Shown here one piece after another: positions 1 to 64,000 of a stretch of DNA of 64,000 bases. The notes under the pieces are model-generated. The model did no database searches. It was not told the origin of the DNA and worked only from the letters and a program-made list of their open reading frames with translations. The stretch is from positions 12,253 to 76,252 of the forward strand of contig JAGVAB010000075.1 in NCBI GenBank assembly GCA_020060485.1, written 5' to 3'. The position numbers and the translations under genes were made by a program. Each line of letters begins with the position of its first letter. The stretch's first letter is position 1. Source of the stretch: Anaerolineales bacterium (GTDB lineage: Bacteria > Chloroflexota > Anaerolineae > Anaerolineales > Anaerolineaceae).

Positions 1-1
1 T

Positions 2-1111
2 GCTACCAGCGTTGCCTTCAGTCCAGACGGAAAATTCCTCGCAGCGGGAAGTAGGGACGGCACCATTATCCTGTGGGATGTGAAAACTCAAAAGCAAGTT
101 TCACCCCTCCCGCAAAGGCACACTGATGATATAACCAGCGTGGCAGTCAGTCCAGATGGAAAAACTATCGCTTCGGGAAGTAAAGACGGCACCATCATCC
201 TATGGGACTGGACAACCATGCAGCCCATTGGCGAACCGCTGCGAGGGCATACAAGTTATGTTAGCAGCATAGCTTTCAGCGCAGACGGAAAAACTGTCGT
301 GTCAGGAAGTTATGATGACACCATCATTCTTTGGAACATTAATACTATGCAACCCATCGGCGAGCCACTACGGGGGCATAACGACAAGGTGCTCTGCGTG
401 GACATAAGCCCGGATGGAAAAATCATTGCTTCAGGAAGCGATGATGACACCACTATCCTTTGGGATATCGCAACTATGCAACCCATTGGCGCGCCACTGC
501 GTGGAGGTTTTAAATGGATTGATAATGTGGCCTTCAGCCCAGATGGAAAAATCCTTGCAGCAGGAGGTGGGCGTGATAATAAGATTACAGGTACTGATAC
601 TGAAATTATGTTGTGGGATGTTAAACTTCGTCAGCCCATCGGCAAAACATTGGAAGGGGAAAGTGTAATCTTCAGCCCGGACGGGAAGATTCTCGCTTCA
701 ATAGATTATGAAGATATCGTTTTGTGGAATTTAGACACTATGCAACCCATTGGCGATCCAATGCGACATTCATATGTAACCAGCATTGCTTTCAGCCCGG
801 ATGGGGAAATCCTGGCCTCAGGAAGCACGGACAGAGATGTTATTCTATGGGATGTAGATTTGCAGTTGCCCATCACTGAACCGCTGGTCGGGCACACAGG
901 CAATGTGACCAGCATTGCCTTCACCCCGGACGGGAAAACCCTCGTTTCGGGAAGTGAGGACCATACTATCCGGTTGTGGGATGCCGATCCACACTCCTGG
1001 CGCGACCAGCTCTGCGACCGCGTAGGACGCAACTTCACGCAAAGAGAATGGGAGAAATACTTCCCCGGCGAGGAATACCGCATAACGTGTGAGCAGTGGC
1101 CGGTGGAGTGA
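2..1111 (+). CDS. WD40-repeat protein, 5'-truncated by window edge
   Basis: The reading frame is already open at base 2 and its first visible in-frame ATG (base 80) lies inside a WD40 blade, so this is the C-terminal part of a longer protein. About eight WD40 repeats of roughly 43 residues are visible, each with the pattern xxSPDGKxxASGSxDxTIxLWD. The protein ends in a Trp/Cys-rich tail (WRDQLCDRVGRN, then EWEKYFPGEEYR and CEQWP). In cyanobacteria and Chloroflexota this tail is typical of WD40 C-termini on STAND (NACHT/NB-ARC) or TIR-linked signalling proteins. The propeller would act as a protein-binding platform; the effector domain lies outside the window and cannot be named. Repeats are near-identical at the DNA level (for example ATGCAACCCATTGGCGA recurs), consistent with recent internal duplication. 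Confidence 0.85.
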   Translation, partial: ATSVAFSPDGKFLAAGSRDGTIILWDVKTQKQVSPLPQRHTDDITSVAVSPDGKTIASGSKDGTIILWDWTTMQPIGEPLRGHTSYVSSIAFSADGKTVVSGSYDDTIILWNINTMQPIGEPLRGHNDKVLCVDISPDGKIIASGSDDDTTILWDIATMQPIGAPLRGGFKWIDNVAFSPDGKILAAGGGRDNKITGTDTEIMLWDVKLRQPIGKTLEGESVIFSPDGKILASIDYEDIVLWNLDTMQPIGDPMRHSYVTSIAFSPDGEILASGSTDRDVILWDVDLQLPITEPLVGHTGNVTSIAFTPDGKTLVSGSEDHTIRLWDADPHSWRDQLCDRVGRNFTQREWEKYFPGEEYRITCEQWPVE

Positions 1112-1131
1112 GCCACCCCTACCTAACCTCC

Positions 1132-1158
1132 CCCAATTTGCAGCTCGCGCAAATTGGG
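1132..1158. repeat. Perfect 10-bp inverted repeat after WD40 gene
   Basis: CCCAATTTGC and GCAAATTGGG flank a 7-nt loop. There is no T-tract, so it is more likely a dispersed palindromic repeat than a terminator. A degenerate relative with the same CCCC-TTTTGC / GCAAA-GGGG core lies at 41923-41952. Confidence 0.6.
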
Positions 1159-1229
1159 AGAAGCATTTGGTGAATTCGTGTTTATAGGCACTTCTAAAGA
1201 TTGAAGCAATTAAACTTCATGAAACAACA

Positions 1230-1269
1230 CCCGCCATGTTGGGTAAAGCAACGCGGCGGGGCATTTTTC
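1230..1269 (+). terminator. Rho-independent terminator of WD40 gene
   Basis: The stem pairs CCCGCC with GGCGGG (1230-1235 and 1255-1260), with an inner GTTG/CAAC extension across a 2-nt mismatch, followed by GCATTTTTC. It sits 119 bases after the WD40 stop and before the convergent recO stop. Confidence 0.65.
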
Positions 1270-1284
1270 ATTATACATTCTACA

Positions 1285-2052
1285 TTAGGAATTCTTTTTC
1301 CTTACCAGCTTGAGAAAATCTGGAGAGTTTAATCGGCGTTCCAGGTGATACATCAGATAAGCCTGTACAACAGCTTCCAGCTCCGGGCGTACGGGGGCGG
1401 GCAGCGGCACGCGCATCACTTCTTCATACGAACTGCGCTGGAAATGGCGCAAGAATTTCAACGTACGTACCGAGATCGGGCGTGCCCCCGGCTGCCCCTG
1501 GCCGCAGTCCGGGCAAAGCACCCCGCCCACTTCAGCCGAGAAGTATTGATCTTCCGGCCGGATGTCCTTGCTGCATTGGCCGCAGCGGCTCAGCTCCGGG
1601 CGAAAGCCCAGCAGGTCCAGCAGGCGTAATTCGTAATAACGCACCACCTGGAAAGGATCATCCGTCTCTGCCAGCCGCTGCAGGGTGTTGCTCAACAAAC
1701 GGTAAAGCGCCAGGTTCACGCCTTCTTCCTCCCCGGAGCGGTCGATCAGTTCGACTACATAGGCAGCATAACCTACCAGCAGCAGGTCTTCACGCAGGGG
1801 CTGGTGAGCGTTCACGGTCTCGGCCTGGGTCACGATCCACAGATCGCGGCCTTTGGCCAGTTGCAGGGTCACGCGGGTGAAGGGTTCCAGATGACCGGCC
1901 TTGCGCGAGCGCAGCTTGCGCACACCCTTGGCTATGGCGCGCACCTTGCCCATCTCGCGGGTGAAGAGCACCAGAATACGGTCAGCTTCGCCCCAGTCGG
2001 AGTGGCGCAGGACCACGGCTTCTACGCGCCTGGAGCGTTCAGTGGATGGCAA
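1285..2052 (-). CDS. recO: DNA repair protein RecO
   Basis: 255 residues, the usual length for RecO. The protein loads RecA on SSB-coated single-stranded DNA together with RecR in the RecFOR recombination pathway, in the cytoplasm. The N-terminal OB-fold region contains the family motif VEAVVLRHSDWGEADRIL. The C-terminal part carries a four-cysteine zinc site (C157, C160, C180, C183) as in many non-enterobacterial RecO proteins. The start codon is TTG, chosen because GGGAG lies six bases upstream and no in-frame ATG is better placed. It is transcribed separately from cdd, whose terminator lies between the two genes. Confidence 0.93.
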   Translation of the reverse strand: MPSTERSRRVEAVVLRHSDWGEADRILVLFTREMGKVRAIAKGVRKLRSRKAGHLEPFTRVTLQLAKGRDLWIVTQAETVNAHQPLREDLLLVGYAAYVVELIDRSGEEEGVNLALYRLLSNTLQRLAETDDPFQVVRYYELRLLDLLGFRPELSRCGQCSKDIRPEDQYFSAEVGGVLCPDCGQGQPGARPISVRTLKFLRHFQRSSYEEVMRVPLPAPVRPELEAVVQAYLMYHLERRLNSPDFLKLVRKKNS

Positions 2053-2134
2053 ATGTTTCTCCCTGTTTTACATTCAAAATTCACGACGACTAAAGTCATC
2101 AATACAATACGGTTTGCTCTTTACCAATCGTAGT

Positions 2135-2154
2135 AACCACTCTAGTGGTTTTTC
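2135..2154. repeat. Small hairpin between cdd and recO
   Basis: AACCACT and AGTGGTT are separated by two bases and followed by TTTCC on the plus strand. No plus-strand gene precedes it, so function is unclear; it lies in the recO upstream region on the minus strand. Confidence 0.3.
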
Positions 2155-2211
2155 CTTGCAAAATGTAATAATTGAAGTCATTTCCACAAAAATATTTCAC
2201 ATCCCTATTTT

Positions 2212-2241
2212 AGTCCAAAAAGCGCAGCCTAACGCTGCGCT
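2212..2241 (-). terminator. Terminator of glmU-corC-cdd operon
   Basis: On the minus strand AGCGCAGC (8 bp) pairs with GCTGCGCT around a 5-nt loop (stem 2221-2241), and is followed by TTTTTGG. It lies 53 bases beyond the cdd stop. Confidence 0.8.
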
Positions 2242-2294
2242 TCCTTCATCTCTTCAAACCGCTACCTCGATGGACTCGGTGTGCGGTTGGGTAC

Positions 2295-2702
2295 TCATTT
2301 TCTCGGCAGTTGATCCGGGGTGAATGCCCCCGGCAGCAGGTCGCCCACGGTCACTTCGTGTGCCACGCGGCCCTGGTCATCAGCGATCAGCACCAGCGTA
2401 TCGAGACCAAACTCGGCCAGCACCTGGCGGCAGCCGCCGCAGCACAGACCGGCATTTTCGGTCGCCACGGCGATGGCTTCGAACGCCAGCTCGCCTTCTG
2501 ACACGGCCTTGAAGACCGTCACCCGTTCGGCACAGATCGTTGTGGGATAAGCTGCATTTTCAATATTGACCCCGCTGAAGATCTTCCCGCTGCGGGTCAA
2601 CAAGGCCGCCCCCACCTGATAATGGGAATAGGGCACATAGGCATTTTTGCGGACTTCAATTGCTATCTGCACCAACTTTGCCTTCATCTCAGCGTTTATC
2701 AT
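2295..2702 (-). CDS. cdd: Cytidine deaminase
   Basis: 135 residues, the size of the small homotetrameric cytidine deaminases. It hydrolyses cytidine and deoxycytidine to uridine and deoxyuridine for pyrimidine salvage. The zinc and catalytic residues are visible: C57-A58-E59 (Glu59 is the proton shuttle) and C88-G-G-C91. An additional Cys at 87 replaces the common Pro of the PCGxC motif, which is unusual but does not remove a ligand. The ATG at 2702 is taken as start because the upstream gene stops at 2704, one base away, indicating translational coupling; a longer frame from 2756 would overlap that gene. Confidence 0.93.
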   Translation of the reverse strand: MINAEMKAKLVQIAIEVRKNAYVPYSHYQVGAALLTRSGKIFSGVNIENAAYPTTICAERVTVFKAVSEGELAFEAIAVATENAGLCCGGCRQVLAEFGLDTLVLIADDQGRVAHEVTVGDLLPGAFTPDQLPRK

Positions 2703-2703
2703 T

Positions 2704-3981
2704 TTATTGCTCGTCCTCAGGTTCTTCCGATTTCTGGATGCGTTGCGCCCGCACATTGCGAATACTGCGGCCAGCCACCTGCTCCACGGTCAATATCCAG
2801 TCATTCACTTCCACTGTTTCGCCGCCTACTGGCACCAAGCCGATCTCGCCGTAAATGAAACCGGCCAGGGTATCTGCCACTTCACGCGTCAGGTGGGTGC
2901 CGATCAGGTCATTAAAATCATCAATATCGATCCGCCCCTGGAAAATGTACTCGTCCACCGATATCTTCTCATAGGGCGCTTCTTCCTGCTGGTCATATTC
3001 ATCACGGATCTCGCCCACGATTTCTTCCACAATATCTTCCAGGGTCACCAAACCGGCCATGCCGCCATATTCATCCACCACAACTGAAAGGTGGATGCCT
3101 TTGGCCTGCATTTCTCGCAGCAGCTTGTCAACGCGTTTGGCTTCGGGAATGAAATAAGCCGGACGCAGCAAGGGGCGGATCTCGCGGTTGGGGCCATTTT
3201 CACCTTCCACCTGCCACTCCAGCAGGTCTTTGGCATACAGCAAGCCGATGATGTTATCGATGCTGTCTTCGTAAACCGGCAGGCGCGAATGGCCGGATTC
3301 GAGGGCCATCTTGATCGCTTCAGGCGGCGAGGTGTTGACATCCATGGCGAAAACATCAATACGCGGCACCATGATCTCGCGGCACAGGGTATCGCTGAAA
3401 TGGAAGATGGAATAGATCATGCGGCGCTCGCTTTTTTCCAGTGTGCTTTCGCTGGAAAGGCCTTCCTCTGCCCAGATCTTAAGTTCGTCATCCGTAACCG
3501 AGGCCAGGCTGCGGTGAAGAATAGTATCAGGCCCCAGCATTTTCATTAACAGGCTGGCCAGAGGACGAAAAATTGCATCCTGAAAATGCGCCACAGGCAG
3601 CAAACGCACTGTCCACAACTCTACGGTTTTCAACACCTGGCCTTCAAGAACAAACTCCATACAAAGTACGATGACAGCCCAGAGCGCCAGCCATAACAGG
3701 TTCCACCAGGGGACAGGTGAGCGCAGTACATAAGAAATCGTCAGCCAGCTTGCCACGCCAGCCATCATGAAATGCATCAGCACAACGCTCAAACGCAAGG
3801 TGGCTGGTAGATGACTGCGTTTCACCAATTGCAGGATATTGTCAACAGCAGAGGGATTTGCTTCAGCATATTGTTCCAGTTGGGACAGACGCAGATAAGT
3901 AAAACTGGCGCGCGAGGCTGTGAATAAAAGGTCCAACAACAAGAGCACTGCCAAAAGCAGCCAGAGTAGGTCAGTTTCCAT
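2704..3981 (-). CDS. Hemolysin-family CNNM/CBS/CorC membrane protein
   Basis: 425 residues. The N-terminal half has four hydrophobic segments (DUF21/CNNM transmembrane domain, about residues 1-170). A CBS pair follows (about 195-320, motifs IMVPRIDVFAMD and GHSRLPVYEDS), then a C-terminal CorC/HlyC domain (about 335-415). Characterised relatives are magnesium efflux or homeostasis proteins and integral membrane proteins; the 'hemolysin' name is historical and probably misleading. The ATG at 3981 overlaps the glmU stop by 11 bases, so the gene belongs to the glmU operon. The substrate (Mg2+ or Co2+) cannot be decided from sequence. Confidence 0.88.
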   Translation of the reverse strand: METDLLWLLLAVLLLLDLLFTASRASFTYLRLSQLEQYAEANPSAVDNILQLVKRSHLPATLRLSVVLMHFMMAGVASWLTISYVLRSPVPWWNLLWLALWAVIVLCMEFVLEGQVLKTVELWTVRLLPVAHFQDAIFRPLASLLMKMLGPDTILHRSLASVTDDELKIWAEEGLSSESTLEKSERRMIYSIFHFSDTLCREIMVPRIDVFAMDVNTSPPEAIKMALESGHSRLPVYEDSIDNIIGLLYAKDLLEWQVEGENGPNREIRPLLRPAYFIPEAKRVDKLLREMQAKGIHLSVVVDEYGGMAGLVTLEDIVEEIVGEIRDEYDQQEEAPYEKISVDEYIFQGRIDIDDFNDLIGTHLTREVADTLAGFIYGEIGLVPVGGETVEVNDWILTVEQVAGRSIRNVRAQRIQKSEEPEDEQ

Positions 3982-5329
3982 CTTTGACTTTCGAATGTTG
4001 CAGCGGGTGGGCGGGAACGCCCACCACCGTGCTGCCAGCAGGCACATCTTTGGTCACCACTGCGCCAGCGCCCGTGCGTGCCCCGGCCCCAATTTTGACT
4101 GGCGCCACCAGCATGGTGTCGCTGCCGATGAAGACATTGTCTTCAATTTCGGTGGCATGCTTCTGCTTGCCGTCATAGTTGCAGGTGATCGTCCCGGCTC
4201 CGATATTCACATTTTCGCCGATCTGGGCATTGCCAATGTAGGAAAAATGGCCCATTTTGGTGCCAGGCCCCAGATAAGAATCCTTTACCTCGCCGAAATT
4301 GCCCATGTGTACCCCGTTGGCCAGGTGAGCGCCTTTGCGCAGGCGGGCAAAGGGTCCCATGTCCACGCCATCTTCCAGCACGGCTTTTTCCAACACTGAG
4401 GCCAACACCTTGCAGCGATTGCCGGTGCGGGTATCAAACATGATGGTATTGGGACCGATGACACAATTCTCGCCAATCACGGTTTCGCCATGCAGGTACG
4501 TATTGGGCCAGATGACGGTATCCTGCCCGATTTGCACCGCGGCATCGATATAGGTCGATGCCGGGTCGATCAGGGTTACCCCGGCTTCCATCCAGTGGAC
4601 GTTGATGCGTTGGCGCAAGATGGTCTCGGCTTCGGCCAGGTGCACGCGGGTATTGATGCCCACGGTTTCGCACTCGTCTTCGGCTGCCAGGGCCTGCACG
4701 GCCAGATTTTGGGCAACGGCGATCTCCACCAGGTCGGTCAGATAATATTCGCCCTTGGGCGACAGCTTCACCTGGCGCAGCGCCGACCACAGCCAGGCAT
4801 CCTGAAAACAATATGCGCCAACGTTCAGCTCGCGGATCGCCAACTGTTCGGGGGTGGCCTGGGCTTCTTCCACAATGGCGGCCACAGTGCCATTTGCTGC
4901 CCGCACCACGCGCCCAAAGCCGCGCGGGTTTTCAGAGACGACGGTCAACATGGTCAACGGCCCGGCATTGGCAGCCTGCGTGCGAACCAGCTCTTGCAGG
5001 GTCTCGGCGCGCAGCAAAGGCATGTCGGCGCTGATTACCACTACCAGGTCGGCCTCGCCAGCAGTCACCGCTTCGGCGGCCTGCACGGCGTTGGCTGTGC
5101 CAAGCTGCTGCTCCTGCACGGCAAAACGGGCTGTGGCGCCGGCGGTCTGGCGCACCTGATCGGCGCCATGCCCCACCACGACTACAGGCATTTCACACCC
5201 CACGCTGGCGGCCAGGTCGAGCGAATAGGCGATCAATGGTCTGCCGCCTAGGGGATGCAGAACTTTGGGAAGAGCGGAGCGCATGCGGGTTCCCTGCCCC
5301 GCTGCCAGGATGATTGCTGTAACCTTCAT
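3971..5329 (-). CDS. glmU: Bifunctional GlmU (GlcNAc-1-P uridyltransferase / GlcN-1-P acetyltransferase)
   Basis: 452 residues, the normal GlmU size. The N-terminal pyrophosphorylase domain starts with the nucleotide-binding signature LAAGQGTRMRS and PKVLHPLGG. The C-terminal left-handed beta-helix has hexapeptide repeats and the GxxxxYDG segment (ITCNYDGKQKH) of the acetyltransferase site. Together the two domains make UDP-GlcNAc for the cell envelope. ATG at 5329 is preferred over an in-frame TTG at 5350 because AAAGGAG lies upstream of the ATG and overlaps the TTG. First gene of the glmU-CNNM/CorC-cdd operon. Confidence 0.96.
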   Translation of the reverse strand: MKVTAIILAAGQGTRMRSALPKVLHPLGGRPLIAYSLDLAASVGCEMPVVVVGHGADQVRQTAGATARFAVQEQQLGTANAVQAAEAVTAGEADLVVVISADMPLLRAETLQELVRTQAANAGPLTMLTVVSENPRGFGRVVRAANGTVAAIVEEAQATPEQLAIRELNVGAYCFQDAWLWSALRQVKLSPKGEYYLTDLVEIAVAQNLAVQALAAEDECETVGINTRVHLAEAETILRQRINVHWMEAGVTLIDPASTYIDAAVQIGQDTVIWPNTYLHGETVIGENCVIGPNTIMFDTRTGNRCKVLASVLEKAVLEDGVDMGPFARLRKGAHLANGVHMGNFGEVKDSYLGPGTKMGHFSYIGNAQIGENVNIGAGTITCNYDGKQKHATEIEDNVFIGSDTMLVAPVKIGAGARTGAGAVVTKDVPAGSTVVGVPAHPLQHSKVKDGN

Positions 5330-5468
5330 TGTTTTGCCTGCTCCTTTCAAACCAGCTGCTTCAAAAGACCATGCCGGGAAATTGTGCTTTCGTTGGACAT
5401 TAGCAATACGGGCTTTGCACTGCCGAAGCGGCGCAAAGCCCGTCTGCGAGGGCAGCGTTTGAAAATTG

Positions 5469-5539
5469 CAGGGGCGCCTGGATTCGAACCAAGATTCACG
5501 GATTCAAAGTCCGGTGTGCTGCCGTTGCACCACGCCCCT
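5469..5539 (-). tRNA. trnQ: tRNA-Gln (anticodon UUG)
   Basis: Cloverleaf readable on the minus strand. The 7-bp acceptor is AGGGGCG with CGCCCCT. The anticodon loop CTTTGAA between CGGA and TCCG gives anticodon TTG, and the T arm contains GGTTCGAATCC. The discriminator base is G and the 3' CCA is not encoded (CAA follows). Confidence 0.93.
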
Positions 5540-5914
5540 AAATTCGTTCCGTTTGGAACATGGACACCTGATTTTAACACGTTTTCAGGAAAACTGGCAA
5601 TAGCATTGAATTGTCATCTTTTGAAAATTGTGCTATAAATTACTTGTCCGTATTCTATATGATTGGCTTTCAAACAGTCAATTCGTGCCTGACCATCATC
5701 ACATTATCGCTATTGTACCAGCAGGCTTTATTCCTTTTAGCAGTATTTCTTTCAAATTTTGCGCCGCTATCCGCAGCCCCAAAGCGGTTTGATTTTCCTG
5801 AATGTTATTTTACTACCTGTTAACCTTGAGCCAAAAAGAAAGGAGGCCCCATCGAGAGATTCCTGATTCATGTGCAGTAAAAAACATACTATCAAATTTG
5901 GAGGAGAAAAAAAT
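5540..5914 (+). other. AT-rich leader of first SBP gene
   Basis: No convincing gene. It contains the promoter at 5611-5639, a long leader of about 270 nt, and a weak CCGCT/AGCGG hairpin (5764-5787) followed by TTTGATTTT that could act as an attenuator. An AAAGGAGG motif at about 5840 is not followed by an in-frame start. Strong ribosome binding site GGAGGAG at 5900-5906 for the SBP start. Confidence 0.5.
5611..5639 (+). promoter_or_regulatory. Sigma70-type promoter for SBP gene
   Basis: TTGTCA (5611-5616), 17-bp spacer, TATAAA (5634-5639). Start expected near 5646, giving a leader of about 270 nt before the ATG at 5915. Confidence 0.65.
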
Positions 5915-7696
5915 ATGTCTCGCAGAAAATCCATACTGGCAATCAGCCTGCTCATTGTTGTCACCATGATTTTGACCGCATGTCAGCCTGCTGCTGCACC
6001 TGGCTCGGTCGTACAGACTGTTGTTGTGCAGCAAGAAGGTGAACAAGTGGTCGTGGTTGTAGAAGGCGAAGAAGCCGCTGCTCAAACTGGCGCCGAGAAG
6101 GTGCTGCGGCTCAGCTATAACCAGGACTTTCCCACCATCGACCCGTCTTTGGCCTGGGATGTAAGCGGTATTCTGATCATCGAATCCACTTCTGTGGGTT
6201 TGACCCGTCAGAACGAACAGACCGCCCAAAATGAACTGGGCATGGCCACCGAATACACCGTCTCTGATGATGGCCGGGTTTATACCTTCACACTTCGCGA
6301 AGGTGTGCCCTGGGTGCGCTGGGATGCCATCCAGAAGAAGGTTGTGGAAGTGCCGGATTGCGAAGGCAATCCCCGCATGGTCACGGCATACGATTTTGAA
6401 TACGGCATGCGCCGCACCATGGACCCTGCCACTGGCGCAGACTATGCCTGGCTGTCAGGTGACGTGATCGAGGGCGCCAAGCCTTTCGTGGATGGCGACA
6501 CCGATGACTTCAGTACTGTGGGCGTCAAGGCTCTGGATGAAAAGACCCTGGAGATCAGTTTTATTGATCCTGCAGTGTACAACCTGAGTATTGCTGGCTT
6601 GTGGTTTAACCATGCCATGCCCGAATGGCTGATCGATGGCGACGATTGCAGCGAAGGCCGCGGCGACCGATGGGTTGAGACTGGCTTCTTCCAGGGTTAT
6701 GGCCCCTTCACCCTGAAGGAATGGATCCATGACTCCGAACTGACCCTGGTCAAGAACCCCTTCTGGCCCGGCGATGATGTCGTTCCTTCCCCCAAGATTG
6801 ATGCCATCACCTGGAAGATCATCCCCACCAGCAGCTCACTGGCTGAATTTGAAGCCGGTAACCTGGACGTGACTGCCTTCCCCGCCGGTGACCATGAGCG
6901 CATTATGACCCACCCCGATTACTCCCAGTGGCTCTATCCAACCAACACCCTGGGCACTGAATTCTACAGCATCAATACACAACTGGCCCCAACCGATGAT
7001 GTGCGCGTCCGCAAAGCCCTTTCCATGGCGATCGATCGCGAGGCATTGGTGCAGGTCGTCAAGAGTGGTGTTGTGGCCCCCTATTTCTGCAATCCTGGTG
7101 CAGCCGGCTGCCCGCAAGTTGCCGACTACCCCGATCTGGGCGTGAAATATGACCCGGAAGGCGCCAAAGCTTTGTTGCAAGAATATCTGGATGAGACCGG
7201 ACAGACTGCGGCGGGCCTGAACATCGTATTGATGTTCAATACGGCTGAAGCTCACAAGCTGCGCGCTGAAGCTGTCCAGCAAATGTGGAAGGACACCCTG
7301 GGTGTGGAAGTCCAGTTGACCAACCAGGAATGGGCTGTTTACAGGGTTACCCGCAAAGAAGGCAATGAAAATCTCTATCGCAGCAGTTGGGTGCAGGATT
7401 ACCCGGATGCCAACAACTTCCTAAAGGAAGTTTTCTCCACTGGCGGCGCCTACAGCGAGGTGGTGGACTGGACCAGTGCTGAATTTGATGCCCTGTGCGC
7501 CGAAGCCAGCAAGGAAGCTGATCCCGTGGCCCGCATGGCGCTCTATGCCCAGGCTGAGAAGATCCTTATTGAGGATGAAGCTGTGATCGCACCTTTGGCC
7601 TGGTACAGCGGCTATTCCATTGTGCGCCCCGAAGTCAAGGCTTTCGTTTCCCTCACAGGCTACGATCGCTACGAGAAGTGGGATATTCAACGATAA
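5915..7696 (+). CDS. ABC transporter substrate-binding lipoprotein, family 5 (peptide type)
   Basis: 593 residues. N-terminal lipoprotein signal MSRRKSILAIS..ILTAC with lipobox Cys at residue 23, followed by a low-complexity Val/Glu linker. The mature part is a family-5 extracellular solute-binding protein (DppA/OppA class): YTFTLREGVPW, the typical VRKALSMAIDRE segment and an internal Cys pair near FCNPGAAGCPQ. It would be anchored outside the cytoplasmic membrane and capture oligopeptides or a related solute. ATG at 5915 has GGAGGAG upstream. It has no permease genes beside it on this strand; the likely partner is the minus-strand dpp set at 13-19 kb. Closely similar to the next gene (tandem paralogues). 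Confidence 0.9.
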   Translation: MSRRKSILAISLLIVVTMILTACQPAAAPGSVVQTVVVQQEGEQVVVVVEGEEAAAQTGAEKVLRLSYNQDFPTIDPSLAWDVSGILIIESTSVGLTRQNEQTAQNELGMATEYTVSDDGRVYTFTLREGVPWVRWDAIQKKVVEVPDCEGNPRMVTAYDFEYGMRRTMDPATGADYAWLSGDVIEGAKPFVDGDTDDFSTVGVKALDEKTLEISFIDPAVYNLSIAGLWFNHAMPEWLIDGDDCSEGRGDRWVETGFFQGYGPFTLKEWIHDSELTLVKNPFWPGDDVVPSPKIDAITWKIIPTSSSLAEFEAGNLDVTAFPAGDHERIMTHPDYSQWLYPTNTLGTEFYSINTQLAPTDDVRVRKALSMAIDREALVQVVKSGVVAPYFCNPGAAGCPQVADYPDLGVKYDPEGAKALLQEYLDETGQTAAGLNIVLMFNTAEAHKLRAEAVQQMWKDTLGVEVQLTNQEWAVYRVTRKEGNENLYRSSWVQDYPDANNFLKEVFSTGGAYSEVVDWTSAEFDALCAEASKEADPVARMALYAQAEKILIEDEAVIAPLAWYSGYSIVRPEVKAFVSLTGYDRYEKWDIQR

Positions 7697-7721
7697 TCCT
7701 TTTCCCGCTTTCAAAAAACAA

Positions 7722-7749
7722 CCATGCCGCCCCGTACGGGGCGGCATGG
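7722..7749 (+). terminator. Perfect 28-nt palindromic hairpin after SBP gene
   Basis: CCATGCCGCCCC-GTAC-GGGGCGGCATGG, 12 bp around a self-complementary tetraloop, preceded by AAAAAA. The T-tract is weak. It ends the SBP transcript 26 bases after the stop. Confidence 0.7.
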
Positions 7750-7755
7750 CTATTG

Positions 7756-7793
7756 TCAAACCGCAGACTGAGCTTGTCGAGGTGTCGGTTTGA
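7756..7793. repeat. Dispersed GAGCTTGTCGA palindrome, copy 1
   Basis: TCAAACCG and CGGTTTGA (8 bp, perfect) enclose CTGAGCTTGTCGAGGTG. The same core occurs at 31796, 40964, 43603, 46517, 46593 and 54718. Confidence 0.75.
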
Positions 7794-8123
7794 TTTAATC
7801 GTGAATTTGGGATAAAGAGATTTGGGGGGAGTTTTGGCGGTTTTTTGTTATCCCGAACTGAGATTATTTACAATCTGCTTACAAACCATTTTTCAGCATA
7901 CGAATATGATATAAATACGCAGTTGGTCTGACCAGCCTGGGTGATCTTTCCACACCAGTATTGCTCACTAATTTTACATCAATCCATTTAACCGGCTTTT
8001 TTGTTACAGAGCCAGTCTGGATGGAGTACCAAACTTAAAGTCTTCTTGGTGGTTCCTGGGCTTTCATAGAACGCCAAATAGAAGCGGGTTTTCCCGCGGT
8101 CTTAAACTCTGGAGGAAAATACC
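7794..8123 (+). other. Intergenic leader before second SBP gene
   Basis: No gene seen. AT-rich, with TATGATATAAAT at 7905-7916 as a possible -10 but no convincing -35 at proper spacing. GGAGGAAAA (8112-8120) is the ribosome binding site for the ATG at 8124. Confidence 0.4.
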
Positions 8124-9812
8124 ATGCCACGTTCCAAACACCTTTTTTCCATATGTTTGTTCATCCTTGGTTCAATGCTCCTGGCCGCTTGCAAGGAGAC
8201 GGCCAAGACAGTGCAAAAAGATTTACGGCTTGCGCTGAGTGAAGAATTTACCGGCCTGGACCCTGCTCTGGCTGTGAATCAGGCCAGCATTCAATTGGTC
8301 GATGAAGTCACGGTGGGGTTAACCCGTCAGAATGAGCAGACCGCCCAGAATGAGCTAGCCATGGCTACTGGTTACAAAATTTCTGAGGATGGAAGGGTTT
8401 ACACTTTTGCCATCAGGGATGATGTGCCCTGGGTGCAATGGGATGCAAGTCGTAATAAGGTTGTTTACGCGCGGGATTGTGCCAACCAGCCTCGCAAGGT
8501 TTCTGCGTACGATTTTGAATATGGTATGCGGCGTACGATGACTCCCGCTACCGGAGCGGAATATGCATTCCTGCAAGGTCTGGTGATTGAAGGCGCCCAG
8601 GCTTTCATCAATGGCGAAACCGAGGATTTCAACACAGTAGGCGTTAAGGCGCTGGATGCCAAAACCCTTGAGATCAGGTTCAAAGAACCCGCTGCCTATA
8701 ATCTGAGTATTGCCGGATTGTGGTTCAACCATGCCATGCCCAGGTGGTTGATCGAGGGTGATGAATGTACCCAGGGGCGCGGAGAACTCTGGACGGATGA
8801 TGAATTCTTTCAGAGTTATGGGCCTTTTGTGCTGAAACAGCACATTCCCAACAAACGGATCATCATGGCAAGAAATCCATTCTGGCCTGGCACAGATGTT
8901 GTCCCTTCACCGAAGCTCAATTCCATTACCTGGGAGTATATGCCGCCCAGTGCTGCTCTGGCTGAATTTGAAGAAGGCAATCTGGATGTGACGGGTTTTC
9001 CTCCGGATGAATATGAACGCATGATGACCCACCCCGAGTATTCGCGCTGGCTATACCCTACCAGGGATTTGGGTACAGAGTTTTACAGCTTCAATACCCA
9101 ATTAGCGCCCACCGATGATGTGCGTGTGCGCCGGGCTTTGTCAATGGCTATTGATCGTAATATCCTTGTGCAAGTTTCCAAAAGTGGGATTGTGGCCCCT
9201 TATTTTTGCAACCCTGGTGCAACCGGCTGCCCGCAGCTTGATGATTATTATAATTTGGGAATCAAATACGATCTGACCAGTGCCCAGCATTTGCTCCAGA
9301 GTTATTTGAACGAAACAGGTCAAACCGCAGAGCAATTGAAGATCGTGTTGATGTATAACACCAGTGAAAACAATAAACTACGTGCCGAAACCGTGATAAA
9401 TATGTGGAAATACGCCCTGGGGGTGAACGCTGATCTGGTCAGTCAGGATTGGACGGACTATAAAAACACCCGCAAGGAAGGCAAAGAAAATGTTTACCGC
9501 AGCAGCTGGGTTCAGGATTATCCAGATGCCAATAATTTCCTTAAGGAAGTATTTGCCACCGGTGGAGCTTACAGTGATGTGGTGGACTGGAACAGTCCTG
9601 AATTTGATACGCTCTGTGCCCAAGCTGCCCTGGAAACTGATCCCGCCGCACGCATGGCGCTTTACGCCAGTGCAGAAAAGATACTGGTTGAGGAGCAGGC
9701 TGTGATCGCTCCTCTGATCTGGTACAGCGATTGGGTCATTGTGCGCCCTTCGGTCAAGGCTCCGGTTTCAATCACTGGTTACAATCGCTACGAAAAATGG
9801 GAAATCAGATGA
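8124..9812 (+). CDS. ABC transporter substrate-binding lipoprotein, family 5 (paralogue of preceding SBP)
   Basis: 562 residues with lipoprotein signal MPRSKHLFSICLFILGSMLLAAC (lipobox LLAAC). The body aligns along its full length with the preceding SBP, sharing for example VGLTRQNEQTAQNEL, SAYDFEYGMRRTM, LSIAGLWFNHAMP and SWVQDYPDANNFLKE. The Val/Gln-rich linker of the neighbour is missing. It would bind a related peptide-like substrate outside the membrane. Own ribosome binding site and own strong terminator, so it is expressed as a single gene. Tandem duplication followed by divergence is the simplest explanation. Confidence 0.9.
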   Translation: MPRSKHLFSICLFILGSMLLAACKETAKTVQKDLRLALSEEFTGLDPALAVNQASIQLVDEVTVGLTRQNEQTAQNELAMATGYKISEDGRVYTFAIRDDVPWVQWDASRNKVVYARDCANQPRKVSAYDFEYGMRRTMTPATGAEYAFLQGLVIEGAQAFINGETEDFNTVGVKALDAKTLEIRFKEPAAYNLSIAGLWFNHAMPRWLIEGDECTQGRGELWTDDEFFQSYGPFVLKQHIPNKRIIMARNPFWPGTDVVPSPKLNSITWEYMPPSAALAEFEEGNLDVTGFPPDEYERMMTHPEYSRWLYPTRDLGTEFYSFNTQLAPTDDVRVRRALSMAIDRNILVQVSKSGIVAPYFCNPGATGCPQLDDYYNLGIKYDLTSAQHLLQSYLNETGQTAEQLKIVLMYNTSENNKLRAETVINMWKYALGVNADLVSQDWTDYKNTRKEGKENVYRSSWVQDYPDANNFLKEVFATGGAYSDVVDWNSPEFDTLCAQAALETDPAARMALYASAEKILVEEQAVIAPLIWYSDWVIVRPSVKAPVSITGYNRYEKWEIR

Positions 9813-9819
9813 GCCTGAC

Positions 9820-9853
9820 ACAGCAGGCCGCCCTGTTCGGGGCGGCCTGCTGT
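9820..9853. terminator. Perfect 14-bp hairpin between convergent genes
   Basis: ACAGCAGGCCGCCC pairs with GGGCGGCCTGCTGT around TGTTCG. It lies between an SBP gene (plus) and a response regulator (minus), so it may stop both transcripts, although no long T-tract is present. Confidence 0.7.
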
Positions 9854-9873
9854 GTTCGTAGAGAACATTGCGG

Positions 9874-10926
9874 TCAGCCTTTGTCCTGTCGCGGGGTAAG
9901 GCCGCGCTTTTTGGCTTCTTCATAGGACAGGGATTCTGCACCTGATTTGACCTTGATTTCCGGGACTTCTTCCCAGAAGGCATCCACATCCTGCTTGCGC
10001 AAAACCTCTTCCGGCTGGGATAAAAGCGCTGCCAGATCCTCTTCCAACTGTCCATTTTCTGCCAATTCAACCTCCTTAATGGTTTCAGCGGGTTGTTTCT
10101 CTGATTGCTCAACCAGTCCCATCTCTTGCAGGGTTTTGATCAGTTCCGGCAGGGCAACGGTTGTGGCTTCAAAAGCTACCGCCGGGCGGATTGCTGTGCG
10201 ACCGCTTTTTAGAACGCTGATCAGGGAATAATTACCCACTGGCGCTGTTAGCATCAGGTCGAAATTTTTACCGCTGAAGGCAAGTACATTTTCGGGTACG
10301 TCTTTGCCCAGCAAACTGGAGATCGCATCCCCGGCGTGTAATACGTTTACTATCTGGGGTGCCCATTTTGATTCGAAATCTTCAACCGGCAGTTCACCGC
10401 TTAATTGTATGATCTTGCCCTCTTGATCCAGCAAGATCACCGCCAGGGCGCTAAGCTCCTGGCGCAGAGCTGCCAGGATGTCCGAAAGGTGCTTCTCCCG
10501 GGTTGGAACTGCGGGTGTTTCCAGTTCCATTTGCTCTGCCAGAGGCTTGATGCCTTGATTCTCCAATCCAAACAGGCCGGTTACCTTGTCCAGCAAGATT
10601 TCGAGATCGAAAGGTTTTTCGAAGAAGGCATCCACTTTTAACTTTTTTGCAGATTCTTCATGGTTGGCGTCTTTGATGCCTGTAACCAGGATCACTTTCA
10701 TTACCGGGTGCAGGCGGCGCATACGGCCTACCAACTCCAGACCATCCATGCCAGGCAGACGGATGTCGGTTAACAGCAAATCGATCTTGTGGTAATTTGC
10801 CTCCAGCAAGGCTTCTTCGGCTGAAGGCACGACCATAATATTCAGGGAAGGCGCCACTGTCCTCAACGCCGTTTGCCATAAACGGCCCAAATCGAGAGCA
10901 TCGTCTACGATCAAAACCCGATCCAT
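9874..10926 (-). CDS. Response regulator: REC domain plus Roadblock/LC7-like domain
   Basis: 350 residues. Residues 1-120 are a receiver domain: acidic pair in LIVDDALD, phosphoacceptor Asp in LLLTDIRLPGMDG, Thr in VILVTG and Lys in FFEKPFD. Residues of about 145-265 (DILAALRQELSALAVILLDQEG, LSGELPVEDF, YSLISVLKSG) resemble a Roadblock/LC7 fold of the MglB type that often binds small GTPases; this second assignment is my inference from pattern. The C-terminal 70 residues are acidic and unassigned. No DNA-binding or enzymatic output domain, so the output is probably protein-protein interaction. No kinase gene is adjacent. Confidence 0.8.
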   Translation of the reverse strand: MDRVLIVDDALDLGRLWQTALRTVAPSLNIMVVPSAEEALLEANYHKIDLLLTDIRLPGMDGLELVGRMRRLHPVMKVILVTGIKDANHEESAKKLKVDAFFEKPFDLEILLDKVTGLFGLENQGIKPLAEQMELETPAVPTREKHLSDILAALRQELSALAVILLDQEGKIIQLSGELPVEDFESKWAPQIVNVLHAGDAISSLLGKDVPENVLAFSGKNFDLMLTAPVGNYSLISVLKSGRTAIRPAVAFEATTVALPELIKTLQEMGLVEQSEKQPAETIKEVELAENGQLEEDLAALLSQPEEVLRKQDVDAFWEEVPEIKVKSGAESLSYEEAKKRGLTPRQDKG

Positions 10927-10988
10927 GATTCACCCTTTCAAAGCTCGATGATCAGCTTTCCACAAGATGTTTGACAAGCAGACCTGCT

Positions 10989-12929
10989 TCACGGGCAGGT
11001 TTCGCCATAACCCAATTCTTCCAGATTCCATAATACACTGCGGGCGGTGATGTCCATGTCCAGACCGCACAGGTCCGGGCGGGCCAATGATACAGCAGTG
11101 CGGTAATACAATGGCGCAACAGGCAGATCGGCAGCGAACTGGCGCTGGGCAGCACGCTGGTTTTCGGCAAAGGCGTCTGCCTGATCGATGCGGGTATAGC
11201 GGGCGGCTTGACAGGCAGCATCAAAGTTTGTGCTGTTATAACCGGTTACGTTAATCCCCAGCCAGTTATTGGCTGGTGAAGGCATCTGGCTGCTTTCATA
11301 AAAACGGCAGGGCGGTTGTGTGCCTGAACCCCAGGCATACTGTGCCAGATCAAACTTGCGGCCAAATACAATGCCTTCCGGGCCTGGCGCATACAATTCT
11401 GCCGGGTCGTAGTATTGGACGTTCACCTGAATTCCACATTCTGTCAGCGAAGCGGCCAGGTGTTTGGCAACTTCCACACGCATGTGGGCTTTGGTGGTGG
11501 CGTAATTGACGGAAAGTGGTGTGCCATCCGGTACCCCGGTTACCCCGGCGGCCACGCGTGGTGTGGCCGGGTCGCCATCAAAATCTTTCCAGCCCACCTG
11601 ATCCAGCAGCTGGGCACCGGCGATGGGGTCATAGGCCAGAGGGGCATCGGTCAACGCCAGCGGATGAGAAGCCGCCAGGTAGCTGACCGGTACCGCCGAT
11701 TGATCCCACAGCCAGCGGGAAACAATGCCTGCCCGGTCCATGCACATCACAAAAGCCTGGCGGGCGCGCACGTCGCCAAAGAAATCCGGCCGGTCGCCAG
11801 TGAAGGCATTGTAACCATCATCATAGCTGGCGGGTACGATGCCAAAGTCGAGGTGTTCCCACTCGGTGGAGGATGAGATCCAGGCTTGCAGTTCGCGGTT
11901 TTGCTGCAAGCGCAGCACCACATCCAGTTCATCATCCACCATGACATCTTGATCCACCACGTCACATTCACCGTTTAGCAGGGCGGTCAGGTTGCTGTCG
12001 GTATACTCACTCAAAAAACGGTAAACAAGGATATCGAAATTTGGCAGACCTTCTGCCGCCTTAAAATATGCCGGATTTTTGCTGAGCTGGATGTGGTCAC
12101 CCTTAACCCATTCATCGATCACATACGGGCCCCAGCCCAGCGGCTTTTGGGAAGAAATCTCTGCTGTCAACAAATCTGCTGCGTTTAACCCACTCCAGGC
12201 GTGTTTGGGCAGGGGCAGCCAGAACATGGTTTGATACCGGGCGGGGAAATAGCCCGGCAGGCCGCGCCATTCAATGGTCATCTCATCCAGAGCTTCGTAT
12301 GAAGCCGTGCGGGCAACAACCTCGCGGGAAACCGGCGTGGCGGGGTCGTTGGCCAGCGCAAAGGAATAGACTGAATCGGCGGCGGTGAGCGGAGCACCAT
12401 CTGACCAGGTCAACCCCGGCAGCAGGCGGAACTTGAGCTGCAACTGCTCCATTTGCAGCGGTGAACTGCCGTCCCAGGCAATGATGCATTCCGGCCTGGA
12501 GCAGCCGGCGGGCTGCACCCGCACGTCCTTTTCCAGAGCCACCAGATCGCCATCCACATTTACTACCAGGTCGCCGGCTCTCACATCCTGGGGCACAAAT
12601 GCAGCATCGCCGTTCTCAAAATCCGGCAGTTTTTCGAGGATGACAGGCTGGACGCCAAATTGACGGGTGTCAAAGGGGCCATCATACACGGCTTCCAGCA
12701 CGCTCCACATGCTTTGCGATGAGCCGCCGTAGGCATACAGGGTGGCAGGCTCCTGGCGCAGACAAACCACCAGGGTACGCGGCGGTGTGGGGGTTGCGGT
12801 TGGGGTGGCCTGTACAGGTTCAGGCGTTGGGTTGGCCGGTGCAGGGTCTTCTGCGGCAGGGCGGCACGCAGCCAACAGAAGCACAACCAATAGGAATGCC
12901 AACCATATTGAACGTCTACGAAGTGACAT
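10989..12929 (-). CDS. ABC transporter substrate-binding lipoprotein, family 5
   Basis: 646 residues. Lipoprotein signal MSLRRRSIWLAFLLVVLLLAAC, then a Pro/Thr-rich spacer (ATPTATPTPP) and a family-5 solute-binding domain with LRQEPATLYAYG, YVIDEWVKGDHIQLSKNP and the RQAFVMCMDRAG segment. It is more divergent from the other three SBPs in the region than they are from each other. The ATG at 12929 has a GAGGAGATC ribosome binding site. Its promoter carries a TATAAT and a TCTGGTATACCAGA palindrome, so it is probably regulated separately from the dpp operon. Confidence 0.88.
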   Translation of the reverse strand: MSLRRRSIWLAFLLVVLLLAACRPAAEDPAPANPTPEPVQATPTATPTPPRTLVVCLRQEPATLYAYGGSSQSMWSVLEAVYDGPFDTRQFGVQPVILEKLPDFENGDAAFVPQDVRAGDLVVNVDGDLVALEKDVRVQPAGCSRPECIIAWDGSSPLQMEQLQLKFRLLPGLTWSDGAPLTAADSVYSFALANDPATPVSREVVARTASYEALDEMTIEWRGLPGYFPARYQTMFWLPLPKHAWSGLNAADLLTAEISSQKPLGWGPYVIDEWVKGDHIQLSKNPAYFKAAEGLPNFDILVYRFLSEYTDSNLTALLNGECDVVDQDVMVDDELDVVLRLQQNRELQAWISSSTEWEHLDFGIVPASYDDGYNAFTGDRPDFFGDVRARQAFVMCMDRAGIVSRWLWDQSAVPVSYLAASHPLALTDAPLAYDPIAGAQLLDQVGWKDFDGDPATPRVAAGVTGVPDGTPLSVNYATTKAHMRVEVAKHLAASLTECGIQVNVQYYDPAELYAPGPEGIVFGRKFDLAQYAWGSGTQPPCRFYESSQMPSPANNWLGINVTGYNSTNFDAACQAARYTRIDQADAFAENQRAAQRQFAADLPVAPLYYRTAVSLARPDLCGLDMDITARSVLWNLEELGYGETCP

Positions 12930-12952
12930 GAATTGATCTCCTCAAACAAAAT

Positions 12953-12966
12953 TCTGGTATACCAGA
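12953..12966 (-). promoter_or_regulatory. Perfect 14-bp palindromic operator candidate
   Basis: TCTGGTATACCAGA, located just downstream of the predicted transcription start of the 10989-12929 SBP gene. TGGTATACCA is the type of site bound by GntR-family (FCD) regulators; the regulator is not in the window. Confidence 0.55.
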
Positions 12967-12975
12967 TCAGGTTTT

Positions 12976-13005
12976 ATTATAACCAAAACCGGCAAGCTGT
13001 GCGAA
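12976..13005 (-). promoter_or_regulatory. Promoter of third SBP gene
   Basis: On the minus strand TTCGCA (13005-13000), 18-bp spacer, TATAAT (12981-12976). The -10 is consensus and the -35 matches four of six positions. Confidence 0.55.
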
Positions 13006-13040
13006 CAGCCTTGCATTGCTTTCCCATCGCCTCATAACCA

Positions 13041-13078
13041 GAAAGAAAAAGCGGCCTCCCTGTCCGATGGGAGGCCGC
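13041..13078 (-). terminator. Terminator of dpp operon
   Basis: Minus strand: GCGGCCTCCC pairs with GGGAGGCCGC around 8 nt, followed by TTTTTCTTTC. It lies about 32 bases past the dppC stop. Confidence 0.88.
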
Positions 13079-13109
13079 AAAACAGCATTGTTATGTGCCT
13101 GCAAAGAAC

Positions 13110-14144
13110 TTACTGCGTGCCCCGCAGGCGGGGGTCAAGCGCATCCCGCAGGCCGTCGCCAAGGAAGTTGAAAGCAAACATGGTAATGGCCAGCGCCAGA
13201 GCCGGGAAAATGGTCTGGTTGGGATAGGTGCGCACCACCTGGGCGCCATCCGAGATCATGGCTCCCCAGGAAGGCGTGGGCGGGTTGACGCCCAGACCAA
13301 TGAAGGACAGGAAAGCTTCGGTGGAAATATAGCCGGGGATGGCGAGGGTTTCGGCAACCACCAGCGGGCCAACGATGTTGGGCAGGATGTGGCGGAACAT
13401 GATGCGGATATCTCCGGCGCCAATTGTGCGGGCAGCCTCGATAAATTCTTTTTCCCGCACCGAAAGAACCTGGCCGCGGGTGAGGCGGGCCATGGTTTCC
13501 CAGGCAGTGAGGCCGATGCCGATGAAGATGAACAACATGCCGCCCATGCTTTTATCCAGGCTGCTGACCGTGTAGGTAAAGGAGCCTGGGGTGGGGTTGG
13601 CAAAAGTGCCGCGGAAAAATGCCATCAGCAGAATGATGAACAGCAAGCTGGGGAAGGCATACAGCACATCTACCACGCGCATCATGATGGTGTCCACCCG
13701 TCCGCCCAGGAAGCCGGAAATGCTGCCATAGACGACGCCGATGATCAAACTGATCAGCGGGCCGATGAAAGCCACCATCAGTGAAATCCGGGCGCCATAC
13801 AGGATGCGGCTGAAGAGGTCACGGCCAACGTAATCCGCCCCTAGAGGGTAAACATCCGAATAGCGGGCATAGGGTTCCATGGTTGGGAAAACCTTGACCA
13901 ACCATGGCGCTACAACGTTCTGATCTGTGAGAATCTGCAACGAATAGGGCTTCACAGCAATAAAATCAGCCAGTACTGCCGCAAGGATCAGAATGATGAT
14001 GATCGAGCCGCCAACCACCGCGGCGCGGTTGCGAACCAGGCGGCGCAGGGCGTCCATGAAAAGACTTTCGCCTTTTTGGGCAATGGCTCCGCCGCTGCTT
14101 ACTTTTTCGTATTGTTCAGGATTTACTTTTAACTCAGCTGTCAT
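13110..14144 (-). CDS. dppC: Peptide ABC transporter permease, DppC/OppC type
   Basis: 344 residues with a cytoplasmic N-terminal extension and six predicted membrane segments. The binding-protein-dependent permease EAA loop is visible as EAARTIGAGDIRIMFRHILPN. With DppB it forms the membrane channel for peptide import. Last gene of the dppD-dppF-SBP-dppB-dppC operon, 67 bases after dppB, with a terminator directly downstream. Confidence 0.93.
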   Translation of the reverse strand: MTAELKVNPEQYEKVSSGGAIAQKGESLFMDALRRLVRNRAAVVGGSIIIILILAAVLADFIAVKPYSLQILTDQNVVAPWLVKVFPTMEPYARYSDVYPLGADYVGRDLFSRILYGARISLMVAFIGPLISLIIGVVYGSISGFLGGRVDTIMMRVVDVLYAFPSLLFIILLMAFFRGTFANPTPGSFTYTVSSLDKSMGGMLFIFIGIGLTAWETMARLTRGQVLSVREKEFIEAARTIGAGDIRIMFRHILPNIVGPLVVAETLAIPGYISTEAFLSFIGLGVNPPTPSWGAMISDGAQVVRTYPNQTIFPALALAITMFAFNFLGDGLRDALDPRLRGTQ

Positions 14145-14211
14145 TGATCCTCCTCAAAAGCTCTTGACTTGTTTGCAGAATGGATGAGCTTTATTGAGTT
14201 GAGAAAGTCTC

Positions 14212-15270
14212 TTATTCGTAACGAATGCGGGGATCGAGGTAGGCATACACCAGATCCACAAGCAGGTTTGCCACAACCAGGAACAATGCATAGAGCAGAA
14301 TCGTGCCCATGATGACCGGATAATCCCGGTTGGTGATGCTGGTCACGAAGTATCTACCCATGCCGGGGATGCCAAAGGTCAGTTCGGTGACAAAGGTACC
14401 GGTGATCAGGGCGGCAAACATGGGGCCAAGAATGGTTACCACCGGGATCATGGAATTCTTCATGGCATGGCGGACGATGATCCAGCGTTCCTTGAGGCCC
14501 TTGGCGCGCGCTGTGCGGATGTAATCTTCACGTACCACTTGCAGTAAACTGGCACGCGTCAGGCGGGCAATGATGGCCGAGCTTCCCAGGCCAAGAGCAA
14601 TGGCGGGCATGATGGCATATTGCCAGAATCCTTTGTAGGTCAGATCCCGGGGGAAGAAGAAGAAGGTGAATGGCGGTTTGGCTCCCCAGCCGGTCGGCGG
14701 CAGCCATTTCAGGCTAACGCCAAAGATCCAGATCAGGATCGGCCCCAGCACAATGACCGGCACAGACACGCCAAAGATGGCCAGGCTCATGCCCACATAA
14801 TCAAAGATCGTATTCTGTTTCAAAGCCGACATGATGCCGGCAGGCAGCCCGATGAGCAGCGCCACAATGAGCGCCAAAACCCCTAGCTGGGCTGAGATGG
14901 GCAACTGGTCACGGAAGATATCATTGACTGTGCGGCTGCGCGAACTGAATGAGGGGCCAAAATTCATCCAGTTGACATAGATGCCGCCCACCTTGAATTT
15001 GATCATTGCGTCATCTTCCAGGGCAGGGGTGGGAGGTGTGGTACTGAAACTTGGAATGAACACATCGTTCAGATAATTGCCATATTGAACAAGCAACGGG
15101 TCGTCGAGATGATAGCGCTTGTTCAAGTTGGCCATGATCTCTGGCGGAAGGGCTTTTTCCCGGTCAAATGGCCCGCCCGGGACAGAATGCATCAGGCCAA
15201 AGGTGATCGCCGAAACAACCAGCAGCACCACGATCATATAAAGGATACGGCGGATGATATATCGACCCAT
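14212..15270 (-). CDS. dppB: Peptide ABC transporter permease, DppB/OppB type
   Basis: 352 residues. The N-terminus MGRYIIRRILYMIVVLLVVSA and the first membrane span are typical of DppB. There is a long extracytoplasmic loop (about 65-125), then further spans and the EAA motif RTARAKGLKERWIIVRHAMKN. It forms the translocation pore with DppC. The gene follows the SBP gene 111 bases downstream, with a strong hairpin in between that may lower permease relative to SBP expression. Confidence 0.93.
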   Translation of the reverse strand: MGRYIIRRILYMIVVLLVVSAITFGLMHSVPGGPFDREKALPPEIMANLNKRYHLDDPLLVQYGNYLNDVFIPSFSTTPPTPALEDDAMIKFKVGGIYVNWMNFGPSFSSRSRTVNDIFRDQLPISAQLGVLALIVALLIGLPAGIMSALKQNTIFDYVGMSLAIFGVSVPVIVLGPILIWIFGVSLKWLPPTGWGAKPPFTFFFFPRDLTYKGFWQYAIMPAIALGLGSSAIIARLTRASLLQVVREDYIRTARAKGLKERWIIVRHAMKNSMIPVVTILGPMFAALITGTFVTELTFGIPGMGRYFVTSITNRDYPVIMGTILLYALFLVVANLLVDLVYAYLDPRIRYE

Positions 15271-15324
15271 TCAAGGCCTCCAATATTGCAAATCTTGAAA
15301 ATGTAATGCTTGTTGGTCTAAGAG

Positions 15325-15356
15325 GATCAAGGGGGGGACATAGCCCCCCCTTGATC
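15325..15356 (-). terminator. Intra-operon hairpin between SBP and dppB
   Basis: GATCAAGGGGGGG pairs with CCCCCCCTTGATC (13 bp, perfect) around a 6-nt loop. No T-tract. Such stems downstream of SBP genes commonly stabilise the SBP mRNA or cause partial termination. Confidence 0.7.
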
Positions 15357-15381
15357 AGGTAGCAATGGTTTTCGCTATGTC

Positions 15382-17217
15382 CTACTTGGCGGACATATCG
15401 ATGTCCCATTTTTCAAAGTATTCGTGCCCGGCTGCCGAGAAGGTGCGGGTCACATACGGCTTGGTCATGGTCGTGCGAGTGTACCAGTAGATGGGGGCCA
15501 TGGCGGCCTTTTCCCAAACCAGCATCTCTTCGGCTTCGGCGTACAGTTCCACGCGCTTGGCGGGGTCAAGTTCGCGGGCAGCTTCGACCATCTTGTCTTC
15601 AAAGACCTGGTACAGCGGGTCATCCTTGCCCCAGCTAATACCACCTTCGGCAATGCCGTCTTTGTCGTCATCTGTGTTGGCAGAACCGCCCAAGGCAAAC
15701 ACTTCAAAGATGAAGTTGTTGGCATCTGCGTAGTCCTGGCACCAGCCCAGGCGATAGATCTGGGGAGTGTCGGCGCCCTTGATGGTCTTCAGGTAGACAG
15801 CCCATTCCTGGTTGACCACCTGAACGTCCAGGCCCAGGTTGTCCTTCCACATTTGCTGGATGGCTTCGGCGATCTTGCGGTGGCCTTCGGAGGTGTTGAA
15901 CATCAGGGTGATGTTGACATCGGCAGGTGTATAGCCCATTTCATCCATGTATTCCTGCAGAATGGCTTTGGCCTGTTCGACATCATATTTCACACCCAGG
16001 TCGGGGTGCGATTCGGGGGTGGGGGCGCCGGCCAGGCCGGGGCGCGAGAACCACTGGGCAGGTGTCTGCTCACCCTTGAGCACGTTGTCGATCAAGCCCT
16101 GGCGGTCAATGGACAGGGACAGGGCACGGCGCACGCGCACATCATCGACAAAAGCGGCTTTGGTGTTGAAGCCATAGTAGTAGGTGCACATGTTGGGGGC
16201 GATCACCAGTTCTTTGGACAGAACCGGGTCGGCCTTAATGCGGTCGATGTCAGCCAACGGGGCGGCAGTCACATCCAGGCCGCCAGCTTCGTATTCAGCG
16301 AAGGCAGGCGACTCATCGAGGAAGTAGAAATTGACCTCTTCGATCTTGGGGGAAGGAACCTCGGGGGTGCCAGGCCAGAAGGGGTTCTTGACCATGGTCA
16401 GGTAGGAGTCATGCACCCATTCCTTCATAGCGTACGGGCCATAGCCCTGGAAGAAACCGGTTTCGGTCCAGCGGTCGCCGCGGGCTTCGGTGCAGTCATC
16501 GCCTTCGATCAACCAAGCGGGCTGGGCAAATGCGATCCACATGCCGGCGATGGCTGCGTTGTAGGCAGCAGCCTGCTTGAAGGTCATTTCCAGGGTGGTG
16601 TCGTCGATGACCTTGACGCCAACATCTTCGGCTGTGCCTGTGCCGCCGTTATATTCGTCGCCGCCGACAATGGCAAAGTTCAGAACATAGGCATAGTCAG
16701 AGGCAGTCTCGGGAGCCAGGGTGCGCAGGATGCCATATTCGAAGTCGTAGGCATTGACGATGCGGGGATTGCCTTCGCAGTCCATCACCTGAACCACTGA
16801 GTCGCTCACGGCGTCATACTTCACCCACGGCACATCATCGCGCAGGTAGAAGGTATAGACGGTGCCGTCTTCGCTGATGTCCCAGCTGCTGGCCATGCCA
16901 GGTTGAACAATGCTGGTCACTTCATCGGCGCGGGTCAGGCCGATAAAGGTTTCGTCGATAACCTGGATTGAGGAGGTGTCAGTACCCAACGCAGGATCGA
17001 GGGTGGGGATATCCCCAGGGCCGAAGCGGAAGTTGAGAACCTTCTTGGCTTCCGGTGCCGGTGCGGGGGTGGCGGTTACTTCGATGATCTGAGATTCGCC
17101 TTCGACCATTACAGTCTGGACGATGACCTCAGGTTGTGCTGCTGTTGGCTGGCAGGCAGCCAACACCATGGAGGCAACGATCAGGATCGCAGCCAGGGTA
17201 AAAGTTTTGTTACGCAT
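15382..17217 (-). CDS. Peptide ABC transporter substrate-binding lipoprotein (operon member)
   Basis: 611 residues from the ATG at 17217, which follows AAGGAGGAGAAG. Signal peptide MRNKTFTLAAILIVASMVLAAC with lipobox Cys, linker rich in Val/Glu (VIVQTVMVEGES), then the family-5 domain with PTLDPALGTD, FLRDDVPWVKYD, AYDFEYGILRTL and VRRALSLSIDRQG. It shares many motifs with the SBPs at 5915 and 8124. Because it lies inside the dpp operon it is the cognate receptor for DppBCDF. An earlier in-frame start at 17313 would lack a signal peptide at its N-terminus and is rejected. Confidence 0.92.
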   Translation of the reverse strand: MRNKTFTLAAILIVASMVLAACQPTAAQPEVIVQTVMVEGESQIIEVTATPAPAPEAKKVLNFRFGPGDIPTLDPALGTDTSSIQVIDETFIGLTRADEVTSIVQPGMASSWDISEDGTVYTFYLRDDVPWVKYDAVSDSVVQVMDCEGNPRIVNAYDFEYGILRTLAPETASDYAYVLNFAIVGGDEYNGGTGTAEDVGVKVIDDTTLEMTFKQAAAYNAAIAGMWIAFAQPAWLIEGDDCTEARGDRWTETGFFQGYGPYAMKEWVHDSYLTMVKNPFWPGTPEVPSPKIEEVNFYFLDESPAFAEYEAGGLDVTAAPLADIDRIKADPVLSKELVIAPNMCTYYYGFNTKAAFVDDVRVRRALSLSIDRQGLIDNVLKGEQTPAQWFSRPGLAGAPTPESHPDLGVKYDVEQAKAILQEYMDEMGYTPADVNITLMFNTSEGHRKIAEAIQQMWKDNLGLDVQVVNQEWAVYLKTIKGADTPQIYRLGWCQDYADANNFIFEVFALGGSANTDDDKDGIAEGGISWGKDDPLYQVFEDKMVEAARELDPAKRVELYAEAEEMLVWEKAAMAPIYWYTRTTMTKPYVTRTFSAAGHEYFEKWDIDMSAK

Positions 17218-17325
17218 TCTTCTCCTCCTTATAAGAGAGTTTAGAGAAAGGGTTTCGTTATAAGAGGCCGGCAGCCCGGACACCTCGACCAGGCCAGTAC
17301 CTCTTACATACACAACTTAATTATA

Positions 17326-18309
17326 TTACACAAGGTGGCAAGCTACAAAGTGGCCTGGTTTCACCTCGCGAAACTCGGGACGTTCCTTGGCGCAGATATC
17401 GGTTGCCAGCCTGCAACGCGTGCGGAAACGGCAGCCGGACGGTGGGTTGACTGGCGAAGGAACATCCCCTTCCAGAATGATGCGCTGCCGCTTTTCTTCG
17501 GCCAGCGGGTCTGGAATGGGCACAGCAGAAAGCAGCGCCTGGGTATAGGGGTGCAGCGGGTTGTTGTAAAGCTCTTCACGTGTGGTCAGTTCTACGATCA
17601 CACCAAGATACATTACCGCCACACGGTCGCTAATGTGGCGTACCATCGACAGGTCGTGGGCAATAAACAGGTAGGTCAGGCCAAGTTCTTTCTGTAAATC
17701 TTCCAGCAGATTGACCACCTGGGCCTGAATGGAAACGTCCAGGGCCGAGATCGGCTCATCGCAGACGATCAAAGACGGGTTCAATGCCAGGGCGCGGGCA
17801 ACACCGATGCGCTGGCGCTGGCCGCCGGAAAACTCGTGCGGATAACGATTGGCATAAGCCGGGTTCAGGCCAACCAGTTCCAGCAGGCTGGCCACCCGGT
17901 TGCGCAGTTCCTGGCCGCGCATGATGTTGAAGATGATCAACGGTTCGCCAATGATCTCACCCACTGTCATGCGCGGGTTCAGGCTGGCATACGGGTCCTG
18001 AAAGATCATCTGTGCCCGGCGGCGCACCTGGCGCAATTCTTCGGCCTTCAACTCGGCGAGGTCTCTTCCTTCAAAATAGACATGCCCGGAGGTTGGGCGG
18101 TAAAGCTGCAGGATGGTGCGCCCGGTGGTTGATTTTCCGCAGCCAGATTCGCCAACCAGACCGAGGGTTTCCCCTCTATAGATGTCAAAGGAAATGCCAT
18201 CCACGGCATGAACAGCACCCACTTTCTTCTGAAGAAGAATGCCCTGGGTGATGGGAAAATGTTTGACCAGATTGTCAACTCGTAACAAAATTTCGCGTTC
18301 AGAGTTCAT
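17326..18309 (-). CDS. dppF: Peptide ABC transporter ATP-binding protein, DppF/OppF type
   Basis: 327 residues. Walker [12 protein letters not shown], signature [14 protein letters not shown], Walker [13 protein letters not shown] and H-loop AHDLSMVRH are intact. The C-terminal oligopeptide-transporter extension carries the Cys set [18 protein letters not shown], as in family members that bind an iron-sulfur cluster. It energises import together with DppD. Its ATG overlaps the dppD stop by one base (TGATG). Confidence 0.94.
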
Positions 18310-19295
18310 CAGCGTTCACTCCCCGTCTCAGGATCCACCCAACAGGCGACCTTGTGGGTTGGTGTCAAGGATTGCAGTGCAGGGTTTTCCTGCCAGCAAT
18401 GGTCAACAGCGTATGTGCAACGCGGCGCAAATGGGCAGAAACGGGGTTTCTCCATCAGTGTGGGTGGCAGGCCATCAATGGATGCCAGCCGGTCACCGTG
18501 TTTTCCGTCCACACGCGGCAGACTGCCCAGCAAGCCGATGGTATAAGGATGGGATGGCTTTGCATACAGATCCTTAACGTCGGCTTCCTCAATGATCAGG
18601 CCGCCGTACATCACCGCCACCCGGTCTGCCAGACCGGCAACAATGCCCAGGTCATGGGTGATCCAGATGATGGCCATGCCGAGTTCGTCACGCAGCCGTT
18701 TGACCAGTTCAATGATCTGGGCCTGAATGGTTACATCCAGGGCTGTGGTTGGTTCGTCAGCGATCAGGATTTGCGGCGTACAGATCAAGGACATGGCGAT
18801 CATCACCCGCTGACGCATACCGCCCGAGAACTGGTGGGGGTACTCATTCAGTCGTTCTTTGGCATTGGGAATGCCCACCATGTCCAGCATTTCGGCGGCG
18901 CGGTCAAACGCCTGGTTGCGCGGCACGCCGTTGTGAATCTCCAGGGGTTCTGCTACCTGGTATCCTATGCTCAACACTGGATTGAAGGACGTCATGGGGT
19001 CTTGAAAGACCATGCTGATCTGTGAGCCGCGCACATGGCGGATCTCTTCATTGGACATCTTCAGCAAGTCCTTGCCTTGATAGATTGCTTCTCCTGCGAC
19101 CACTTCCCCTGGTGGTTTGGGGATCAAGTCCAACATCGACATCACTGTCACGCTTTTACCACAACCGCTCTCACCCACGATCCCCAGCGTTTCACCTTCC
19201 TTCAAACGGATGGAAACGCCATTCACCGCGTGGACAGTGCCATCACGGGTCTGGAAATGGGTTTCGAGACCTTCGACATTCAAAAGATCAGCCAT
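18309..19295 (-). CDS. dppD: Peptide ABC transporter ATP-binding protein, DppD/OppD type
   Basis: 328 residues from ATG 19295. Walker [12 protein letters not shown], signature [12 protein letters not shown], Walker [13 protein letters not shown] and H-loop THDLGIVAG are present. The C-terminal oligopeptide extension has Cys in [14 protein letters not shown] and KVACW. First gene of the operon, read from the near-consensus promoter at 19385-19413. A longer frame to 19370 would start upstream of the predicted transcription start region without a good ribosome binding site and is rejected. Confidence 0.94.
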
Positions 19296-19384
19296 GCAAA
19301 TAAATCCTCTGTAAAGTAGTTGGATTGGGGGGAATTGAGAACAAACACACCTCGCCTTTTTACTTGGCAAGCTAAGATGGAAAA

Positions 19385-19413
19385 AGTATACACTTAAAGG
19401 AGTTCATTGTCAA
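19385..19413 (-). promoter_or_regulatory. Near-consensus sigma70 promoter of dpp operon
   Basis: Minus strand: TTGACA (19413-19408), 17-bp spacer, TATACT (19390-19385). Transcription start expected near 19378, leader about 80 nt. Confidence 0.85.
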
Positions 19414-19512
19414 ACAAGTTTGCCGCGTCTGGTTTACTGCGTCTTTTGTAGAAGCTGGACAAATTCAGATGCGGTTTTCTGTCAGGTTGGCAATTCTCCC
19501 TCTTGGTTATGA

Positions 19513-20784
19513 TTAATTCTCCTGGCGGTGATGGGTCGTGTCAAAGCCTTCGGGTTTGATGATATTGGCATCGCTTTGCAGCAAGCCCGAGACACCGCGC
19601 TGGCCGTTTTCCTCACGCCGGTCCTGGCAAAAAGCGCAGGCGGCTGGGTTATGGGTGGTGTAATGGGCTGGTTCCTCATAGGTGGAGATGAAGCCCTCGT
19701 AGTTGCGCAGGACAACGCGGTGATCTGAACTGGAAAGAAGATAATTCGGTCCTACGGGCACCTTGCCGCCGCCGTAAGGGGCGTCAACCACAAAGGTGGG
19801 TACGCAAAACCCGGAGGTGTGGCCACGCAGCCCTTCAATGATCTCGATGCCTTTGGATACAGGGGTGCGGAAGTGCCCCGCCCCGGCCACCATGTCGCAG
19901 ATGTAGAGGTAATAGGGCCGCACCCGGATGCGCACCAGATCATTGACCAGCTTGCGCTGCACGTTGACGCAGTCGTTGATGCCAGCCAGCAGTACCGACT
20001 GGTTGCCGAGCGGGATGCCGGCCCGGCTGAGCTTGTCCATTGCCTCGGCCAGTTCGGCGGTGATCTCGTTGGGGTGGTTGACGTGGATGTTGAACCACAG
20101 TGGATGGTATTGCTGGAGCATGTTGCACAGTTCGTCTGTTATGCGCTGCGGCACAAAGACCGGCACACGCGAGCCGATGCGGATGATCTCCACATGGGGG
20201 ATTTCGCGCAGCTTGCGTAGAACGTTTTCCAGCACGCCGGGGGCCAGGGTCAGGGGGTCGCCGCCAGAGATAAGCACATCCCGCACCACCGGGGTGCGGC
20301 GGATGTAATCGAGCATGGCTTCATGATCGTTGCGGGAGAAGTTGGCGCCCGAATGCCCCACCAGACGCGAGCGGGTGCAATAGCGACAATAGGTGGCGCA
20401 CTGGTTGGTGACCAGCATCAGCACCCGGTCCGGGTAGCGATGCACCAGTCCCGGCACAGGCGACTGCTCATCTTCTGCCAGCGAGTCTTGCATGTCGCCT
20501 TCAAAGGGTGTCAACTCCAAATCGGTGGGGATGATCTGGCGGCGGATGGGGTCATGGGGGTCATCCGGGTTGACCAGTGAGATGAAATAAGGGGTAACAT
20601 CCACGCGGAACAAGCCCGGTGTGCTGAGGGCTTGCTTCTCGCCGGGGGTGAGGGGCAGAACTTTCTCGAAATCTTCAATGGTGTTCAAGCGGTGGCTGAG
20701 CTGCCAGCGCCAGTCATTCCACTGGTCAGCGGGGACATCCCGGTAAACAGGTGCTCTGACAGAGCGAAACTCAAATTGTTTCAT
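19513..20784 (-). CDS. kamA: L-lysine 2,3-aminomutase (radical SAM, PLP)
   Basis: 423 residues. It interconverts L-lysine and L-beta-lysine using SAM, a [4Fe-4S] cluster and PLP. The cluster motif is C129-x3-C133-x2-C136 and the PLP lysine is K341 in APYGGGK. D297 (in CDMVAG) and D334 (in VVDAPYG) match the two Asp residues that bind the lysine amino group in the clostridial enzyme, which argues for lysine rather than glutamate as substrate. No acetyltransferase (AblB) or lysine-fermentation genes lie next to it, so whether it serves osmolyte synthesis or catabolism is open. It has a leader of about 100-150 nt with two hairpins. Confidence 0.92.
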   Translation of the reverse strand: MKQFEFRSVRAPVYRDVPADQWNDWRWQLSHRLNTIEDFEKVLPLTPGEKQALSTPGLFRVDVTPYFISLVNPDDPHDPIRRQIIPTDLELTPFEGDMQDSLAEDEQSPVPGLVHRYPDRVLMLVTNQCATYCRYCTRSRLVGHSGANFSRNDHEAMLDYIRRTPVVRDVLISGGDPLTLAPGVLENVLRKLREIPHVEIIRIGSRVPVFVPQRITDELCNMLQQYHPLWFNIHVNHPNEITAELAEAMDKLSRAGIPLGNQSVLLAGINDCVNVQRKLVNDLVRIRVRPYYLYICDMVAGAGHFRTPVSKGIEIIEGLRGHTSGFCVPTFVVDAPYGGGKVPVGPNYLLSSSDHRVVLRNYEGFISTYEEPAHYTTHNPAACAFCQDRREENGQRGVSGLLQSDANIIKPEGFDTTHHRQEN

Positions 20785-21124
20785 GGCATTATCCTTTGGC
20801 GCAATAAAAGCAAAACTTGTTGCGGGGAATTTCCGGATGTTGGAGACTATCCGGGTAGAAAAAGGGACATCCCCATCTGGAGGCCGGGATGAGATTGGAG
20901 AAAAACCATCAACATCTATATATAGCCTTTAAAGCAGTTAGCGTAACCGTCTAAAAATTTTAGCACATTCTGAAGTGATTCGGGAAATGAAAGATCAGGT
21001 TCTTTGGAAAGATGCGGGATGGGCAGCAGTGGTGTGGGTGTCCCAAAAGCTCCACCAAACTCCTCTTGCTCGGCAAATCCCGGAGGCTCAAAGATTAAGG
21101 CGCACTGAGGACGGATTGCCAGTT
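20785..21124 (-). other. kamA leader and intergenic region
   Basis: No gene. On the minus strand the kamA leader can form two hairpins: CATCCC/GGGATG (20868-20891) and CCGGAT/ATCCGG (20833-20854). TATATATAG near 20915 may be a -10. I do not recognise a lysine or glycine riboswitch here. Confidence 0.4.
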
Positions 21125-22735
21125 TTAATGCACTTGCCGTCCGTCTGGCCCAAATACCTGCATGCCGGGGTTTTTATACTTGAAGGATATGGCGCGCTCC
21201 TGGGCGCTGAACATGGCCCGGGCTTCACTGACGCAGCCCCAGGCCTGCTGGCCTGTTCCCGGTGTGGCCTGCACAACGACAGGCCCCTGCACAACCAGAA
21301 AATGGCGCACCTTGGGGTCGGCGGCGTTGTCAAAATTCTCGACCAAATACCATTTATCCGCATCCAGGTGAACGCGTTGGCCGTCCAGGTCATTGGAAGG
21401 ACTGATGTTGCAGGAGAGCACCAGCGGCTCGGCCACCATGGCTTCGTGGTAAAGGCGTTGACCGCGTTGCAGATTGCGCATGAATTGCCCGCCCATGGCC
21501 AGCAGGACGATGGCCATGGTGAGGTCGGCGAACAGGATGGTCTTGAGAAAATTACGGGGCGGGATGGGCTGTACCTGTTTGGTTTCCCCCTTGCCGATTT
21601 GGCCGTTGGTGTGACCGAGATCGGCCAGGGTGAAAAGGCAGGCATACATGGGCAGTACAACCGGCAGCATGTAATGGTCGGGTTTATTGGCAATGGAATA
21701 AAAGATGTACACAGCATAGGGCAGCACCCAGCTCAGGATGAGCCAGTGCAGCAATTTGCGCCGGCCCCAAAAGCAGCCCAGCAGAAGGGAAGCCGCACCG
21801 AAGATGAGGAAGGCGCCCTGACCATACCAGGCGGTCAAAACCGGGATCCAGGCCAGGAAACCGAGCTGGTATTGGTCGCCGGTACCCCAGCCCTTGTAGA
21901 ACTCATCGCTGTGGGCGCGATGCACGGCGATGATGCTGGCCCGCGTGTGCGATACAAGCAGCAGAGGATTGGTGACCACCACGACTATCACCATCAGCAG
22001 CACAAACAAGACGGCCGCCCGGATGGCTTTCTTCAGGTTGATCTTGCGTTGGCGCAGGCCGACCACAAGGTAGAGAGGAATGGCCAAAAAGAAGAACACC
22101 CCGATCACTTTGGTGGCAGCAGCCAGGCCGCAGGCTACGGCAGCCCAGTAGAAATGCCGCCCAAAGCGCAACTGGTCGCGATCCAGGAAGAAGAAGGTCA
22201 GCACGATCATCAGAAAGGTGAAGGCGTCCGGGTGCCACCATTGCAAATTTTGGCGGGTCACACCCTGCACGCTCACCAGAAAGGCAAAGAGCGCCACGCT
22301 TTTAAAGGTGTTTTCCAGACGGGTGGTCAGGTAGGTCAAAAAACCGAGGGCCGTCAACATGGGCAGCACGCTGACCAGTTGCCGCAGCAGCAAGAGATTT
22401 AATTGCACCTGGTTGGCAAAGTCACCGCCGAAGATCAGCCGCGAAGGCAGCACCGCCAGGGTGGAAAGCAGGTAAAAGGGATAGCCATAAATATAATGCT
22501 GGTAAGAGAGAAAACGCTTCAGGGATTCAAGCAGGCTGCCGGTTGGGGTGAGCATGGCGGTCAGGAAAGGATACTGGAAGCTTTCATCTCTGGAAAGCAC
22601 CCACAACATGTGCTCTGTTTTGGCGCCGCGGGCATTGGGAAAGGCGCTCAAAATGAAGACGGCCAGGCCCATGCCCAACAGGATGAACAGGTTCTTTTTC
22701 TGGCGGTTCGACAGGCGCGGCGTGATGGTTTCCAT
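21125..22735 (-). CDS. Multi-spanning membrane glycosyltransferase-like protein (GT39/ArnT-type fold)
   Basis: 536 residues with roughly 11-12 hydrophobic segments and an RDESFQYPFL motif in the first large loop. That position resembles the acidic catalytic loop of polyprenyl-phosphate-sugar-dependent glycosyltransferases (PMT/ArnT superfamily). WWHPDAFTF and ANKPDHYMLPVV are further family-like segments in external loops. It would transfer a sugar from a lipid carrier outside the membrane; the acceptor is unknown. ATG 22735 is used; an in-frame TTG at 22747 is possible. Divergent from hrcA. Confidence 0.72.
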   Translation of the reverse strand: METITPRLSNRQKKNLFILLGMGLAVFILSAFPNARGAKTEHMLWVLSRDESFQYPFLTAMLTPTGSLLESLKRFLSYQHYIYGYPFYLLSTLAVLPSRLIFGGDFANQVQLNLLLLRQLVSVLPMLTALGFLTYLTTRLENTFKSVALFAFLVSVQGVTRQNLQWWHPDAFTFLMIVLTFFFLDRDQLRFGRHFYWAAVACGLAAATKVIGVFFFLAIPLYLVVGLRQRKINLKKAIRAAVLFVLLMVIVVVVTNPLLLVSHTRASIIAVHRAHSDEFYKGWGTGDQYQLGFLAWIPVLTAWYGQGAFLIFGAASLLLGCFWGRRKLLHWLILSWVLPYAVYIFYSIANKPDHYMLPVVLPMYACLFTLADLGHTNGQIGKGETKQVQPIPPRNFLKTILFADLTMAIVLLAMGGQFMRNLQRGQRLYHEAMVAEPLVLSCNISPSNDLDGQRVHLDADKWYLVENFDNAADPKVRHFLVVQGPVVVQATPGTGQQAWGCVSEARAMFSAQERAISFKYKNPGMQVFGPDGRQVH

Positions 22736-22911
22736 AAGCAGCGCCAATTATAGCATGATGTGCGGCTGCGACGGGGACCTGTTGATGGTGGCGGCAAGCC
22801 TGGACGCCATGCAGGCGGGGATGCGAAAACCATTATATAAGGAAGTGCGGTGCACAGGAAGCGGGAAATATAAAAAATTCATCAGAAATTCCGCCAGGCA
22901 AGCCGCATTTC

Positions 22912-22940
22912 TTGACGGTCACTTTCAGGCATGGTATCAT
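22912..22940 (+). promoter_or_regulatory. Promoter of hrcA-grpE-dnaK-dnaJ-prmA operon
   Basis: TTGACG (22912-22917), 17-bp spacer, TATCAT (22935-22940). Start expected near 22947, just upstream of the CIRCE element, so HrcA bound there would block initiation. Confidence 0.85.
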
Positions 22941-22954
22941 CATACCTGTGAAAT

Positions 22955-22981
22955 TTAGCACTCTAACGACGAGAGTGCTAA
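22955..22981 (+). promoter_or_regulatory. CIRCE operator (HrcA binding site)
   Basis: TTAGCACTC, 9 bases, GAGTGCTAA: an exact match to the CIRCE consensus inverted repeat, 13 bases upstream of the hrcA ATG. The operon is thus autoregulated and induced by heat or unfolded protein through loss of HrcA activity. Confidence 0.98.
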
Positions 22982-22994
22982 AGAGGTGCCAAGC

Positions 22995-24053
22995 ATGAAT
23001 GCCTTGAGCGATCAAACCCTATTAACTGAGCGCCAGAAGCTGATCCTTTCGCTGGTGATCCACGATTACACCGAAACGGCCAACCCCGTGGGCTCCAATC
23101 GTTTGGTATCGCATTACAAACTGGACTCAAGTTCGGCCACCGTGCGCAATGAACTGGCGGCGTTGACCGAGATGGGTTTCCTGCGCCAGCCGCATACTTC
23201 AGCCGGGCGCGTGCCCACTGAAGACGGTTACCGCTATTTTGTGCAGCAGCATTTACAGCGCAGCAATGAACTGCCGGAATCCACCCGTCAGATGATCAGC
23301 CACCAGTTTTACCAGATGCAGTACGACGTGGATCAGTGGATGCGGCTGGCGGCTTCCGTGCTGGCTTACCAGTCTCAGGCTGCATCTTTGATCACTGCCC
23401 CGCACCCGGACCATTCACGGTTCAAGCATCTGGAATTGATCTCGACCCAGGGACGGCAGGTGTTGATGGTGCTGGTCACGGCTTCGGGTGAGATCCATCA
23501 GCGCATCCTGCTGCTGGATGGCCCGGTGTCGCAAAGCAGGCTTTCGGCGGCAGCCAACCGGCTGACGGAAAACCTGGCCGGGTACGATGTGGAATCCATT
23601 TTGGCTGCGGCCGCAGGTCTGACAGGCCTGGAGCATGACGCAGCCATTTGGGTTGCCGAGGATCTGCAGAAAGCCAATTCGCTGGCTGCAGGTGAGATCT
23701 ATCTGGATGGCTGGACGAATGTACTTTCAGAGCCGGAGTTCTCGAATGCCGAAGAGGCTCGCCGGGCGCTGCGCTTCCTGGAAGAACGCTCGCTGCTGCA
23801 AGACTTGCTGGCGCGCACAGTGCTCACTGGTGCAGTAGGCGGCGTGCATGTCTTGATTGGCGGTGAAGGTACCTGGGACGACCTGAGCCAGTGCTCACTG
23901 GTGCTGGCCCGCTACGGGGCGCCCGGTTTGGCAACCGGAACATTGGGCGTTTTAGGGCCCATGCGTATGCCTTATGGACACGCCATTTCCACGGTGCGCT
24001 TTCTTTCCAGCCTGCTCAGCGATATGGTCGCAGAGACGCTGGGAGAATCCTGA
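22995..24053 (+). CDS. hrcA: Heat-inducible transcription repressor HrcA
   Basis: 352 residues. N-terminal winged-helix domain with LTERQKLILSLVIHDYTETANPVGS and SSATVRNELAALTEMGFL, followed by the GAF-like core. HrcA binds CIRCE and represses the chaperone operon; GroEL usually assists its folding. ATG at 22995 is chosen with AGAGG upstream; an in-frame GTG at 22986 overlaps that site. First gene of the operon. Confidence 0.95.
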   Translation: MNALSDQTLLTERQKLILSLVIHDYTETANPVGSNRLVSHYKLDSSSATVRNELAALTEMGFLRQPHTSAGRVPTEDGYRYFVQQHLQRSNELPESTRQMISHQFYQMQYDVDQWMRLAASVLAYQSQAASLITAPHPDHSRFKHLELISTQGRQVLMVLVTASGEIHQRILLLDGPVSQSRLSAAANRLTENLAGYDVESILAAAAGLTGLEHDAAIWVAEDLQKANSLAAGEIYLDGWTNVLSEPEFSNAEEARRALRFLEERSLLQDLLARTVLTGAVGGVHVLIGGEGTWDDLSQCSLVLARYGAPGLATGTLGVLGPMRMPYGHAISTVRFLSSLLSDMVAETLGES

Positions 24054-24082
24054 GTACTGTGGTGAGATTGAGGTGAAGATTA

Positions 24083-24670
24083 ATGACCAAGAACAAAACC
24101 AAGAAAACTGTGGAACCTGTCGAGAAGAAAAATGTCTGTCAGGATGGGGAGGTTCTGGAGGAAAGATTAGAGGAAGAATTGATCACACTCAGCCGCAATG
24201 AATATGAAGAGATGCAGGCCAGGATCAACGAAGCTTGCAAAAAGGCCGAGGATCATCTGGATGGCTGGCACCGCGAACGGGCGGATTTTTCCAACTACAA
24301 GAAGCGGTTGGAGCGCGATCAGGCGCAGATGCGCCAGACGATCACCGGCGAGGTGTTGAAGAAATACCTGGTTATTTTGGATGACATGGAGCGGGCATTG
24401 AAGAACCGTCCATCTGATGGCGGTGAAGGCGAAGCCTGGGCCACAGGGTTTGAATTGATCTCACAAAAGTTGAAGACCATTCTCGAGCAGGAAGGCATTC
24501 TGCCGGTCGCGGAGGAAAAAGGTGAGTTTGATCCCACCTGTCATGAAGCGATTTCGAGCGAAGAAAGCCCCACACACGAGAGTGGAGAAATTATCGAAGT
24601 ATTGCAGCAAGGATACAAGATGCCCGACGGCCGGGTGCTGCGCCCGGCGATGGTGCGGGTAGCGCGATAG
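24083..24670 (+). CDS. grpE: Nucleotide exchange factor GrpE
   Basis: 195 residues. Charged coiled-coil N-terminal half (ADFSNYKKRLERDQ) and the conserved C-terminal beta domain with FDPTCHEAISSEES and VLQQGYKMPDGRVLRPAMVRV. It releases ADP from DnaK. 29 bases downstream of hrcA and 12 upstream of dnaK, in one operon. Confidence 0.96.
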   Translation: MTKNKTKKTVEPVEKKNVCQDGEVLEERLEEELITLSRNEYEEMQARINEACKKAEDHLDGWHRERADFSNYKKRLERDQAQMRQTITGEVLKKYLVILDDMERALKNRPSDGGEGEAWATGFELISQKLKTILEQEGILPVAEEKGEFDPTCHEAISSEESPTHESGEIIEVLQQGYKMPDGRVLRPAMVRVAR

Positions 24671-24682
24671 GAGGATAAGGAT

Positions 24683-26578
24683 ATGGCAAAGATCATAGGA
24701 ATTGACTTGGGGACAACCAACTCGGCGATGGCCGTCATGCAAGGCGGCGAGCCGACCGTCATCAACACTGCTGAAGGCGAACGCCTTTGTCCCTCGGTGG
24801 TGGCGGTGAACAAGAATCACGAACGGCTGGTGGGGCGGGTGGCTCGCAATCAAGCCATTGTTAACCCGGAAAACACCATCTTTTCGATCAAACGCTTCAT
24901 GGGGCGCAAATACGATGACCCCGAAGTGCAGCGCACGATTTCGCGCGTGCCGTACAAGGTGGCCAAAGCTCCCAATGGTGATGTGCGCGTGGTGCTGGAC
25001 GGCAAGGAATACTCGCCGCCTGAAGTTTCGGCCATGATCCTGGCCAAATTAAAGACCGATGCCGAGAGCTTTTTGGGCGAACCGGTGACCAAGGCTGTCA
25101 TCACCGTGCCGGCCTATTTCAACGATGCCCAGCGCAACGCCACCAAAGATGCCGGCCGCATTGCCGGTCTGGAAGTGATGCGCATCATCAACGAGCCGAC
25201 CGCTTCTTCGCTGGCTTATGGCCTTGACAAGAAGAAGAACGAAGTGATTGCGGTCTATGACCTGGGTGGCGGCACTTACGATATTTCCATTCTGGATGTT
25301 GGCGACGGCGTTTTCCAGGTACGTTCCACTTCGGGCGATACTTTCCTGGGTGGCGACGACTTCGACCAGGTGGTAATGGATTATTTGATTGGCGAGTTCA
25401 AGAAAGAAAACGGCATTGAACTGCAAAGCGACCGTCAGGCCATGCAGCGTTTGAAGGAAGCGGCAGAGAAGGCCAAGATCGAGCTTTCGACCACCATGCA
25501 GACCGAGATTAACCTGCCCTATTTGACGGCAGATGCCACCGGCCCCAAGCACCTGGTGTTGACCATGACCCGCGCCAAACTGGAGCAGTTAACTGCCAGC
25601 CTGGTGGAGCGCACTATTGAACCCATGCGCCGCGCCCTGGCGGATGCCAGTTTGAAGGCCGAAGACATCAACGAAGTGGTTATGGTGGGCGGCATGAGCC
25701 GCATGCCGGCCGTACAGGACGCGGTGCGCAAGATGTTCAACCGCGAGCCCAACCGCAGCGTTAACCCCGATGAGGTGGTAGCGGTCGGTGCCGCCATTCA
25801 GGCGGGCGTGCTGGGCGGTGAAGTAAATGACATCCTGCTGCTGGACGTGACTCCGCTGACCCTGTCGGTGGAAACCCTGGGCGGGGTTGCCACGCCGCTT
25901 ATCGAGCGCAATACCACTGTGCCCACCCGCAAGAGCCAGACCTTCTCCACGGCGGCGGATTCACAGACCCAGGTCGAGATCCACGTATTGCAGGGTGAAC
26001 GCCCCATGGCTGTCGATAACAAATCGCTGGGCAAGTTCATTCTGGACGGTATTCCCCCCGCACCGCGCGGCATCCCGCAGATCGAGGTTACCTTTGATAT
26101 CGATGCCAATGGCATTCTCAATGTAACCGCCCAGGACAAGGCCAGCGGCCGCAGTCAGAAGATCACCATTACCGCTTCATCTGGCCTGAAAGAGGACGAG
26201 ATTGAGCGCATGCGCAAGGAAGCCGAACTGCACGCCGATGAAGATCAGCGCCGCAAGGATATGATCGAGACGCGCAACAAGGCGGATACCATTGCTTACT
26301 CCACCGAGAAATTGATCAACGAAAATGCTGACAAGATCGCGGAGGACAAGAAGAGCGAAGCGCAGGAGAAGATCAAGCACTTGCGTGAATTGCTGGAAGG
26401 TGAAGACAAGGCTGCTCTGGAACAGGCCACCAATGACCTGGAGCAATTCATTCAGCAGATCGGTGCCAGCATGTACCAACAGGCCGGCCCGCAGCCTGGC
26501 GAGGCCGCTGCTCCCGCTGGCGATGGCGCTTCTGGTGGCGACGAGAATGTGGTGGACGGCGAGTTCACCAGCGAGTAG
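24683..26578 (+). CDS. dnaK: Chaperone DnaK (Hsp70)
   Basis: 631 residues. ATPase signatures [29 protein letters not shown] and [13 protein letters not shown] are intact. The substrate-binding domain follows from about residue 385, and the helical lid ends in a Gly/Ala-rich tail with acidic terminus ([10 protein letters not shown]). It works with DnaJ and GrpE in protein folding in the cytoplasm. Ribosome binding site AGGAGG is 12 bases after grpE. Confidence 0.98.
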
Positions 26579-26635
26579 TTGTTGTGTTACAATCGGGAGG
26601 CATTATCCATTGCTGACCGTTGCATGAAAACCAGG

Positions 26636-26666
26636 GCCTGGCAGGTGGAATCCACCTGTCAGGTTT
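26636..26666 (+). terminator. Hairpin between dnaK and dnaJ
   Basis: CCTGGCAGGTGG pairs with CCACCTGTCAGG (one G-T pair) around AAT, followed by TTTCC. It likely causes partial termination or mRNA stabilisation, raising dnaK over dnaJ. Confidence 0.6.
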
Positions 26667-26701
26667 CCTTGGATTATCCGGCTTGACCTACTGGGATTTG
26701 T

Positions 26702-27820
26702 ATGGCAAAACGAGACTACTATGAAGTTCTGGGTGTACCGCGCGGCGCCTCGCAAGAGGAGTTAAAATCCGCTTTTCGTACGCTGGCGCGCAAATATCAC
26801 CCGGATGTGAGCAAAGAAGCGGACGCAGAAGAAAGATTCAAAGAGATCAACGAGGCCTATGCCATCCTGTCGGATGAGGACAAGCGGGCTGCTTATGACC
26901 GCTACGGTCATGCCGGTTTGAACGGGATGGGCGGTATGCCGGATTTCAGCACGATCGATTTTTCAGATATATTTGAGGAATTGTTTGGCTTTGGCGGAAT
27001 GCGCAGCAGTTCCCGGCGGCGTAATGCACCGCGGGCCGGGGCCGACCTGCGCATGAGCGTCAAGCTGGAATTTGAAGAAGCCGTTTTCGGTGTGGAAAAA
27101 GACATCGAATTCACCCGCGACGAAACTTGCAGCACCTGTTCCGGTTCGGGGGCAAAACCGGGCACTTCCCCGGCGCGCTGCCAGACCTGTAACGGGGCTG
27201 GAGAAGTACGCCAGGTTCGCCAGACCCTGCTTGGATCAATGGTGCAGGTTACCACCTGCCCGACCTGTTCCGGCAAGGGTGAAGTGGTCAACACGCCCTG
27301 TGAGACCTGCCGCGGCTCTGGCTTTGAGCGCAAAATGATCCAGAAGAAGGTTTCCATTCCAGCCGGAGTGGATGATGGCACCCGCATTCGCCTGGCGAGC
27401 GAAGGCCAGCCGGGAGAGAACGGCGGGCCGCGCGGCAATCTTTATCTGGATGTGCGCGTCAAACCGCATAAGTTCTTCCGCCGCATGAATGATGATATCC
27501 TGCTGGATTTGAATATTAATGTAGCCCAGGCCACCCTGGGGGCTGAGATCGACATCCCCACTGTGGACGGGCCGCAACCGCTGCGTATTCCAGCCGGCAC
27601 CCAGCCGGGCAAGGTCTTTGCCCTGCGCGGCAAGGGCGTGCCTCACCTGCGCAACACTGGGCGCGGCGATCAGAAGGTGATGGTCAACGTGCAGATTCCC
27701 ACCCATTTGAGCGACGATCAACGGGAGTTGTTTGGCAAGATCGCCGATACCCTGGGCACTGAAGTGGCGCCGCAAGAGCGCGGCTTCTTTGATATTCTGC
27801 GGGATACTTTTGGTGGCTGA
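26702..27820 (+). CDS. dnaJ: Chaperone DnaJ (Hsp40)
   Basis: 372 residues. J domain at 1-70 with the HPD motif ([14 protein letters not shown]). A short Gly/Phe region is followed by four zinc-finger repeats CxxCxGxG ([32 protein letters not shown]) and the C-terminal substrate-binding domain. It stimulates DnaK ATPase and delivers clients. Its 3' end overlaps prmA by 8 bases. Confidence 0.97.
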
Positions 27821-28730
27821 GCAGCACTGGCTGGAAATCTCGCTGGAAGTGGATGGTGAACTGGCAGAGGCCGTGGCCGATGTGATCACGCGTTATGCTG
27901 AAGGCGGGGCAGTGGTGGAAAGCGGCGTCACCTGCGTGAATGCGGATGATCCTGGTACGCAGTTGCCGGTGGTGCGCGTCTTTGGCTATCTGCCAATGGA
28001 TGATACCCTGGAAGACCGGCGTCAGCGTCTGGAGGAAGGCCTGTGGTTTTTGGGGCGTATTCAGCCACTGCCTGAGGCGGTCTTCCGCACCATCGAAGAT
28101 CAGGACTGGATGGCGGCCTGGAAGGTGCATTACCGGCCTATTCCGATTGGGCAGCGTTTGATGGTGCTGCCGGCCTGGATCGAGAAAGACGACCCGGTGC
28201 GTATTCCCATTCACATTGATCCCAGCATGGCCTTTGGCACCGGCACCCATCCCACCACCCAGCTCTGTCTGGAGATGGCCGAGAAGCATGTGCGACCTGG
28301 CCAGCCGGTGATTGACGTGGGCTGCGGTTCGGGCATTCTCTCTATTGCGGCGCTCAAACTGGGCGCCAGCCACGCTCTGGGCGTGGACATTGACCGCGAG
28401 TCGGTCAAGGCCACCCGCGAGAATGCCGAGTTCAACGGCGTGCTGGCCGGAATGGAGATCGGCCAGGGGTCGGTGGAAGAGATTCTGGAAGGTGATTTCT
28501 CCATGCAGGAAGCGCCGGTGGTACTGGTCAATATTCTGGCAACCATCATCCTGCGCCTGTTCGAGTCCGGCCTGACGCGGCTGGTGGCACACAATGGCAC
28601 GCTGATCCTGGCTGGCATTCTGGAGGAACAGGAGGAGCGCATCCGCACTGCGGCCGAGGCGGACGGATTGACCCTGGTGGAGCGTTCCCAGATCAAGGAT
28701 TGGGTCTCGCTGGTTTACCAGAAACGATAG
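27813..28730 (+). CDS. prmA: Ribosomal protein L11 methyltransferase PrmA
   Basis: 305 residues from GTG 27813. It methylates ribosomal protein L11 using SAM. Motifs [32 protein letters not shown] (SAM site I), VDIDRESV and VNILATIIL (the NILA catalytic-loop signature) are clear. The GTG start overlaps the end of dnaJ by 8 bases, so translation is probably coupled; an earlier in-frame ATG lies deep inside dnaJ and is unlikely. Association of prmA with the dnaK operon is common in Gram-positive bacteria and recurs here, without the usual rsmE neighbour. Confidence 0.94.
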
Positions 28731-28753
28731 TGAATTTTGGGAAGAAATAATTC

Positions 28754-28787
28754 CGAGCTGCCCTCTTTGAGGGCAGCTCGCTTTTTG
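28754..28787 (+). terminator. Terminator of heat-shock operon
   Basis: CGAGCTGCCCTC pairs perfectly with GAGGGCAGCTCG around TTT and is followed by CTTTTTG. Confidence 0.95.
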
Positions 28788-29098
28788 TTAGGGGAGCGTA
28801 GACCGCCGCTCAACACCGCACAAAAAGCTCCCCTTCAGGCAGAAGAATGGAAGGAAAAATATCTTTGAGAAAGCCATAGGGAGTTTGCTGCCAGCGTTTG
28901 CAGTTTCTGTGCGGGAAGGCTATACTTAATTCAGGAAATGGGATTATTTATCCTGCACGAAGTTCCTGAGGGCGTTTAGCGTTTGATAAATTTGTATTCG
29001 CAGGCACTGCTCTGATGACCGTCGGCCGCAAAAATGTTCTGGCAGTCGGCGGCACGGGCGACCAAAAAGTGACCTGGTGTGATTGACTGGAGGTTGAG
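28788..29098 (+). other. Leader region of the HHH/coiled-coil operon
   Basis: No clear gene. It contains the promoter at 28898-28926. A 23-codon frame (29014-29085, MTVGRKNVLAVGG...) ends 13 bases before the next start and could be a leader peptide, but it has no good ribosome binding site. Confidence 0.35.
28898..28926 (+). promoter_or_regulatory. Promoter of three-gene coiled-coil operon
   Basis: TTGCAG (28898-28903), 17-bp spacer, TATACT (28921-28926). Start near 28933. Confidence 0.65.
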
Positions 29099-30076
29099 AT
29101 GACAGAATTTCCTGTGCGAAGACTGGATTTGAATACAGCCAGTGTCGAAGCGTTGCTTGAAATCTCGGGCATCGGTCAGGCGCTGGCAGAGAAGATCGTT
29201 GCTGATCGGCCTTTTGCCTCGGTGGAAGACCTGGCGCGTGTGCAGGGCATCAGCCCGCGCATGGCAGCCAAATGGCAGCCGCTGCTGGAAGTTTCAGCAG
29301 AGACAGGTGAGGCCATTCCCGACTTTCCCGGCGAAGTAATGATCGAAGCATCGCAGGAGGAATTGACGGAACTGGCTGAAGAAGCAGTGGATGCCGAAGT
29401 GGTGCTGGATGAGGAAGAAGTGCAAGGCACAGTGGCTGAAGAAGATGAACTGCCTGTGTTGGAAAACTTTCCCTCGCGTGTGCTGGAAGTGCAAACTGGT
29501 GAGGTGGAGCCTGACCCCATTCCCGAAGAGATCGAAATGCAGCCTGCGGCCAGTGAGGTAAAGACTTCCCGCCCGACGAAGACCAGGCCGTACGCGGCAA
29601 AACCATCTGGCGGCACTCAGCCCTTGCAGCGCAGCGAAGCGCTGTTGTTTGGTGGTTTGGCTGGTCTGGCAGCGGTGATTTTGGCGGTGGTGCTGGCTTT
29701 GGGCATCCTGGGGTTGATCAATAGCGGGTTGAGCTTTGTCAGCCCTTCTGAACTGGCGCAGGTGCAGCGCCAGATGGAAACATTGCAAAGTCAAATGGGC
29801 ATCTTGCAGCAGGATATCGATGGTCTTACGACACGCCTGTCTGCCATGGAAGCGCTGGGCGGCCGGGTGACCGATCTGGAATCGGCAACGGGCAAGTTGT
29901 CCAGCGATCTGGCAGACGCCAGAAGCAAGGTGAGCAGCCTGGAGCAAAGCGTGCAGGACCTGGGCCAGGAGATGGAAGAACTGAACCGCAAGGTTGGCGT
30001 ATTTGACGGTTTTCTGCGCGGCATGCAGGGCTTGTTGAACGACTTGCTGCTGCCCGTGCCCGCGGCCGGGGATTAA
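29099..30076 (+). CDS. Helix-hairpin-helix protein with membrane anchor and coiled coil
   Basis: 325 residues, no full-length family recognised. Residues 9-65 form two HhH motifs (LDLNTASVEALLEISGIGQALAEK and SVEDLARVQGISPRMA), as in ComEA-type DNA-binding segments. Residues of about 70-175 are acidic and low complexity. A membrane segment lies at about 181-210, and a coiled coil with regular heptads at about 215-310. The HhH part would be cytoplasmic if the single span is type II, leaving the coiled coil outside. Ribosome binding site GGAGG precedes ATG. First of three genes encoding anchored coiled coils, so a structural or envelope-DNA tethering role is possible but unproven. Confidence 0.75.
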   Translation: MTEFPVRRLDLNTASVEALLEISGIGQALAEKIVADRPFASVEDLARVQGISPRMAAKWQPLLEVSAETGEAIPDFPGEVMIEASQEELTELAEEAVDAEVVLDEEEVQGTVAEEDELPVLENFPSRVLEVQTGEVEPDPIPEEIEMQPAASEVKTSRPTKTRPYAAKPSGGTQPLQRSEALLFGGLAGLAAVILAVVLALGILGLINSGLSFVSPSELAQVQRQMETLQSQMGILQQDIDGLTTRLSAMEALGGRVTDLESATGKLSSDLADARSKVSSLEQSVQDLGQEMEELNRKVGVFDGFLRGMQGLLNDLLLPVPAAGD

Positions 30077-30087
30077 GGGAGGCGGTC

Positions 30088-31017
30088 ATGGATGAATTGG
30101 AGACAACAAACAGCAAAGGCAGTTTTGGCCGGTTCTTGTTGACCTTGTTGCGCCTCATTCTGGTGCTGGTTCTGGGTGTGGTGATCGGTGTGGCTGCAAT
30201 TTTCCTGGCGCAATACTATTACCGCCAGGCCACCGAACCAGCCAGAGTCAACACCCTGCGCCTGGACAGCATGGAAACCAGCCAGGCAAGTTTGCATCGC
30301 CAGATCGATGAGCGCCTGGAAAAGTTCAATGAAAGACTATCTGCTTTGGAAGCCCAGACAGACCTGGCGGTCAATAACCTGGCCGGGCTGCAAGCCAGTC
30401 AGCAGGCGCTGGAGGAACTGGTGCAGCAACTGGATCAGAATCTGGGCGGGCTGGGCGAGTTACAGACCGGGTTGGAAGCTGACCTGGCTGACCTGCGTTC
30501 CCAAATGGATTTTGAGAGTGCCCGCATTGATGAGCTGTTGTTGACACCAACGCCATTTGCGGCAGGTACCGACCTTGAGCGTTTGGCGCGGGAAGTCAAG
30601 ATGTTGAAAGCGCTGGAATTGCTCAGCCGCAGCCGGCTTCATTTTCTGAATGCAGATTACGGACTGGCAAAGAAAGACATGCAGAATGCCTACCGCGTGC
30701 TGGTTGACCTGCAGGTTTCTGGACTGGCCCCGGAGAGTGATGAATATGTGGAAATGCTGGACCGTCTGCGTCAGGCGGCGCGCAATTTACCTGCTTCGCC
30801 CGGGGTTGCAGAAAAAGACCTGGAGATTGCCTGGGACCTGGTTGTGGATATGCTCACCAATCCGTTGGAGATGGGCAGCAAACCCACCCCCACTGCCTTG
30901 CCAATTGAATTGCTGACCCCGTCTTTGTTGACAGATACGCCAACACCCTGGGTTACAATTACCCCAACGGTTACACCCACCCCGTGGCTTACCCCCACGC
31001 CCACCCCCACCAAATAA
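30088..31017 (+). CDS. Membrane-anchored coiled-coil protein with Thr/Pro tail
   Basis: 309 residues, function unknown. Short cytoplasmic N-terminus, one membrane span (about residues 15-42: FLLTLLRLILVLVLGVVIGVAAIFLA), a long coiled coil (about 50-160), a helical region reminiscent of TPR (LLSRSRLHFLNADYGLAKKDMQNAYRVL), and a C-terminal TPTPTP tail typical of exported Anaerolineae proteins. It starts 11 bases after the preceding stop, with GGGAGG as ribosome binding site, so it is in the same operon. Confidence 0.75.
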   Translation: MDELETTNSKGSFGRFLLTLLRLILVLVLGVVIGVAAIFLAQYYYRQATEPARVNTLRLDSMETSQASLHRQIDERLEKFNERLSALEAQTDLAVNNLAGLQASQQALEELVQQLDQNLGGLGELQTGLEADLADLRSQMDFESARIDELLLTPTPFAAGTDLERLAREVKMLKALELLSRSRLHFLNADYGLAKKDMQNAYRVLVDLQVSGLAPESDEYVEMLDRLRQAARNLPASPGVAEKDLEIAWDLVVDMLTNPLEMGSKPTPTALPIELLTPSLLTDTPTPWVTITPTVTPTPWLTPTPTPTK

Positions 31018-31034
31018 ACATATCAGGAGGCTAT

Positions 31035-31766
31035 ATGACCCCACCCATTCCCGATCCAATTCCAGAAGAGGAACTGCCTGTGCAGGCTCCGGCTGATGAT
31101 GTTGCGGCCGAGACCGAGCTGCTGGCAGAAGAAACTGCGGAGGTTGAAACTGCTGAAACCGGAGAAGCCGATTCGATCAAACCGGAAGAGATCTCTGTCG
31201 AAGCAGGCGAAGAGGCCGAACCGGCCGAAAAGCTGCCGCCCAGCAAGTACCAGCTTTTGCTGCGCAAGGTGGGCATCTGGGCATTGATCACCCTGGCTGT
31301 TTTTCTGTTGGTGGGCTTGCTGGCCTATTTCCAGATCTACCGGCCGGTAAAACAAAACGTGGCTGTGCTGGAAGGCCAACTGGCAGCTGCGCAAACCGAA
31401 CTGGCCGGGACGCAGGCTGACCTGGCAGAAGCCGAGGATCTGTATGCTGAATCGCAGGCAGAAGTGGAGATCGCCAATGCACGCGTGCGCCTGTATCAGG
31501 TTTTAAATTCAGTAACCATTGCCCAGGCTGCCCTGGACCAGAAAGATGGTCAAACCGCCCTGACGGCGCTGAAAGCTGCCCAAACCACGCTGGAGGAAAT
31601 GCTGCCAGTGGTGGCCAGGGACGCGCCGGAAGTGGCAGATCAGATCGATATCCGTTTGAAGGCAGCTATTTCATCCCTTGGCGGTGATTACAAGACCACC
31701 CAGTCTGACCTGGAAATATTGAGTGCATTGTTGCTGCAACAGGACAAGATTTTCATCGGCAAGTAG
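31035..31766 (+). CDS. Acidic membrane-anchored coiled-coil protein
   Basis: 243 residues, function unknown. Acidic N-terminal 75 residues, a membrane span (about 81-102: VGIWALITLAVFLLVGLLAYF), then a coiled coil with repeated LAxAQTELAGTQADLAEAE. ATG 31035 has AGGAGG seven bases upstream; a longer in-frame start at 30984 would lie inside the previous gene. The C-terminal region (QVLNSVTIAQAALDQKDGQ..ALKAAQ) resembles the matching region of the preceding protein, suggesting the two are distant paralogues that may form a complex. Confidence 0.75.
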   Translation: MTPPIPDPIPEEELPVQAPADDVAAETELLAEETAEVETAETGEADSIKPEEISVEAGEEAEPAEKLPPSKYQLLLRKVGIWALITLAVFLLVGLLAYFQIYRPVKQNVAVLEGQLAAAQTELAGTQADLAEAEDLYAESQAEVEIANARVRLYQVLNSVTIAQAALDQKDGQTALTALKAAQTTLEEMLPVVARDAPEVADQIDIRLKAAISSLGGDYKTTQSDLEILSALLLQQDKIFIGK

Positions 31767-31795
31767 CTTGATCCTTTGTTGATTGCTAAAACCAA

Positions 31796-31830
31796 AAACC
31801 GGACACTGAGCTTGTCGCAGTGTCCGGTTT
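31796..31830. terminator. Perfect 13-bp hairpin between convergent genes (dispersed repeat copy 2)
   Basis: AAACCGGACACTG pairs with CAGTGTCCGGTTT around AGCTTGTCG. The loop belongs to the dispersed GAGCTTGTCGA repeat. Its position between convergent stops suggests it acts as a bidirectional terminator. Confidence 0.75.
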
Positions 31831-31853
31831 GATTCAACAGGGAATTTCAGGGT

Positions 31854-32831
31854 CTAGCGGGGTATGAACCAGTAGGACATATCGTCCACATAAATGGTGA
31901 ATTTCTCCGTGCCGCTGTCTACGGCGGGGTCAACTACGATGCCGAAGAAACCGCCCTTGAAGGTGGCATCGTTCTTTTGGTCCATCAGAACGCCATTGAT
32001 GTAGAGCTTCATCAGGTTGTCTTCGATCAGGATGCCCACCCGGTTGGTTTGCTCGGGACCGGCATTGATGACGCTGCTATAGGTCCAATGGATGAGGGGA
32101 GTGTATTCACCCTTGAAATTGTCGGCCCGACCGTCCCATTTCCACAGGCGGTAGTGGCCATCGCAGGAAACGGTGAAGAAGTAGCCGCGCAGGGCTTCCA
32201 CACGGATGGGAACCCGGAAGACGATGCCATAATTGTCCTTGCCGCTGCATGTGCTGCCGGTAGTAACGGTCATCTCGGTGTACATGTAGGTTCTGCCTTC
32301 AACAATGGTCAGCCGCCAGCCAGCCTGGCGTTCCAGGTTGAGGTTGGACATGACCAGCTTGCCATTTTCAAATTCGGCCGAGGTGAACAGATCGCTGCCG
32401 GTGGGCCACATCCACGGGTTGCTGCCATCCATCAAGTCAAAGGAAGTTGGCGGGCCAAGCCACAGACGGGGATCACCGGGGGCAAGGGTGATGGTCGGGG
32501 TGAAGGTGGGCGCCGGCGTGGGGGTATTGCTGGGCAGCGGGGTCAGGGTTTTGGTGTGGGTGGCAGTCGGCAGGATGGGCGTGACGGTCGGCGTGTTGGT
32601 ATTGGTGGCGGTGGGGGTTTGGGTGTAGGATTCGGGGGGCGGGCCGCCGCCGACCAGCAGGGTGGCTTCGACAGCCGTGGCTTTGGCAGAGAGCGAATCT
32701 TCGGCAGTGGGCATGCCGGTCAGCATCTGGGCCACTTCGGTTGCCATCTGCGCATCGGATTGCTGCCGGTTCAGCCCGTTGCAGCCAGCCAGCAGAGTCA
32801 GGATCAGGATAAAGGGCAGGACTTTCTTCAT
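31854..32831 (-). CDS. Lipoprotein with Thr/Pro linker and concanavalin-like C-terminal domain
   Basis: 325 residues. Signal MKKVLPFILILTLLAGC (lipobox Cys17), a helical stretch, a linker of TPT repeats (about 75-120), and a C-terminal beta-rich domain (about 125-325). That domain has FENGKLVMSN, YGIVFRV, GYFFTVSCDGHYRLWKW, RVGILIEDNLMKLYINGVLM and GFFGIVVDP, the pattern of laminin-G/LamG-like or glucanase-type jelly rolls. It is probably surface-exposed and carbohydrate- or ligand-binding; catalytic residues are not evident. Confidence 0.75.
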   Translation of the reverse strand: MKKVLPFILILTLLAGCNGLNRQQSDAQMATEVAQMLTGMPTAEDSLSAKATAVEATLLVGGGPPPESYTQTPTATNTNTPTVTPILPTATHTKTLTPLPSNTPTPAPTFTPTITLAPGDPRLWLGPPTSFDLMDGSNPWMWPTGSDLFTSAEFENGKLVMSNLNLERQAGWRLTIVEGRTYMYTEMTVTTGSTCSGKDNYGIVFRVPIRVEALRGYFFTVSCDGHYRLWKWDGRADNFKGEYTPLIHWTYSSVINAGPEQTNRVGILIEDNLMKLYINGVLMDQKNDATFKGGFFGIVVDPAVDSGTEKFTIYVDDMSYWFIPR

Positions 32832-32934
32832 GAGGGTTCACTCCTTACAAGGCGGTTCAACCGCCGCCAAAAATGGCAACATGCGTTTCTTTTGGTTGCA
32901 AAGGCTGTGCCAATTGCAGCCATGAAGGAATTGG

Positions 32935-33423
32935 TCAGGCAAGCTTATAGCCGATGGCGCGCAGAAAGCTCTGCCGCCAGGCCACGTCTTCTTCGCCTTC
33001 GATACCCAGCGGGGTTTCACCATCAATCACCCCCAGGATGCCGCGGCCGTTGCCTGCTTCTGCCACGATGACTGCGGTGGGGTTGGCGGTGGCGCAGAAG
33101 ATGTTGCAGACCTGGGGGTTGGCCTTGACAGCATTGAGCACGTTGATCGGGTAAAAGCCCGGGCCGAGGAAAATGAGAAAGCTGTGCCCGGCGCCAATGG
33201 CCAGGGCATTCTTTTGGGCCAGAGCCAGCATGTCCGGGTCGGTGCCAGAGCAGCGCACCAGACGTTTGCCGGATGCTTCGCAAAAAGCCAGGCCAAATTT
33301 GATGCCCGGCACAGTGCCAACCATGGCCTCGTGCAGGTCTTCCACGGTTTTAATGAAGTGAGATTGGCCGAGGATGAAATTGATCTCTTCGGGTTTTTCG
33401 ATCTGGATCAGTTTTAATTCCAT
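32935..33423 (-). CDS. Adenosine-specific kinase family protein
   Basis: 162 residues, matching the compact COG1839 family along its whole length: FILGQSHFIKTVEDLHEAM, VPGIKFGLAFCEASGKRLVR, AIGAGHSFLIFL, FYPINVLNAVK, IFCATANPTAVIVAE, GRGILGVIDG. Archaeal members were described as adenosine-specific kinases; activity here is assumed by homology. Cytoplasmic, single gene with ribosome binding site AGGAGT. No nucleotide-metabolism neighbours. Confidence 0.88.
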   Translation of the reverse strand: MELKLIQIEKPEEINFILGQSHFIKTVEDLHEAMVGTVPGIKFGLAFCEASGKRLVRCSGTDPDMLALAQKNALAIGAGHSFLIFLGPGFYPINVLNAVKANPQVCNIFCATANPTAVIVAEAGNGRGILGVIDGETPLGIEGEEDVAWRQSFLRAIGYKLA

Positions 33424-33563
33424 GAGTTACTCCTGTTCAGTTGCCAGGTGTCCGGGATGAAGGCTGGTGCTAAATTATGCGGGGTTTTATCCGCTCTTGA
33501 TATTATAAGCCATTCAGTTGAGAATTGCTGGGCAGCGGGGCTGGTGAAATCCTGCTTATCATA

Positions 33564-33591
33564 CAACCGCAGGTTTCAAGTCCTGCGGTTG
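33564..33591 (-). terminator. 10-bp perfect hairpin downstream of TPR-like gene
   Basis: CAACCGCAGG and CCTGCGGTTG around an 8-nt loop; no T-tract. Located 85 bases beyond the stop of the 33676-34659 gene. Confidence 0.5.
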
Positions 33592-33675
33592 ATGGGCTGA
33601 GTTAGGTACATGTTCTCATCAGCGAAGTGCTTGCACTGTCATAGATCGCTGGCCACGATGGTGACAGCAACAAAG

Positions 33676-34659
33676 TTAATAATCGCGGGCGAATTTTTGC
33701 AGCGTTGCCAACGCAGTGGGCAGGGCTTCACAGGCTTGGCTGGTGATGGTAAAGCCGGTGGCCACACCGCTGGTGACGATCTGATTAACTGCCATTGCAC
33801 GCCGGGTCTCCTGCTGCAGGCAGTCATAGAACTGCTGGTGAGCAGTTCTAACCGCGGCGGGCGGTTCAGTTTCGTCCAGGGCAAGCAGAATGGCCTGCCC
33901 GTTTTGATAGGCGGCTTGTGAACTGGCTTGCAAGAGATTGGCTAATTCGATGCGGGCGGTGTAGCTGCTGACCTCGTCTGAGGGATTGCTCAACAAGGCC
34001 AGGTAGGTAAAGAGCGCATCCGAGGCGCTCAAAGCTGTACCGCCTGTGGGGCTGAGTACCCCGTTGTATGGGCCGGCCAGGGCGGCATCGAACTGGGCTT
34101 TGCTGGTGTTCCAGGTGCTGTAATTGGTCAGAACACCGCGCATGGCTTTGGCATAGACCCTTTCGGGTGTGGGCGGGAAGAGAATGCCGCGGCTGATGAG
34201 TACGTAAAGGAAGAGACCCAACAGTCCCAAGACGATGACGGCGCCGAGGAAGAAGACACGGGTGAAAGACCCACTGCGCTGGAAATGCTCCTCTTCAGGC
34301 ACAACCGGAGCGGGCGGCGATTCAGAGACCGTGTCAAAGACGGTTACCCCGCGCATCAACCGGTAACTTTCTTCTGCGTCTTTTTCCAGGGTAAGGTCCA
34401 GACGATCCTCAAAGACGATCTCATCTTCGGTGAGTTTGTTGAGGGCATCCCAGGCTTTGGTGTTATCGGGGTTGATCTCCAGAGCTTTTTTGAGGCAGAA
34501 TTTCTTCTTCTCGTCATTGTCAAAACAACCTGCCAGCCACAGCCAGGCAGTTTCGTTGCGCGGATCCTGTTTGACAATCTCTGCCAGCAGTTTGCCGCCG
34601 GTTTTCTTGTCTCCGGAGCGGATCAACTGGATGGCCTGTTCCAAAGATGGACTGCTCAT
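33676..34659 (-). CDS. TPR-like N-terminal domain protein with one membrane span
   Basis: 327 residues, function unknown. The first 75 residues form two TPR-like units: AIQLIRSGDKKTGGKLLAEIVKQDPRNETAWLWLAGC and KKFCLKKALEINPDNTKAWDAL. A charged linker follows, then a membrane span (about 138-162: VFFLGAVIVLGLLGLFLYVLI) and an extracytoplasmic helical domain with a Cys pair. The same N-terminal module is found in two other proteins of this window (38948-40162 and 56538-57158). Confidence 0.75.
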   Translation of the reverse strand: MSSPSLEQAIQLIRSGDKKTGGKLLAEIVKQDPRNETAWLWLAGCFDNDEKKKFCLKKALEINPDNTKAWDALNKLTEDEIVFEDRLDLTLEKDAEESYRLMRGVTVFDTVSESPPAPVVPEEEHFQRSGSFTRVFFLGAVIVLGLLGLFLYVLISRGILFPPTPERVYAKAMRGVLTNYSTWNTSKAQFDAALAGPYNGVLSPTGGTALSASDALFTYLALLSNPSDEVSSYTARIELANLLQASSQAAYQNGQAILLALDETEPPAAVRTAHQQFYDCLQQETRRAMAVNQIVTSGVATGFTITSQACEALPTALATLQKFARDY

Positions 34660-34788
34660 TGTACCTCTTTAAGTGTGGTGATCCCGATAATTAAAAACCT
34701 GCTTACCTGTATAGTATAAAGCAAAATGGCAAACAACAACAAGCAGAAATTGACGGGCAGCACAAACCCAGGCAGCAGGCTTAAAAGG

Positions 34789-34823
34789 GCAAGAGCCGCT
34801 CCCTGGCGTGGGGCGGCTCTTGC
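34789..34823 (-). terminator. Terminator of rhodanese/81-aa operon
   Basis: GCAAGAGCCGC pairs with GCGGCTCTTGC (11 bp). On the minus strand it is followed by CCTTTTAAG. Confidence 0.7.
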
Positions 34824-34840
34824 ATTCCGAGGAGAAAAGT

Positions 34841-35086
34841 CTAGCTGATCTTTCGCAAAAAAGCCGGGATGCGTGCATCCCACTCTGATACGTTCAGCTC
34901 GACCTCACTTTTTCCGTCCACTTCCTGAATAGTGATGGAAACATATCCTCCACCGCCTTCATAGGAAAGGCAGCAGTCATCCTGACTGTTGTTTTGCAGG
35001 CCAAGACCGTTGGGGCCAAAATAGTCTTCGGCAGCGGCACTTACTTTTTGGGCATTCCATTTGCTGCTGGTTGAATAACGAGCCAT
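34841..35086 (-). CDS. Small conserved-looking hypothetical protein
   Basis: 81 residues, soluble, family not recognised. It has a vicinal Cys pair (C38-C39) and a Gly-rich turn (YEGGGGYVSITI), and lacks a signal peptide. Translation is well supported: AGGAGGTGACC lies directly before the ATG, the gene follows the rhodanese gene by 12 bases, and a terminator follows. Its pairing with a rhodanese and the CC pair hint at a thiol or sulfur-related role, but this is speculation. Confidence 0.72.
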   Translation of the reverse strand: MARYSTSSKWNAQKVSAAAEDYFGPNGLGLQNNSQDDCCLSYEGGGGYVSITIQEVDGKSEVELNVSEWDARIPAFLRKIS

Positions 35087-35098
35087 TGGGTCACCTCC

Positions 35099-35575
35099 TC
35101 AAGGGCCGCTGACGGTTTCATATCCGGCGGCTGTCCATTGATTCATGCCGGCCGCCATGCTGGTGGTCTGGCTGAAACCAGCCTGGCGCAGGGTCTGAAC
35201 GGCCTGGGCGCTGCGGTTGCCGGAGCGGCAGACGACCACCACTGTCTGGTCAGCGGGCACTTCATTCAGCCGTTTGGGGAGTTCTGCCAGGGGAATGAGG
35301 ACTGCACCGGGAATATGCCCGGCTTCCCATTCTTCTGGCTGGCGAACATCCAGCATGAACGCGCCCTGCTCACGTAATTGGGCGGCCTCTTTTACTGAAA
35401 CTTCCAGGGGCAGGGCGGGTAATGGATTGGCAACTGCCATCTGCGAGGCAGGCGGGGCGGGGCGCAAGGCGGCAGCCAGGATGATGGCTGCCATGATTAC
35501 CATTACGCCAGCAAGCAATATCCAAAGCCGGTTCCTGGCATGTTGGTGGTGAGCTTTTTTGGTGATGACGCTCAT
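35099..35575 (-). CDS. Membrane-anchored rhodanese-domain protein
   Basis: 158 residues. One N-terminal membrane span (about 17-37), then an extracytoplasmic single rhodanese domain: FMLDVRQPEEWEAGHIPGAVLIPL and the active-site loop C116-R-S-G-N-R-S. The catalytic Cys is present, so sulfur transfer or thiol redox activity is possible. First of a two-gene operon with the 81-residue protein. Confidence 0.88.
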   Translation of the reverse strand: MSVITKKAHHQHARNRLWILLAGVMVIMAAIILAAALRPAPPASQMAVANPLPALPLEVSVKEAAQLREQGAFMLDVRQPEEWEAGHIPGAVLIPLAELPKRLNEVPADQTVVVVCRSGNRSAQAVQTLRQAGFSQTTSMAAGMNQWTAAGYETVSGP

Positions 35576-35847
35576 GATCTGTTACCCATTCTATAGATTT
35601 TTATCAAGAATATCATTTATTAGGATAATTTTACCATAATTTATCCGAAATTGACAAGCTGTTCAGGCGGCGGCAGGGCTTTTTTAAAGGCTCTGCTTCA
35701 ACTTGCTTGAATAAACAAAGACACCACTCAATGCAGACCAAAGTCATATTTTCAATCAGCGGTGTTCTTTGACCTCCCTCCTCAAACTTTCCTCCCCGCG
35801 GCAATCTTGACGTATGGTACCACACGATTATTCCCTTTCCCGGCAGA

Positions 35848-36888
35848 TCATGCAGGCTTGGAAAGCCCGTCTTGGCCAGCGGCAGAAAGCTGCCGCAGAT
35901 ACTGCTCCTTGCGCAAGGCGTCTTTCAGGGTCGCGTGGACATCCACCAGCCAGGGGCCGTCGCAGCGCAGCATGACGCCTGCCTGGTCGCCAGCATACAG
36001 CACCAGCTCGCGCTCACCGTCCAGGGCCAGCGTCACCGGGCGGTGGTCGATCAACGGGTAGAGCACGTCTGGCAGCATGGTTTCGATGGGGCTGATCTGC
36101 ATTTCCACCAGTTCACCTGGCAGGATGGTGGTCTGCACGGTTTGCTGTCCTTGTCCGGTTTGCACCCAGGCGCCTTGCGGCGTGCGCGCATCGATGGCGC
36201 GTGCCATGCCAATGACAGAGGAGATGCCGATGTGGGCCGGGTCTGCCCGGGTGACGAAAACCTGACGGATAAGCTGCGGCTCCCAAACGGCACGCGAACC
36301 GACATGGGCGGTATTCACCACGGCCACATCCACCAGGGCATGCTCCACTTCTGCGCCATTGACCTGTACCACCAGATGCTTGTGCTGCCAGCACAGGCTG
36401 CGGCGGTCGCTTTGATCCAGCCGGCAAAGATGAGCGGCAGCCAGGCCGGCCACCGTGCCTTCGATGAAATCGGGGACGACATTGTTGGTGCCGGAGGAAA
36501 TGGGGATCAGGGGTACATCTCCCGAGGTTTTGGCAACCAGACGGCAGGTGCCGTCGCCGCCCAGGACGATGATGCAGTCTGCTCCCGCCTGACGCATGCG
36601 TTCGGCGGCCAACGGGGTATCTTCGGGCAGGTTGTCAAAGGGCATATCGAGCACCCGCACAGCGTGCTGCACGTCCGGGCGGGCGGCAAGGTCTTTGAGG
36701 GCGCGGCGGCCAAAACCAAACTGGTCGGGCATGACCCACACCTGGTCGACGCTGGATGCGGTCAAAGCCACCAGGATGCGTTTGACAATGTTGAGTTTTT
36801 GCTGATTGTCAACCGTGATGGCGTTGCCGACAATGCGGCGGATGTCTTTCCCCGAGGCGGGGTTGGCAATGATCCCGACCAGGCTCAT
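35848..36888 (-). CDS. ATP-NAD kinase family protein (COG3199 / AcoX-like)
   Basis: 346 residues from ATG 36888, which has AGGAGAT upstream. The N-terminus SLVGIIANPASGKDIRR and nucleotide-binding GGDGT motif (IIVLGGDGTCRLV), followed by ISSGTNNVVPDF, match the predicted polyphosphate/ATP-NAD kinase family, which includes AcoX of acetoin operons. It is longer than standard NadK. No acetoin dehydrogenase genes are adjacent, so NAD phosphorylation is a family-based guess. Confidence 0.82.
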   Translation of the reverse strand: MSLVGIIANPASGKDIRRIVGNAITVDNQQKLNIVKRILVALTASSVDQVWVMPDQFGFGRRALKDLAARPDVQHAVRVLDMPFDNLPEDTPLAAERMRQAGADCIIVLGGDGTCRLVAKTSGDVPLIPISSGTNNVVPDFIEGTVAGLAAAHLCRLDQSDRRSLCWQHKHLVVQVNGAEVEHALVDVAVVNTAHVGSRAVWEPQLIRQVFVTRADPAHIGISSVIGMARAIDARTPQGAWVQTGQGQQTVQTTILPGELVEMQISPIETMLPDVLYPLIDHRPVTLALDGERELVLYAGDQAGVMLRCDGPWLVDVHATLKDALRKEQYLRQLSAAGQDGLSKPA

Positions 36889-37153
36889 GGGTATCTCCTC
36901 TGCTGGGAATACGGTCAATTCGAATAACTTTATTTTATCTGATTTTGTGACATCCCTGGGGAGGTGCCGCCTTTTCCTGTTAAGAGCTGCCTGCGCTGAG
37001 CGCCAAAAACACCCCCATCTAGCTCCTCTTCCACGGCCAATCCCAGAGACCCTTGTTTTTCAAAAGGCTGATAGTGGACTCTGGGCGGCAGCTGTATTTC
37101 AGTGGGGGGACTTTTTTGCTGTCAGTCGCGCAGCAGAAGGGAAACCCTGCAAG

Positions 37154-38728
37154 TTACTGGTTGTGGGCATTGTCCAGTGGCAGGAGTTTATCCTGGGGAA
37201 TGTATGTCCTGATGCGATTGCGGCCGGCGCGTTTGGCGGCGTACATTGCCTGGTCGGCGTGGCGCAGCAATTGTTCGAGGTTCTCAGCATACCGCATTTC
37301 CGCCAGACCCAGGCTGGCGGTGATGCGAATCTCTGTGCCGCCAATGATGATGGGCATTGTTTCGATCTGCTGGCGGATGCGTTCTGCGGTTTGCAGAGCC
37401 TGGTCGATGCCAGTTTCGGCCAGCAGCAGAATGAATTCTTCCCCGCCGTAGCGGCAAAGGATATCCACCTGGCGGGTGTTTTGCTGCAAACACATGGCCA
37501 GACTGCGCAGCACCTGGTCGCCATCAATGTGACCACAGGTGTCATTGACCTGTTTAAAATGGTCAATATCGATCATGATGGCTGTTAAAGGGTGCCCATA
37601 GCGTAAGGACCGTTCGATCTCTTGCCCGGCAATTTGGAAAAAATGCCGGCGGTTATGCAGACCGGTGAGCGGGTCGGTGATGGCCATTTCTTGTAGGGCA
37701 AGCTGCGTCTCTTTCAGGGTGGTGATATTGCGCAGGATGATCAATATGCCGGTTTGCACATTGCGGTGATTAAACAACGTAAAAGACCGCAAGTCATAGT
37801 AGTGGAGCATGTTTTGCTGCTGGTGAGAGAATTCGATTTGTTGTGCGGTGTTGGTTTGCAGGGTTTGGGTGATTGCAGGCCAATGTACCAGGGTTTGGCT
37901 GGCGGGTTTACCGATCAAGGTGTTGGCAGGTTGTTGCAGGATTGCCTGCATGGCAGGGTTCATGTCAACAATGCGATCGAGCCTGTCCACGGTCAACATG
38001 CCATCGCTCATCGTATCAAACAGGGTGTCGCGGGCCACTGGTACCAGGTTAAGCAAGCGGTGGCGGAAGATGCCCCAGGCGTATATTAGTCCGGTGAATG
38101 CCAGACTATAGAACGCAATGGCAGAATTGGGCGGGATCAGTTTCAGGGTCATGGCGACATTCAGGCTGAGCGGCAGCATTGCCCCCAGTAGAAGTGCACT
38201 TGCCTGCATGCGGTATGGGCGAAAAGATTGAAAGAGTGTGCGAAAGACCTGCCCCAGGCTGATCAACAACAGCCCATAACTATAACAAGTGTGCACCCAA
38301 AACCAGGGGCCGGGAGACCAGTTCTTCATGCTCGCCTCGGATATGAGGCCGACAACAAACCAACCGTGGTAGGGATTGCTCCATATGATGAACTGTGAGA
38401 GAGTTGGAATGATCAAAAGCAGCAGGATGCGCTGGCGGGTCAGCCATCGGGACTTGCCGTTATAAGTGATGATGAAGGTAAAGAATGCAACCGGAATAAA
38501 AGCTACCGCCAAAAATCGCAGGTTGTGCCAAAAATTATCAATGGCTGTTTCTGGCAGCATTTCTTCCAGCAGGATGATGATCAACCAAAGTGCAATGCAC
38601 AGCATCAGCCAGGCAAAAGAAGCCGCTCCGGTTATTTTTCTTTCCCGCCAGGCATACAACCCCAGAAAGGTTACAATGCCAATGGGGATCAACTTAAAGA
38701 TCAGTGTAAGAAAGGTTTCGATGGTCAT
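37154..38728 (-). CDS. Diguanylate cyclase with 7TM sensor, PAS and GGDEF domains
   Basis: 524 residues. Residues 1-215 are the N-terminal 7TM sensor found on many histidine kinases (FWHNLRFLAVAFIPVAFFTFI, YHGWFVVGL). A PAS domain spans about 225-340 and a GGDEF domain about 350-510. The active site G428-G-E-E-F is intact and the inhibitory I-site R419-Q-V-D422 is present, so it should make cyclic di-GMP under product inhibition. The 7TM architecture resembles the hybrid kinase at 59393-63736. Confidence 0.93.
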   Translation of the reverse strand: MTIETFLTLIFKLIPIGIVTFLGLYAWRERKITGAASFAWLMLCIALWLIIILLEEMLPETAIDNFWHNLRFLAVAFIPVAFFTFIITYNGKSRWLTRQRILLLLIIPTLSQFIIWSNPYHGWFVVGLISEASMKNWSPGPWFWVHTCYSYGLLLISLGQVFRTLFQSFRPYRMQASALLLGAMLPLSLNVAMTLKLIPPNSAIAFYSLAFTGLIYAWGIFRHRLLNLVPVARDTLFDTMSDGMLTVDRLDRIVDMNPAMQAILQQPANTLIGKPASQTLVHWPAITQTLQTNTAQQIEFSHQQQNMLHYYDLRSFTLFNHRNVQTGILIILRNITTLKETQLALQEMAITDPLTGLHNRRHFFQIAGQEIERSLRYGHPLTAIMIDIDHFKQVNDTCGHIDGDQVLRSLAMCLQQNTRQVDILCRYGGEEFILLLAETGIDQALQTAERIRQQIETMPIIIGGTEIRITASLGLAEMRYAENLEQLLRHADQAMYAAKRAGRNRIRTYIPQDKLLPLDNAHNQ

Positions 38729-38947
38729 CTGGTTTTCTTTGTTGCGATTCTATACAGTTTGATTTGCACTTGTGGGTGTCAGGGGTGATGGGAAAAAAGC
38801 GACAGATGAAGGATGTGCTTGTATTATAACGATCTTTGGGGGTTCAGGGAAACAGGGTGTTTTGGAAGCCGGGAAGGGATTGGGAAATACTGGAAGGTCG
38901 CCCGGTTTGTATGCGCCGGATGATGGGTGTTAGGAATGGATACAGCG

Positions 38948-40162
38948 TCAGCGGGTGCGCCGGATGCGCATGGCCAACGCCTGAATGGGGCCGGGCGCTC
39001 TGGCGATGTCGATCAGGTATGGGTGCCGGCTGGCATACTGCAAGCGTGCGCCAGGCAGGGCCTTTTTGAATTTTTGACGGGAACCGCCAGGAGATTGCAG
39101 ACGAAAATCGACCGATTCGGGCAGGCGGCCGCGGCCGAATTTGATCTTCTCGATACTCAGGGTCAGGTCTCCGCCAAAGAGGGTATGAACTTCACCCGCC
39201 TTGAGCAGCAGGCGCACCTCAGCCTCATTGATGACCACCGGTTGGGCCTCCCCAGAGACGGGTGCAGCGCTGCCCTTTTTGCGGCGCAGGAGGGCATTTT
39301 TGGCCACGAAAAAGCCAGCAACAAAGCCAAGCAAGCTGAAGGCATATATCCAGCTTTGTGAGCTCAGGTTGAAGGTGCTCATCAGGTAGGTTATGGCAGC
39401 CATGGCGGCTATCCAGGTGAGGCAGCCCGCTCCGGCGGCGCTGGTCAGTACCAGTATGCCGGGACGCCTGGCTTTTTCTGGTTTGCTGGTCTCTGCCGTG
39501 GGTTGGGTTTCGGTTTGTTCGTCCGGGTCAATACTATCCGCAACGGGTGGGATTGCTTCCGGGGGGATGGGGGCAGAGGAGATGCTGTCATCGGGCGGGA
39601 GGACAGGCTCAATCAATGGGGCAGCATGGTCTGGATCGGGAATGTCTGCTGCAATGACAGGGGCGGTGTTGATCTGCGGCGCGGGCGGCGGTGCTGGTTC
39701 TACGGCCGCCGGTTCCTGTGGGTTCTGGGGGTGCGGGGCGGCCGGCAGATCCAGACGTACCGGACTGCCACAATTGGGGCAGAACCTGGCGCTTGCCGTC
39801 AGCAGATGACTGCAAGCCGGGCATTCCAAAAGCAGCGGGGCTGGCGGCGGGGGAGCGGAAATGGCGCTGTCCGCAGGAGGCGGTGTTTGATCAGACTCTG
39901 CCGCTTCCGGGTTGGGTTCGGGTGCAGGCGGGGCGATTTGCAGCGCATCAAGTTGTTCGCGGGCGATGCTGTTGTGCGGGTCAATTTGCAGAATGTGCTG
40001 ATAGCATTGGGCCTTTTTGGCAGGGTCGTCCTGGGCCAGGGCCATTAACGACCAGGCCTGAATGTTTTGTGGTTCGCTTTTTAACAGGCGGCCTAATTCC
40101 ACGCCGGCAGCATGTTTTTCTCCCCTGCTGATCATGCCCAAAATGCGGTAAAGATCTGCCAT
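38948..40162 (-). CDS. TPR-like / zinc-ribbon / membrane protein
   Basis: 404 residues, function unknown. An N-terminal TPR-like unit (GVELGRLLKSEPQNIQAWSLMALA; CYQHILQIDPHNSIAREQL), a Pro/Ala-rich linker, a zinc ribbon (CPACSHLLTASARFCPNCGSP, about 114-134), a long Pro/Ala-rich low-complexity stretch, two membrane spans (about 235-300) and a C-terminal beta-rich cytoplasmic domain. The first 75 residues resemble those of the proteins at 33676 and 56538. Confidence 0.72.
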   Translation of the reverse strand: MADLYRILGMISRGEKHAAGVELGRLLKSEPQNIQAWSLMALAQDDPAKKAQCYQHILQIDPHNSIAREQLDALQIAPPAPEPNPEAAESDQTPPPADSAISAPPPPAPLLLECPACSHLLTASARFCPNCGSPVRLDLPAAPHPQNPQEPAAVEPAPPPAPQINTAPVIAADIPDPDHAAPLIEPVLPPDDSISSAPIPPEAIPPVADSIDPDEQTETQPTAETSKPEKARRPGILVLTSAAGAGCLTWIAAMAAITYLMSTFNLSSQSWIYAFSLLGFVAGFFVAKNALLRRKKGSAAPVSGEAQPVVINEAEVRLLLKAGEVHTLFGGDLTLSIEKIKFGRGRLPESVDFRLQSPGGSRQKFKKALPGARLQYASRHPYLIDIARAPGPIQALAMRIRRTR

Positions 40163-40322
40163 AATCCAATGCCCTTTATCACCCCTGTTAAAACCCAGGC
40201 CAAACTTGCACTACAGGAATTTTATCATTTTTATGATGTGGATGCAAAAAATAGGCCAGTTAATGGGCGGGCTTGCGGTCTTATTTTGAAGGAAACAGAG
40301 ATTGGAATGCACAGTACAAAAT

Positions 40323-40940
40323 TCATTCTTCAAGCGAAATGTTGATTTGCGTCATCAGGTCGAGGGTGAAAAGGAGTATTTGACGCGGGGAATAACGATC
40401 CAGGACTGTGCTGGAAATTTGGCCTTGCTGCAAGAGGGTGACCAGCCCATACACGGACCCCCACAGGTTCTGGGCGATCAGGTCTTCTGGGCCGGGGGCA
40501 AAAATGCTGGCGGCCTGACAACGAGAAACCAGTTGACGGATGAGGAAGAAATTTTCTTTGGTAATTTTTACCAGGTCGGGATGGTTGTGTTCCTGTTCTA
40601 CAACGCCGGAAAATGTGATCTTGAACAAGTCTGGTTCGTCCAGTCCAAAGCGCAGGTACGCACAGCCGGTTTCGATCAATTGTTGCAAGGGATCATCAGG
40701 ATATTGCTCAAAGATGGTTGTGATGACGTCGTGGATGTGGGTATGGCCTTCAGTGGCGATGGCGGCGATCAGGGCCTGTTTGTCGGCAAAGTGGGCATAG
40801 GGCGCCGAGTGGCTGACGCCGGCGCGTTTGGCAACCTCGCGCAGGCTGAGCCCGTTCACGCCTTTGCCGGCGAGGACTTGCACGCCGGCCTGAATGAGGG
40901 CGTTTTTCAGATCGCCGTGATGGTAAGAGCTGGTTTTCAT
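40323..40940 (-). CDS. TetR-family transcriptional regulator
   Basis: 205 residues. N-terminal helix-turn-helix: LKNALIQAGVQVLAGKGVNGLSLREVAKRAGVSHSAPYAHFADKQALIAAIA. The C-terminal ligand-binding part has YLRFGLDEPDLFKITFSG, as in the TetR_C group with a WHG-like core. It is divergent from the aldolase cluster, and the intergenic region contains a large symmetric operator, so it very likely represses both directions until a cluster-related metabolite binds. Confidence 0.9.
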   Translation of the reverse strand: MKTSSYHHGDLKNALIQAGVQVLAGKGVNGLSLREVAKRAGVSHSAPYAHFADKQALIAAIATEGHTHIHDVITTIFEQYPDDPLQQLIETGCAYLRFGLDEPDLFKITFSGVVEQEHNHPDLVKITKENFFLIRQLVSRCQAASIFAPGPEDLIAQNLWGSVYGLVTLLQQGQISSTVLDRYSPRQILLFTLDLMTQINISLEE

Positions 40941-40963
40941 GGTTGGTTCTCAAATATACCGCA

Positions 40964-40985
40964 GGCTGCTGAGCCTGTCGAAGCC
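40964..40985. repeat. Dispersed GAGCTTGTCGA-type repeat, copy 3
   Basis: GGCT..GAGCCTGTCGA..AGCC. Lies in the tetR leader. Confidence 0.5.
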
Positions 40986-41091
40986 CAAGGAGACCTGCAC
41001 TCATGTACCCATCGCCCCCTGCGAGAGTAATGACCCCAAAAGGGGGCACACTTGCCCTGGAGGTAGTGCCAGCTCAGGGTACGGACTATCA

Positions 41092-41142
41092 TATCTTGAC
41101 ACTGTCCAGATTTTAAGGGATAATCTTTACAGTGTCAAGATA
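41092..41142. promoter_or_regulatory. Symmetric 51-bp operator with two overlapping divergent promoters
   Basis: TATCTTGACACTGT (41092-41105) is mirrored by ACAGTGTCAAGATA (41129-41142) as a perfect 14-bp inverted repeat. An inner AGATT/AATCT pair extends the symmetry. Plus-strand promoter: TTGACA 41096-41101, 17 bp, GATAAT 41119-41124. Minus-strand promoter: TTGACA 41138-41133, 17 bp, TAAAAT 41115-41110. Each arm contains one TTGACACTGT half-palindrome that covers a -35 box, the placement expected for a TetR-type autorepressor controlling tetR and the aldolase operon. Confidence 0.85.
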
Positions 41143-41221
41143 AAACACGGGTGCCTTGCTGCAGTCCGTGATGTGGTGAGAAAATTTTACCCTACTCCTG
41201 ATGATCTTCTGGAGGAAAACA

Positions 41222-41908
41222 ATGACGCAATTCCATGACGTGAAACAAGAGATTGTTGGTACAGCGCAGGCGCTGGTGCACAAGGGCTTTTTGATGGCCA
41301 CCGGCGGCAATATCTCAATGCGCGTGCCGGGCCAGGATGCTTTTGCTGTTACCCCTTCCAATTTGGATTATTTAAAAATGACAGCCAGGGATGTTTGCAT
41401 TCTAACCCTTGATTTGCAGCAGGTCGAAGGCGAACTGAAACCCTCGGTGGAGGCGGGGATGCACGCCGGTATTTATGCGGTGCGCGGTGACGTGAATGCA
41501 ATTATTCATACGCATCAGGTGTATACCAGTGCGCTGACATTGATTGATGCTGAAATCCCGGCCATGTTCGATGAGCAGGCGCGTTTTTTGGGCCGCAAGG
41601 TAGAGATCATTCCTTATGCGCCTTCGGGGACAGGCATGCTGGCGAAGAAGGTCGCCCGGCACGTTCAAAATCATAACAATGCTTTTATGATGAAGAACCA
41701 CGGGGCGCTGGTGTTTGGGCATGATATGCAGCGTGCGGTACATAATGTTGAAATTCTGGAGAAGTGCGCCCTGGCGTATTTGCTGGCTCTGCTCTCCGAG
41801 CGCAAGGTGAGCAGGATCCCGCTGGCGGTGCGCGAGATTGCGTTTGGTAAATTGCGCAAGGATCAGAAGAAGATCGAAGCCGGTGATTTTGAAACCGGCG
41901 GGGAGTAG
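41222..41908 (+). CDS. Class II aldolase (fuculose-phosphate aldolase type)
   Basis: 228 residues. Zinc-dependent class II aldolase of the FucA/AraD/RhaD superfamily. Expected metal and catalytic residues are visible: E77 (KPSVEAGMH), H97 and H99 (IIHTHQ), H160 (KNHGALVFG). It would cleave a phosphorylated ketose to dihydroxyacetone phosphate and an aldehyde, or perform a related epimerase/decarboxylase reaction. ATG 41222 has GGAGG upstream. First gene of the cluster with aminotransferase, MFS and FGGY kinase. Confidence 0.88.
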   Translation: MTQFHDVKQEIVGTAQALVHKGFLMATGGNISMRVPGQDAFAVTPSNLDYLKMTARDVCILTLDLQQVEGELKPSVEAGMHAGIYAVRGDVNAIIHTHQVYTSALTLIDAEIPAMFDEQARFLGRKVEIIPYAPSGTGMLAKKVARHVQNHNNAFMMKNHGALVFGHDMQRAVHNVEILEKCALAYLLALLSERKVSRIPLAVREIAFGKLRKDQKKIEAGDFETGGE

Positions 41909-41922
41909 CCTCCTCCGGCCTG

Positions 41923-41952
41923 CCCCTTTTGCAGCCTTGCCGCAAAGTGGGG
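41923..41952. repeat. Imperfect palindromic repeat related to 1132-1158
   Basis: CCCCTTTTGC and GCAAAGTGGGG around a 9-nt loop, between the aldolase and aminotransferase genes. One extra base in the right arm. Confidence 0.45.
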
Positions 41953-42026
41953 GAGGTGAGCGGTGATTTTGCGACTTAACAAGAAATCTGAATCAATGGA
42001 AAACGAAGAACCATTCTGGAGAAATG

Positions 42027-43481
42027 ATGTCCGAACAAAACTATGCCATTTCTGAATATCTGGACGCGGAGAAAGTGACCGCACAATTGAAGGCTTTAAC
42101 TGCCCAGCCTCCACGCCCCATCCGGCGGGATGTGATGGACGATGTGCTGGCTTATTTTGACACGCGCTGCACGAAATCCAAAGCGCTGACGGATGAGGCC
42201 AAACAATACATCCCCGGCGGGGTGCAGCACAACCTGGCTTTTAATTATCCTTTCCCGATTGCCATTGAAAAAGCGGAAGGGGCCTATATGTGGGATGTGG
42301 ACGGCAACCGCTATATTGACTTTTTGCAGGCTGGCGGGCCGACCGTGCTGGGCAGTAATTATGCGCCGGTGCGCGAGAAGGTGCTGGAAGTGATCCATTC
42401 CTGCGGGCCGGTGACCGGGCTGTTCCATGAATACGAACTCAAGCTGGCCAGGCTGATCACGGAGTACATGCCGGCGGTGGAGATGTTCCGTATGCTGGGT
42501 TCAGGTACAGAGGCAGTGATGGCTGCCATCCGCGCGGCACGCACCTACACCAGGAAGAAGAAGATCATCAAGGTGGGCGGGGGCTATCACGGTTGGAGTG
42601 ACCAGATGGTGTACGGTTTGCACATCCCCGGCACTGGCCGCCTGGAAGCCAAAGGCATCCCGCGCAGCGCAAACCGCCACACCCAGGAATTTTTTCCCAA
42701 TGATATTGCTGCCCTGCGGCGCAAATTGGTCGCCAACCGCTTGTGCGGCGGGACGGCGGCTGTGATCGTGGAGCCAGTGGGGCCGGAATCCGGCACGAGG
42801 CCGGTGACGTATGACTTCAACCAGAAGGTGCGCGAGCTGTGCGATGAATTCGGCGCGCTGCTGATCTTTGATGAAGTGGTGACAGGCTTTCGTCTGGGCA
42901 TGGGTGGGGCGCAGGGTTATTTTGGGGTGAAGCCCGACCTGACCATTTTCGGCAAGTGTGTGACCGGCGGGTATCCCATGGCAGGCGGTGTTGGCGGGCG
43001 GCGGGATGTGATCATGACCTTTGCGGCAGGCATCGGCGGTACGGGTGAGCGTGCCTACATTGGCGGTACGCTTTCGGCGAATCCGCTTTCCTGTGCAGCT
43101 GGGTATCATGCGCTCAAGGAAATGGAACGCACCAACGCGCCGGTGATCGCCGGACGGGCCGGAGATCGGTTGACGGCCGGTTTGCAGACCATCATCAGCA
43201 AGTATGATTTGCCGTTTGTGGCCTATAACACGGGCAGCATTGTGCATCTTGAGACTTCGGGGGTGATGCTGCTGGATTTGAAGAATCCGCTGAAGACATT
43301 GAAGGAGATCAAGGTACGCAAGCATATGATCGAGGAAATGGGCGCGGCGTATATGTCGCAGGGTTTGATCACGCTGGCCGGGTCACGGTTGTATACATCG
43401 ATGGCAACCACGGATGTGGTGATTGATGAGGCATTGGAGAAGTTTGAATTTGTGCTGTCGAGAGTGGAGGGTGTGGCATAG
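42027..43481 (+). CDS. Class III (glutamate-1-semialdehyde aminomutase-like) aminotransferase
   Basis: 484 residues. PLP-dependent fold type I: SGTEA (159-163), YHGWSDQ, FDEVVTGFRLG (281-291), and Schiff-base lysine K310 in IFGKCVTGGYPMAG. The GSAM-like sequence is typical of HemL relatives, but it has an N-terminal extension and sits in a catabolic cluster, so it is probably an amino-sugar or beta-amino acid transaminase/aminomutase rather than HemL. Start: ATGATG at 42024; the second ATG is better spaced from GGAGA. Confidence 0.85.
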   Translation: MSEQNYAISEYLDAEKVTAQLKALTAQPPRPIRRDVMDDVLAYFDTRCTKSKALTDEAKQYIPGGVQHNLAFNYPFPIAIEKAEGAYMWDVDGNRYIDFLQAGGPTVLGSNYAPVREKVLEVIHSCGPVTGLFHEYELKLARLITEYMPAVEMFRMLGSGTEAVMAAIRAARTYTRKKKIIKVGGGYHGWSDQMVYGLHIPGTGRLEAKGIPRSANRHTQEFFPNDIAALRRKLVANRLCGGTAAVIVEPVGPESGTRPVTYDFNQKVRELCDEFGALLIFDEVVTGFRLGMGGAQGYFGVKPDLTIFGKCVTGGYPMAGGVGGRRDVIMTFAAGIGGTGERAYIGGTLSANPLSCAAGYHALKEMERTNAPVIAGRAGDRLTAGLQTIISKYDLPFVAYNTGSIVHLETSGVMLLDLKNPLKTLKEIKVRKHMIEEMGAAYMSQGLITLAGSRLYTSMATTDVVIDEALEKFEFVLSRVEGVA

Positions 43482-43547
43482 GTTGTTGCTATCCCTGTGG
43501 CTTGCACTAAAAGCATGTTATTCAGGGATGCTCCCGACTGCTTCGCA

Positions 43548-43569
43548 GCCCCCCTTTAGCAAGGAGGGC
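43548..43569. repeat. GCCCCCCTT/AAGGAGGGC hairpin
   Basis: GCCCCCCTT-TAGC-AAGGAGGGC with one mismatch, in the noncoding stretch between aminotransferase and MFS genes. It looks like a dispersed palindrome. Confidence 0.45.
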
Positions 43570-43602
43570 TTGTGGGCTCAGCCTGCGCTGTGGTGGATAC
43601 GA

Positions 43603-43623
43603 ACCCTGAGCTTGGCGAAGGGT
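43603..43623. repeat. Dispersed GAGCTTGTCGA-type repeat, copy 4
   Basis: ACCCT-GAGCTTGGCGA-AGGGT. Confidence 0.6.
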
Positions 43624-43700
43624 GGACTGGATCAACGAGATTTGTTTGACATCAAGAAGCACTAAAGCATGAGTGCCTAAAAGAAAGAAAGGGTGAGGGC

Positions 43701-44915
43701 ATGGACAAAGAGGTTAAGCTGTATGGCTATCGCTGGGTGGTGCTGGCTGTTTTCATGTTCATCAATCTGACGATCCAGATGTTATGGATTACCTACGCGC
43801 CCATCACGGGGCTGGCGGCGGAGTTTTACGGGGTAACCGATTTGCAAATTGGATTGCTGGCGATGACGTTCATGATCGCTTTCGTCCCGCTCTCCATCCC
43901 GGTGTCGTGGGTGATCGATACCTACGGCTACCGCATCGCAGTGGGGATTGGCGCGGCGTTGATGGGCATTTTCGGCCTGCTGCGCGGCTTTGCCGGGGCG
44001 AATTACAGCCTGGTGCTGTGGAGCACGATCGGGATTGCGGTGGCCCAGCCTTTTCTGCTGAATGCCTGGACAACAGTGCCGGCCAAGTGGTTCCCCGTGC
44101 AGGGGCGCGCCACCGCGGTGGGCATGGTTACCCTGGCCAACCTGATTGGTACGGCGCTGGGTATGGTGCTTACGCCGGTGCTGATCGAGACGATGTCGAT
44201 CGCTACCGTGCAGCTGATCTACGGTGCGATTGCGGCTTTTTCCTCAGTGTTGTTCCTCGTGTTGGCGCGCGAGACGCCGCCCACGCCGCCCTGCGCCGAA
44301 GGCGAAGAGACGCGCGCCTTGATGCTGGACGGGCTGAAACATGCGATTAAGATCAAACCTTTCTGGTTGAATCTCACCGTTTCTTTCATTGGCCTGGGCA
44401 TTTTTAACGGGATCACTACTTGGGTGGAGAATATCATCCGCCCGCGCGGGTTTACTCCCACGGACGCCGGCACGCTTGGGGCATTGATGATTGCCGGAGG
44501 ACTGGCCGGTGCGGTTGTGCTGCCGGCACTGTCTGATAAACAGGGCAAACGCCAGCGGTTTCTGATGATTGCTTTTGTGGGGGCAATACCCGGACTGGTG
44601 GGATTGACCTTTGCCACTTCCGGATGGCTGCTGTTTGGGTCGGCGGTGTTAATGGGCTTTTTCCTGGTCAGCGCAATGCCGATTGGCATGCAGTATGCGG
44701 CGGAAATTACGCATCCGACACCGGAAGGGACATCCAACGGGTTGATCCAGCTTTTTGGCCAGGGGGCGGTGGTGTTTGTCTATATCATGGCGGCCATGAA
44801 GCGCAGTGATGGGTCTTTTACGCCATCTCTGCTGCTTTCGATCGCGCTGCTGGTGGTCAGCGCAGCACTGGTAACGCAGATGAAGGATGTGCAAACGGGA
44901 GCCAGACATGAATGA
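43701..44915 (+). CDS. MFS transporter
   Basis: 404 residues with about 12 membrane spans. The first spans (YGYRWVVLAVFMFINLTIQMLW) and VSWVIDTYGYRIAVGIGAAL carry the MFS A-motif region. The central loop is short (LARETPPTPPCAEGEE). Sequence style resembles the FLVCR/DIRC2-like MFS group. Within this cluster it probably imports the sugar or amino-sugar substrate of the kinase and aldolase; substrate not predictable. Its stop overlaps the FGGY kinase start by 8 bases. Confidence 0.85.
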   Translation: MDKEVKLYGYRWVVLAVFMFINLTIQMLWITYAPITGLAAEFYGVTDLQIGLLAMTFMIAFVPLSIPVSWVIDTYGYRIAVGIGAALMGIFGLLRGFAGANYSLVLWSTIGIAVAQPFLLNAWTTVPAKWFPVQGRATAVGMVTLANLIGTALGMVLTPVLIETMSIATVQLIYGAIAAFSSVLFLVLARETPPTPPCAEGEETRALMLDGLKHAIKIKPFWLNLTVSFIGLGIFNGITTWVENIIRPRGFTPTDAGTLGALMIAGGLAGAVVLPALSDKQGKRQRFLMIAFVGAIPGLVGLTFATSGWLLFGSAVLMGFFLVSAMPIGMQYAAEITHPTPEGTSNGLIQLFGQGAVVFVYIMAAMKRSDGSFTPSLLLSIALLVVSAALVTQMKDVQTGARHE

Positions 44916-46500
44916 TGCCGTTCCCCATGAAAAATTGATCCTGGCTGTTGACCTGGGCACCTCGGGGATGAAGGTGGCCCTGATCACTCCGCAGGGTAGG
45001 GTAGCGGGCTGGGAAGCTGAACCGGTACGCCTGTTGATCACTCCCGATGGTGGGGCAGAGCAGGTGCCGGAAGAATGGTGGGGGGCGTTTCTGGAGGCCA
45101 GCGGGCGATTACTGAAAAAGGTACCGGGTGCGGCCTCAAGGGTTAAGGCGGTGTGTTGTTCAACCCAGGGGGAGGGCACGGTTCCGGTGGACAGGGATGG
45201 GCAGGCACTCAGCAATTGTGTTCTGTGGATGGATATGCGCGGGGCGCAGAATCTGAAGAACCAGCTGGGCGGCCTGGTCAATTTTGATGGCGCGGCGATC
45301 CCGAAGATCTTGCAGTTTGTGCGATTGACAGGCGGGATGCCCTCGATGACAGGCAAGGATCCGGCAGGCCATATGTTGTTCATCCGCGACACCTGGCCGG
45401 AAATCTATGCGAAAACGTATAAATTCCTGAACGTGCTGGATTACTTGAACCTGCGCCTGACGGGGAGATTTGTGGCAACTTTCGACTCAACTCTGACCTC
45501 CTGGGTGACGGATAACCGTAACCCGGACAATATTCAGTACGATGATCGTCTTATTCGTATGCTGGGGGTGGATGCAGAAAAGCTGCCGGAAATTGTGGCC
45601 TGTTCCGAGGTGATTGGGCCGCTGAAAAAGGAGGTAGCTGATGCGCTTGGGCTTGCGGGAGATGTGCTGGTGGTGGCAGGTTCAATCGACAGCACGGCAT
45701 CCGCAATAGGCGCCGGCGCAGTGGAAGACTACGCCATGCATTTGTATATCGGCACGTCTTCCTGGATGACGGCCCATGTACCCTTCAAGAAAACCAATGT
45801 GCTGTCTTCAATGGCTTCCGTGCCGTGTGCCGTACCAGGACGCTATTTGCTGATCGCACTGCAGGCCACAGCGGGCGGCAACCTGACCTATCTGCGCGAC
45901 CAGATCCTGTATCATCAGGACGAACTCTTGCAGGAAGCGGATGTGCCGGATATCTTCAAGGTGCTGGACCAGATTGCCGAGCGGGTGCCTGCCGGTGCGA
46001 ATGGGGTGATCTATACCCCATGGATCTGGGGTGAGCGCGCGCCGATTGACGACAAGACCGTGCGAGCCGGATTGTACAACCTCTCACTGCACAACTCGCG
46101 CGAGGACATTATCCGCGCCTTTCTGGAGGGGGTGGCTTTCAACACGCGTTGGCTGCTGAAACCGGTGGAGCAGTTCCTGGGGCGCAAGGTGCAGCGCATC
46201 AACATCGTTGGCGGTGGGGCGCAGTCCAATGTGTGGTGCCAGATCTTCGCGGATGTGATGAATGTGGAGATCCACCAGGTGGCGGACCCCGTGTATGCCA
46301 ATGCGCGCGGAGCGGCATGGATTGGCGCAGTCGGGTTGGGCGAGATCAGCTTCAGCGATGTGCCGCGGCTGGTGGATATTAGCCAGGTGTATCATCCACA
46401 GGCAGCCAATCGCAGTCTGTATGATGCGCGTTTTGGCAGCTTTACGAAGATTTATCAGCAGATGAAGGGAATTTACCGCGAATTGAACGGCACTGGTTAG
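44908..46500 (+). CDS. FGGY-family carbohydrate kinase (xylulokinase-like)
   Basis: 530 residues from ATG 44908, GGGAG upstream. N-terminal phosphate-1 motif LAVDLGTSGMKVALI, Trp-rich EEWWGAFLEA, catalytic Asp region VLWMDMRGAQN, and C-terminal FGGY signature RINIVGGGAQSNVWCQIFADVMN. It phosphorylates a ketose, polyol or related compound; xylulose, ribulose and erythritol-type substrates are all possible. Together with the class II aldolase it defines a kinase-aldolase pathway. Confidence 0.9.
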   Translation: MNDAVPHEKLILAVDLGTSGMKVALITPQGRVAGWEAEPVRLLITPDGGAEQVPEEWWGAFLEASGRLLKKVPGAASRVKAVCCSTQGEGTVPVDRDGQALSNCVLWMDMRGAQNLKNQLGGLVNFDGAAIPKILQFVRLTGGMPSMTGKDPAGHMLFIRDTWPEIYAKTYKFLNVLDYLNLRLTGRFVATFDSTLTSWVTDNRNPDNIQYDDRLIRMLGVDAEKLPEIVACSEVIGPLKKEVADALGLAGDVLVVAGSIDSTASAIGAGAVEDYAMHLYIGTSSWMTAHVPFKKTNVLSSMASVPCAVPGRYLLIALQATAGGNLTYLRDQILYHQDELLQEADVPDIFKVLDQIAERVPAGANGVIYTPWIWGERAPIDDKTVRAGLYNLSLHNSREDIIRAFLEGVAFNTRWLLKPVEQFLGRKVQRINIVGGGAQSNVWCQIFADVMNVEIHQVADPVYANARGAAWIGAVGLGEISFSDVPRLVDISQVYHPQAANRSLYDARFGSFTKIYQQMKGIYRELNGTG

Positions 46501-46516
46501 TTGAGAAACAGACTGA

Positions 46517-46537
46517 ACGCTGAGTTTGCCGAAGCGT
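46517..46537. repeat. Dispersed GAGCTTGTCGA-type repeat, copy 5
   Basis: ACGCT-GAGTTTGCCGA-AGCGT. Confidence 0.5.
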
Positions 46538-46556
46538 ACGGATGGACTGAATAATG

Positions 46557-46586
46557 ATGCGGCTCTGGAAAAGGGCCGCATTTTTT
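46557..46586 (+). terminator. Terminator of catabolic cluster
   Basis: ATGCGGCTC pairs with GGGCCGCAT (one G-T pair) around 7 nt and is followed by TTTTTT. Confidence 0.92.
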
Positions 46587-46592
46587 GCTGGA

Positions 46593-46630
46593 TCAAACCG
46601 TGTTGTGAGCTTGTCGAGGTATCGGTTTGA
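46593..46630. repeat. Dispersed GAGCTTGTCGA palindrome, copy 6
   Basis: TCAAACCG..TGAGCTTGTCGAGGT..CGGTTTGA. Nearly the same as copy 1 at 7756-7793, including both 8-bp arms. Confidence 0.75.
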
Positions 46631-46675
46631 TTGCAGTAAAATCGGATAAATATGGTAATATTATTACGAATAATA
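46627..46675 (+). promoter_or_regulatory. Putative promoter and palindromic operator of Sec-CopG gene
   Basis: TTGATT (46627-46632), 18-bp spacer and TATGGT (46651-46656) is a moderate promoter. TATTATT-ACG-AATAATA (46659-46675) is a perfect 7-bp inverted repeat across the predicted transcription start, 26 bases before the ATG, suiting a metal-responsive repressor (ArsR/CsoR/CopY-like). The regulator is not in the window. Confidence 0.45.
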
Positions 46676-46701
46676 GATTCGTTCTGTGCAAGGAGAGTAC
46701 G

Positions 46702-47163
46702 ATGAAGAAAATAGTATTTTCCGGACTGCTGCTTTTACTGCTGGCAGGATGCGCCGGATTGGTAAATAACCAGCCGACAGGCCTCAATGTGATTGTCTAT
46801 CAATTCCCTACCTGAGGATGCTGCAGCGATTGGATCGATTACCTTGAGGATAATGGGTTTGCGGTGGAGAAGATCGATACCGATGATCTTGCTTCGATCA
46901 AAGCCCAATACCAGGTTCCCCCTGCGTTCCAGTCTTGCCATACAGCCATCGTAGATGGCTACGTGATTGAAGGACATGTGCCTGCTGCAGAAATTGAACG
47001 CTTGCTGACTGAAAGACCCGATGTGATCGGCATTGCTGTTGCAGGTATGCCTGCCGGGTCTCCCGGGATGGAAGTGGAAGGGCTTGAGACAGAAGCCTAT
47101 GATGTGGTTATATTTTCCAAATTCGGTGCTACTGCTATTTATGCTTCTTACCCTAAAGAGTGA
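46702..47163 (+). CDS. CopG/DUF411-family lipoprotein, predicted selenoprotein (UGA at codon 38)
   Basis: 153 residues if the in-frame TGA at 46813-46815 is read as selenocysteine. Residues 1-17 are a lipoprotein signal (MKKIVFSG..LLAGC, lipobox Cys17); AGGAGAG precedes the ATG. The reading frame then continues without any other stop to 47163. The rest matches DUF411, the family of the periplasmic copper-resistance protein CopG, along its length: U38-G39-C40-C41-S-D-W (family motif CxCC), VPPAFQSC79-H80-TAIVDGYVIEGH92VPAAEI, and GIAVAGMPAGSPGMEVEG. Sec thus replaces exactly the first Cys of the CxCC copper/redox motif. A hairpin follows the UGA (see SECIS entry). The next gene, 47 bases on, is a multicopper oxidase. 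Alternatives are a nonsense mutation of TGC/TGT or a sequencing error. Confidence 0.78.
46832..46860 (+). promoter_or_regulatory. Candidate bacterial SECIS hairpin
   Basis: Upper stem AUUACC (46838-46843) pairs with GG-UAAU (46848-46854) with a bulged A at 46850, around apical loop UUGA (46844-46847). A weaker lower stem GGAUC/GGUUU continues across a G-G mismatch. The loop G lies 31 bases after the UGA, within the usual distance for bacterial SECIS elements. The structure is modest and was folded by eye. Confidence 0.45.
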
Positions 47164-47210
47164 TCTTTGGGGTTTTCTTTCCGGCAATATGTGATGAGGT
47201 AAATTGAAAG

Positions 47211-48752
47211 ATGCTCATGAATGAGAGGAAACTATCACGCCGCAAATTTTTGCAAATCATGGGCATGGGCGGGGCTGCGCTGTGGGTGAGTTCCTGCCTG
47301 CCCAAAGGGTTGGCTGATTCCATGTTCAGCCAGGATGCAGCAGCGCCCTCGTTCGAGCCGGATGTGGAGATATCCTTGACCGCAGCACCGGGAGAGGTGA
47401 ATATCTTTCCGGATTCTAAAACCAGCGTTTGGCGTTATAAGGGCGAGGTGCTGCGTGGCTCCGCGGATGTCCTGGAGAGTATTCCTGGTAGCTATCTGGG
47501 GCCTACACTGCATTTGCAAAAGGGCCAGCGCGTGCGGGTGCATTTCAAAAATGAGCTTCCCGAACCGTCCATTATTCACTGGCATGGGCTGCATGTTCCA
47601 GAGGAGGCGGACGGGCATCCCCGGCTGGCGATTGATTCGGGAGAGACCTATGTGTATGATTTCACGGTGACAGATCGCGCCGGGACGTACTGGTATCATC
47701 CGCATCCGCATGGACGGACTGCGCCGCAGGTCTATGCCGGGCTGGCCGGATTGCTGCTCATTACGGATGATGAAGAGGCGGGTTTGGGTTTACCCTCTGG
47801 AGAGTATGATGTGCCCCTGGTGCTCCAGGATCGTACGTTCAACAGCGTGGATCAACTTTCCTATGGCGGGATGGGCATGATGGGCCAAATGACGGGCTTC
47901 CTTGGCGGCCGGATTTTGGTCAATGGCAGACCGGATCACATTTTGCCAGTGAAAACCCACCCATACCGGCTGCGGTTGTTGAATGGCTCCAATTCACGCA
48001 TCTATAAACTGGCCTGGCAGGATGGCGTTCCTATGGTGGTACTGGGTACGGATGGCGGGCTGCTGGAAAAGCCGGTTGAGCGCAGCTTCATTACCCTGGC
48101 CCCCGCGCAGCGGATTGATTTGTGGGTCGATTTTTCTTCATATGCGATGGGAGAAACCAGACAGATGGTTAGTCTGCCCTTTGCCGCTTTGGGCGGCGAA
48201 GCGGCATATCCGCTTTTTGCTGCACAGATTGAAGAGGTAATTGATCATTCTGTGACCTTGCCAGATCAGTTGTCTCATATAACCTGGCATGTCGCCGAAG
48301 ATGCTGTTAACCGAAAATCTCCGAGATCGTTTCAGTTGGCAATGGGCCGCGGCATGCAGTGGACGTTGAACGGGCGTGTGTTTGACATGCACTCGGTTGC
48401 CAAAGATGAAATTGTAAGACTTGGTGATCTTGAGATTTGGGAGTTTGAGAATCTTGCAGGCAGTGGAATGGGTATGATGGGAGGGATGAACCTGCCGCAC
48501 CCGATGCATGTGCATGGATTGCAGTTTCAAGTTATTGAGAGACAAATATCTTCAGCCGGTCTTGCCGCGTGGCAGACGCTTGGCGAAGGTTTCGTGGATG
48601 AAGGCTGGCATGATACGGTGCTGGTGATGCCGGGGGAGAAGCTGAAGGTGCTGCTGAAATTCGAAGACTTCACCGGTTTGTATCTTTATCATTGCCACAA
48701 TCTGGAGCATGAAGATATGGGCATGATGCGCAATTATCGAGTTGATGCCTGA
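47211..48752 (+). CDS. Tat-exported multicopper oxidase (CueO/CopA-like)
   Basis: 513 residues. Twin-arginine signal [18 protein letters not shown], then three cupredoxin domains. All type 1, 2 and 3 copper ligands are visible: [19 protein letters not shown] and [13 protein letters not shown] (H-C-H-x3-H-x4-M). Met-rich stretches ([17 protein letters not shown]) resemble the copper-binding segments of CueO and related cuprous oxidases. It probably oxidises Cu(I) outside the membrane. It lies 47 bases after the CopG-like gene and is likely co-transcribed, giving a two-gene copper detoxification module. Confidence 0.92.
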
Positions 48753-48777
48753 AGCAAGGCTGCCATGAAATTCGAGA

Positions 48778-48783
48778 TATAAT
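48778..48783 (+). promoter_or_regulatory. Possible -10 box upstream of ABC exporter genes
   Basis: TATAAT (48778-48783), 45 bases before the ATPase start; no convincing -35. Confidence 0.3.
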
Positions 48784-48827
48784 CTGCATCATTGCGAATC
48801 ATTTGATCACTTACCCAGAGGAATTCC

Positions 48828-49544
48828 ATGAAAATCGTTGAAACCGAGAATTTAACCCGCATTTTTGGCAGCGGCGATGCGCAAGTGAACGCGCTGGATG
48901 GCGTGTCCTTGCAGGTTGATGCCGGTGAATTTGTGGCTGTGATGGGACCCAGCGGCTGTGGCAAGTCGACTTTGCTGCATCTGATTGGCGGGCTGGATCG
49001 TCCCACGTCCGGTGTAGTGCGCATTGAAGGCAAGGACTTGAGTGTCCTTGACGATGATGCCCTGACTGACCTGCGCCGTGAGCATATCGGTTTCATTTTC
49101 CAGTTTTTCAACCTGATCCCTACCCTTTCTGCACTGGACAATACTGCTCTGCCGCTGGTATTGGGTGGTACAAAGCCGGCGGACGCCCAGGTGCGGGCAG
49201 CCGAGTGCCTGACAAGGATGGAAGTGGCCGACCGCAGTACCCACCGTCCTGAGGAGCTTTCCGGCGGGCAGCGCCAGCGTGTGGCGATTGCGCGTGCCCT
49301 GGTGACCGAGCCTTCCCTGATCCTGGCAGACGAGCCGACTGGTAACCTGGATTCAAAGGCAGCCGAGGATTTTGCGATTCTCCTGCGCGAAACGGTGGAC
49401 AAATGGGGACGCAGCATTTTGCTGGTAACGCATGACGCGCGTATCTCATCTTATGCTGACCGCATCATCTCTTTAAAGGATGGCAGGGTACTGGAGGAGA
49501 CGCACAATCACCGGCAGACTGCCGGGGAGGCCTTGCATGGCTGA
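48828..49544 (+). CDS. ABC transporter ATP-binding protein (LolD/MacB type)
   Basis: 238 residues. Walker [13 protein letters not shown]-loop [15 protein letters not shown], signature [15 protein letters not shown], Walker [13 protein letters not shown] and H-loop VTHDAR. The sequence style is that of the MacB/LolD/FtsE subfamily, which works with FtsX-type permeases in extrusion or lipoprotein handling rather than import. Its stop overlaps the permease start by 8 bases. Substrate unknown; the copper genes upstream may be coincidental neighbours. Confidence 0.94.
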
Positions 49545-52092
49545 GTTCCGGCTTGCGCTCAGTTATTTGAGGGGCCGCCCGATTCGCAGCGGCATGACGG
49601 TTCTTTCGATCGTGATCGGGGTGATGATGATGTTCGGCTTGAACGGTATGGCCCCGGCGTTCATGGAACTGTTTATTTCAAGTACCAGTTCAATGTCGCT
49701 TTCGGATGTGGACCTGTACTTTACGCGCAGGGATGGGAGTTTCTTTCAGGAAAGTTATCAAAGGAACGTGGCTTCGGTGAAGGGCGTTGAGTCAACTGCC
49801 AGCATGATTGTCCGATCGGTGGCTGTGCCGTCTGGGCAGTACTACACATCACAAGGCCGCGAGATCACTTCGATCCAGGTGTTTGGCGTGGATACCAGCA
49901 GCAATGACCCTGCTTTCAATATTGTGACGGCGGGCGGGCGGCGTCTCAAGGCGGGACGGTACCTGCAGGCAGGCGACCGGAGAGGGGTGCTGATCTCGGA
50001 AGAGTTTGCAGCCGGGTTGAAGATTGGCGTGGGTGATACGGTGAAACTGCCCGGCGCCGGCGGCTGGATGAATTTTCAGGTGCTGGGGTTGTTGGACGCA
50101 CCCGGGCTGATGCTTGGCAGCCAGCAAGTTTTTATGACCATTTCTGCGGCGCAGGATTTTCTCAATACGCCCAACCGGATAAATACCATCATGGGGCGTT
50201 ATTCCGAGGGTGTGGATGCGCGCGCCGTTGACGCGGCCATTCTGTCCATGTTCAGCCGCGGCTACGCGCTTGCGCCGATGGAAGGCGGGGCGGATATCTG
50301 GGCGGCTTTGATGGAATTTACCGATGTGATTTTTACCATGTTTGGGTTGCTGGCGTTGGCTATGGCAGGCCTGATCATGTTTAACACTTTCCGCACCAGC
50401 GTGGTGGAGCGCCGCCGGGATATTGGCATGCTGCGTGCAGTAGGCGCGCGGCGCAAATCAGTTATGCGCATCATCCTGTATGAGGGATTGATCCTGGCCG
50501 GTTTTGGCACAGTTGCAGGAATCTTGCTGGGTTTTGGTTTTGCCTATGGGGCAAAGGCTGGCCTGGCAAGCATGATGGAGAATTTTATGGGGCAGCCTTT
50601 GGGTTCCTTGCATTTCACCCTGTCGACCTTCATCGTTTCCATTCTGTTTGGGATGGGCGTGCCGTTGGCCAGTATTATCTTGCCTGCACGCAGTGCCAGC
50701 GCAGTTACACCACTGGAAGCGATGCGGCCTGCAACCATTGCACAGGAGGAAGCTGTCATTCGTATTCGCACCATCATTGGTGCGGTCAGTCTGGGGCTGG
50801 GTGTGGCCGGGCTGGTAAGTGGATATTTCCCGTTGATGGCGATCGGCATCATTCTTTTTCTGCTGGCTTTGGGGCTGCTTGGCCCGCTGTTGATTCGCCC
50901 GATCACAACCTTCTTCAGCCGCGCCCTGGATCTGGTGTTTGGGCAAGAAGGCGGCCTGGCTGCGGGCAACATCTCCCGTCAGCCGCGCCGCGCTGCCATT
51001 ACAGCCACTTCGCTGATGATCAGCCTGGCGATCCTGGTAGGCTTGGGCGGGATGTTGGCCTCGGTGTATGGCGGCGCACTGCGCTATCTGGACGCTACCT
51101 TCCGCACCGATTATTTGATGATGTCCGGGTTGATCGTAACCAATGATACGATGGGTGCTGGCTCGGAGCTGATGCAAACAGCGAAGCGCGTCCCGGGTGT
51201 GGAGGATGTGACCACCATGCGCCAGATCGATCTTCTGGATGAGAATAACGTGGGCTTTCGTATTGTGGGGATTGACCCGCTGAAATATGAAGAAATGTCC
51301 GGCCTATCTTTTCATAAGGGCAATGTTTCCGTCTATGCGCAAATGAAAGACGGAAGCACAGTGATCGTCAATGGCCGCTATGCATCGCAGTTTGGGATTG
51401 AGGTTGGCGATGTGCTTACCCTGGCAGGTGACCATGGCCCGCAGCAGGTGAAAGTCGGGGCTGTTGGGCTGGATTACCTGAATGTGAAGCTTCCTACGAT
51501 TTATATGGACCAGACCTCGCTTACGCGAGAATACGGCGTGCGCAATGATGTGTTTGTGCTGGTGAATGCCAAACCTGGCGCAAACCGCAAGCAGTTGGAA
51601 GAGGATTTGCAGACTGTGGCCAGGTCTTTCCCTGGTTTTGGCATCATTTCGCGCGAGGAATTGAGGAACAGTCAGGAAAAGGTGGCGCGAGGCGGGACGA
51701 TTGGCATGTCGATCGTGCTTTCGTTGCTGGCGGCGCCCTCTCTGCTGGGGCTGGCCAATGCTTTGGGCGTCAATGTCATCGAGCGCACGCGCGAGATTGG
51801 CATGCTGCGTGCCATCGGTGCGCGGCGCAGCCAGGTGAAGCGCATGGTGGTAGCCGAGAGCCTGCTGCTTTCGTTGATGGGAATTGCCCTGGGGGTGATC
51901 AGCGGGATTCTGCTCAGCTTTGTGATGACAGCCGTGCTGGAGTTTGCTGGCATGCACATTCCGTACAGTTTCCCTGGTGCAGGGGTGATCACCGCCATTG
52001 CCGCAGGGCTGATCTGCGGCATTCTGGCAGCCTTCATCCCGGCGCGGCGCGCCTCTGACCTCGAGATCGTCTCGGCGCTGGCGTATGAATAG
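49537..52092 (+). CDS. ABC transporter permease with two FtsX domains (MacB/LolE-like)
   Basis: 851 residues. An N-terminal span with SVVIGVMMMFGLNGM-like sequence is followed by a MacB periplasmic core, then a first FtsX domain (about 270-405; RTSVVERRRDIGMLRAVGARR). A second core region follows from about 470 and a second FtsX domain (about 720-845; NVIERTREIGMLRAIGARRSQV). It is twice the length of a single-unit permease, so one polypeptide supplies both halves. Mechanotransmission-type exporter; substrate unknown. ATG 49537 overlaps the ATPase stop. Confidence 0.92.
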   Translation: MAEFRLALSYLRGRPIRSGMTVLSIVIGVMMMFGLNGMAPAFMELFISSTSSMSLSDVDLYFTRRDGSFFQESYQRNVASVKGVESTASMIVRSVAVPSGQYYTSQGREITSIQVFGVDTSSNDPAFNIVTAGGRRLKAGRYLQAGDRRGVLISEEFAAGLKIGVGDTVKLPGAGGWMNFQVLGLLDAPGLMLGSQQVFMTISAAQDFLNTPNRINTIMGRYSEGVDARAVDAAILSMFSRGYALAPMEGGADIWAALMEFTDVIFTMFGLLALAMAGLIMFNTFRTSVVERRRDIGMLRAVGARRKSVMRIILYEGLILAGFGTVAGILLGFGFAYGAKAGLASMMENFMGQPLGSLHFTLSTFIVSILFGMGVPLASIILPARSASAVTPLEAMRPATIAQEEAVIRIRTIIGAVSLGLGVAGLVSGYFPLMAIGIILFLLALGLLGPLLIRPITTFFSRALDLVFGQEGGLAAGNISRQPRRAAITATSLMISLAILVGLGGMLASVYGGALRYLDATFRTDYLMMSGLIVTNDTMGAGSELMQTAKRVPGVEDVTTMRQIDLLDENNVGFRIVGIDPLKYEEMSGLSFHKGNVSVYAQMKDGSTVIVNGRYASQFGIEVGDVLTLAGDHGPQQVKVGAVGLDYLNVKLPTIYMDQTSLTREYGVRNDVFVLVNAKPGANRKQLEEDLQTVARSFPGFGIISREELRNSQEKVARGGTIGMSIVLSLLAAPSLLGLANALGVNVIERTREIGMLRAIGARRSQVKRMVVAESLLLSLMGIALGVISGILLSFVMTAVLEFAGMHIPYSFPGAGVITAIAAGLICGILAAFIPARRASDLEIVSALAYE

Positions 52093-52110
52093 TTGCAGAA
52101 AGTGAAATGA

Positions 52111-52148
52111 AACCGCCCACAGTTCAATATTGACTGTGGGCGGTTTTT
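52111..52148 (+). terminator. Terminator of ABC exporter genes
   Basis: AACCGCCCACAGT pairs with ACTGTGGGCGGTT (13 bp, perfect) around 9 nt and is followed by TTTTC. Confidence 0.95.
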
Positions 52149-52204
52149 TCTAAGAGACTGCGAGCGAAAAACGCATGCAGCGGCTGCTGTTCATTTTCCA
52201 GTTG

Positions 52205-53428
52205 TTAATCGATTTCATCAACCGTCAACGGGAATTTCGACATGGCTTCGCAAGTATCCCTGGTGATGAGGATGGGATTCTCATAGCGGAAGCCGATGTT
52301 CTCGTCCGGGCAGGCATACTGCATGGCGCAGATGAGGAATTCGTTTTCCTCATATACATGATCGGGATTGGTCCAATAGGGGAAGGGGCCATCGTTGAGC
52401 CCAATGCGCCACTCGTCGCCCAACATGCCAATGCCGTGTTCAAAACCGGGCACCATGAAATCCGCAAAACCTCTTTCTTCGGCAAAGCCCATCATCTCAG
52501 CCGCCAGACCGGATGGGGTAATGCCAGCCCGGTAGGTTTTCAAGGTGAGGTCAACAATGTCAATGAAGTTCCTGGCATGCCAGCGCTGGCGGTCGGAGGC
52601 CGGGCCAATCAGGTAGTTATGGGAATGATCGCCCAAACAAAGCTTGAACATTGCATGGATATCGACCATGAGAGGTTCACCGGCAGCGAGCGGCTTGGTG
52701 GATGCGGGTGTGCAAGCGCCGCCTGCAAGACCGGTACGATACCCGGCTGCAATTTCGTTGCCGCCTGTGAATGACCATTCCCACACACTGCCAGCCTTTC
52801 GCATGGCATACCCGGCAAGCCCGGCAATTTCCGTTTCGGTCATACCTTTCCAGCCGCCATCTTTAATGGTCTCAAAGACAGCCTGATGTCCGATGTCGAC
52901 AATGCGGGATGCTTCGCGGAAGCGGTTGATTGTTCCCGAGTCTTTGATGAGGGCAAGTTTGTCAACGATGGTATGCGCATTGACCAGTTCGCAGGGTTCC
53001 AAAGCTGCTTTGAATTGTTCATATTCAAAATGCGTGAGGTTGCCTTCGGGCAGGTAATTCGACATGCCGCTTTCAATGCCAATCCGGCCTTTGTCATGTG
53101 GCAGAAGGTCCTTGATGAAATCCGAGATCAGTGAGATCTGGTCCTGCCCACCCATCGGGACAAATCCCAGCACATGGTCTTCATCCAACCAGGAATCATC
53201 TGCTGTGCGGGCAGCATCAATCACAAATGTGAAAGCCGTGGGAAGCCCTTCAGCAGGAATAACGATGAAAGAGCGCCAGGGGAAGAAAGCATCGGTTGTC
53301 CAGGATAGTGTGCGCAGGCGGGATCCCAGATAAACATCCAGGTTATGGGCTGCCATTTCTTGCTGAATTTTTTGAATGCGAGCAGGAAAATCAATGAAGT
53401 AACGATCGGTTGTATTTGGCGTGGACAT
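52205..53428 (-). CDS. M24-fold peptidase-like protein (Xaa-Pro peptidase/creatinase family)
   Basis: 407 residues: N-terminal creatinase-like domain (about 1-155) and C-terminal pita-bread domain. In the 409-residue numbering from the upstream ATG, metal-ligand equivalents D258 (LMVDIH), D269 (LGDHSHNY), H333 (GFEHGIGM) and E385 (RYENPIL) are present. The fourth ligand, normally Glu in an xEPGxY motif, falls on Cys369/Ala370 (LICAMQY). It may thus be a non-classical metal enzyme or a metal-free creatinase-type hydrolase. The ATG at 53428 is better spaced from GAGG than the one at 53434. Last gene of the TetR-SCP2-M24 operon. Confidence 0.82.
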   Translation of the reverse strand: MSTPNTTDRYFIDFPARIQKIQQEMAAHNLDVYLGSRLRTLSWTTDAFFPWRSFIVIPAEGLPTAFTFVIDAARTADDSWLDEDHVLGFVPMGGQDQISLISDFIKDLLPHDKGRIGIESGMSNYLPEGNLTHFEYEQFKAALEPCELVNAHTIVDKLALIKDSGTINRFREASRIVDIGHQAVFETIKDGGWKGMTETEIAGLAGYAMRKAGSVWEWSFTGGNEIAAGYRTGLAGGACTPASTKPLAAGEPLMVDIHAMFKLCLGDHSHNYLIGPASDRQRWHARNFIDIVDLTLKTYRAGITPSGLAAEMMGFAEERGFADFMVPGFEHGIGMLGDEWRIGLNDGPFPYWTNPDHVYEENEFLICAMQYACPDENIGFRYENPILITRDTCEAMSKFPLTVDEID

Positions 53429-53441
53429 GAGCATACCTCAT

Positions 53442-53843
53442 CTAGAATTCTGTGGGGATAGTGGCTACGACTTTGTTGATCCTGTCAACCAGGGAGGCCA
53501 GTTTTAATGCTTTGACCATGTTGCCCTTGAGTTTCAATTGGCCGGTCATCAGTGCGCGCTGGGCGCCCAGCGTTGCCTGCGAAATCTGGGCAAATATGTC
53601 ATAGTCGCCAGAGATGGTAAATTCAGCGGCCGGGCCAACTCCGGTTCCTACCTGGACAGAGGATACAACGCCGTCTGTGAATTCGACAAAAAAGAATTGA
53701 TCTTCTCCGCCTTTGCAATTGGTGTAACGGTTGTTCATGGAGGAGGACAGGTTGTTCATTTTCTCTGGATCAAGTTCGTTGCGCAGACGGCGATCTACCT
53801 CTTGCGCCCATTCAGGTGAAAGATAAACCAGTTTTTCAGACAT
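53442..53843 (-). CDS. SCP2 sterol-binding-domain protein
   Basis: 133 residues. Small SCP2-like lipid-binding fold: YTNCKGGEDQFFFVEFTDGVVSSVQVGTG, AEFTISGDYDIFAQISQATLGAQRALMTGQLKLKGNMVKALKL. It would carry or bind acyl chains, acyl-CoA or other hydrophobic ligands in the cytoplasm. AAGGAG precedes the ATG; 31 bases after tetR and 13 before the M24 gene start. Confidence 0.88.
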   Translation of the reverse strand: MSEKLVYLSPEWAQEVDRRLRNELDPEKMNNLSSSMNNRYTNCKGGEDQFFFVEFTDGVVSSVQVGTGVGPAAEFTISGDYDIFAQISQATLGAQRALMTGQLKLKGNMVKALKLASLVDRINKVVATIPTEF

Positions 53844-53874
53844 TCCATTTCTCCTTTTGATGATGGTAGTGAAA

Positions 53875-54468
53875 TTAAGAATCGCTCTGATCCTTAAACA
53901 AGCCTTTGGTTAAAAGATCGAGGGTTTCTTCGAACACCCTGGACATGTAATGCTCGTCAGCCCGAATGTAGGTTTGGATGATGAACATTTTGTAAATGGC
54001 AAAGAACACCATGGCAATTTGGTCCGCATCCAGGCTGCGAAATTCTCCCTGATTGATGCCGTTCTGGATGATGGTTTTTAACATCTGGATGGATTCGGCG
54101 TTGATCTCTTCATAATCATCATGTACCGGGAACATGGGGAAAATGTCCGGGTCGTTTTTTAAGATTTCACAGAAAATATCATCTTCAGACAGGTAGGTAT
54201 ATGCGCTTTTACACAGGGTAATCAATTGCTCGCGAGGAGACTGGATGGTCATCAGAGCTTTTTTTGTGCGATCCTGCCAGTTTCTCAGGGCATAGGAAAC
54301 CGCCTCGCGATACAAGCTTTCCTTGTTTTGGGTGTAGCGGTAAAGATTGCTCTTGGTTACCCCCAGGTCGCTGGCGATGTCATTGAGGGTGGTTTTCCTG
54401 AGGCCGTATTTTGCGAAGTTTTGCAGGGCGGCCTGATAGATCAGCTCCAGTTCAATTTTCTTTCTCAT
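53875..54468 (-). CDS. TetR-family transcriptional regulator
   Basis: 197 residues. Helix-turn-helix at residues 10-55: IYQAALQNFAKYGLRKTTLNDIASDLGVTKSNLYRYTQNKESLYREAV. The C-terminal ligand domain is unassigned. It is the promoter-proximal gene of its operon and so probably autoregulates SCP2 and the M24-like enzyme; an acyl or lipid-like inducer would fit the SCP2 neighbour. ATG 54468 is used; an in-frame GTG at 54477 overlaps the ribosome binding site. Confidence 0.9.
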   Translation of the reverse strand: MRKKIELELIYQAALQNFAKYGLRKTTLNDIASDLGVTKSNLYRYTQNKESLYREAVSYALRNWQDRTKKALMTIQSPREQLITLCKSAYTYLSEDDIFCEILKNDPDIFPMFPVHDDYEEINAESIQMLKTIIQNGINQGEFRSLDADQIAMVFFAIYKMFIIQTYIRADEHYMSRVFEETLDLLTKGLFKDQSDS

Positions 54469-54717
54469 GATCTCCACTATTAAGTGAACAAATAAACAAA
54501 TAGGTAATTTATATATTTATCATACATCTTTTTTAATAAATTTCAAGGTTGAATTTCAGGAATGTTAAAGGATGGAAGCAAATCACAAACTGGCATCGCG
54601 AAACCCTGGCGTTTTTTCTCGGGCCGTGGCAATCTCTGCCGGGTAAAGTCATGGCAGTTAGAATGCCGGGTGGTTAAAACTTGCACCTCGATGGTGTCTG
54701 GATGACAAAAGAAAACA

Positions 54718-54742
54718 GCACCCTTCGACAAGCTCAGGGTGC
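54718..54742. repeat. Dispersed GAGCTTGTCGA-type repeat, copy 7 (inverted)
   Basis: GCACCCT-TCGACAAGCTC-AGGGTGC, perfect 7-bp arms, opposite orientation to the other copies. Confidence 0.75.
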
Positions 54743-54800
54743 GTTCTTTAAGTGCCCATGGGGACTAGAATATCATCCCCTTCCGGGGGCACTCAACACG

Positions 54801-54827
54801 AGAAAAGCCCCGGAATTATCCGAGGCT
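54801..54827 (-). terminator. Terminator of tRNA-Lys
   Basis: On the minus strand AGCCTCGG pairs with CCGGGGCT around ATAATT (one G-T pair), followed by TTTTCTCG. It begins seven bases past the encoded CCA. Confidence 0.8.
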
Positions 54828-54833
54828 TTAACT

Positions 54834-54910
54834 TGGTGACCCATGGGGGACTCGAACCCTCAACACGCTGATTAAGAGTCAGCTGCTCTGCCAAATTGAG
54901 CTAATGGGCC
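54834..54910 (-). tRNA. trnK: tRNA-Lys (anticodon CUU)
   Basis: The minus strand gives acceptor GGCCCAT with ATGGGTC (one G-T pair), discriminator A and an encoded CCA. The anticodon loop CTCTTAA between GCTGA and TCAGC gives CTT. The T arm contains GGGTTCGAGTCCC. Confidence 0.94.
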
Positions 54911-54988
54911 ATTTCAAGCGCCCATGATTATATCAAAATATTTTTGTTTGGTCAATGAAAAAATTTTGACCATCCCGGATAGGGGGCC

Positions 54989-56224
54989 TTAGCCGCTGGC
55001 GGCTGCATGCGGGTTGGCATCTGCCAGCGCACTCGATTTTTCAGTCTCTGCGGTTAGTAAGAGAGGCGCCGCCTTTTGCATGCCAATGGCTCCCAGCGGA
55101 GCCGTGAACAGGATCGCCACCACAGCAATGGCCAGAATGAGCTCCCCGGAGGCGATGCCCAGACTGAGCGGGATGGCGCCGATGGCGGCTTGCACCGTGG
55201 CTTTGGGGGTATAGGCGATCGTACAGAAAAGACGTTCCTTCCAGTTCAAGCCTGCTCCCATGGTGGCGATCAGCACCCCCAGGCTGCGTCCCAGCAAACC
55301 GATCAGGACGATCAGGACGCCCATCAAACCGGCATTCAGCGCCACGCTCACATTGACCTGCGCCCCCACCAGAACGAACAGAAAGACCTCGGCCAGCACC
55401 CAAATTTTGTTGAATTTTTGGGAAAGACGCCGGGCAACCACAGGTTTCTTCTCCAGCAGGATGAAGCCCAGGGTCATCACTCCCAGCAGGGAGGCGATCT
55501 CCACCTTGTCTTTCAACCAGCCTTCGATGGCGGTAAGCAGGATGGCAATACCAAGGATATACAGTACTTTTTTGGTGTCGCGCATGTGGAAGCGGGTGAA
55601 ACTGTAGGCCAATGCCAGCCCGCTGAGCAGGCCAATGACAATCCCCAAAATGATAGAAATGGGAATGCCCAGTATCTGCACGCCAATATTGGCCTGACTG
55701 CCGCTATACAGGCCCAAAAAGGTAGTGAAGATGGTGATGGCAAAAACATCATCAATGGATGCTCCCGCCAGGATCAGGGTGGGGATGCCTTTGTTGGTGC
55801 CCAGCCTGGTTTCAGAAAGGTGCAGCATTTGCGGCACCACGATGGCCGGCGAAACCGCCGCCAGAATGAAGCCCAGAATACCGCCCTCAATAAAAGAGAA
55901 GCCCAAAAGGCGGGTTGCCAGGAAAGCGATGGTAAAGCCTTCAAACAGTCCGGGGATGCAGCTGAACTTGACAGCCGAAAGTCCCACTTTTTTCAGCTCG
56001 GTTTTGCTGATACCCAGGCCGGCCCGCAAGAGGATCACGATCAGGGCAAATTTGCGTAATTCAGCCGAGATGGCCAGCAAACCCGGTGAAAGCCAGTTGA
56101 GTGCATAAGGTCCAAGAACGATGCCCAGCAGCAGCATGCCCAACAGCCCGGGCAGCTTCATTCGGTTGAAGAGGGCATTGGTAGCCAGACCCAAAATGAG
56201 CATTAATCCAATACTGGTAATCAT
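54989..56224 (-). CDS. Cation/proton antiporter (CPA superfamily), fluoride-riboswitch controlled
   Basis: 411 residues with about 12 membrane segments. KLPGLLGMLLLGIVLGPYAL, LILAGASIDDVFAITIF (Asp pair in a central span, as in the transport site of CPA antiporters) and GLLGRSLGVLIATMGAGLNWKERLFCTIAYTPKATVQAAIGAIPL are typical of the Na+/H+ exchanger fold. The ATG at 56224 follows CTGGAGGCTGCTG. A fluoride riboswitch lies directly upstream, so the gene is expected to be induced by fluoride; antiporters are among the known fluoride-riboswitch regulon genes. Whether it moves F-, Na+ or H+ to counter fluoride toxicity is not decided by sequence. Confidence 0.88.
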   Translation of the reverse strand: MITSIGLMLILGLATNALFNRMKLPGLLGMLLLGIVLGPYALNWLSPGLLAISAELRKFALIVILLRAGLGISKTELKKVGLSAVKFSCIPGLFEGFTIAFLATRLLGFSFIEGGILGFILAAVSPAIVVPQMLHLSETRLGTNKGIPTLILAGASIDDVFAITIFTTFLGLYSGSQANIGVQILGIPISIILGIVIGLLSGLALAYSFTRFHMRDTKKVLYILGIAILLTAIEGWLKDKVEIASLLGVMTLGFILLEKKPVVARRLSQKFNKIWVLAEVFLFVLVGAQVNVSVALNAGLMGVLIVLIGLLGRSLGVLIATMGAGLNWKERLFCTIAYTPKATVQAAIGAIPLSLGIASGELILAIAVVAILFTAPLGAIGMQKAAPLLLTAETEKSSALADANPHAAASG

Positions 56225-56239
56225 CAGCAGCCTCCAGGC

Positions 56240-56312
56240 AATAAAATAACTCCCGCAAAGTATTCTTCGCAGGAGTCATCAGCGTTGCGCGGTTAAGGTG
56301 AACTCCATCACC
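56240..56312 (-). promoter_or_regulatory. Fluoride riboswitch (crcB motif) with intrinsic terminator
   Basis: The minus-strand aptamer spans 56312-56270. P1 pairs GGTGA with TCACC. GGAGT in the P1 loop pairs with ACTCC near the 3' end to form the pseudoknot. TTAAC and the short P3 GCG-CAA-CGC are followed by TGATGACTCCTGC, matching the fluoride aptamer core. The overlapping expression platform ACTCCTGCGAAG/CTTTGCGGGAGT (56277-56250, 12 bp, loop AATA), followed by TATTTTATT, uses the same ACTCC strand. Fluoride binding should therefore prevent termination and switch the antiporter on. Confidence 0.92.
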
Positions 56313-56319
56313 GGGGCGG

Positions 56320-56328
56320 ATTATATCA
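56320..56328 (-). promoter_or_regulatory. Extended -10 promoter of riboswitch transcript
   Basis: TGATATAAT (minus strand), an exact extended -10 (TGnTATAAT). No good -35. The predicted start falls at about 56312, the first G of the aptamer. Confidence 0.75.
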
Positions 56329-56537
56329 TACAATGCAAGCCGCCTGTGCCGTTTTTTTGACGAGCAACCAGGATTTGCCGTGAAAAAGATGTTTGACAGA
56401 CTTCTGCGGAATTTGTTTGCTGCCTGTGCACAGAGAAAAGCCAGCTTGCGTTTTCGGCCAAGGTTGTTTATGATTTGTGTGCTGGAAGGAAACCGGTGTT
56501 TCGTGTATGATGGTTATTGAGATACAGGAAGGAAACC

Positions 56538-57158
56538 ATGCCCAAAGAATCTTTGTTGTCAACAGCCTACCAGTTCATTCGCCACGGGGATCACCGCACA
56601 GCTGAGCGGTTGTTGACAGGTTTGATCCGCAAGGAACCCAGAAATCAGTATGCCTGGCTGCTGTTGGCCGCCTGCAAACCCGGACGGGAAGAACAGGAAA
56701 AATGCCTGGAATTTGTGGTGGAGATCAACCCGGATAACAGGCCCGCCTTGCAGGCGTTGGGCGAGCTGCTGGCCGGCAGGGATTGTGACGAGATCATCCT
56801 GCGGGCGTTTGAAGACTGGCTGGTGGCCGGTGTGGTTCCAGACGCAGCGCAGATTGATGAACAGAGTGAGTCATTGGAAGAGACGCCGGCAGCGCCGGTT
56901 GGGCAGCCTGAGAGCATTGTGCTGGAACCAGTACTGGCGGCTGCGGATGCTGGTGTTACACGGAAATCCAGACCGCTGAGGACGTTGTGGTTATGGCTGG
57001 CAATTGTTTTGCTGGCGATCGGGCAGGCGGTATCGCTGGCGCGCATCGCTGCCTTGCAGCAGGCATTGGTGACTTCCCAGGTCAGGCTTGGTTCACTGGA
57101 GGCGATTATCACAGAGTTGATGGTACGGGTCGAAGTACTGGAACTTTTGGTGCGTTGA
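56538..57158 (+). CDS. TPR-like N-terminal protein with single membrane span
   Basis: 206 residues, function unknown. The N-terminal 75 residues have TAERLLTGLIRKEPRNQYAWLLLAAC and EKCLEFVVEINPDNRPALQALGEL, the same TPR-like module as the proteins at 33676 and 38948. An acidic linker, one membrane span (about 155-175: LWLWLAIVLLAIGQAVSLA) and a short C-terminal coiled coil follow. GGAAGG precedes the ATG at 56538; a TTG at 56517 is less likely. Confidence 0.75.
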   Translation: MPKESLLSTAYQFIRHGDHRTAERLLTGLIRKEPRNQYAWLLLAACKPGREEQEKCLEFVVEINPDNRPALQALGELLAGRDCDEIILRAFEDWLVAGVVPDAAQIDEQSESLEETPAAPVGQPESIVLEPVLAAADAGVTRKSRPLRTLWLWLAIVLLAIGQAVSLARIAALQQALVTSQVRLGSLEAIITELMVRVEVLELLVR

Positions 57159-57163
57159 CAGTA

Positions 57164-57172
57164 TGCTATACT
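57164..57172 (+). promoter_or_regulatory. Extended -10 promoter of hydroxylase gene
   Basis: TGCTATACT directly after the preceding stop codon region. Start expected near 57179. Confidence 0.5.
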
Positions 57173-57217
57173 GATTTCTTTCCGGTTAGTGATGTGTTTG
57201 AAGATAAGGAGGCGGGT

Positions 57218-57853
57218 ATGCCCTCGCATGAGATCAATACCAGTGATGAGCCGATCCGGCTGTTCAAATCTGATTTTATGGAATTCTTCACCCATATTCA
57301 CCCGTTGGTGGTGCTGCTGATCTGGTTGCCTGTGGTGGCTTATGGCCTGTGGCGCGGGGCTGCCCTGCGGCCAATTGGCAGCAATTGGGCATGGCTTGCG
57401 CTGGTATGGCTGCTGGGATTGTTCATTTGGACATTGTCCGAGTATGTGCTGCACCGCTTCCTGTTCCATTACCCGGCCAGCACGCCGCGCCAGGAGCGCA
57501 TTTTCTTCCTGTTTCACGGGGTGCATCATGCCCAGCCGCGCAGCAAGACCCGCCTGGTGATGCCGCCGGTGTTGAGCATTCCGCTGGCAGCCGTGTTTTA
57601 TGGGCTGTTTTGGTTGGTACTGGATGTGCTCCTGGGCCGGTCATTTTTGGTTGGGCCGATGTTCGCCGGTTTCATCAGCGGCTATTTGACCTATGACATG
57701 CTGCACTATTCTATTCATCACTTTCAAATGCGCTCAGGCTACTGGAAGATGATCCGCCGCCATCACATGCATCATCATTTTCAAACGCCAAACCAGCGCT
57801 TTGGGGTTTCTTCTCCACTGTGGGATCATGTGTTTGGCACATATCCCGAATGA
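57218..57853 (+). CDS. Fatty acid hydroxylase / sterol desaturase superfamily membrane protein
   Basis: 211 residues, about four membrane spans. The di-iron His clusters of the superfamily are present: HRFLFH, HGVHHAQP, HYSIHHF and HHMHHHF. The length and His spacing resemble fatty-acid 2-hydroxylases (FA2H/Scs7) without the cytochrome b5 domain, so it could 2-hydroxylate acyl chains of membrane lipids using O2. ATG 57218 has AAGGAGG five bases upstream; upstream in-frame starts lie in the preceding gene. Confidence 0.88.
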   Translation: MPSHEINTSDEPIRLFKSDFMEFFTHIHPLVVLLIWLPVVAYGLWRGAALRPIGSNWAWLALVWLLGLFIWTLSEYVLHRFLFHYPASTPRQERIFFLFHGVHHAQPRSKTRLVMPPVLSIPLAAVFYGLFWLVLDVLLGRSFLVGPMFAGFISGYLTYDMLHYSIHHFQMRSGYWKMIRRHHMHHHFQTPNQRFGVSSPLWDHVFGTYPE

Positions 57854-57871
57854 TCGCTGTCAGGCTTGGTT

Positions 57872-57907
57872 CAACCAAAAATCCCCCGGCCGGGGGATTT
57901 TTGGTTG
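57872..57907. terminator. Perfect 36-nt palindrome, bidirectional terminator
   Basis: CAACCAAAAATCCCCCGG mirrored by CCGGGGGATTTTTGGTTG, with A- and T-runs in the arms, between convergent genes. Confidence 0.9.
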
Positions 57908-57948
57908 GTCTCTGAAATTTGCCGTGGAAGAGGAGGTGGTGGGGGTCA

Positions 57949-59043
57949 TCAGGCGGATGGGTCTACATCCAGCGAGAAGGCCTGGTATTTGTGTTCGCAG
58001 GGGTTGCCCCAGGCGGCATGCAACTGGCGATGGGTCAGGTCGATGACCAGTGACACGATGGTCTTTTCCCTTTCCAGGGTTGCGCCCTGTTTGTCTTCAT
58101 GGCGGCAGATCGAATCGGGAAAATTGATATGGTCCTTTTGAATGTGCTGCAAGGACTCGATGCTGTGCTGGTTGACTTGCTGTACTAGACGATAGGCGCG
58201 CCAGTAACGTACACGGGTGTTGATCAGTTCATCCGGTTCGTCCTCGATCTTTTGCATTTCGCGGTCGAGATAATGGTTGGTGTGCACCATGTATCCCTGG
58301 CTGCCATAGAGCAGGGCAAAATTGCGGGCGGAGACCTCCACCGAGTATAATTCGCCGCTTTCGTGCACCAGCAGATGATTGTAACCAGCTGCCCGCTGGG
58401 GGATCAGCATGCGGCTGATGGCCTCACCAGGGGTTGTGGCAGCCAGCACGGCCCGCGAGACGAGGATGCGGGGCACACCGATGCGTTTGTCAATCGTGGT
58501 GACGGAGTCGCAACATTGGGCAATGCCATGCTCGTTGAAGCCGATGTTGGGCAGCAGCCCGCCATAGGTCATGGACAGAAATGCTGGTTCATCATCCGGT
58601 TGGACGCGCAGGATGAACACGTCCGGTTCATCCTCGGGCACCCAGTCCTCGTTGTGAGCCACCAGAACGCTGCCATCCACTGTACGCTCCTGGTTGACGG
58701 CCATGCTGGTGCACTTGGAAAGGTGCAGGGCGTCGGTCACCACGCCTTCCATCACATTCAGCACGGCGATATCGTCAAATTTGACATCGGCCCCTTCAGC
58801 AATGCCGCGCATTTCGTCGACATATTTTGGGTAACGCTCCTCGGCGAAAGGGATGTATTTGCGGGCCTGGATGCGGGCGCCTTTCCAATTGAGCTGGAGA
58901 TCATCAAAGGCATCCCGGATCATTTTGTGCCCGTTTTCGATGCTGTGGCGCACCTGTTCGGCACAGGCCTCGCCGATTTGCCGACCGATGTCGAGATGTG
59001 ATCCGGTTGCATGGATCAATTTCAGTTTCTTATTTTTGGACAT
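57949..59043 (-). CDS. C45-like Ntn hydrolase / acyl-CoA:6-aminopenicillanate acyltransferase family protein
   Basis: 364 residues from ATG 59043, AAGGAAAT upstream. HATGSHLDIGRQIGEACAEQ at the N-terminus, an internal LSKCTSMAV with the probable nucleophile Cys (Cys after the autoprocessing site), VAHNEDWVPEDEP and SMTYGGLLPNIGFNEHGIA match the penicillin acyltransferase-like (C45) family. Bacterial members are mostly uncharacterised amidases or acyltransferases. No signal peptide. A longer frame to 59142 is rejected as it lacks a ribosome binding site. Confidence 0.85.
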   Translation of the reverse strand: MSKNKKLKLIHATGSHLDIGRQIGEACAEQVRHSIENGHKMIRDAFDDLQLNWKGARIQARKYIPFAEERYPKYVDEMRGIAEGADVKFDDIAVLNVMEGVVTDALHLSKCTSMAVNQERTVDGSVLVAHNEDWVPEDEPDVFILRVQPDDEPAFLSMTYGGLLPNIGFNEHGIAQCCDSVTTIDKRIGVPRILVSRAVLAATTPGEAISRMLIPQRAAGYNHLLVHESGELYSVEVSARNFALLYGSQGYMVHTNHYLDREMQKIEDEPDELINTRVRYWRAYRLVQQVNQHSIESLQHIQKDHINFPDSICRHEDKQGATLEREKTIVSLVIDLTHRQLHAAWGNPCEHKYQAFSLDVDPSA

Positions 59044-59392
59044 GTATGGATTTCCTTGCAATTCTTGATGATGGTGTGAATTAAGTATACCCAAACTACA
59101 TGTGGATTGAACAAACAGATTGAACAAAAAGGTTAAGAACACATCAGATTATGGTTGGGTTAAGAACGCCCTGGGGGATTTGACTTGATAAATTGAACGG
59201 GTTATACTCAAAGCGGAGGGTGAAATTAAGGAGAAGCGGCCATTTCGGGGAAATGGCTTTGGTGTGTTTGAAAAACCGGTATAGAACTTGCAGCAATATG
59301 CACAGGGCAGCGTACAGGAAAAGCGCTTGCTGTTTTGGGTTGTATAACCGCAAAGGGGTTTTGTTAATGGCCTTGGTTTTGGGGATGATCTT
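59044..59392. other. Divergent intergenic region upstream of hybrid kinase
   Basis: Contains the kinase promoter (59180-59208) and a leader of about 178 nt with a possible small frame (see 59253-59396). Nothing else recognised. Confidence 0.45.
59180..59208 (+). promoter_or_regulatory. Promoter of hybrid histidine kinase
   Basis: TTGACT (59180-59185), 17-bp spacer, TATACT (59203-59208). Start expected near 59215. Confidence 0.75.
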
Positions 59393-59396
59393 ATGA
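59253..59396 (+). CDS. Possible leader ORF overlapping kinase start
   Basis: 47 codons (MALVCLKNRYRTC..MALVLGMIL), with GGGG before the ATG. Its TGA overlaps the kinase ATG (ATGA), and the kinase itself has only a weak GGGGAT site, so translational coupling is possible. No homology recognised; it may be noncoding leader. Confidence 0.25.
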   Translation: MALVCLKNRYRTCSNMHRAAYRKSACCFGLYNRKGVLLMALVLGMIL

Positions 59397-62300
59397 TCAG
59401 TATTGTTTCGGCACCTGCGTTGATGGTGGTGGGCGTCGCTTTTTCTGTGGGCGTTTACTATCTGATGATCTTCTTTGGAAGACCGCAGCGTCTCGAAAAC
59501 CTGATGATGGCCCTGACCAGTTTTTTTGTCAGCATCTATGCCGTGTTTTGTGTGGGGTTGTATAATGCCAATTCGCTGCAAGAGGGGATTGTATGGCAGC
59601 GGCTGCAACTGGTGGTTTTGCCGCTGATCACAACCAGTTTGTTGTGGTTCACTGTTTTTTACGCCCGGCTGAACGCGAAGGCTGTATCCATCATTCTGAC
59701 CCTGCTTAGCCTGGCGCTGTCTGTGTTTCAGTTTTATGACCGCAGCGATCTGACGCTGCTGGTTAACAATCCCGTCATTAAAAGCATGATTCTTCCTTTT
59801 GACCTGACCATCACTTATTACGAGGTCATGCCAGGTGTGGTGACGCAGGTAGAAAGTCTGCTTGGCATCCTGGTTTCGTTGTATATTTTCGGAATCATCG
59901 TAAGGGTTATACGCCGCGGTCAGCGCCCGGGGTCCTGGCGGCTGCTTTTGGGCATGCTCTTGCTGTTCCTGGCCGGGGTGAGTGATACGGCTGTCAGCTC
60001 CGATATTTATCTGTTTCCTTATTTGATCGAATATGCCTATCTGGTGATGGTACTGATGTTTTCAGCAGGCCTTTCACAGACCATTATTCACGCTACCCAA
60101 ATGCGGGATACGCTTGAGAAACGCAACCGCGAGCTGGTTTCGGTGCGCTCATCTTTTGAGCAGCAGGTGACCAAACGCACGGCTGCCATCATGCAGGAAA
60201 AGCAGTACTACCAGGCGCTGGTCGATCACAGCCCGCTGGCCATTGTCACTATGGACGGAAGCGATCATATCCGGGAGGTCAACCCGGCATTTGAAAAGCT
60301 GTTCGGTTACAGCGATGCCGAAGCCAGGGGTAAGACGCTGGATGATTTGATCGCTTTGCCCAGTCAGCACAATGCCCCTGATCATATCTTCGCGCGTGCC
60401 CGCCAGGGAGAAAAGATCCATGTCTTTGGCCAGCGACAAGCAAAAGATGGCCGGCTGGTGGATGTGGAGGCGTTTTGTGTGCCGGTTCAGGTGGAAACGG
60501 GACAAAGTGATCTGCTGGTGTTGTATAACGATGTGACGGCGAGCAAGCGCATCGAAACGGCTTTGCAGGTTTCAGAAGATAAATTCTCCAAGGCTTTTTT
60601 CACCTCGCCGGATGCGATTGCCATCACGCGCGTGGCCGATGACCAGTGCCTGGAGTTCAATGATGCCTTTCTGCAATTGACAGGTTATGACGCAGATGAG
60701 GTTTCCAGCACAAAACTGACCCAATTGAACATCTGGGTGGTGCCGGAGCAGAAAGAGCAATTCCTGAAGCTTGTGGAACAGGAAGGGCAGGTGCAAAATT
60801 TTGAGGCCTGCATTTGCCGCAAAGATGGAAAGTTGACGGATGTGCAGATCTCGGCCCGCAGCCTGGAAGTGGAAGGCCAGGTATGCATCCTGTCCATCAT
60901 CCATGATATCAGCAACCGGCGGCAAATGCTGCAAGCATTGCAGGAATCCGAAGAGCGGCTGCGGGTATTGATGCAGCAGGTGCCCACCGGGATCGTTTTG
61001 ATTGACATGCAGGGTGAGATGGTGGAAGTTAACCCCACCGCCCGCCATATTTTGGGTTTGCCCGAGTCGTCTGCGAATTTGGTGGGGAATATCCTCAAGC
61101 TGCCCGGCGTGGTGAAGGCACAACTGGATCTGCCCCTGCGGACTGTGTTGGAAGAAGGCCGTCCACAAGATATCAACACCTGGTATATCTCGCTAAACAA
61201 GCAGGCTTTTTATTTGCGGCTGCACATTGTGCCACAGTTCAATGCCCGGCGTGAACAGATTGGGGTTATTGTGCTGCTGGAAGACCTGACCGATCGCAAA
61301 AGGGCAGAGGACGTCATCCAGGAGCGGGCGCTGCAGTACCGCAGTTTGTTTGAAGACTCTCCCACTGCCCTGTGGGAAGAGGATTTCACCGAGGTTAAAC
61401 GCTATCTGGATGAGCTGCTTGAATCCGGCGTGAAGGATTTGCAGGCCTATTTTGAAGAACACCCTGAAGATGTGCGACGCTGTATTCAGGCCGTCAAAGT
61501 GATCAATGTCAATCAAGCCACGCTGGAGATGGCTGGTTCATCTTCCAAGGAAGAGGTTTATGAGATGCTGCCAACGATGCTGCAGGACGAAAGCATTCCG
61601 GCATTCATCGCGGAGTTGGTTGCTTTGGCGGGCGGCGCGCTGCGTTTCGATACCGAAAGTGATCAGCGTGACCTGAAGGGGGACAAAATGCATACCGCCT
61701 GGCGGCTGCAAGTGGCTCCCGGATATGAAAATACGTGGGGCAAGGTTTTTGTCTCGGTGATCGATATATCCGAACGCAAGAAGATGGAAGAACGTCTGCG
61801 CCAGGCTAAAGAAGTGGCCGAACTGGCGACGCGGGCCAAGTCGCAATTCCTGGCCAATATGAGCCATGAAATCCGCACCCCGTTGAATGCCATCATCGGC
61901 ATGGTCAATTTGCTGCGCGATACCAGCCTGGATGCCGACCAGGTGGATTTTGTGGAAACCATCCGCACCAGCGGCGATTCATTGTTGACCGTGATCAATG
62001 ACATCTTGGATTTCTCCAAGATCGAAGCCGGGCGGATGGAGATAGAAAACGAACCGTTCAGCATCCGCACCTGTGTGGAAGAGTCGCTGGATATTGTGGC
62101 ACCCAAGGCACACAACAAACCGATCGATCTGGTATATGGGATCGATGAGAATGTGCCAAGTGCCATTCTGGGCGATGTGGTGCGTCTGCGGCAGGTGTTG
62201 GTGAATTTGTTGACCAATGCAGTCAAGTTCACCAACCAGGGCGAGGTATATGTTTCGGTAGACAGCAAGGCTATTTCCAAGTACAAATATGAGATCCACT

Positions 62301-63736
62301 TCTCGGTGCGGGATACCGGTATTGGCATTCCGGCTGATCGTATGGACCGCCTGTTTATCTCTTTCTCGCAAGTGGATAGTTCAACCACCCGCAAATATGG
62401 CGGCACCGGCCTGGGACTGGCGATCAGCAGCCGGCTGGTGGAGATGATGGGCGGCAGGATTTGGGCCGAGAGCGAGGAAGGCAAAGGCTCCAACTTCCAC
62501 TTCACCGTGGCGGCCACCGTAGCCCACGTGCGCCCATCTTCAAAGCCTGTTGCTGATGAAAGTATCTTCAAGAATAAGCGGGTGTTGATCGTTGATGACA
62601 ATGACACCAACCGCTTTGTGCTTTCCAAACAACTGCAATCTTGGGGCTTGATCCCGTTGAGCGCTGAGTCCGGCCCTGCGGCACTGTCTCTGTTGAAACA
62701 GGACACGTCCTTCGATCTTGCCATTCTGGACATGCAGATGCCGGGAATGGATGGGTTGGAACTGGCGGGAGAGATCCGTAAGCAGCCCGTATTTCAGAAT
62801 CTGCCGATCGTCATTTTGACCTCGTTGAGCCATTACCAGAATGCGCGCTCGTTGGACAAGCTTTTTGCCTACCTGACCAAGCCGGTGAAATCTTCCCAAT
62901 TGCATGATGTGATGATCAGCCTGGTAGGGCCGAAGAAAGAAGGCACCCGGGTCAAGCCGATCACAATCACTGATTCGATCGATTCAAACTTCGCCAGGGA
63001 ATATCCGCTGCGCCTTTTGGCGGCAGAGGACAACCCGGTCAATCAAAAAGTGTTGTTGTACATCCTGGAGCGCCTCGGTTACCAGGCCGAGATCGTTGAA
63101 AACGGGGTGGAAGTGTTACAGGCGCTGGAAGAAAACGAATATGATGTGGTGCTGATGGATATTCAGATGCCAGAAATGGATGGTCTGGAAGCCACTGAAA
63201 AGATCCGCAGTTTGCAGCCCGGGTACCCCAACTTGCGCATCATTGCCATGACGGCTTATGCCTTCCAGGAGGACGCAGAAAAGTGCATTGAAGCCGGGAT
63301 GGATGATTACATCAGCAAGCCGATCCAGATCGAAGCCTTGATGTCCGCTTTGAGCCAACGGCCTTATGTGGCTGCTCTGGACCAGCGCCAGGATTTTCTG
63401 CCCAAGACGGGCAGCCTGGTGTTGGAGACCGCCAAAGTGCAGGAGTTGATGGAACGCTATGGTTCGGGGGCCAATCGTCTGATTGAAGTTTTCCTGAGCA
63501 CCGCCCCAATACAGATCGAAGAAATGCGCAAGGCAATCCAGGAAAATGATCTGCCGTCCCTGATGCGCATCTCGCATGCCCTCAAATCCAGCAGCGCCAT
63601 TTTTGGGGCGCATTTGATGACCGCCCTTTGCCGGCGGATTGAAATGAAAGCTGTGGCAGGACAAATGAGCACCCTGGCGGATATTGAACAGGTGGCAACA
63701 GAGTTCTTCAATGTGAAAGAAGTGTTGGAGCAATAG
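59393..63736 (+). CDS. Hybrid sensor histidine kinase (7TM-PAS x3-4-HisKA-HATPase-REC-REC-HPt)
   Basis: 1447 residues. An N-terminal 7TM sensor (1-230) is followed by a coiled coil, PAS domains at about 270-390, 393-510 and 519-640, and a more divergent PAS-like region (about 643-800). HisKA carries H825 (MSHEIRTPLNAIIG). HATPase has N-box NLLTNAVKFT and G-boxes DTGIGIPADR and GGTGLGLAIS. The first REC has phosphoacceptor D1113 (LDMQMPGMDG), the second REC D1256 (MDIQMPEMDG), and the C-terminal HPt domain H1395 (ISHALKSSS). A full phosphorelay in one protein; the output partner would be an external response regulator not adjacent here. All catalytic residues look intact. Confidence 0.95.
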   Translation: MISIVSAPALMVVGVAFSVGVYYLMIFFGRPQRLENLMMALTSFFVSIYAVFCVGLYNANSLQEGIVWQRLQLVVLPLITTSLLWFTVFYARLNAKAVSIILTLLSLALSVFQFYDRSDLTLLVNNPVIKSMILPFDLTITYYEVMPGVVTQVESLLGILVSLYIFGIIVRVIRRGQRPGSWRLLLGMLLLFLAGVSDTAVSSDIYLFPYLIEYAYLVMVLMFSAGLSQTIIHATQMRDTLEKRNRELVSVRSSFEQQVTKRTAAIMQEKQYYQALVDHSPLAIVTMDGSDHIREVNPAFEKLFGYSDAEARGKTLDDLIALPSQHNAPDHIFARARQGEKIHVFGQRQAKDGRLVDVEAFCVPVQVETGQSDLLVLYNDVTASKRIETALQVSEDKFSKAFFTSPDAIAITRVADDQCLEFNDAFLQLTGYDADEVSSTKLTQLNIWVVPEQKEQFLKLVEQEGQVQNFEACICRKDGKLTDVQISARSLEVEGQVCILSIIHDISNRRQMLQALQESEERLRVLMQQVPTGIVLIDMQGEMVEVNPTARHILGLPESSANLVGNILKLPGVVKAQLDLPLRTVLEEGRPQDINTWYISLNKQAFYLRLHIVPQFNARREQIGVIVLLEDLTDRKRAEDVIQERALQYRSLFEDSPTALWEEDFTEVKRYLDELLESGVKDLQAYFEEHPEDVRRCIQAVKVINVNQATLEMAGSSSKEEVYEMLPTMLQDESIPAFIAELVALAGGALRFDTESDQRDLKGDKMHTAWRLQVAPGYENTWGKVFVSVIDISERKKMEERLRQAKEVAELATRAKSQFLANMSHEIRTPLNAIIGMVNLLRDTSLDADQVDFVETIRTSGDSLLTVINDILDFSKIEAGRMEIENEPFSIRTCVEESLDIVAPKAHNKPIDLVYGIDENVPSAILGDVVRLRQVLVNLLTNAVKFTNQGEVYVSVDSKAISKYKYEIHFSVRDTGIGIPADRMDRLFISFSQVDSSTTRKYGGTGLGLAISSRLVEMMGGRIWAESEEGKGSNFHFTVAATVAHVRPSSKPVADESIFKNKRVLIVDDNDTNRFVLSKQLQSWGLIPLSAESGPAALSLLKQDTSFDLAILDMQMPGMDGLELAGEIRKQPVFQNLPIVILTSLSHYQNARSLDKLFAYLTKPVKSSQLHDVMISLVGPKKEGTRVKPITITDSIDSNFAREYPLRLLAAEDNPVNQKVLLYILERLGYQAEIVENGVEVLQALEENEYDVVLMDIQMPEMDGLEATEKIRSLQPGYPNLRIIAMTAYAFQEDAEKCIEAGMDDYISKPIQIEALMSALSQRPYVAALDQRQDFLPKTGSLVLETAKVQELMERYGSGANRLIEVFLSTAPIQIEEMRKAIQENDLPSLMRISHALKSSSAIFGAHLMTALCRRIEMKAVAGQMSTLADIEQVATEFFNVKEVLEQ

Positions 63737-64000
63737 ACTGGAAAGTGAACGGGCGTGTCAGCTTGTGGCGGTTGTCTGGCCACAGGTTTTTGATTCTCCT
63801 CATGTTTCATGGCATTGTCAAGAAAGCTTGACATTTACGATTTTCCAAAACAGTGAAGGTCATCCAGATCAAATTAGATGCAAAATGCTGATGATAATGG
63901 GTTCCTCCCCCGGCACGGATTGGATTTGTAGATCAGACTTCATAGGCCGGGGGAGGAAAAGAAACGTGCGGTGTTGAGCAGCGGCGAAGCCGCTGCTCAA
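63737..64000 (+). other. Window end: two inverted repeats, no gene
   Basis: TTCCTCCCCCGGC (63902-63914) pairs with GCCGGGGGAGGAA (63946-63958), 13 bp with a 31-nt loop. TTGAGCAGCGGC-GAA-GCCGCTGCTCAA (63974-64000) is a perfect 12-bp hairpin cut at the window edge and may be the kinase terminator or part of one. Confidence 0.5.

What the first reader, a model, noticed from the sequence alone, without database searches (positions are those of the whole stretch)
46702..47163. A selenocysteine-containing CopG (DUF411): UGA replaces the first Cys of the CxCC copper motif
Seen: a lipoprotein signal, 37 codons, an in-frame TGA, then 115 more codons in the same frame with no other stop. The joined protein matches DUF411/CopG from signal to C-terminus. 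The UGA stands exactly at the first Cys of CxCC, giving U-G-C-C; every other conserved residue (C40, C41, C79, H80, H92, SPGME) is intact. Known: Sec usually replaces redox-active Cys, and CopG binds and redox-cycles copper through this motif. Inference: a selenoprotein form of CopG, where Sec would change copper affinity or redox behaviour. I do not recall a described DUF411 selenoprotein. An annotation pipeline would split or discard this gene.
Basis: partly seen in the sequence, partly recalled or inferred. Interest (0 to 1): 0.95.

Follow-up and report, generated by a model that had tools for sequence, protein, structure and literature searches.

The report
Selenium copper protein with looped-out SECIS
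This bacterial copper-protein gene has a UGA stop codon exactly where most relatives encode a cysteine of the copper-binding motif, and it most likely inserts selenocysteine there, guided by a predicted RNA hairpin 135 bases downstream that would fold back next to the UGA, much farther away than the 16-37 bases usual for such signals in bacteria.

Summary
The gene at 46702-47163 is a DUF411/CopG lipoprotein in which UGA (46813-46815) replaces the first Cys of CxCC. I found 40 further genes with TGA at this codon, in Chloroflexota and relatives of a Desulfuromonadales genome; the other homologues read as DNA have TGC/TGT, none TGG. The sequence after the UGA is under purifying selection. Most of the relatives' genomes tested carry selA, selB and selD; 33 of 34 selD-positive ones have a UGA-containing selD. 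The window's own genome is not held. The searches made found no DUF411 selenoprotein in print.

There is no clear SECIS signal right after the UGA, although selD of the same genomes has a strong one. Instead, nearly all UGA genes share a predicted hairpin with a G-U-N loop 135 nt downstream (window 46944-46960), plus a long-range stem that would fold it back beside the UGA. Eight of eight synonymous sites tested in this structure favour pairing in 38 UGA genes, none of eight in 77 Cys genes; stem and hairpin are predicted together in 37 of 38 versus 3 of 77. This looks like a SECIS with a looped-out spacer. Selenium insertion, SelB binding and copper chemistry remain inferred.

The parts
46702..47163 (+). 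DUF411/CopG gene read through an in-frame UGA (153 residues, predicted Sec at 38)
46690..46695 (+). AAGGAG, likely ribosome-binding site six bases before the ATG
   Evidence: read from the sequence; motif recalled
46741..46752 (+). LAGC, likely lipobox (residues 14-17) of the signal peptide
   Evidence: read from the translation; motif recalled
46813..46815 (+). UGA predicted to be decoded as selenocysteine (first position of CxCC)
46823..46837 (+). 5' arm of predicted long-range stem P1 (nt 11-25, U of UGA = 1)
   Evidence: window MFE and centroid; stem in relatives
46925..46938 (+). 3' arm of predicted long-range stem P1 (nt 113-126)
46944..46960 (+). Predicted hairpin P2 AGCCAUC-GUA-GAUGGCU (nt 132-148), proposed SelB-binding hairpin
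46951..46953 (+). Apical G-U-N triloop of P2 (GUA here)
47211..48752 (+). Multicopper oxidase gene next downstream, closest to CueO but below that model's cut-off

Best explanation
The gene is predicted to encode a selenoprotein form of the copper protein CopG (DUF411), in which UGA 46813-46815 is likely decoded as selenocysteine with the help of a predicted looped-out SECIS: a G-U-N-capped hairpin (P2) 135 nt downstream that would be brought beside the UGA by a long-range stem (P1). Inferred steps: when the ribosome stalls with UGA in its A site it covers the next 6-9 bases; P1 stands just outside the mRNA entry channel and loops out the roughly 90 nt between its arms; P2 emerges at the base of P1, so SelB carrying Sec-tRNA-Sec on the G-U loop sits near the A site, as it would on an ordinary SECIS. 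The ribosome then inserts Sec and unwinds the domain. The lipoprotein would be exported and would use U38-G-C40-C41, with M116 and M123, to bind and redox-cycle copper. Shown: the UGA, its recurrence, purifying selection, Sec machinery in most relatives tested, and UGA-specific RNA structure by sequence statistics. Not shown: Se insertion, SelB binding, copper binding.
For: TGA at this codon in 41 distinct genes; no TGG. Class of G011 (a Desulfuromonadales genome): 11 of the 11 strong hits among 13 matching genomes of 244 carry one TGA. Class of G003 (Chloroflexota): 22 of the 42 hits with E<=1e-34, from 396 genomes. pN<pS in 378 of 378 pairs after the UGA. SelA in 11 of 11 first TGA genomes, one just under the cut-off at a contig edge; SelB over the cut-off in 10 of 11 and 10 of 11, one genome shared; SelD in 34 of 40, UGA-type in 33 of those. 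RNA: synonymous-shuffle signal at bases 121-156 after the UGA in UGA genes (t -10.9) and not in Cys genes (t 0.3); 8 of 8 tested synonymous sites biased to pairing in 38 UGA genes (p 1.3e-3 to 4.9e-13), 0 of 8 in 77 Cys genes; P1+P2 predicted in 37 of 38 (2.7 expected from synonymous shuffles) and 3 of 77 Cys genes; a UGA gene fetched later also folds it. P2 loop G-U invariant in 36 of 36 rows. selD of the same genomes has a GUN-capped hairpin in 19 of 29 read.
Against: The window's genome is not held, so its selA/B/C/D are untested. Machinery does not discriminate: among the 15 Cys-type control genomes SelB passes in 9 and tRNA-Sec exceeds 60 bits in 9, and SelA occurs in 320 of 396 class genomes. 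The published bacterial SECIS model asks for 16-37 nt from UGA to loop; here it is 135. The structure was derived from the same genes on which the synonymous sites were then tested, and genes were treated as independent. Covariation is modest: 2 double-change cells in P2, 7 in the P1 register, 0 in that; pair 18:120 fails in 12 of 36 rows. With nearly all of the remaining ORF included, both elements are predicted in only 25 of 38 genes. The P1 register shifts between genes, and without ribosome cover P2 is predicted in only 15 of 38. P2 is broken in L114. UGA genes of the two groups may share ancestry or transfer. Two TGA genes (L008, L134) have a further in-frame TAA; L134 also has N bases. 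The neighbouring oxidase was not found next to other TGA genes. In R. capsulatus the Cu motifs of CutG were not needed for CutO activity.
Confidence: 0.82

Rival explanations
1. Sec is inserted at the UGA, but through an ordinary weak hairpin directly after it; the distal structure has another role, such as slowing ribosomes or stabilising the mRNA.
For: Some bacterial SECIS elements are atypical (PMC13188914 and PMC12013277 passages). A short hairpin around the W44 codon reaches 5 or 6 of 6 pairs in 7 of 40 UGA genes, the window included, and UGA genes pair there slightly more than Cys genes (3.1 against 2.4 of 6, Mann-Whitney p 0.015). One of seven proximal windows reached z -3.2. In the 11 rows of the class of G011 alone RNAalifold draws a hairpin over bases 1-16 after the UGA (-6.2 kcal/mol).
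Against: Proximal signal is near zero against synonymous shuffles while selD in the same genomes reaches z -10; RNAalifold finds nothing proximal in 29 Chloroflexota rows. The distal element carries the GU loop of the SECIS model and is UGA-specific.
Confidence: 0.12
2. The UGA is read as another amino acid (tryptophan or near-cognate suppression), without selenium.
For: Public protein sets show W here in 15 of the 120 listed hits.
Against: Those W most likely come from gene calling with TGA=W: P0020 matches the TGA gene L003 at 147 of 155 residues, and no locus read as DNA has TGG here. The window gene itself ends with TGA. Homologues have Cys, not Trp, and most tested relatives have Sec machinery.
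Confidence: 0.02
3. Pseudogene, nonsense mutation or sequencing error.
For: L008 and L134 have a further in-frame TAA.
Against: Same TGA in 41 genes; dN/dS 0.10-0.23 downstream in the eight printed pairs with dS below 2; no second TGA inside any strong hit.
Confidence: 0.01
4. The distal hairpin acts on codon 79 (UGC), a relic or a second recoding site.
For: P2 lies just after the C79 codon.
Against: Codon 79 is TGC/TGT in 38 of 38 UGA genes; the spacing from it to the loop is only 12 nt; P1 links the hairpin to the UGA at codon 38; a relic would decay.
Confidence: 0.02

Closest known systems
CopG of Pseudomonas aeruginosa (PDB 6wis/6wje) and CutG of Rhodobacter capsulatus
   Same: Same family and fold, C40-C41 and the M-x6-M pair; CutG is also encoded beside a multicopper oxidase (PMC8456105 and PMC7558416, passages).
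   Different: First Cys of CxCC is a UGA codon here; gene order differs.
Bacterial SECIS (bSECIS model, PMC13188914 Fig. 2 legend; E. coli fdhF)
   Same: Small apical loop with G then U, stem of 4-16 bp, energy below -7.5 kcal/mol for P2 of the window.
   Different: 135 nt from UGA to loop instead of 16-37; a predicted long-range stem and a roughly 90-nt looped-out coding domain lie in between.
SECIS region of UGA-type selD in the same genomes
   Same: In 19 of 29 a GUN-capped hairpin is predicted behind a first hairpin.
   Different: The first hairpin is local (about 15 nt, only 3-4 bp in some) and the GUN loop starts 33 nt after the UGA.
119 prokaryotic selenoprotein families or subfamilies of PMC13188914 Table 1
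   Same: Sec at a Cys of a thioredoxin-like fold; several members deal with metals.
   Different: DUF411/CopG is not in the table.

Membership tests
CopG / DUF411 | Pfam PF04214 above the gathering score | tested here: met
   95.3 bits against 27
CopG / DUF411 | CopG fold | tested here: met
   Foldseek best hit 6wis_A, E 1.0e-14, TM 0.74/0.90 (model with Cys for Sec, pLDDT 82.8)
CopG / DUF411 | CxCC copper motif with three cysteines | tested here: not met
   First Cys is a UGA codon; C40 and C41 present
CopG / DUF411 | Met pair M-x6-M | tested here: met
   M116 and M123; pair named in PMC8456105 passages
CopG / DUF411 | Binds a tetranuclear copper cluster | not testable with these tools
   no experiment
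Selenoprotein gene | In-frame UGA aligned with Cys of homologues, in more than one gene | tested here: met
   41 genes
Selenoprotein gene | Sec machinery in the same genome | not testable with these tools
   window genome not held; found in most relatives tested
Selenoprotein gene | Selenium in the protein | not testable with these tools
   no experiment
Bacterial SECIS model | Apical loop 3-9 nt and upper stem 4-16 bp | tested here: met
   predicted 3-nt loop, 7-bp stem
Bacterial SECIS model | G in the first two loop positions, often followed by G or U | tested here: met
   G-U in 36 of 36 rows
Bacterial SECIS model | 16-37 nt from UGA to apical loop | tested here: not met
   135 nt in the window and the 35 other gap-free rows; 138 in L011 and L125
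Bacterial SECIS model | Energy at most -7.5 kcal/mol | tested here: met
   -9.3 for P2 of the window; not computed singly for the others

The most novel reading that the evidence does not exclude
A new class of bacterial SECIS: the SelB-binding GU hairpin lies about 135 nt beyond the UGA and is folded back to the ribosome by a long-range stem that loops out some 90 nt of coding sequence, in a new selenoprotein family, Sec-CopG, shared by Chloroflexota and Desulfuromonadales relatives. It is built like the two-hairpin region of selD in the same cells, with the first hairpin expanded into a large domain, so Sec codons can sit far upstream of their signal.
Probability: 0.77. Interest if true: 0.93.

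Novelty: new variant of a known kind. Interest (0 to 1): 0.92.

Why it matters
It would add a copper protein to the selenoproteins, with Sec expected to act at a copper site. It would also break the working rule used to find bacterial selenoproteins, that the SECIS lies directly after the UGA. Genes with looped-out signals would be missed by SECIS-based predictors and cut in two by gene callers, as appears to have happened to this one (P0008, P0105). The predicted stem, hairpin and GU loop can be tested by synonymous changes alone.

Tried and rejected
Proximal SECIS: folding of 55 nt after the UGA, synonymous-codon shuffles and register scans gave no clear signal, apart from the points listed under the first rival; selD served as positive control. 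Co-occurrence with SelA as proof: not informative (320 of 396 class genomes have it). Operon conservation: tblastn of eight window neighbours found none beside the other TGA genes, apart from one weak ABC ATPase match in L003; many of those loci hold only about 1.5 kb of flank. Neighbours of single TGA genes include a P-type ATPase, a cupredoxin, DsbD_TM, CCP_MauG and YtkA. Viral contigs: Cys forms only and 0 matches to a UGA-plus-element pattern. Phylum-wide draws found no further TGA gene. Other UGA genes in the window: extended frames were listed but not scanned. Four further third positions were listed in the script but skipped by it. Dropped before counts: L113, L122, L135, L136 (duplicates), L038 (duplicate of L151, from then on), L008 and L134 (further TAA, N bases; in the counts, left out and from then on, save that L134 stays); folded apart, these two show P1 and P2. 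L011 and L125 (one more codon) are left out of the 36-row alignment.

Full report
WHAT IS THERE. The gene starts at ATG 46702 behind AAGGAG and runs 37 codons to TGA 46813-46815, then 115 codons to TGA 47161-47163. Joined, it is a DUF411 protein (PF04214, 95.3 bits, cut-off 27) and matches solved CopG by sequence (6wis, E 4.7e-33) and by model (6wis_A first, E 1.0e-14). The UGA stands at the first Cys of CxCC. The next gene, 47211-48752, is a multicopper oxidase closest to CueO, below that model's cut-off.

RECURRENCE. Of the 120 listed public protein hits, 102 have CGCC, 15 WGCC, 1 CDCC and 2 are cut after the site. The W appears to be TGA translated as Trp; P0020 (W) is 147 of 155 identical to L003, whose DNA has TGA. 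The tool names no groups for handles; the class of G003 holds named Anaerolineales and Caldilineales genomes and I take it to be Anaerolineae, and the class of G011 (a Desulfuromonadales genome) to be Desulfuromonadia. In 396 genomes of the first, 53 match and 42 do so at E<=1e-34; 22 of those 42 carry a TGA, at this codon in all 22 when read as DNA. In 244 genomes of the second, 13 match, 11 strongly, and all 11 carry TGA at this codon. Phylum-wide draws added none (1 of 297 and 5 of 281 genomes matched). In total 41 distinct TGA genes, the window included.

SELECTION AND DESCENT. After the UGA, pN<pS in 378 of 378 pairs of 28 genes; the eight pairs with dS below 2 among the 14 printed have dN/dS 0.10-0.23. 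On a 109-row tree, poorly resolved, the Sec label needs 4 changes (25 when shuffled); one origin is not ruled out, and the window pairs with L003, a Chloroflexota genome. The window's host is therefore inferred, not known, to be Chloroflexota.

MACHINERY. The window's genome is not held. In the first 11 TGA genomes SelA hits in 11 of 11 (one at 259 bits, cut-off 267.9, at a contig edge), SelB passes its cut-off in 10 and tRNA-Sec exceeds 60 bits in 8. In the 15 Cys-type genomes searched beside them, SelB passes in 9 and tRNA-Sec exceeds 60 bits in 9, so machinery is a precondition and does not discriminate. Of the 22 TGA genomes of the class survey, 20 have SelA at E<=1e-30, against 320 of all 396; G416 lacks it but has SelB, and G339 shows only a SelB fragment at a contig end. 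SelB passes in 10 of 11 TGA genomes of the class of G011. SelD is found in 34 of 40 TGA genomes, G339 included, and in 33 of the 34 a selD gene or piece carries one UGA, so UGA decoding as Sec is expected there independently of DUF411.

NO CLEAR SIGNAL DIRECTLY AFTER THE UGA. Shuffling synonymous codons gives no excess structure there, whereas selD in the same genomes gives z about -10 with the same test. Results that point the other way: one of seven proximal windows reached z -3.2; a six-pair register around the W44 codon pairs slightly better in UGA than in Cys genes (3.1 against 2.4, p 0.015); and in the 11 rows of the class of G011 alone RNAalifold draws a hairpin over bases 1-16.

A DISTAL ELEMENT INSTEAD. 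A sliding synonymous-shuffle scan shows structure at bases 49-84 and 121-156 after the UGA in 38 UGA genes (t -6.6 and -10.9); 77 Cys genes give t -2.8 and 0.3 there. The second is a hairpin, P2, (A)GCCAUC-GUN-GAUGGC(U). Without constraint, RNAalifold on 36 gap-free rows finds P2 (132-138:142-148, U of UGA = 1) and a long-range stem P1 (13-16:124-127 and 19-22:116-119); I had already noted possible long-range pairing of that kind. On alignment A3, 96.5% of 540 cells pair, against 27-50% when slid, but with shuffled partners 96.1% still pair, since many pairs hardly vary. The neighbouring register 16-22:116-122 plus P2 pairs 93.7% of 504 cells, with 9 double-change cells (shuffles 3.9; 2 of 500 as high). 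P2 itself has two compensated A-U to G-C changes. Eight third-base positions in the structure are biased to pairing codons in the UGA genes (p 1.3e-3 to 4.9e-13) and none in the Cys genes (p 0.29-0.98). This test is post hoc, on the genes that suggested the structure, and treats genes as independent; the Cys genes are its control.

FOLDING TESTS. The window alone folds P1 and P2 in both MFE and centroid (overall z only -1.5); P2 alone has z -5.1 and -9.3 kcal/mol. With UGA and six further bases covered, as by a ribosome, P2 exceeds 0.5 probability in 37 of 38 UGA genes, and long-range stem plus P2 is predicted in 37 of 38, against 2.7 for synonymous shuffles and 3 of 77 Cys genes (1.8 for their shuffles). 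The exception for P2 is L114. Without cover, P2 exceeds 0.5 in 15 of 38, seemingly because bases just after the UGA compete for its 5' arm; that competing pairing was not tested for selection, so a ribosome-triggered switch is only a suggestion. With nearly all of the remaining ORF, both elements are predicted in 25 of 38. In 13 genes the stem uses a shifted register. One UGA gene fetched later (L196) shows both elements; 4 further distinct Cys genes show no P2, though one of them (L191/L197) scores a long-range stem.

COMPARISON. The published bacterial model asks for a 3-9 nt loop, a 4-16 bp stem, G in the first two loop positions, 16-37 nt from UGA to loop for most elements, and energy at most -7.5; some known elements do not fit it (PMC13188914, passages; same spacing in PMC10778597, passages). 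P2 of the window meets all but the spacing, which is 135 nt. In E. coli, U17, G23 and U24 are named as the key bases (PMC8659212, passage); P2 has the loop G-U in 36 of 36 rows but no bulge. In selD of the same genomes, 19 of the 29 read (of 33 UGA-type) have a GUN-capped hairpin 33 nt after the UGA behind a first hairpin, which is only 3-4 bp in some. DUF411 thus looks like the same two-part plan with the first part grown from about 15 nt to about 115 nt; this is inference.

NOVELTY. In the held library 0 papers hold DUF411 with selenocysteine, 0 hold DUF411 with CopG and copper, and COG3019 with seleno gives one listing. Table 1 of PMC13188914, read in full (parts 1 and 2 of its section), covers 119 families or subfamilies without DUF411/CopG. 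Word searches inside PMC9312934, PMC2398784, PMC12013277 and PMC1088965 found no DUF411 or CopG. Terms for a long-range bacterial SECIS gave one paper, seen as a listing only. Most subscription papers are not in the library, and supplements were not searched.

FUNCTION. P. aeruginosa CopG is described as binding a tetranuclear Cu cluster through CxCC and two Met, with copper oxidoreductase activity; in R. capsulatus loss of CutG halves CutO activity, but mutating CutG's Cu motifs did not significantly affect it (PMC7558416 and PMC8456105, passages). The CopG paper itself is not held. Sec at the first ligand would be expected to change copper affinity and redox behaviour; this is inference.

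ODDS.

Noticed in passing
56263-56321 (-): Fluoride riboswitch (56.5 bits) directly before a Na+/H+ exchanger gene at 54989-56224 (-).
   Followed up: partly
L161-L190: UGA-type selD of these genomes often has two successive predicted hairpins after the UGA, the second with a GUN triloop 33 nt away (19 of 29).
   Followed up: yes
L119 1600 (counted on the - strand): A Cys-type (TGT) DUF411 gene of the class survey still shows a partly mispaired P2 and some long-range pairing: perhaps a former Sec gene with a fossil element.
   Followed up: no
L008 1073-1400: A TGA-type gene with a further in-frame TAA and Asn where the 3' arm of P2 begins; possibly decaying.
   Followed up: no
L038/L151: In this Desulfuromonadales gene the motif reads U-S-C-C instead of U-G-C-C.
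   Followed up: no
L146 and L147 contigs (G511:C58, G459:C2): Sec-DUF411 lies on the same contig as selB and selD, about 14-43 kb away.
   Followed up: no
UGA genes, bases 49-84 after the UGA: A further structured stretch inside the looped-out domain, in UGA genes (t -6.6) and weak in Cys genes (t -2.8).
   Followed up: no
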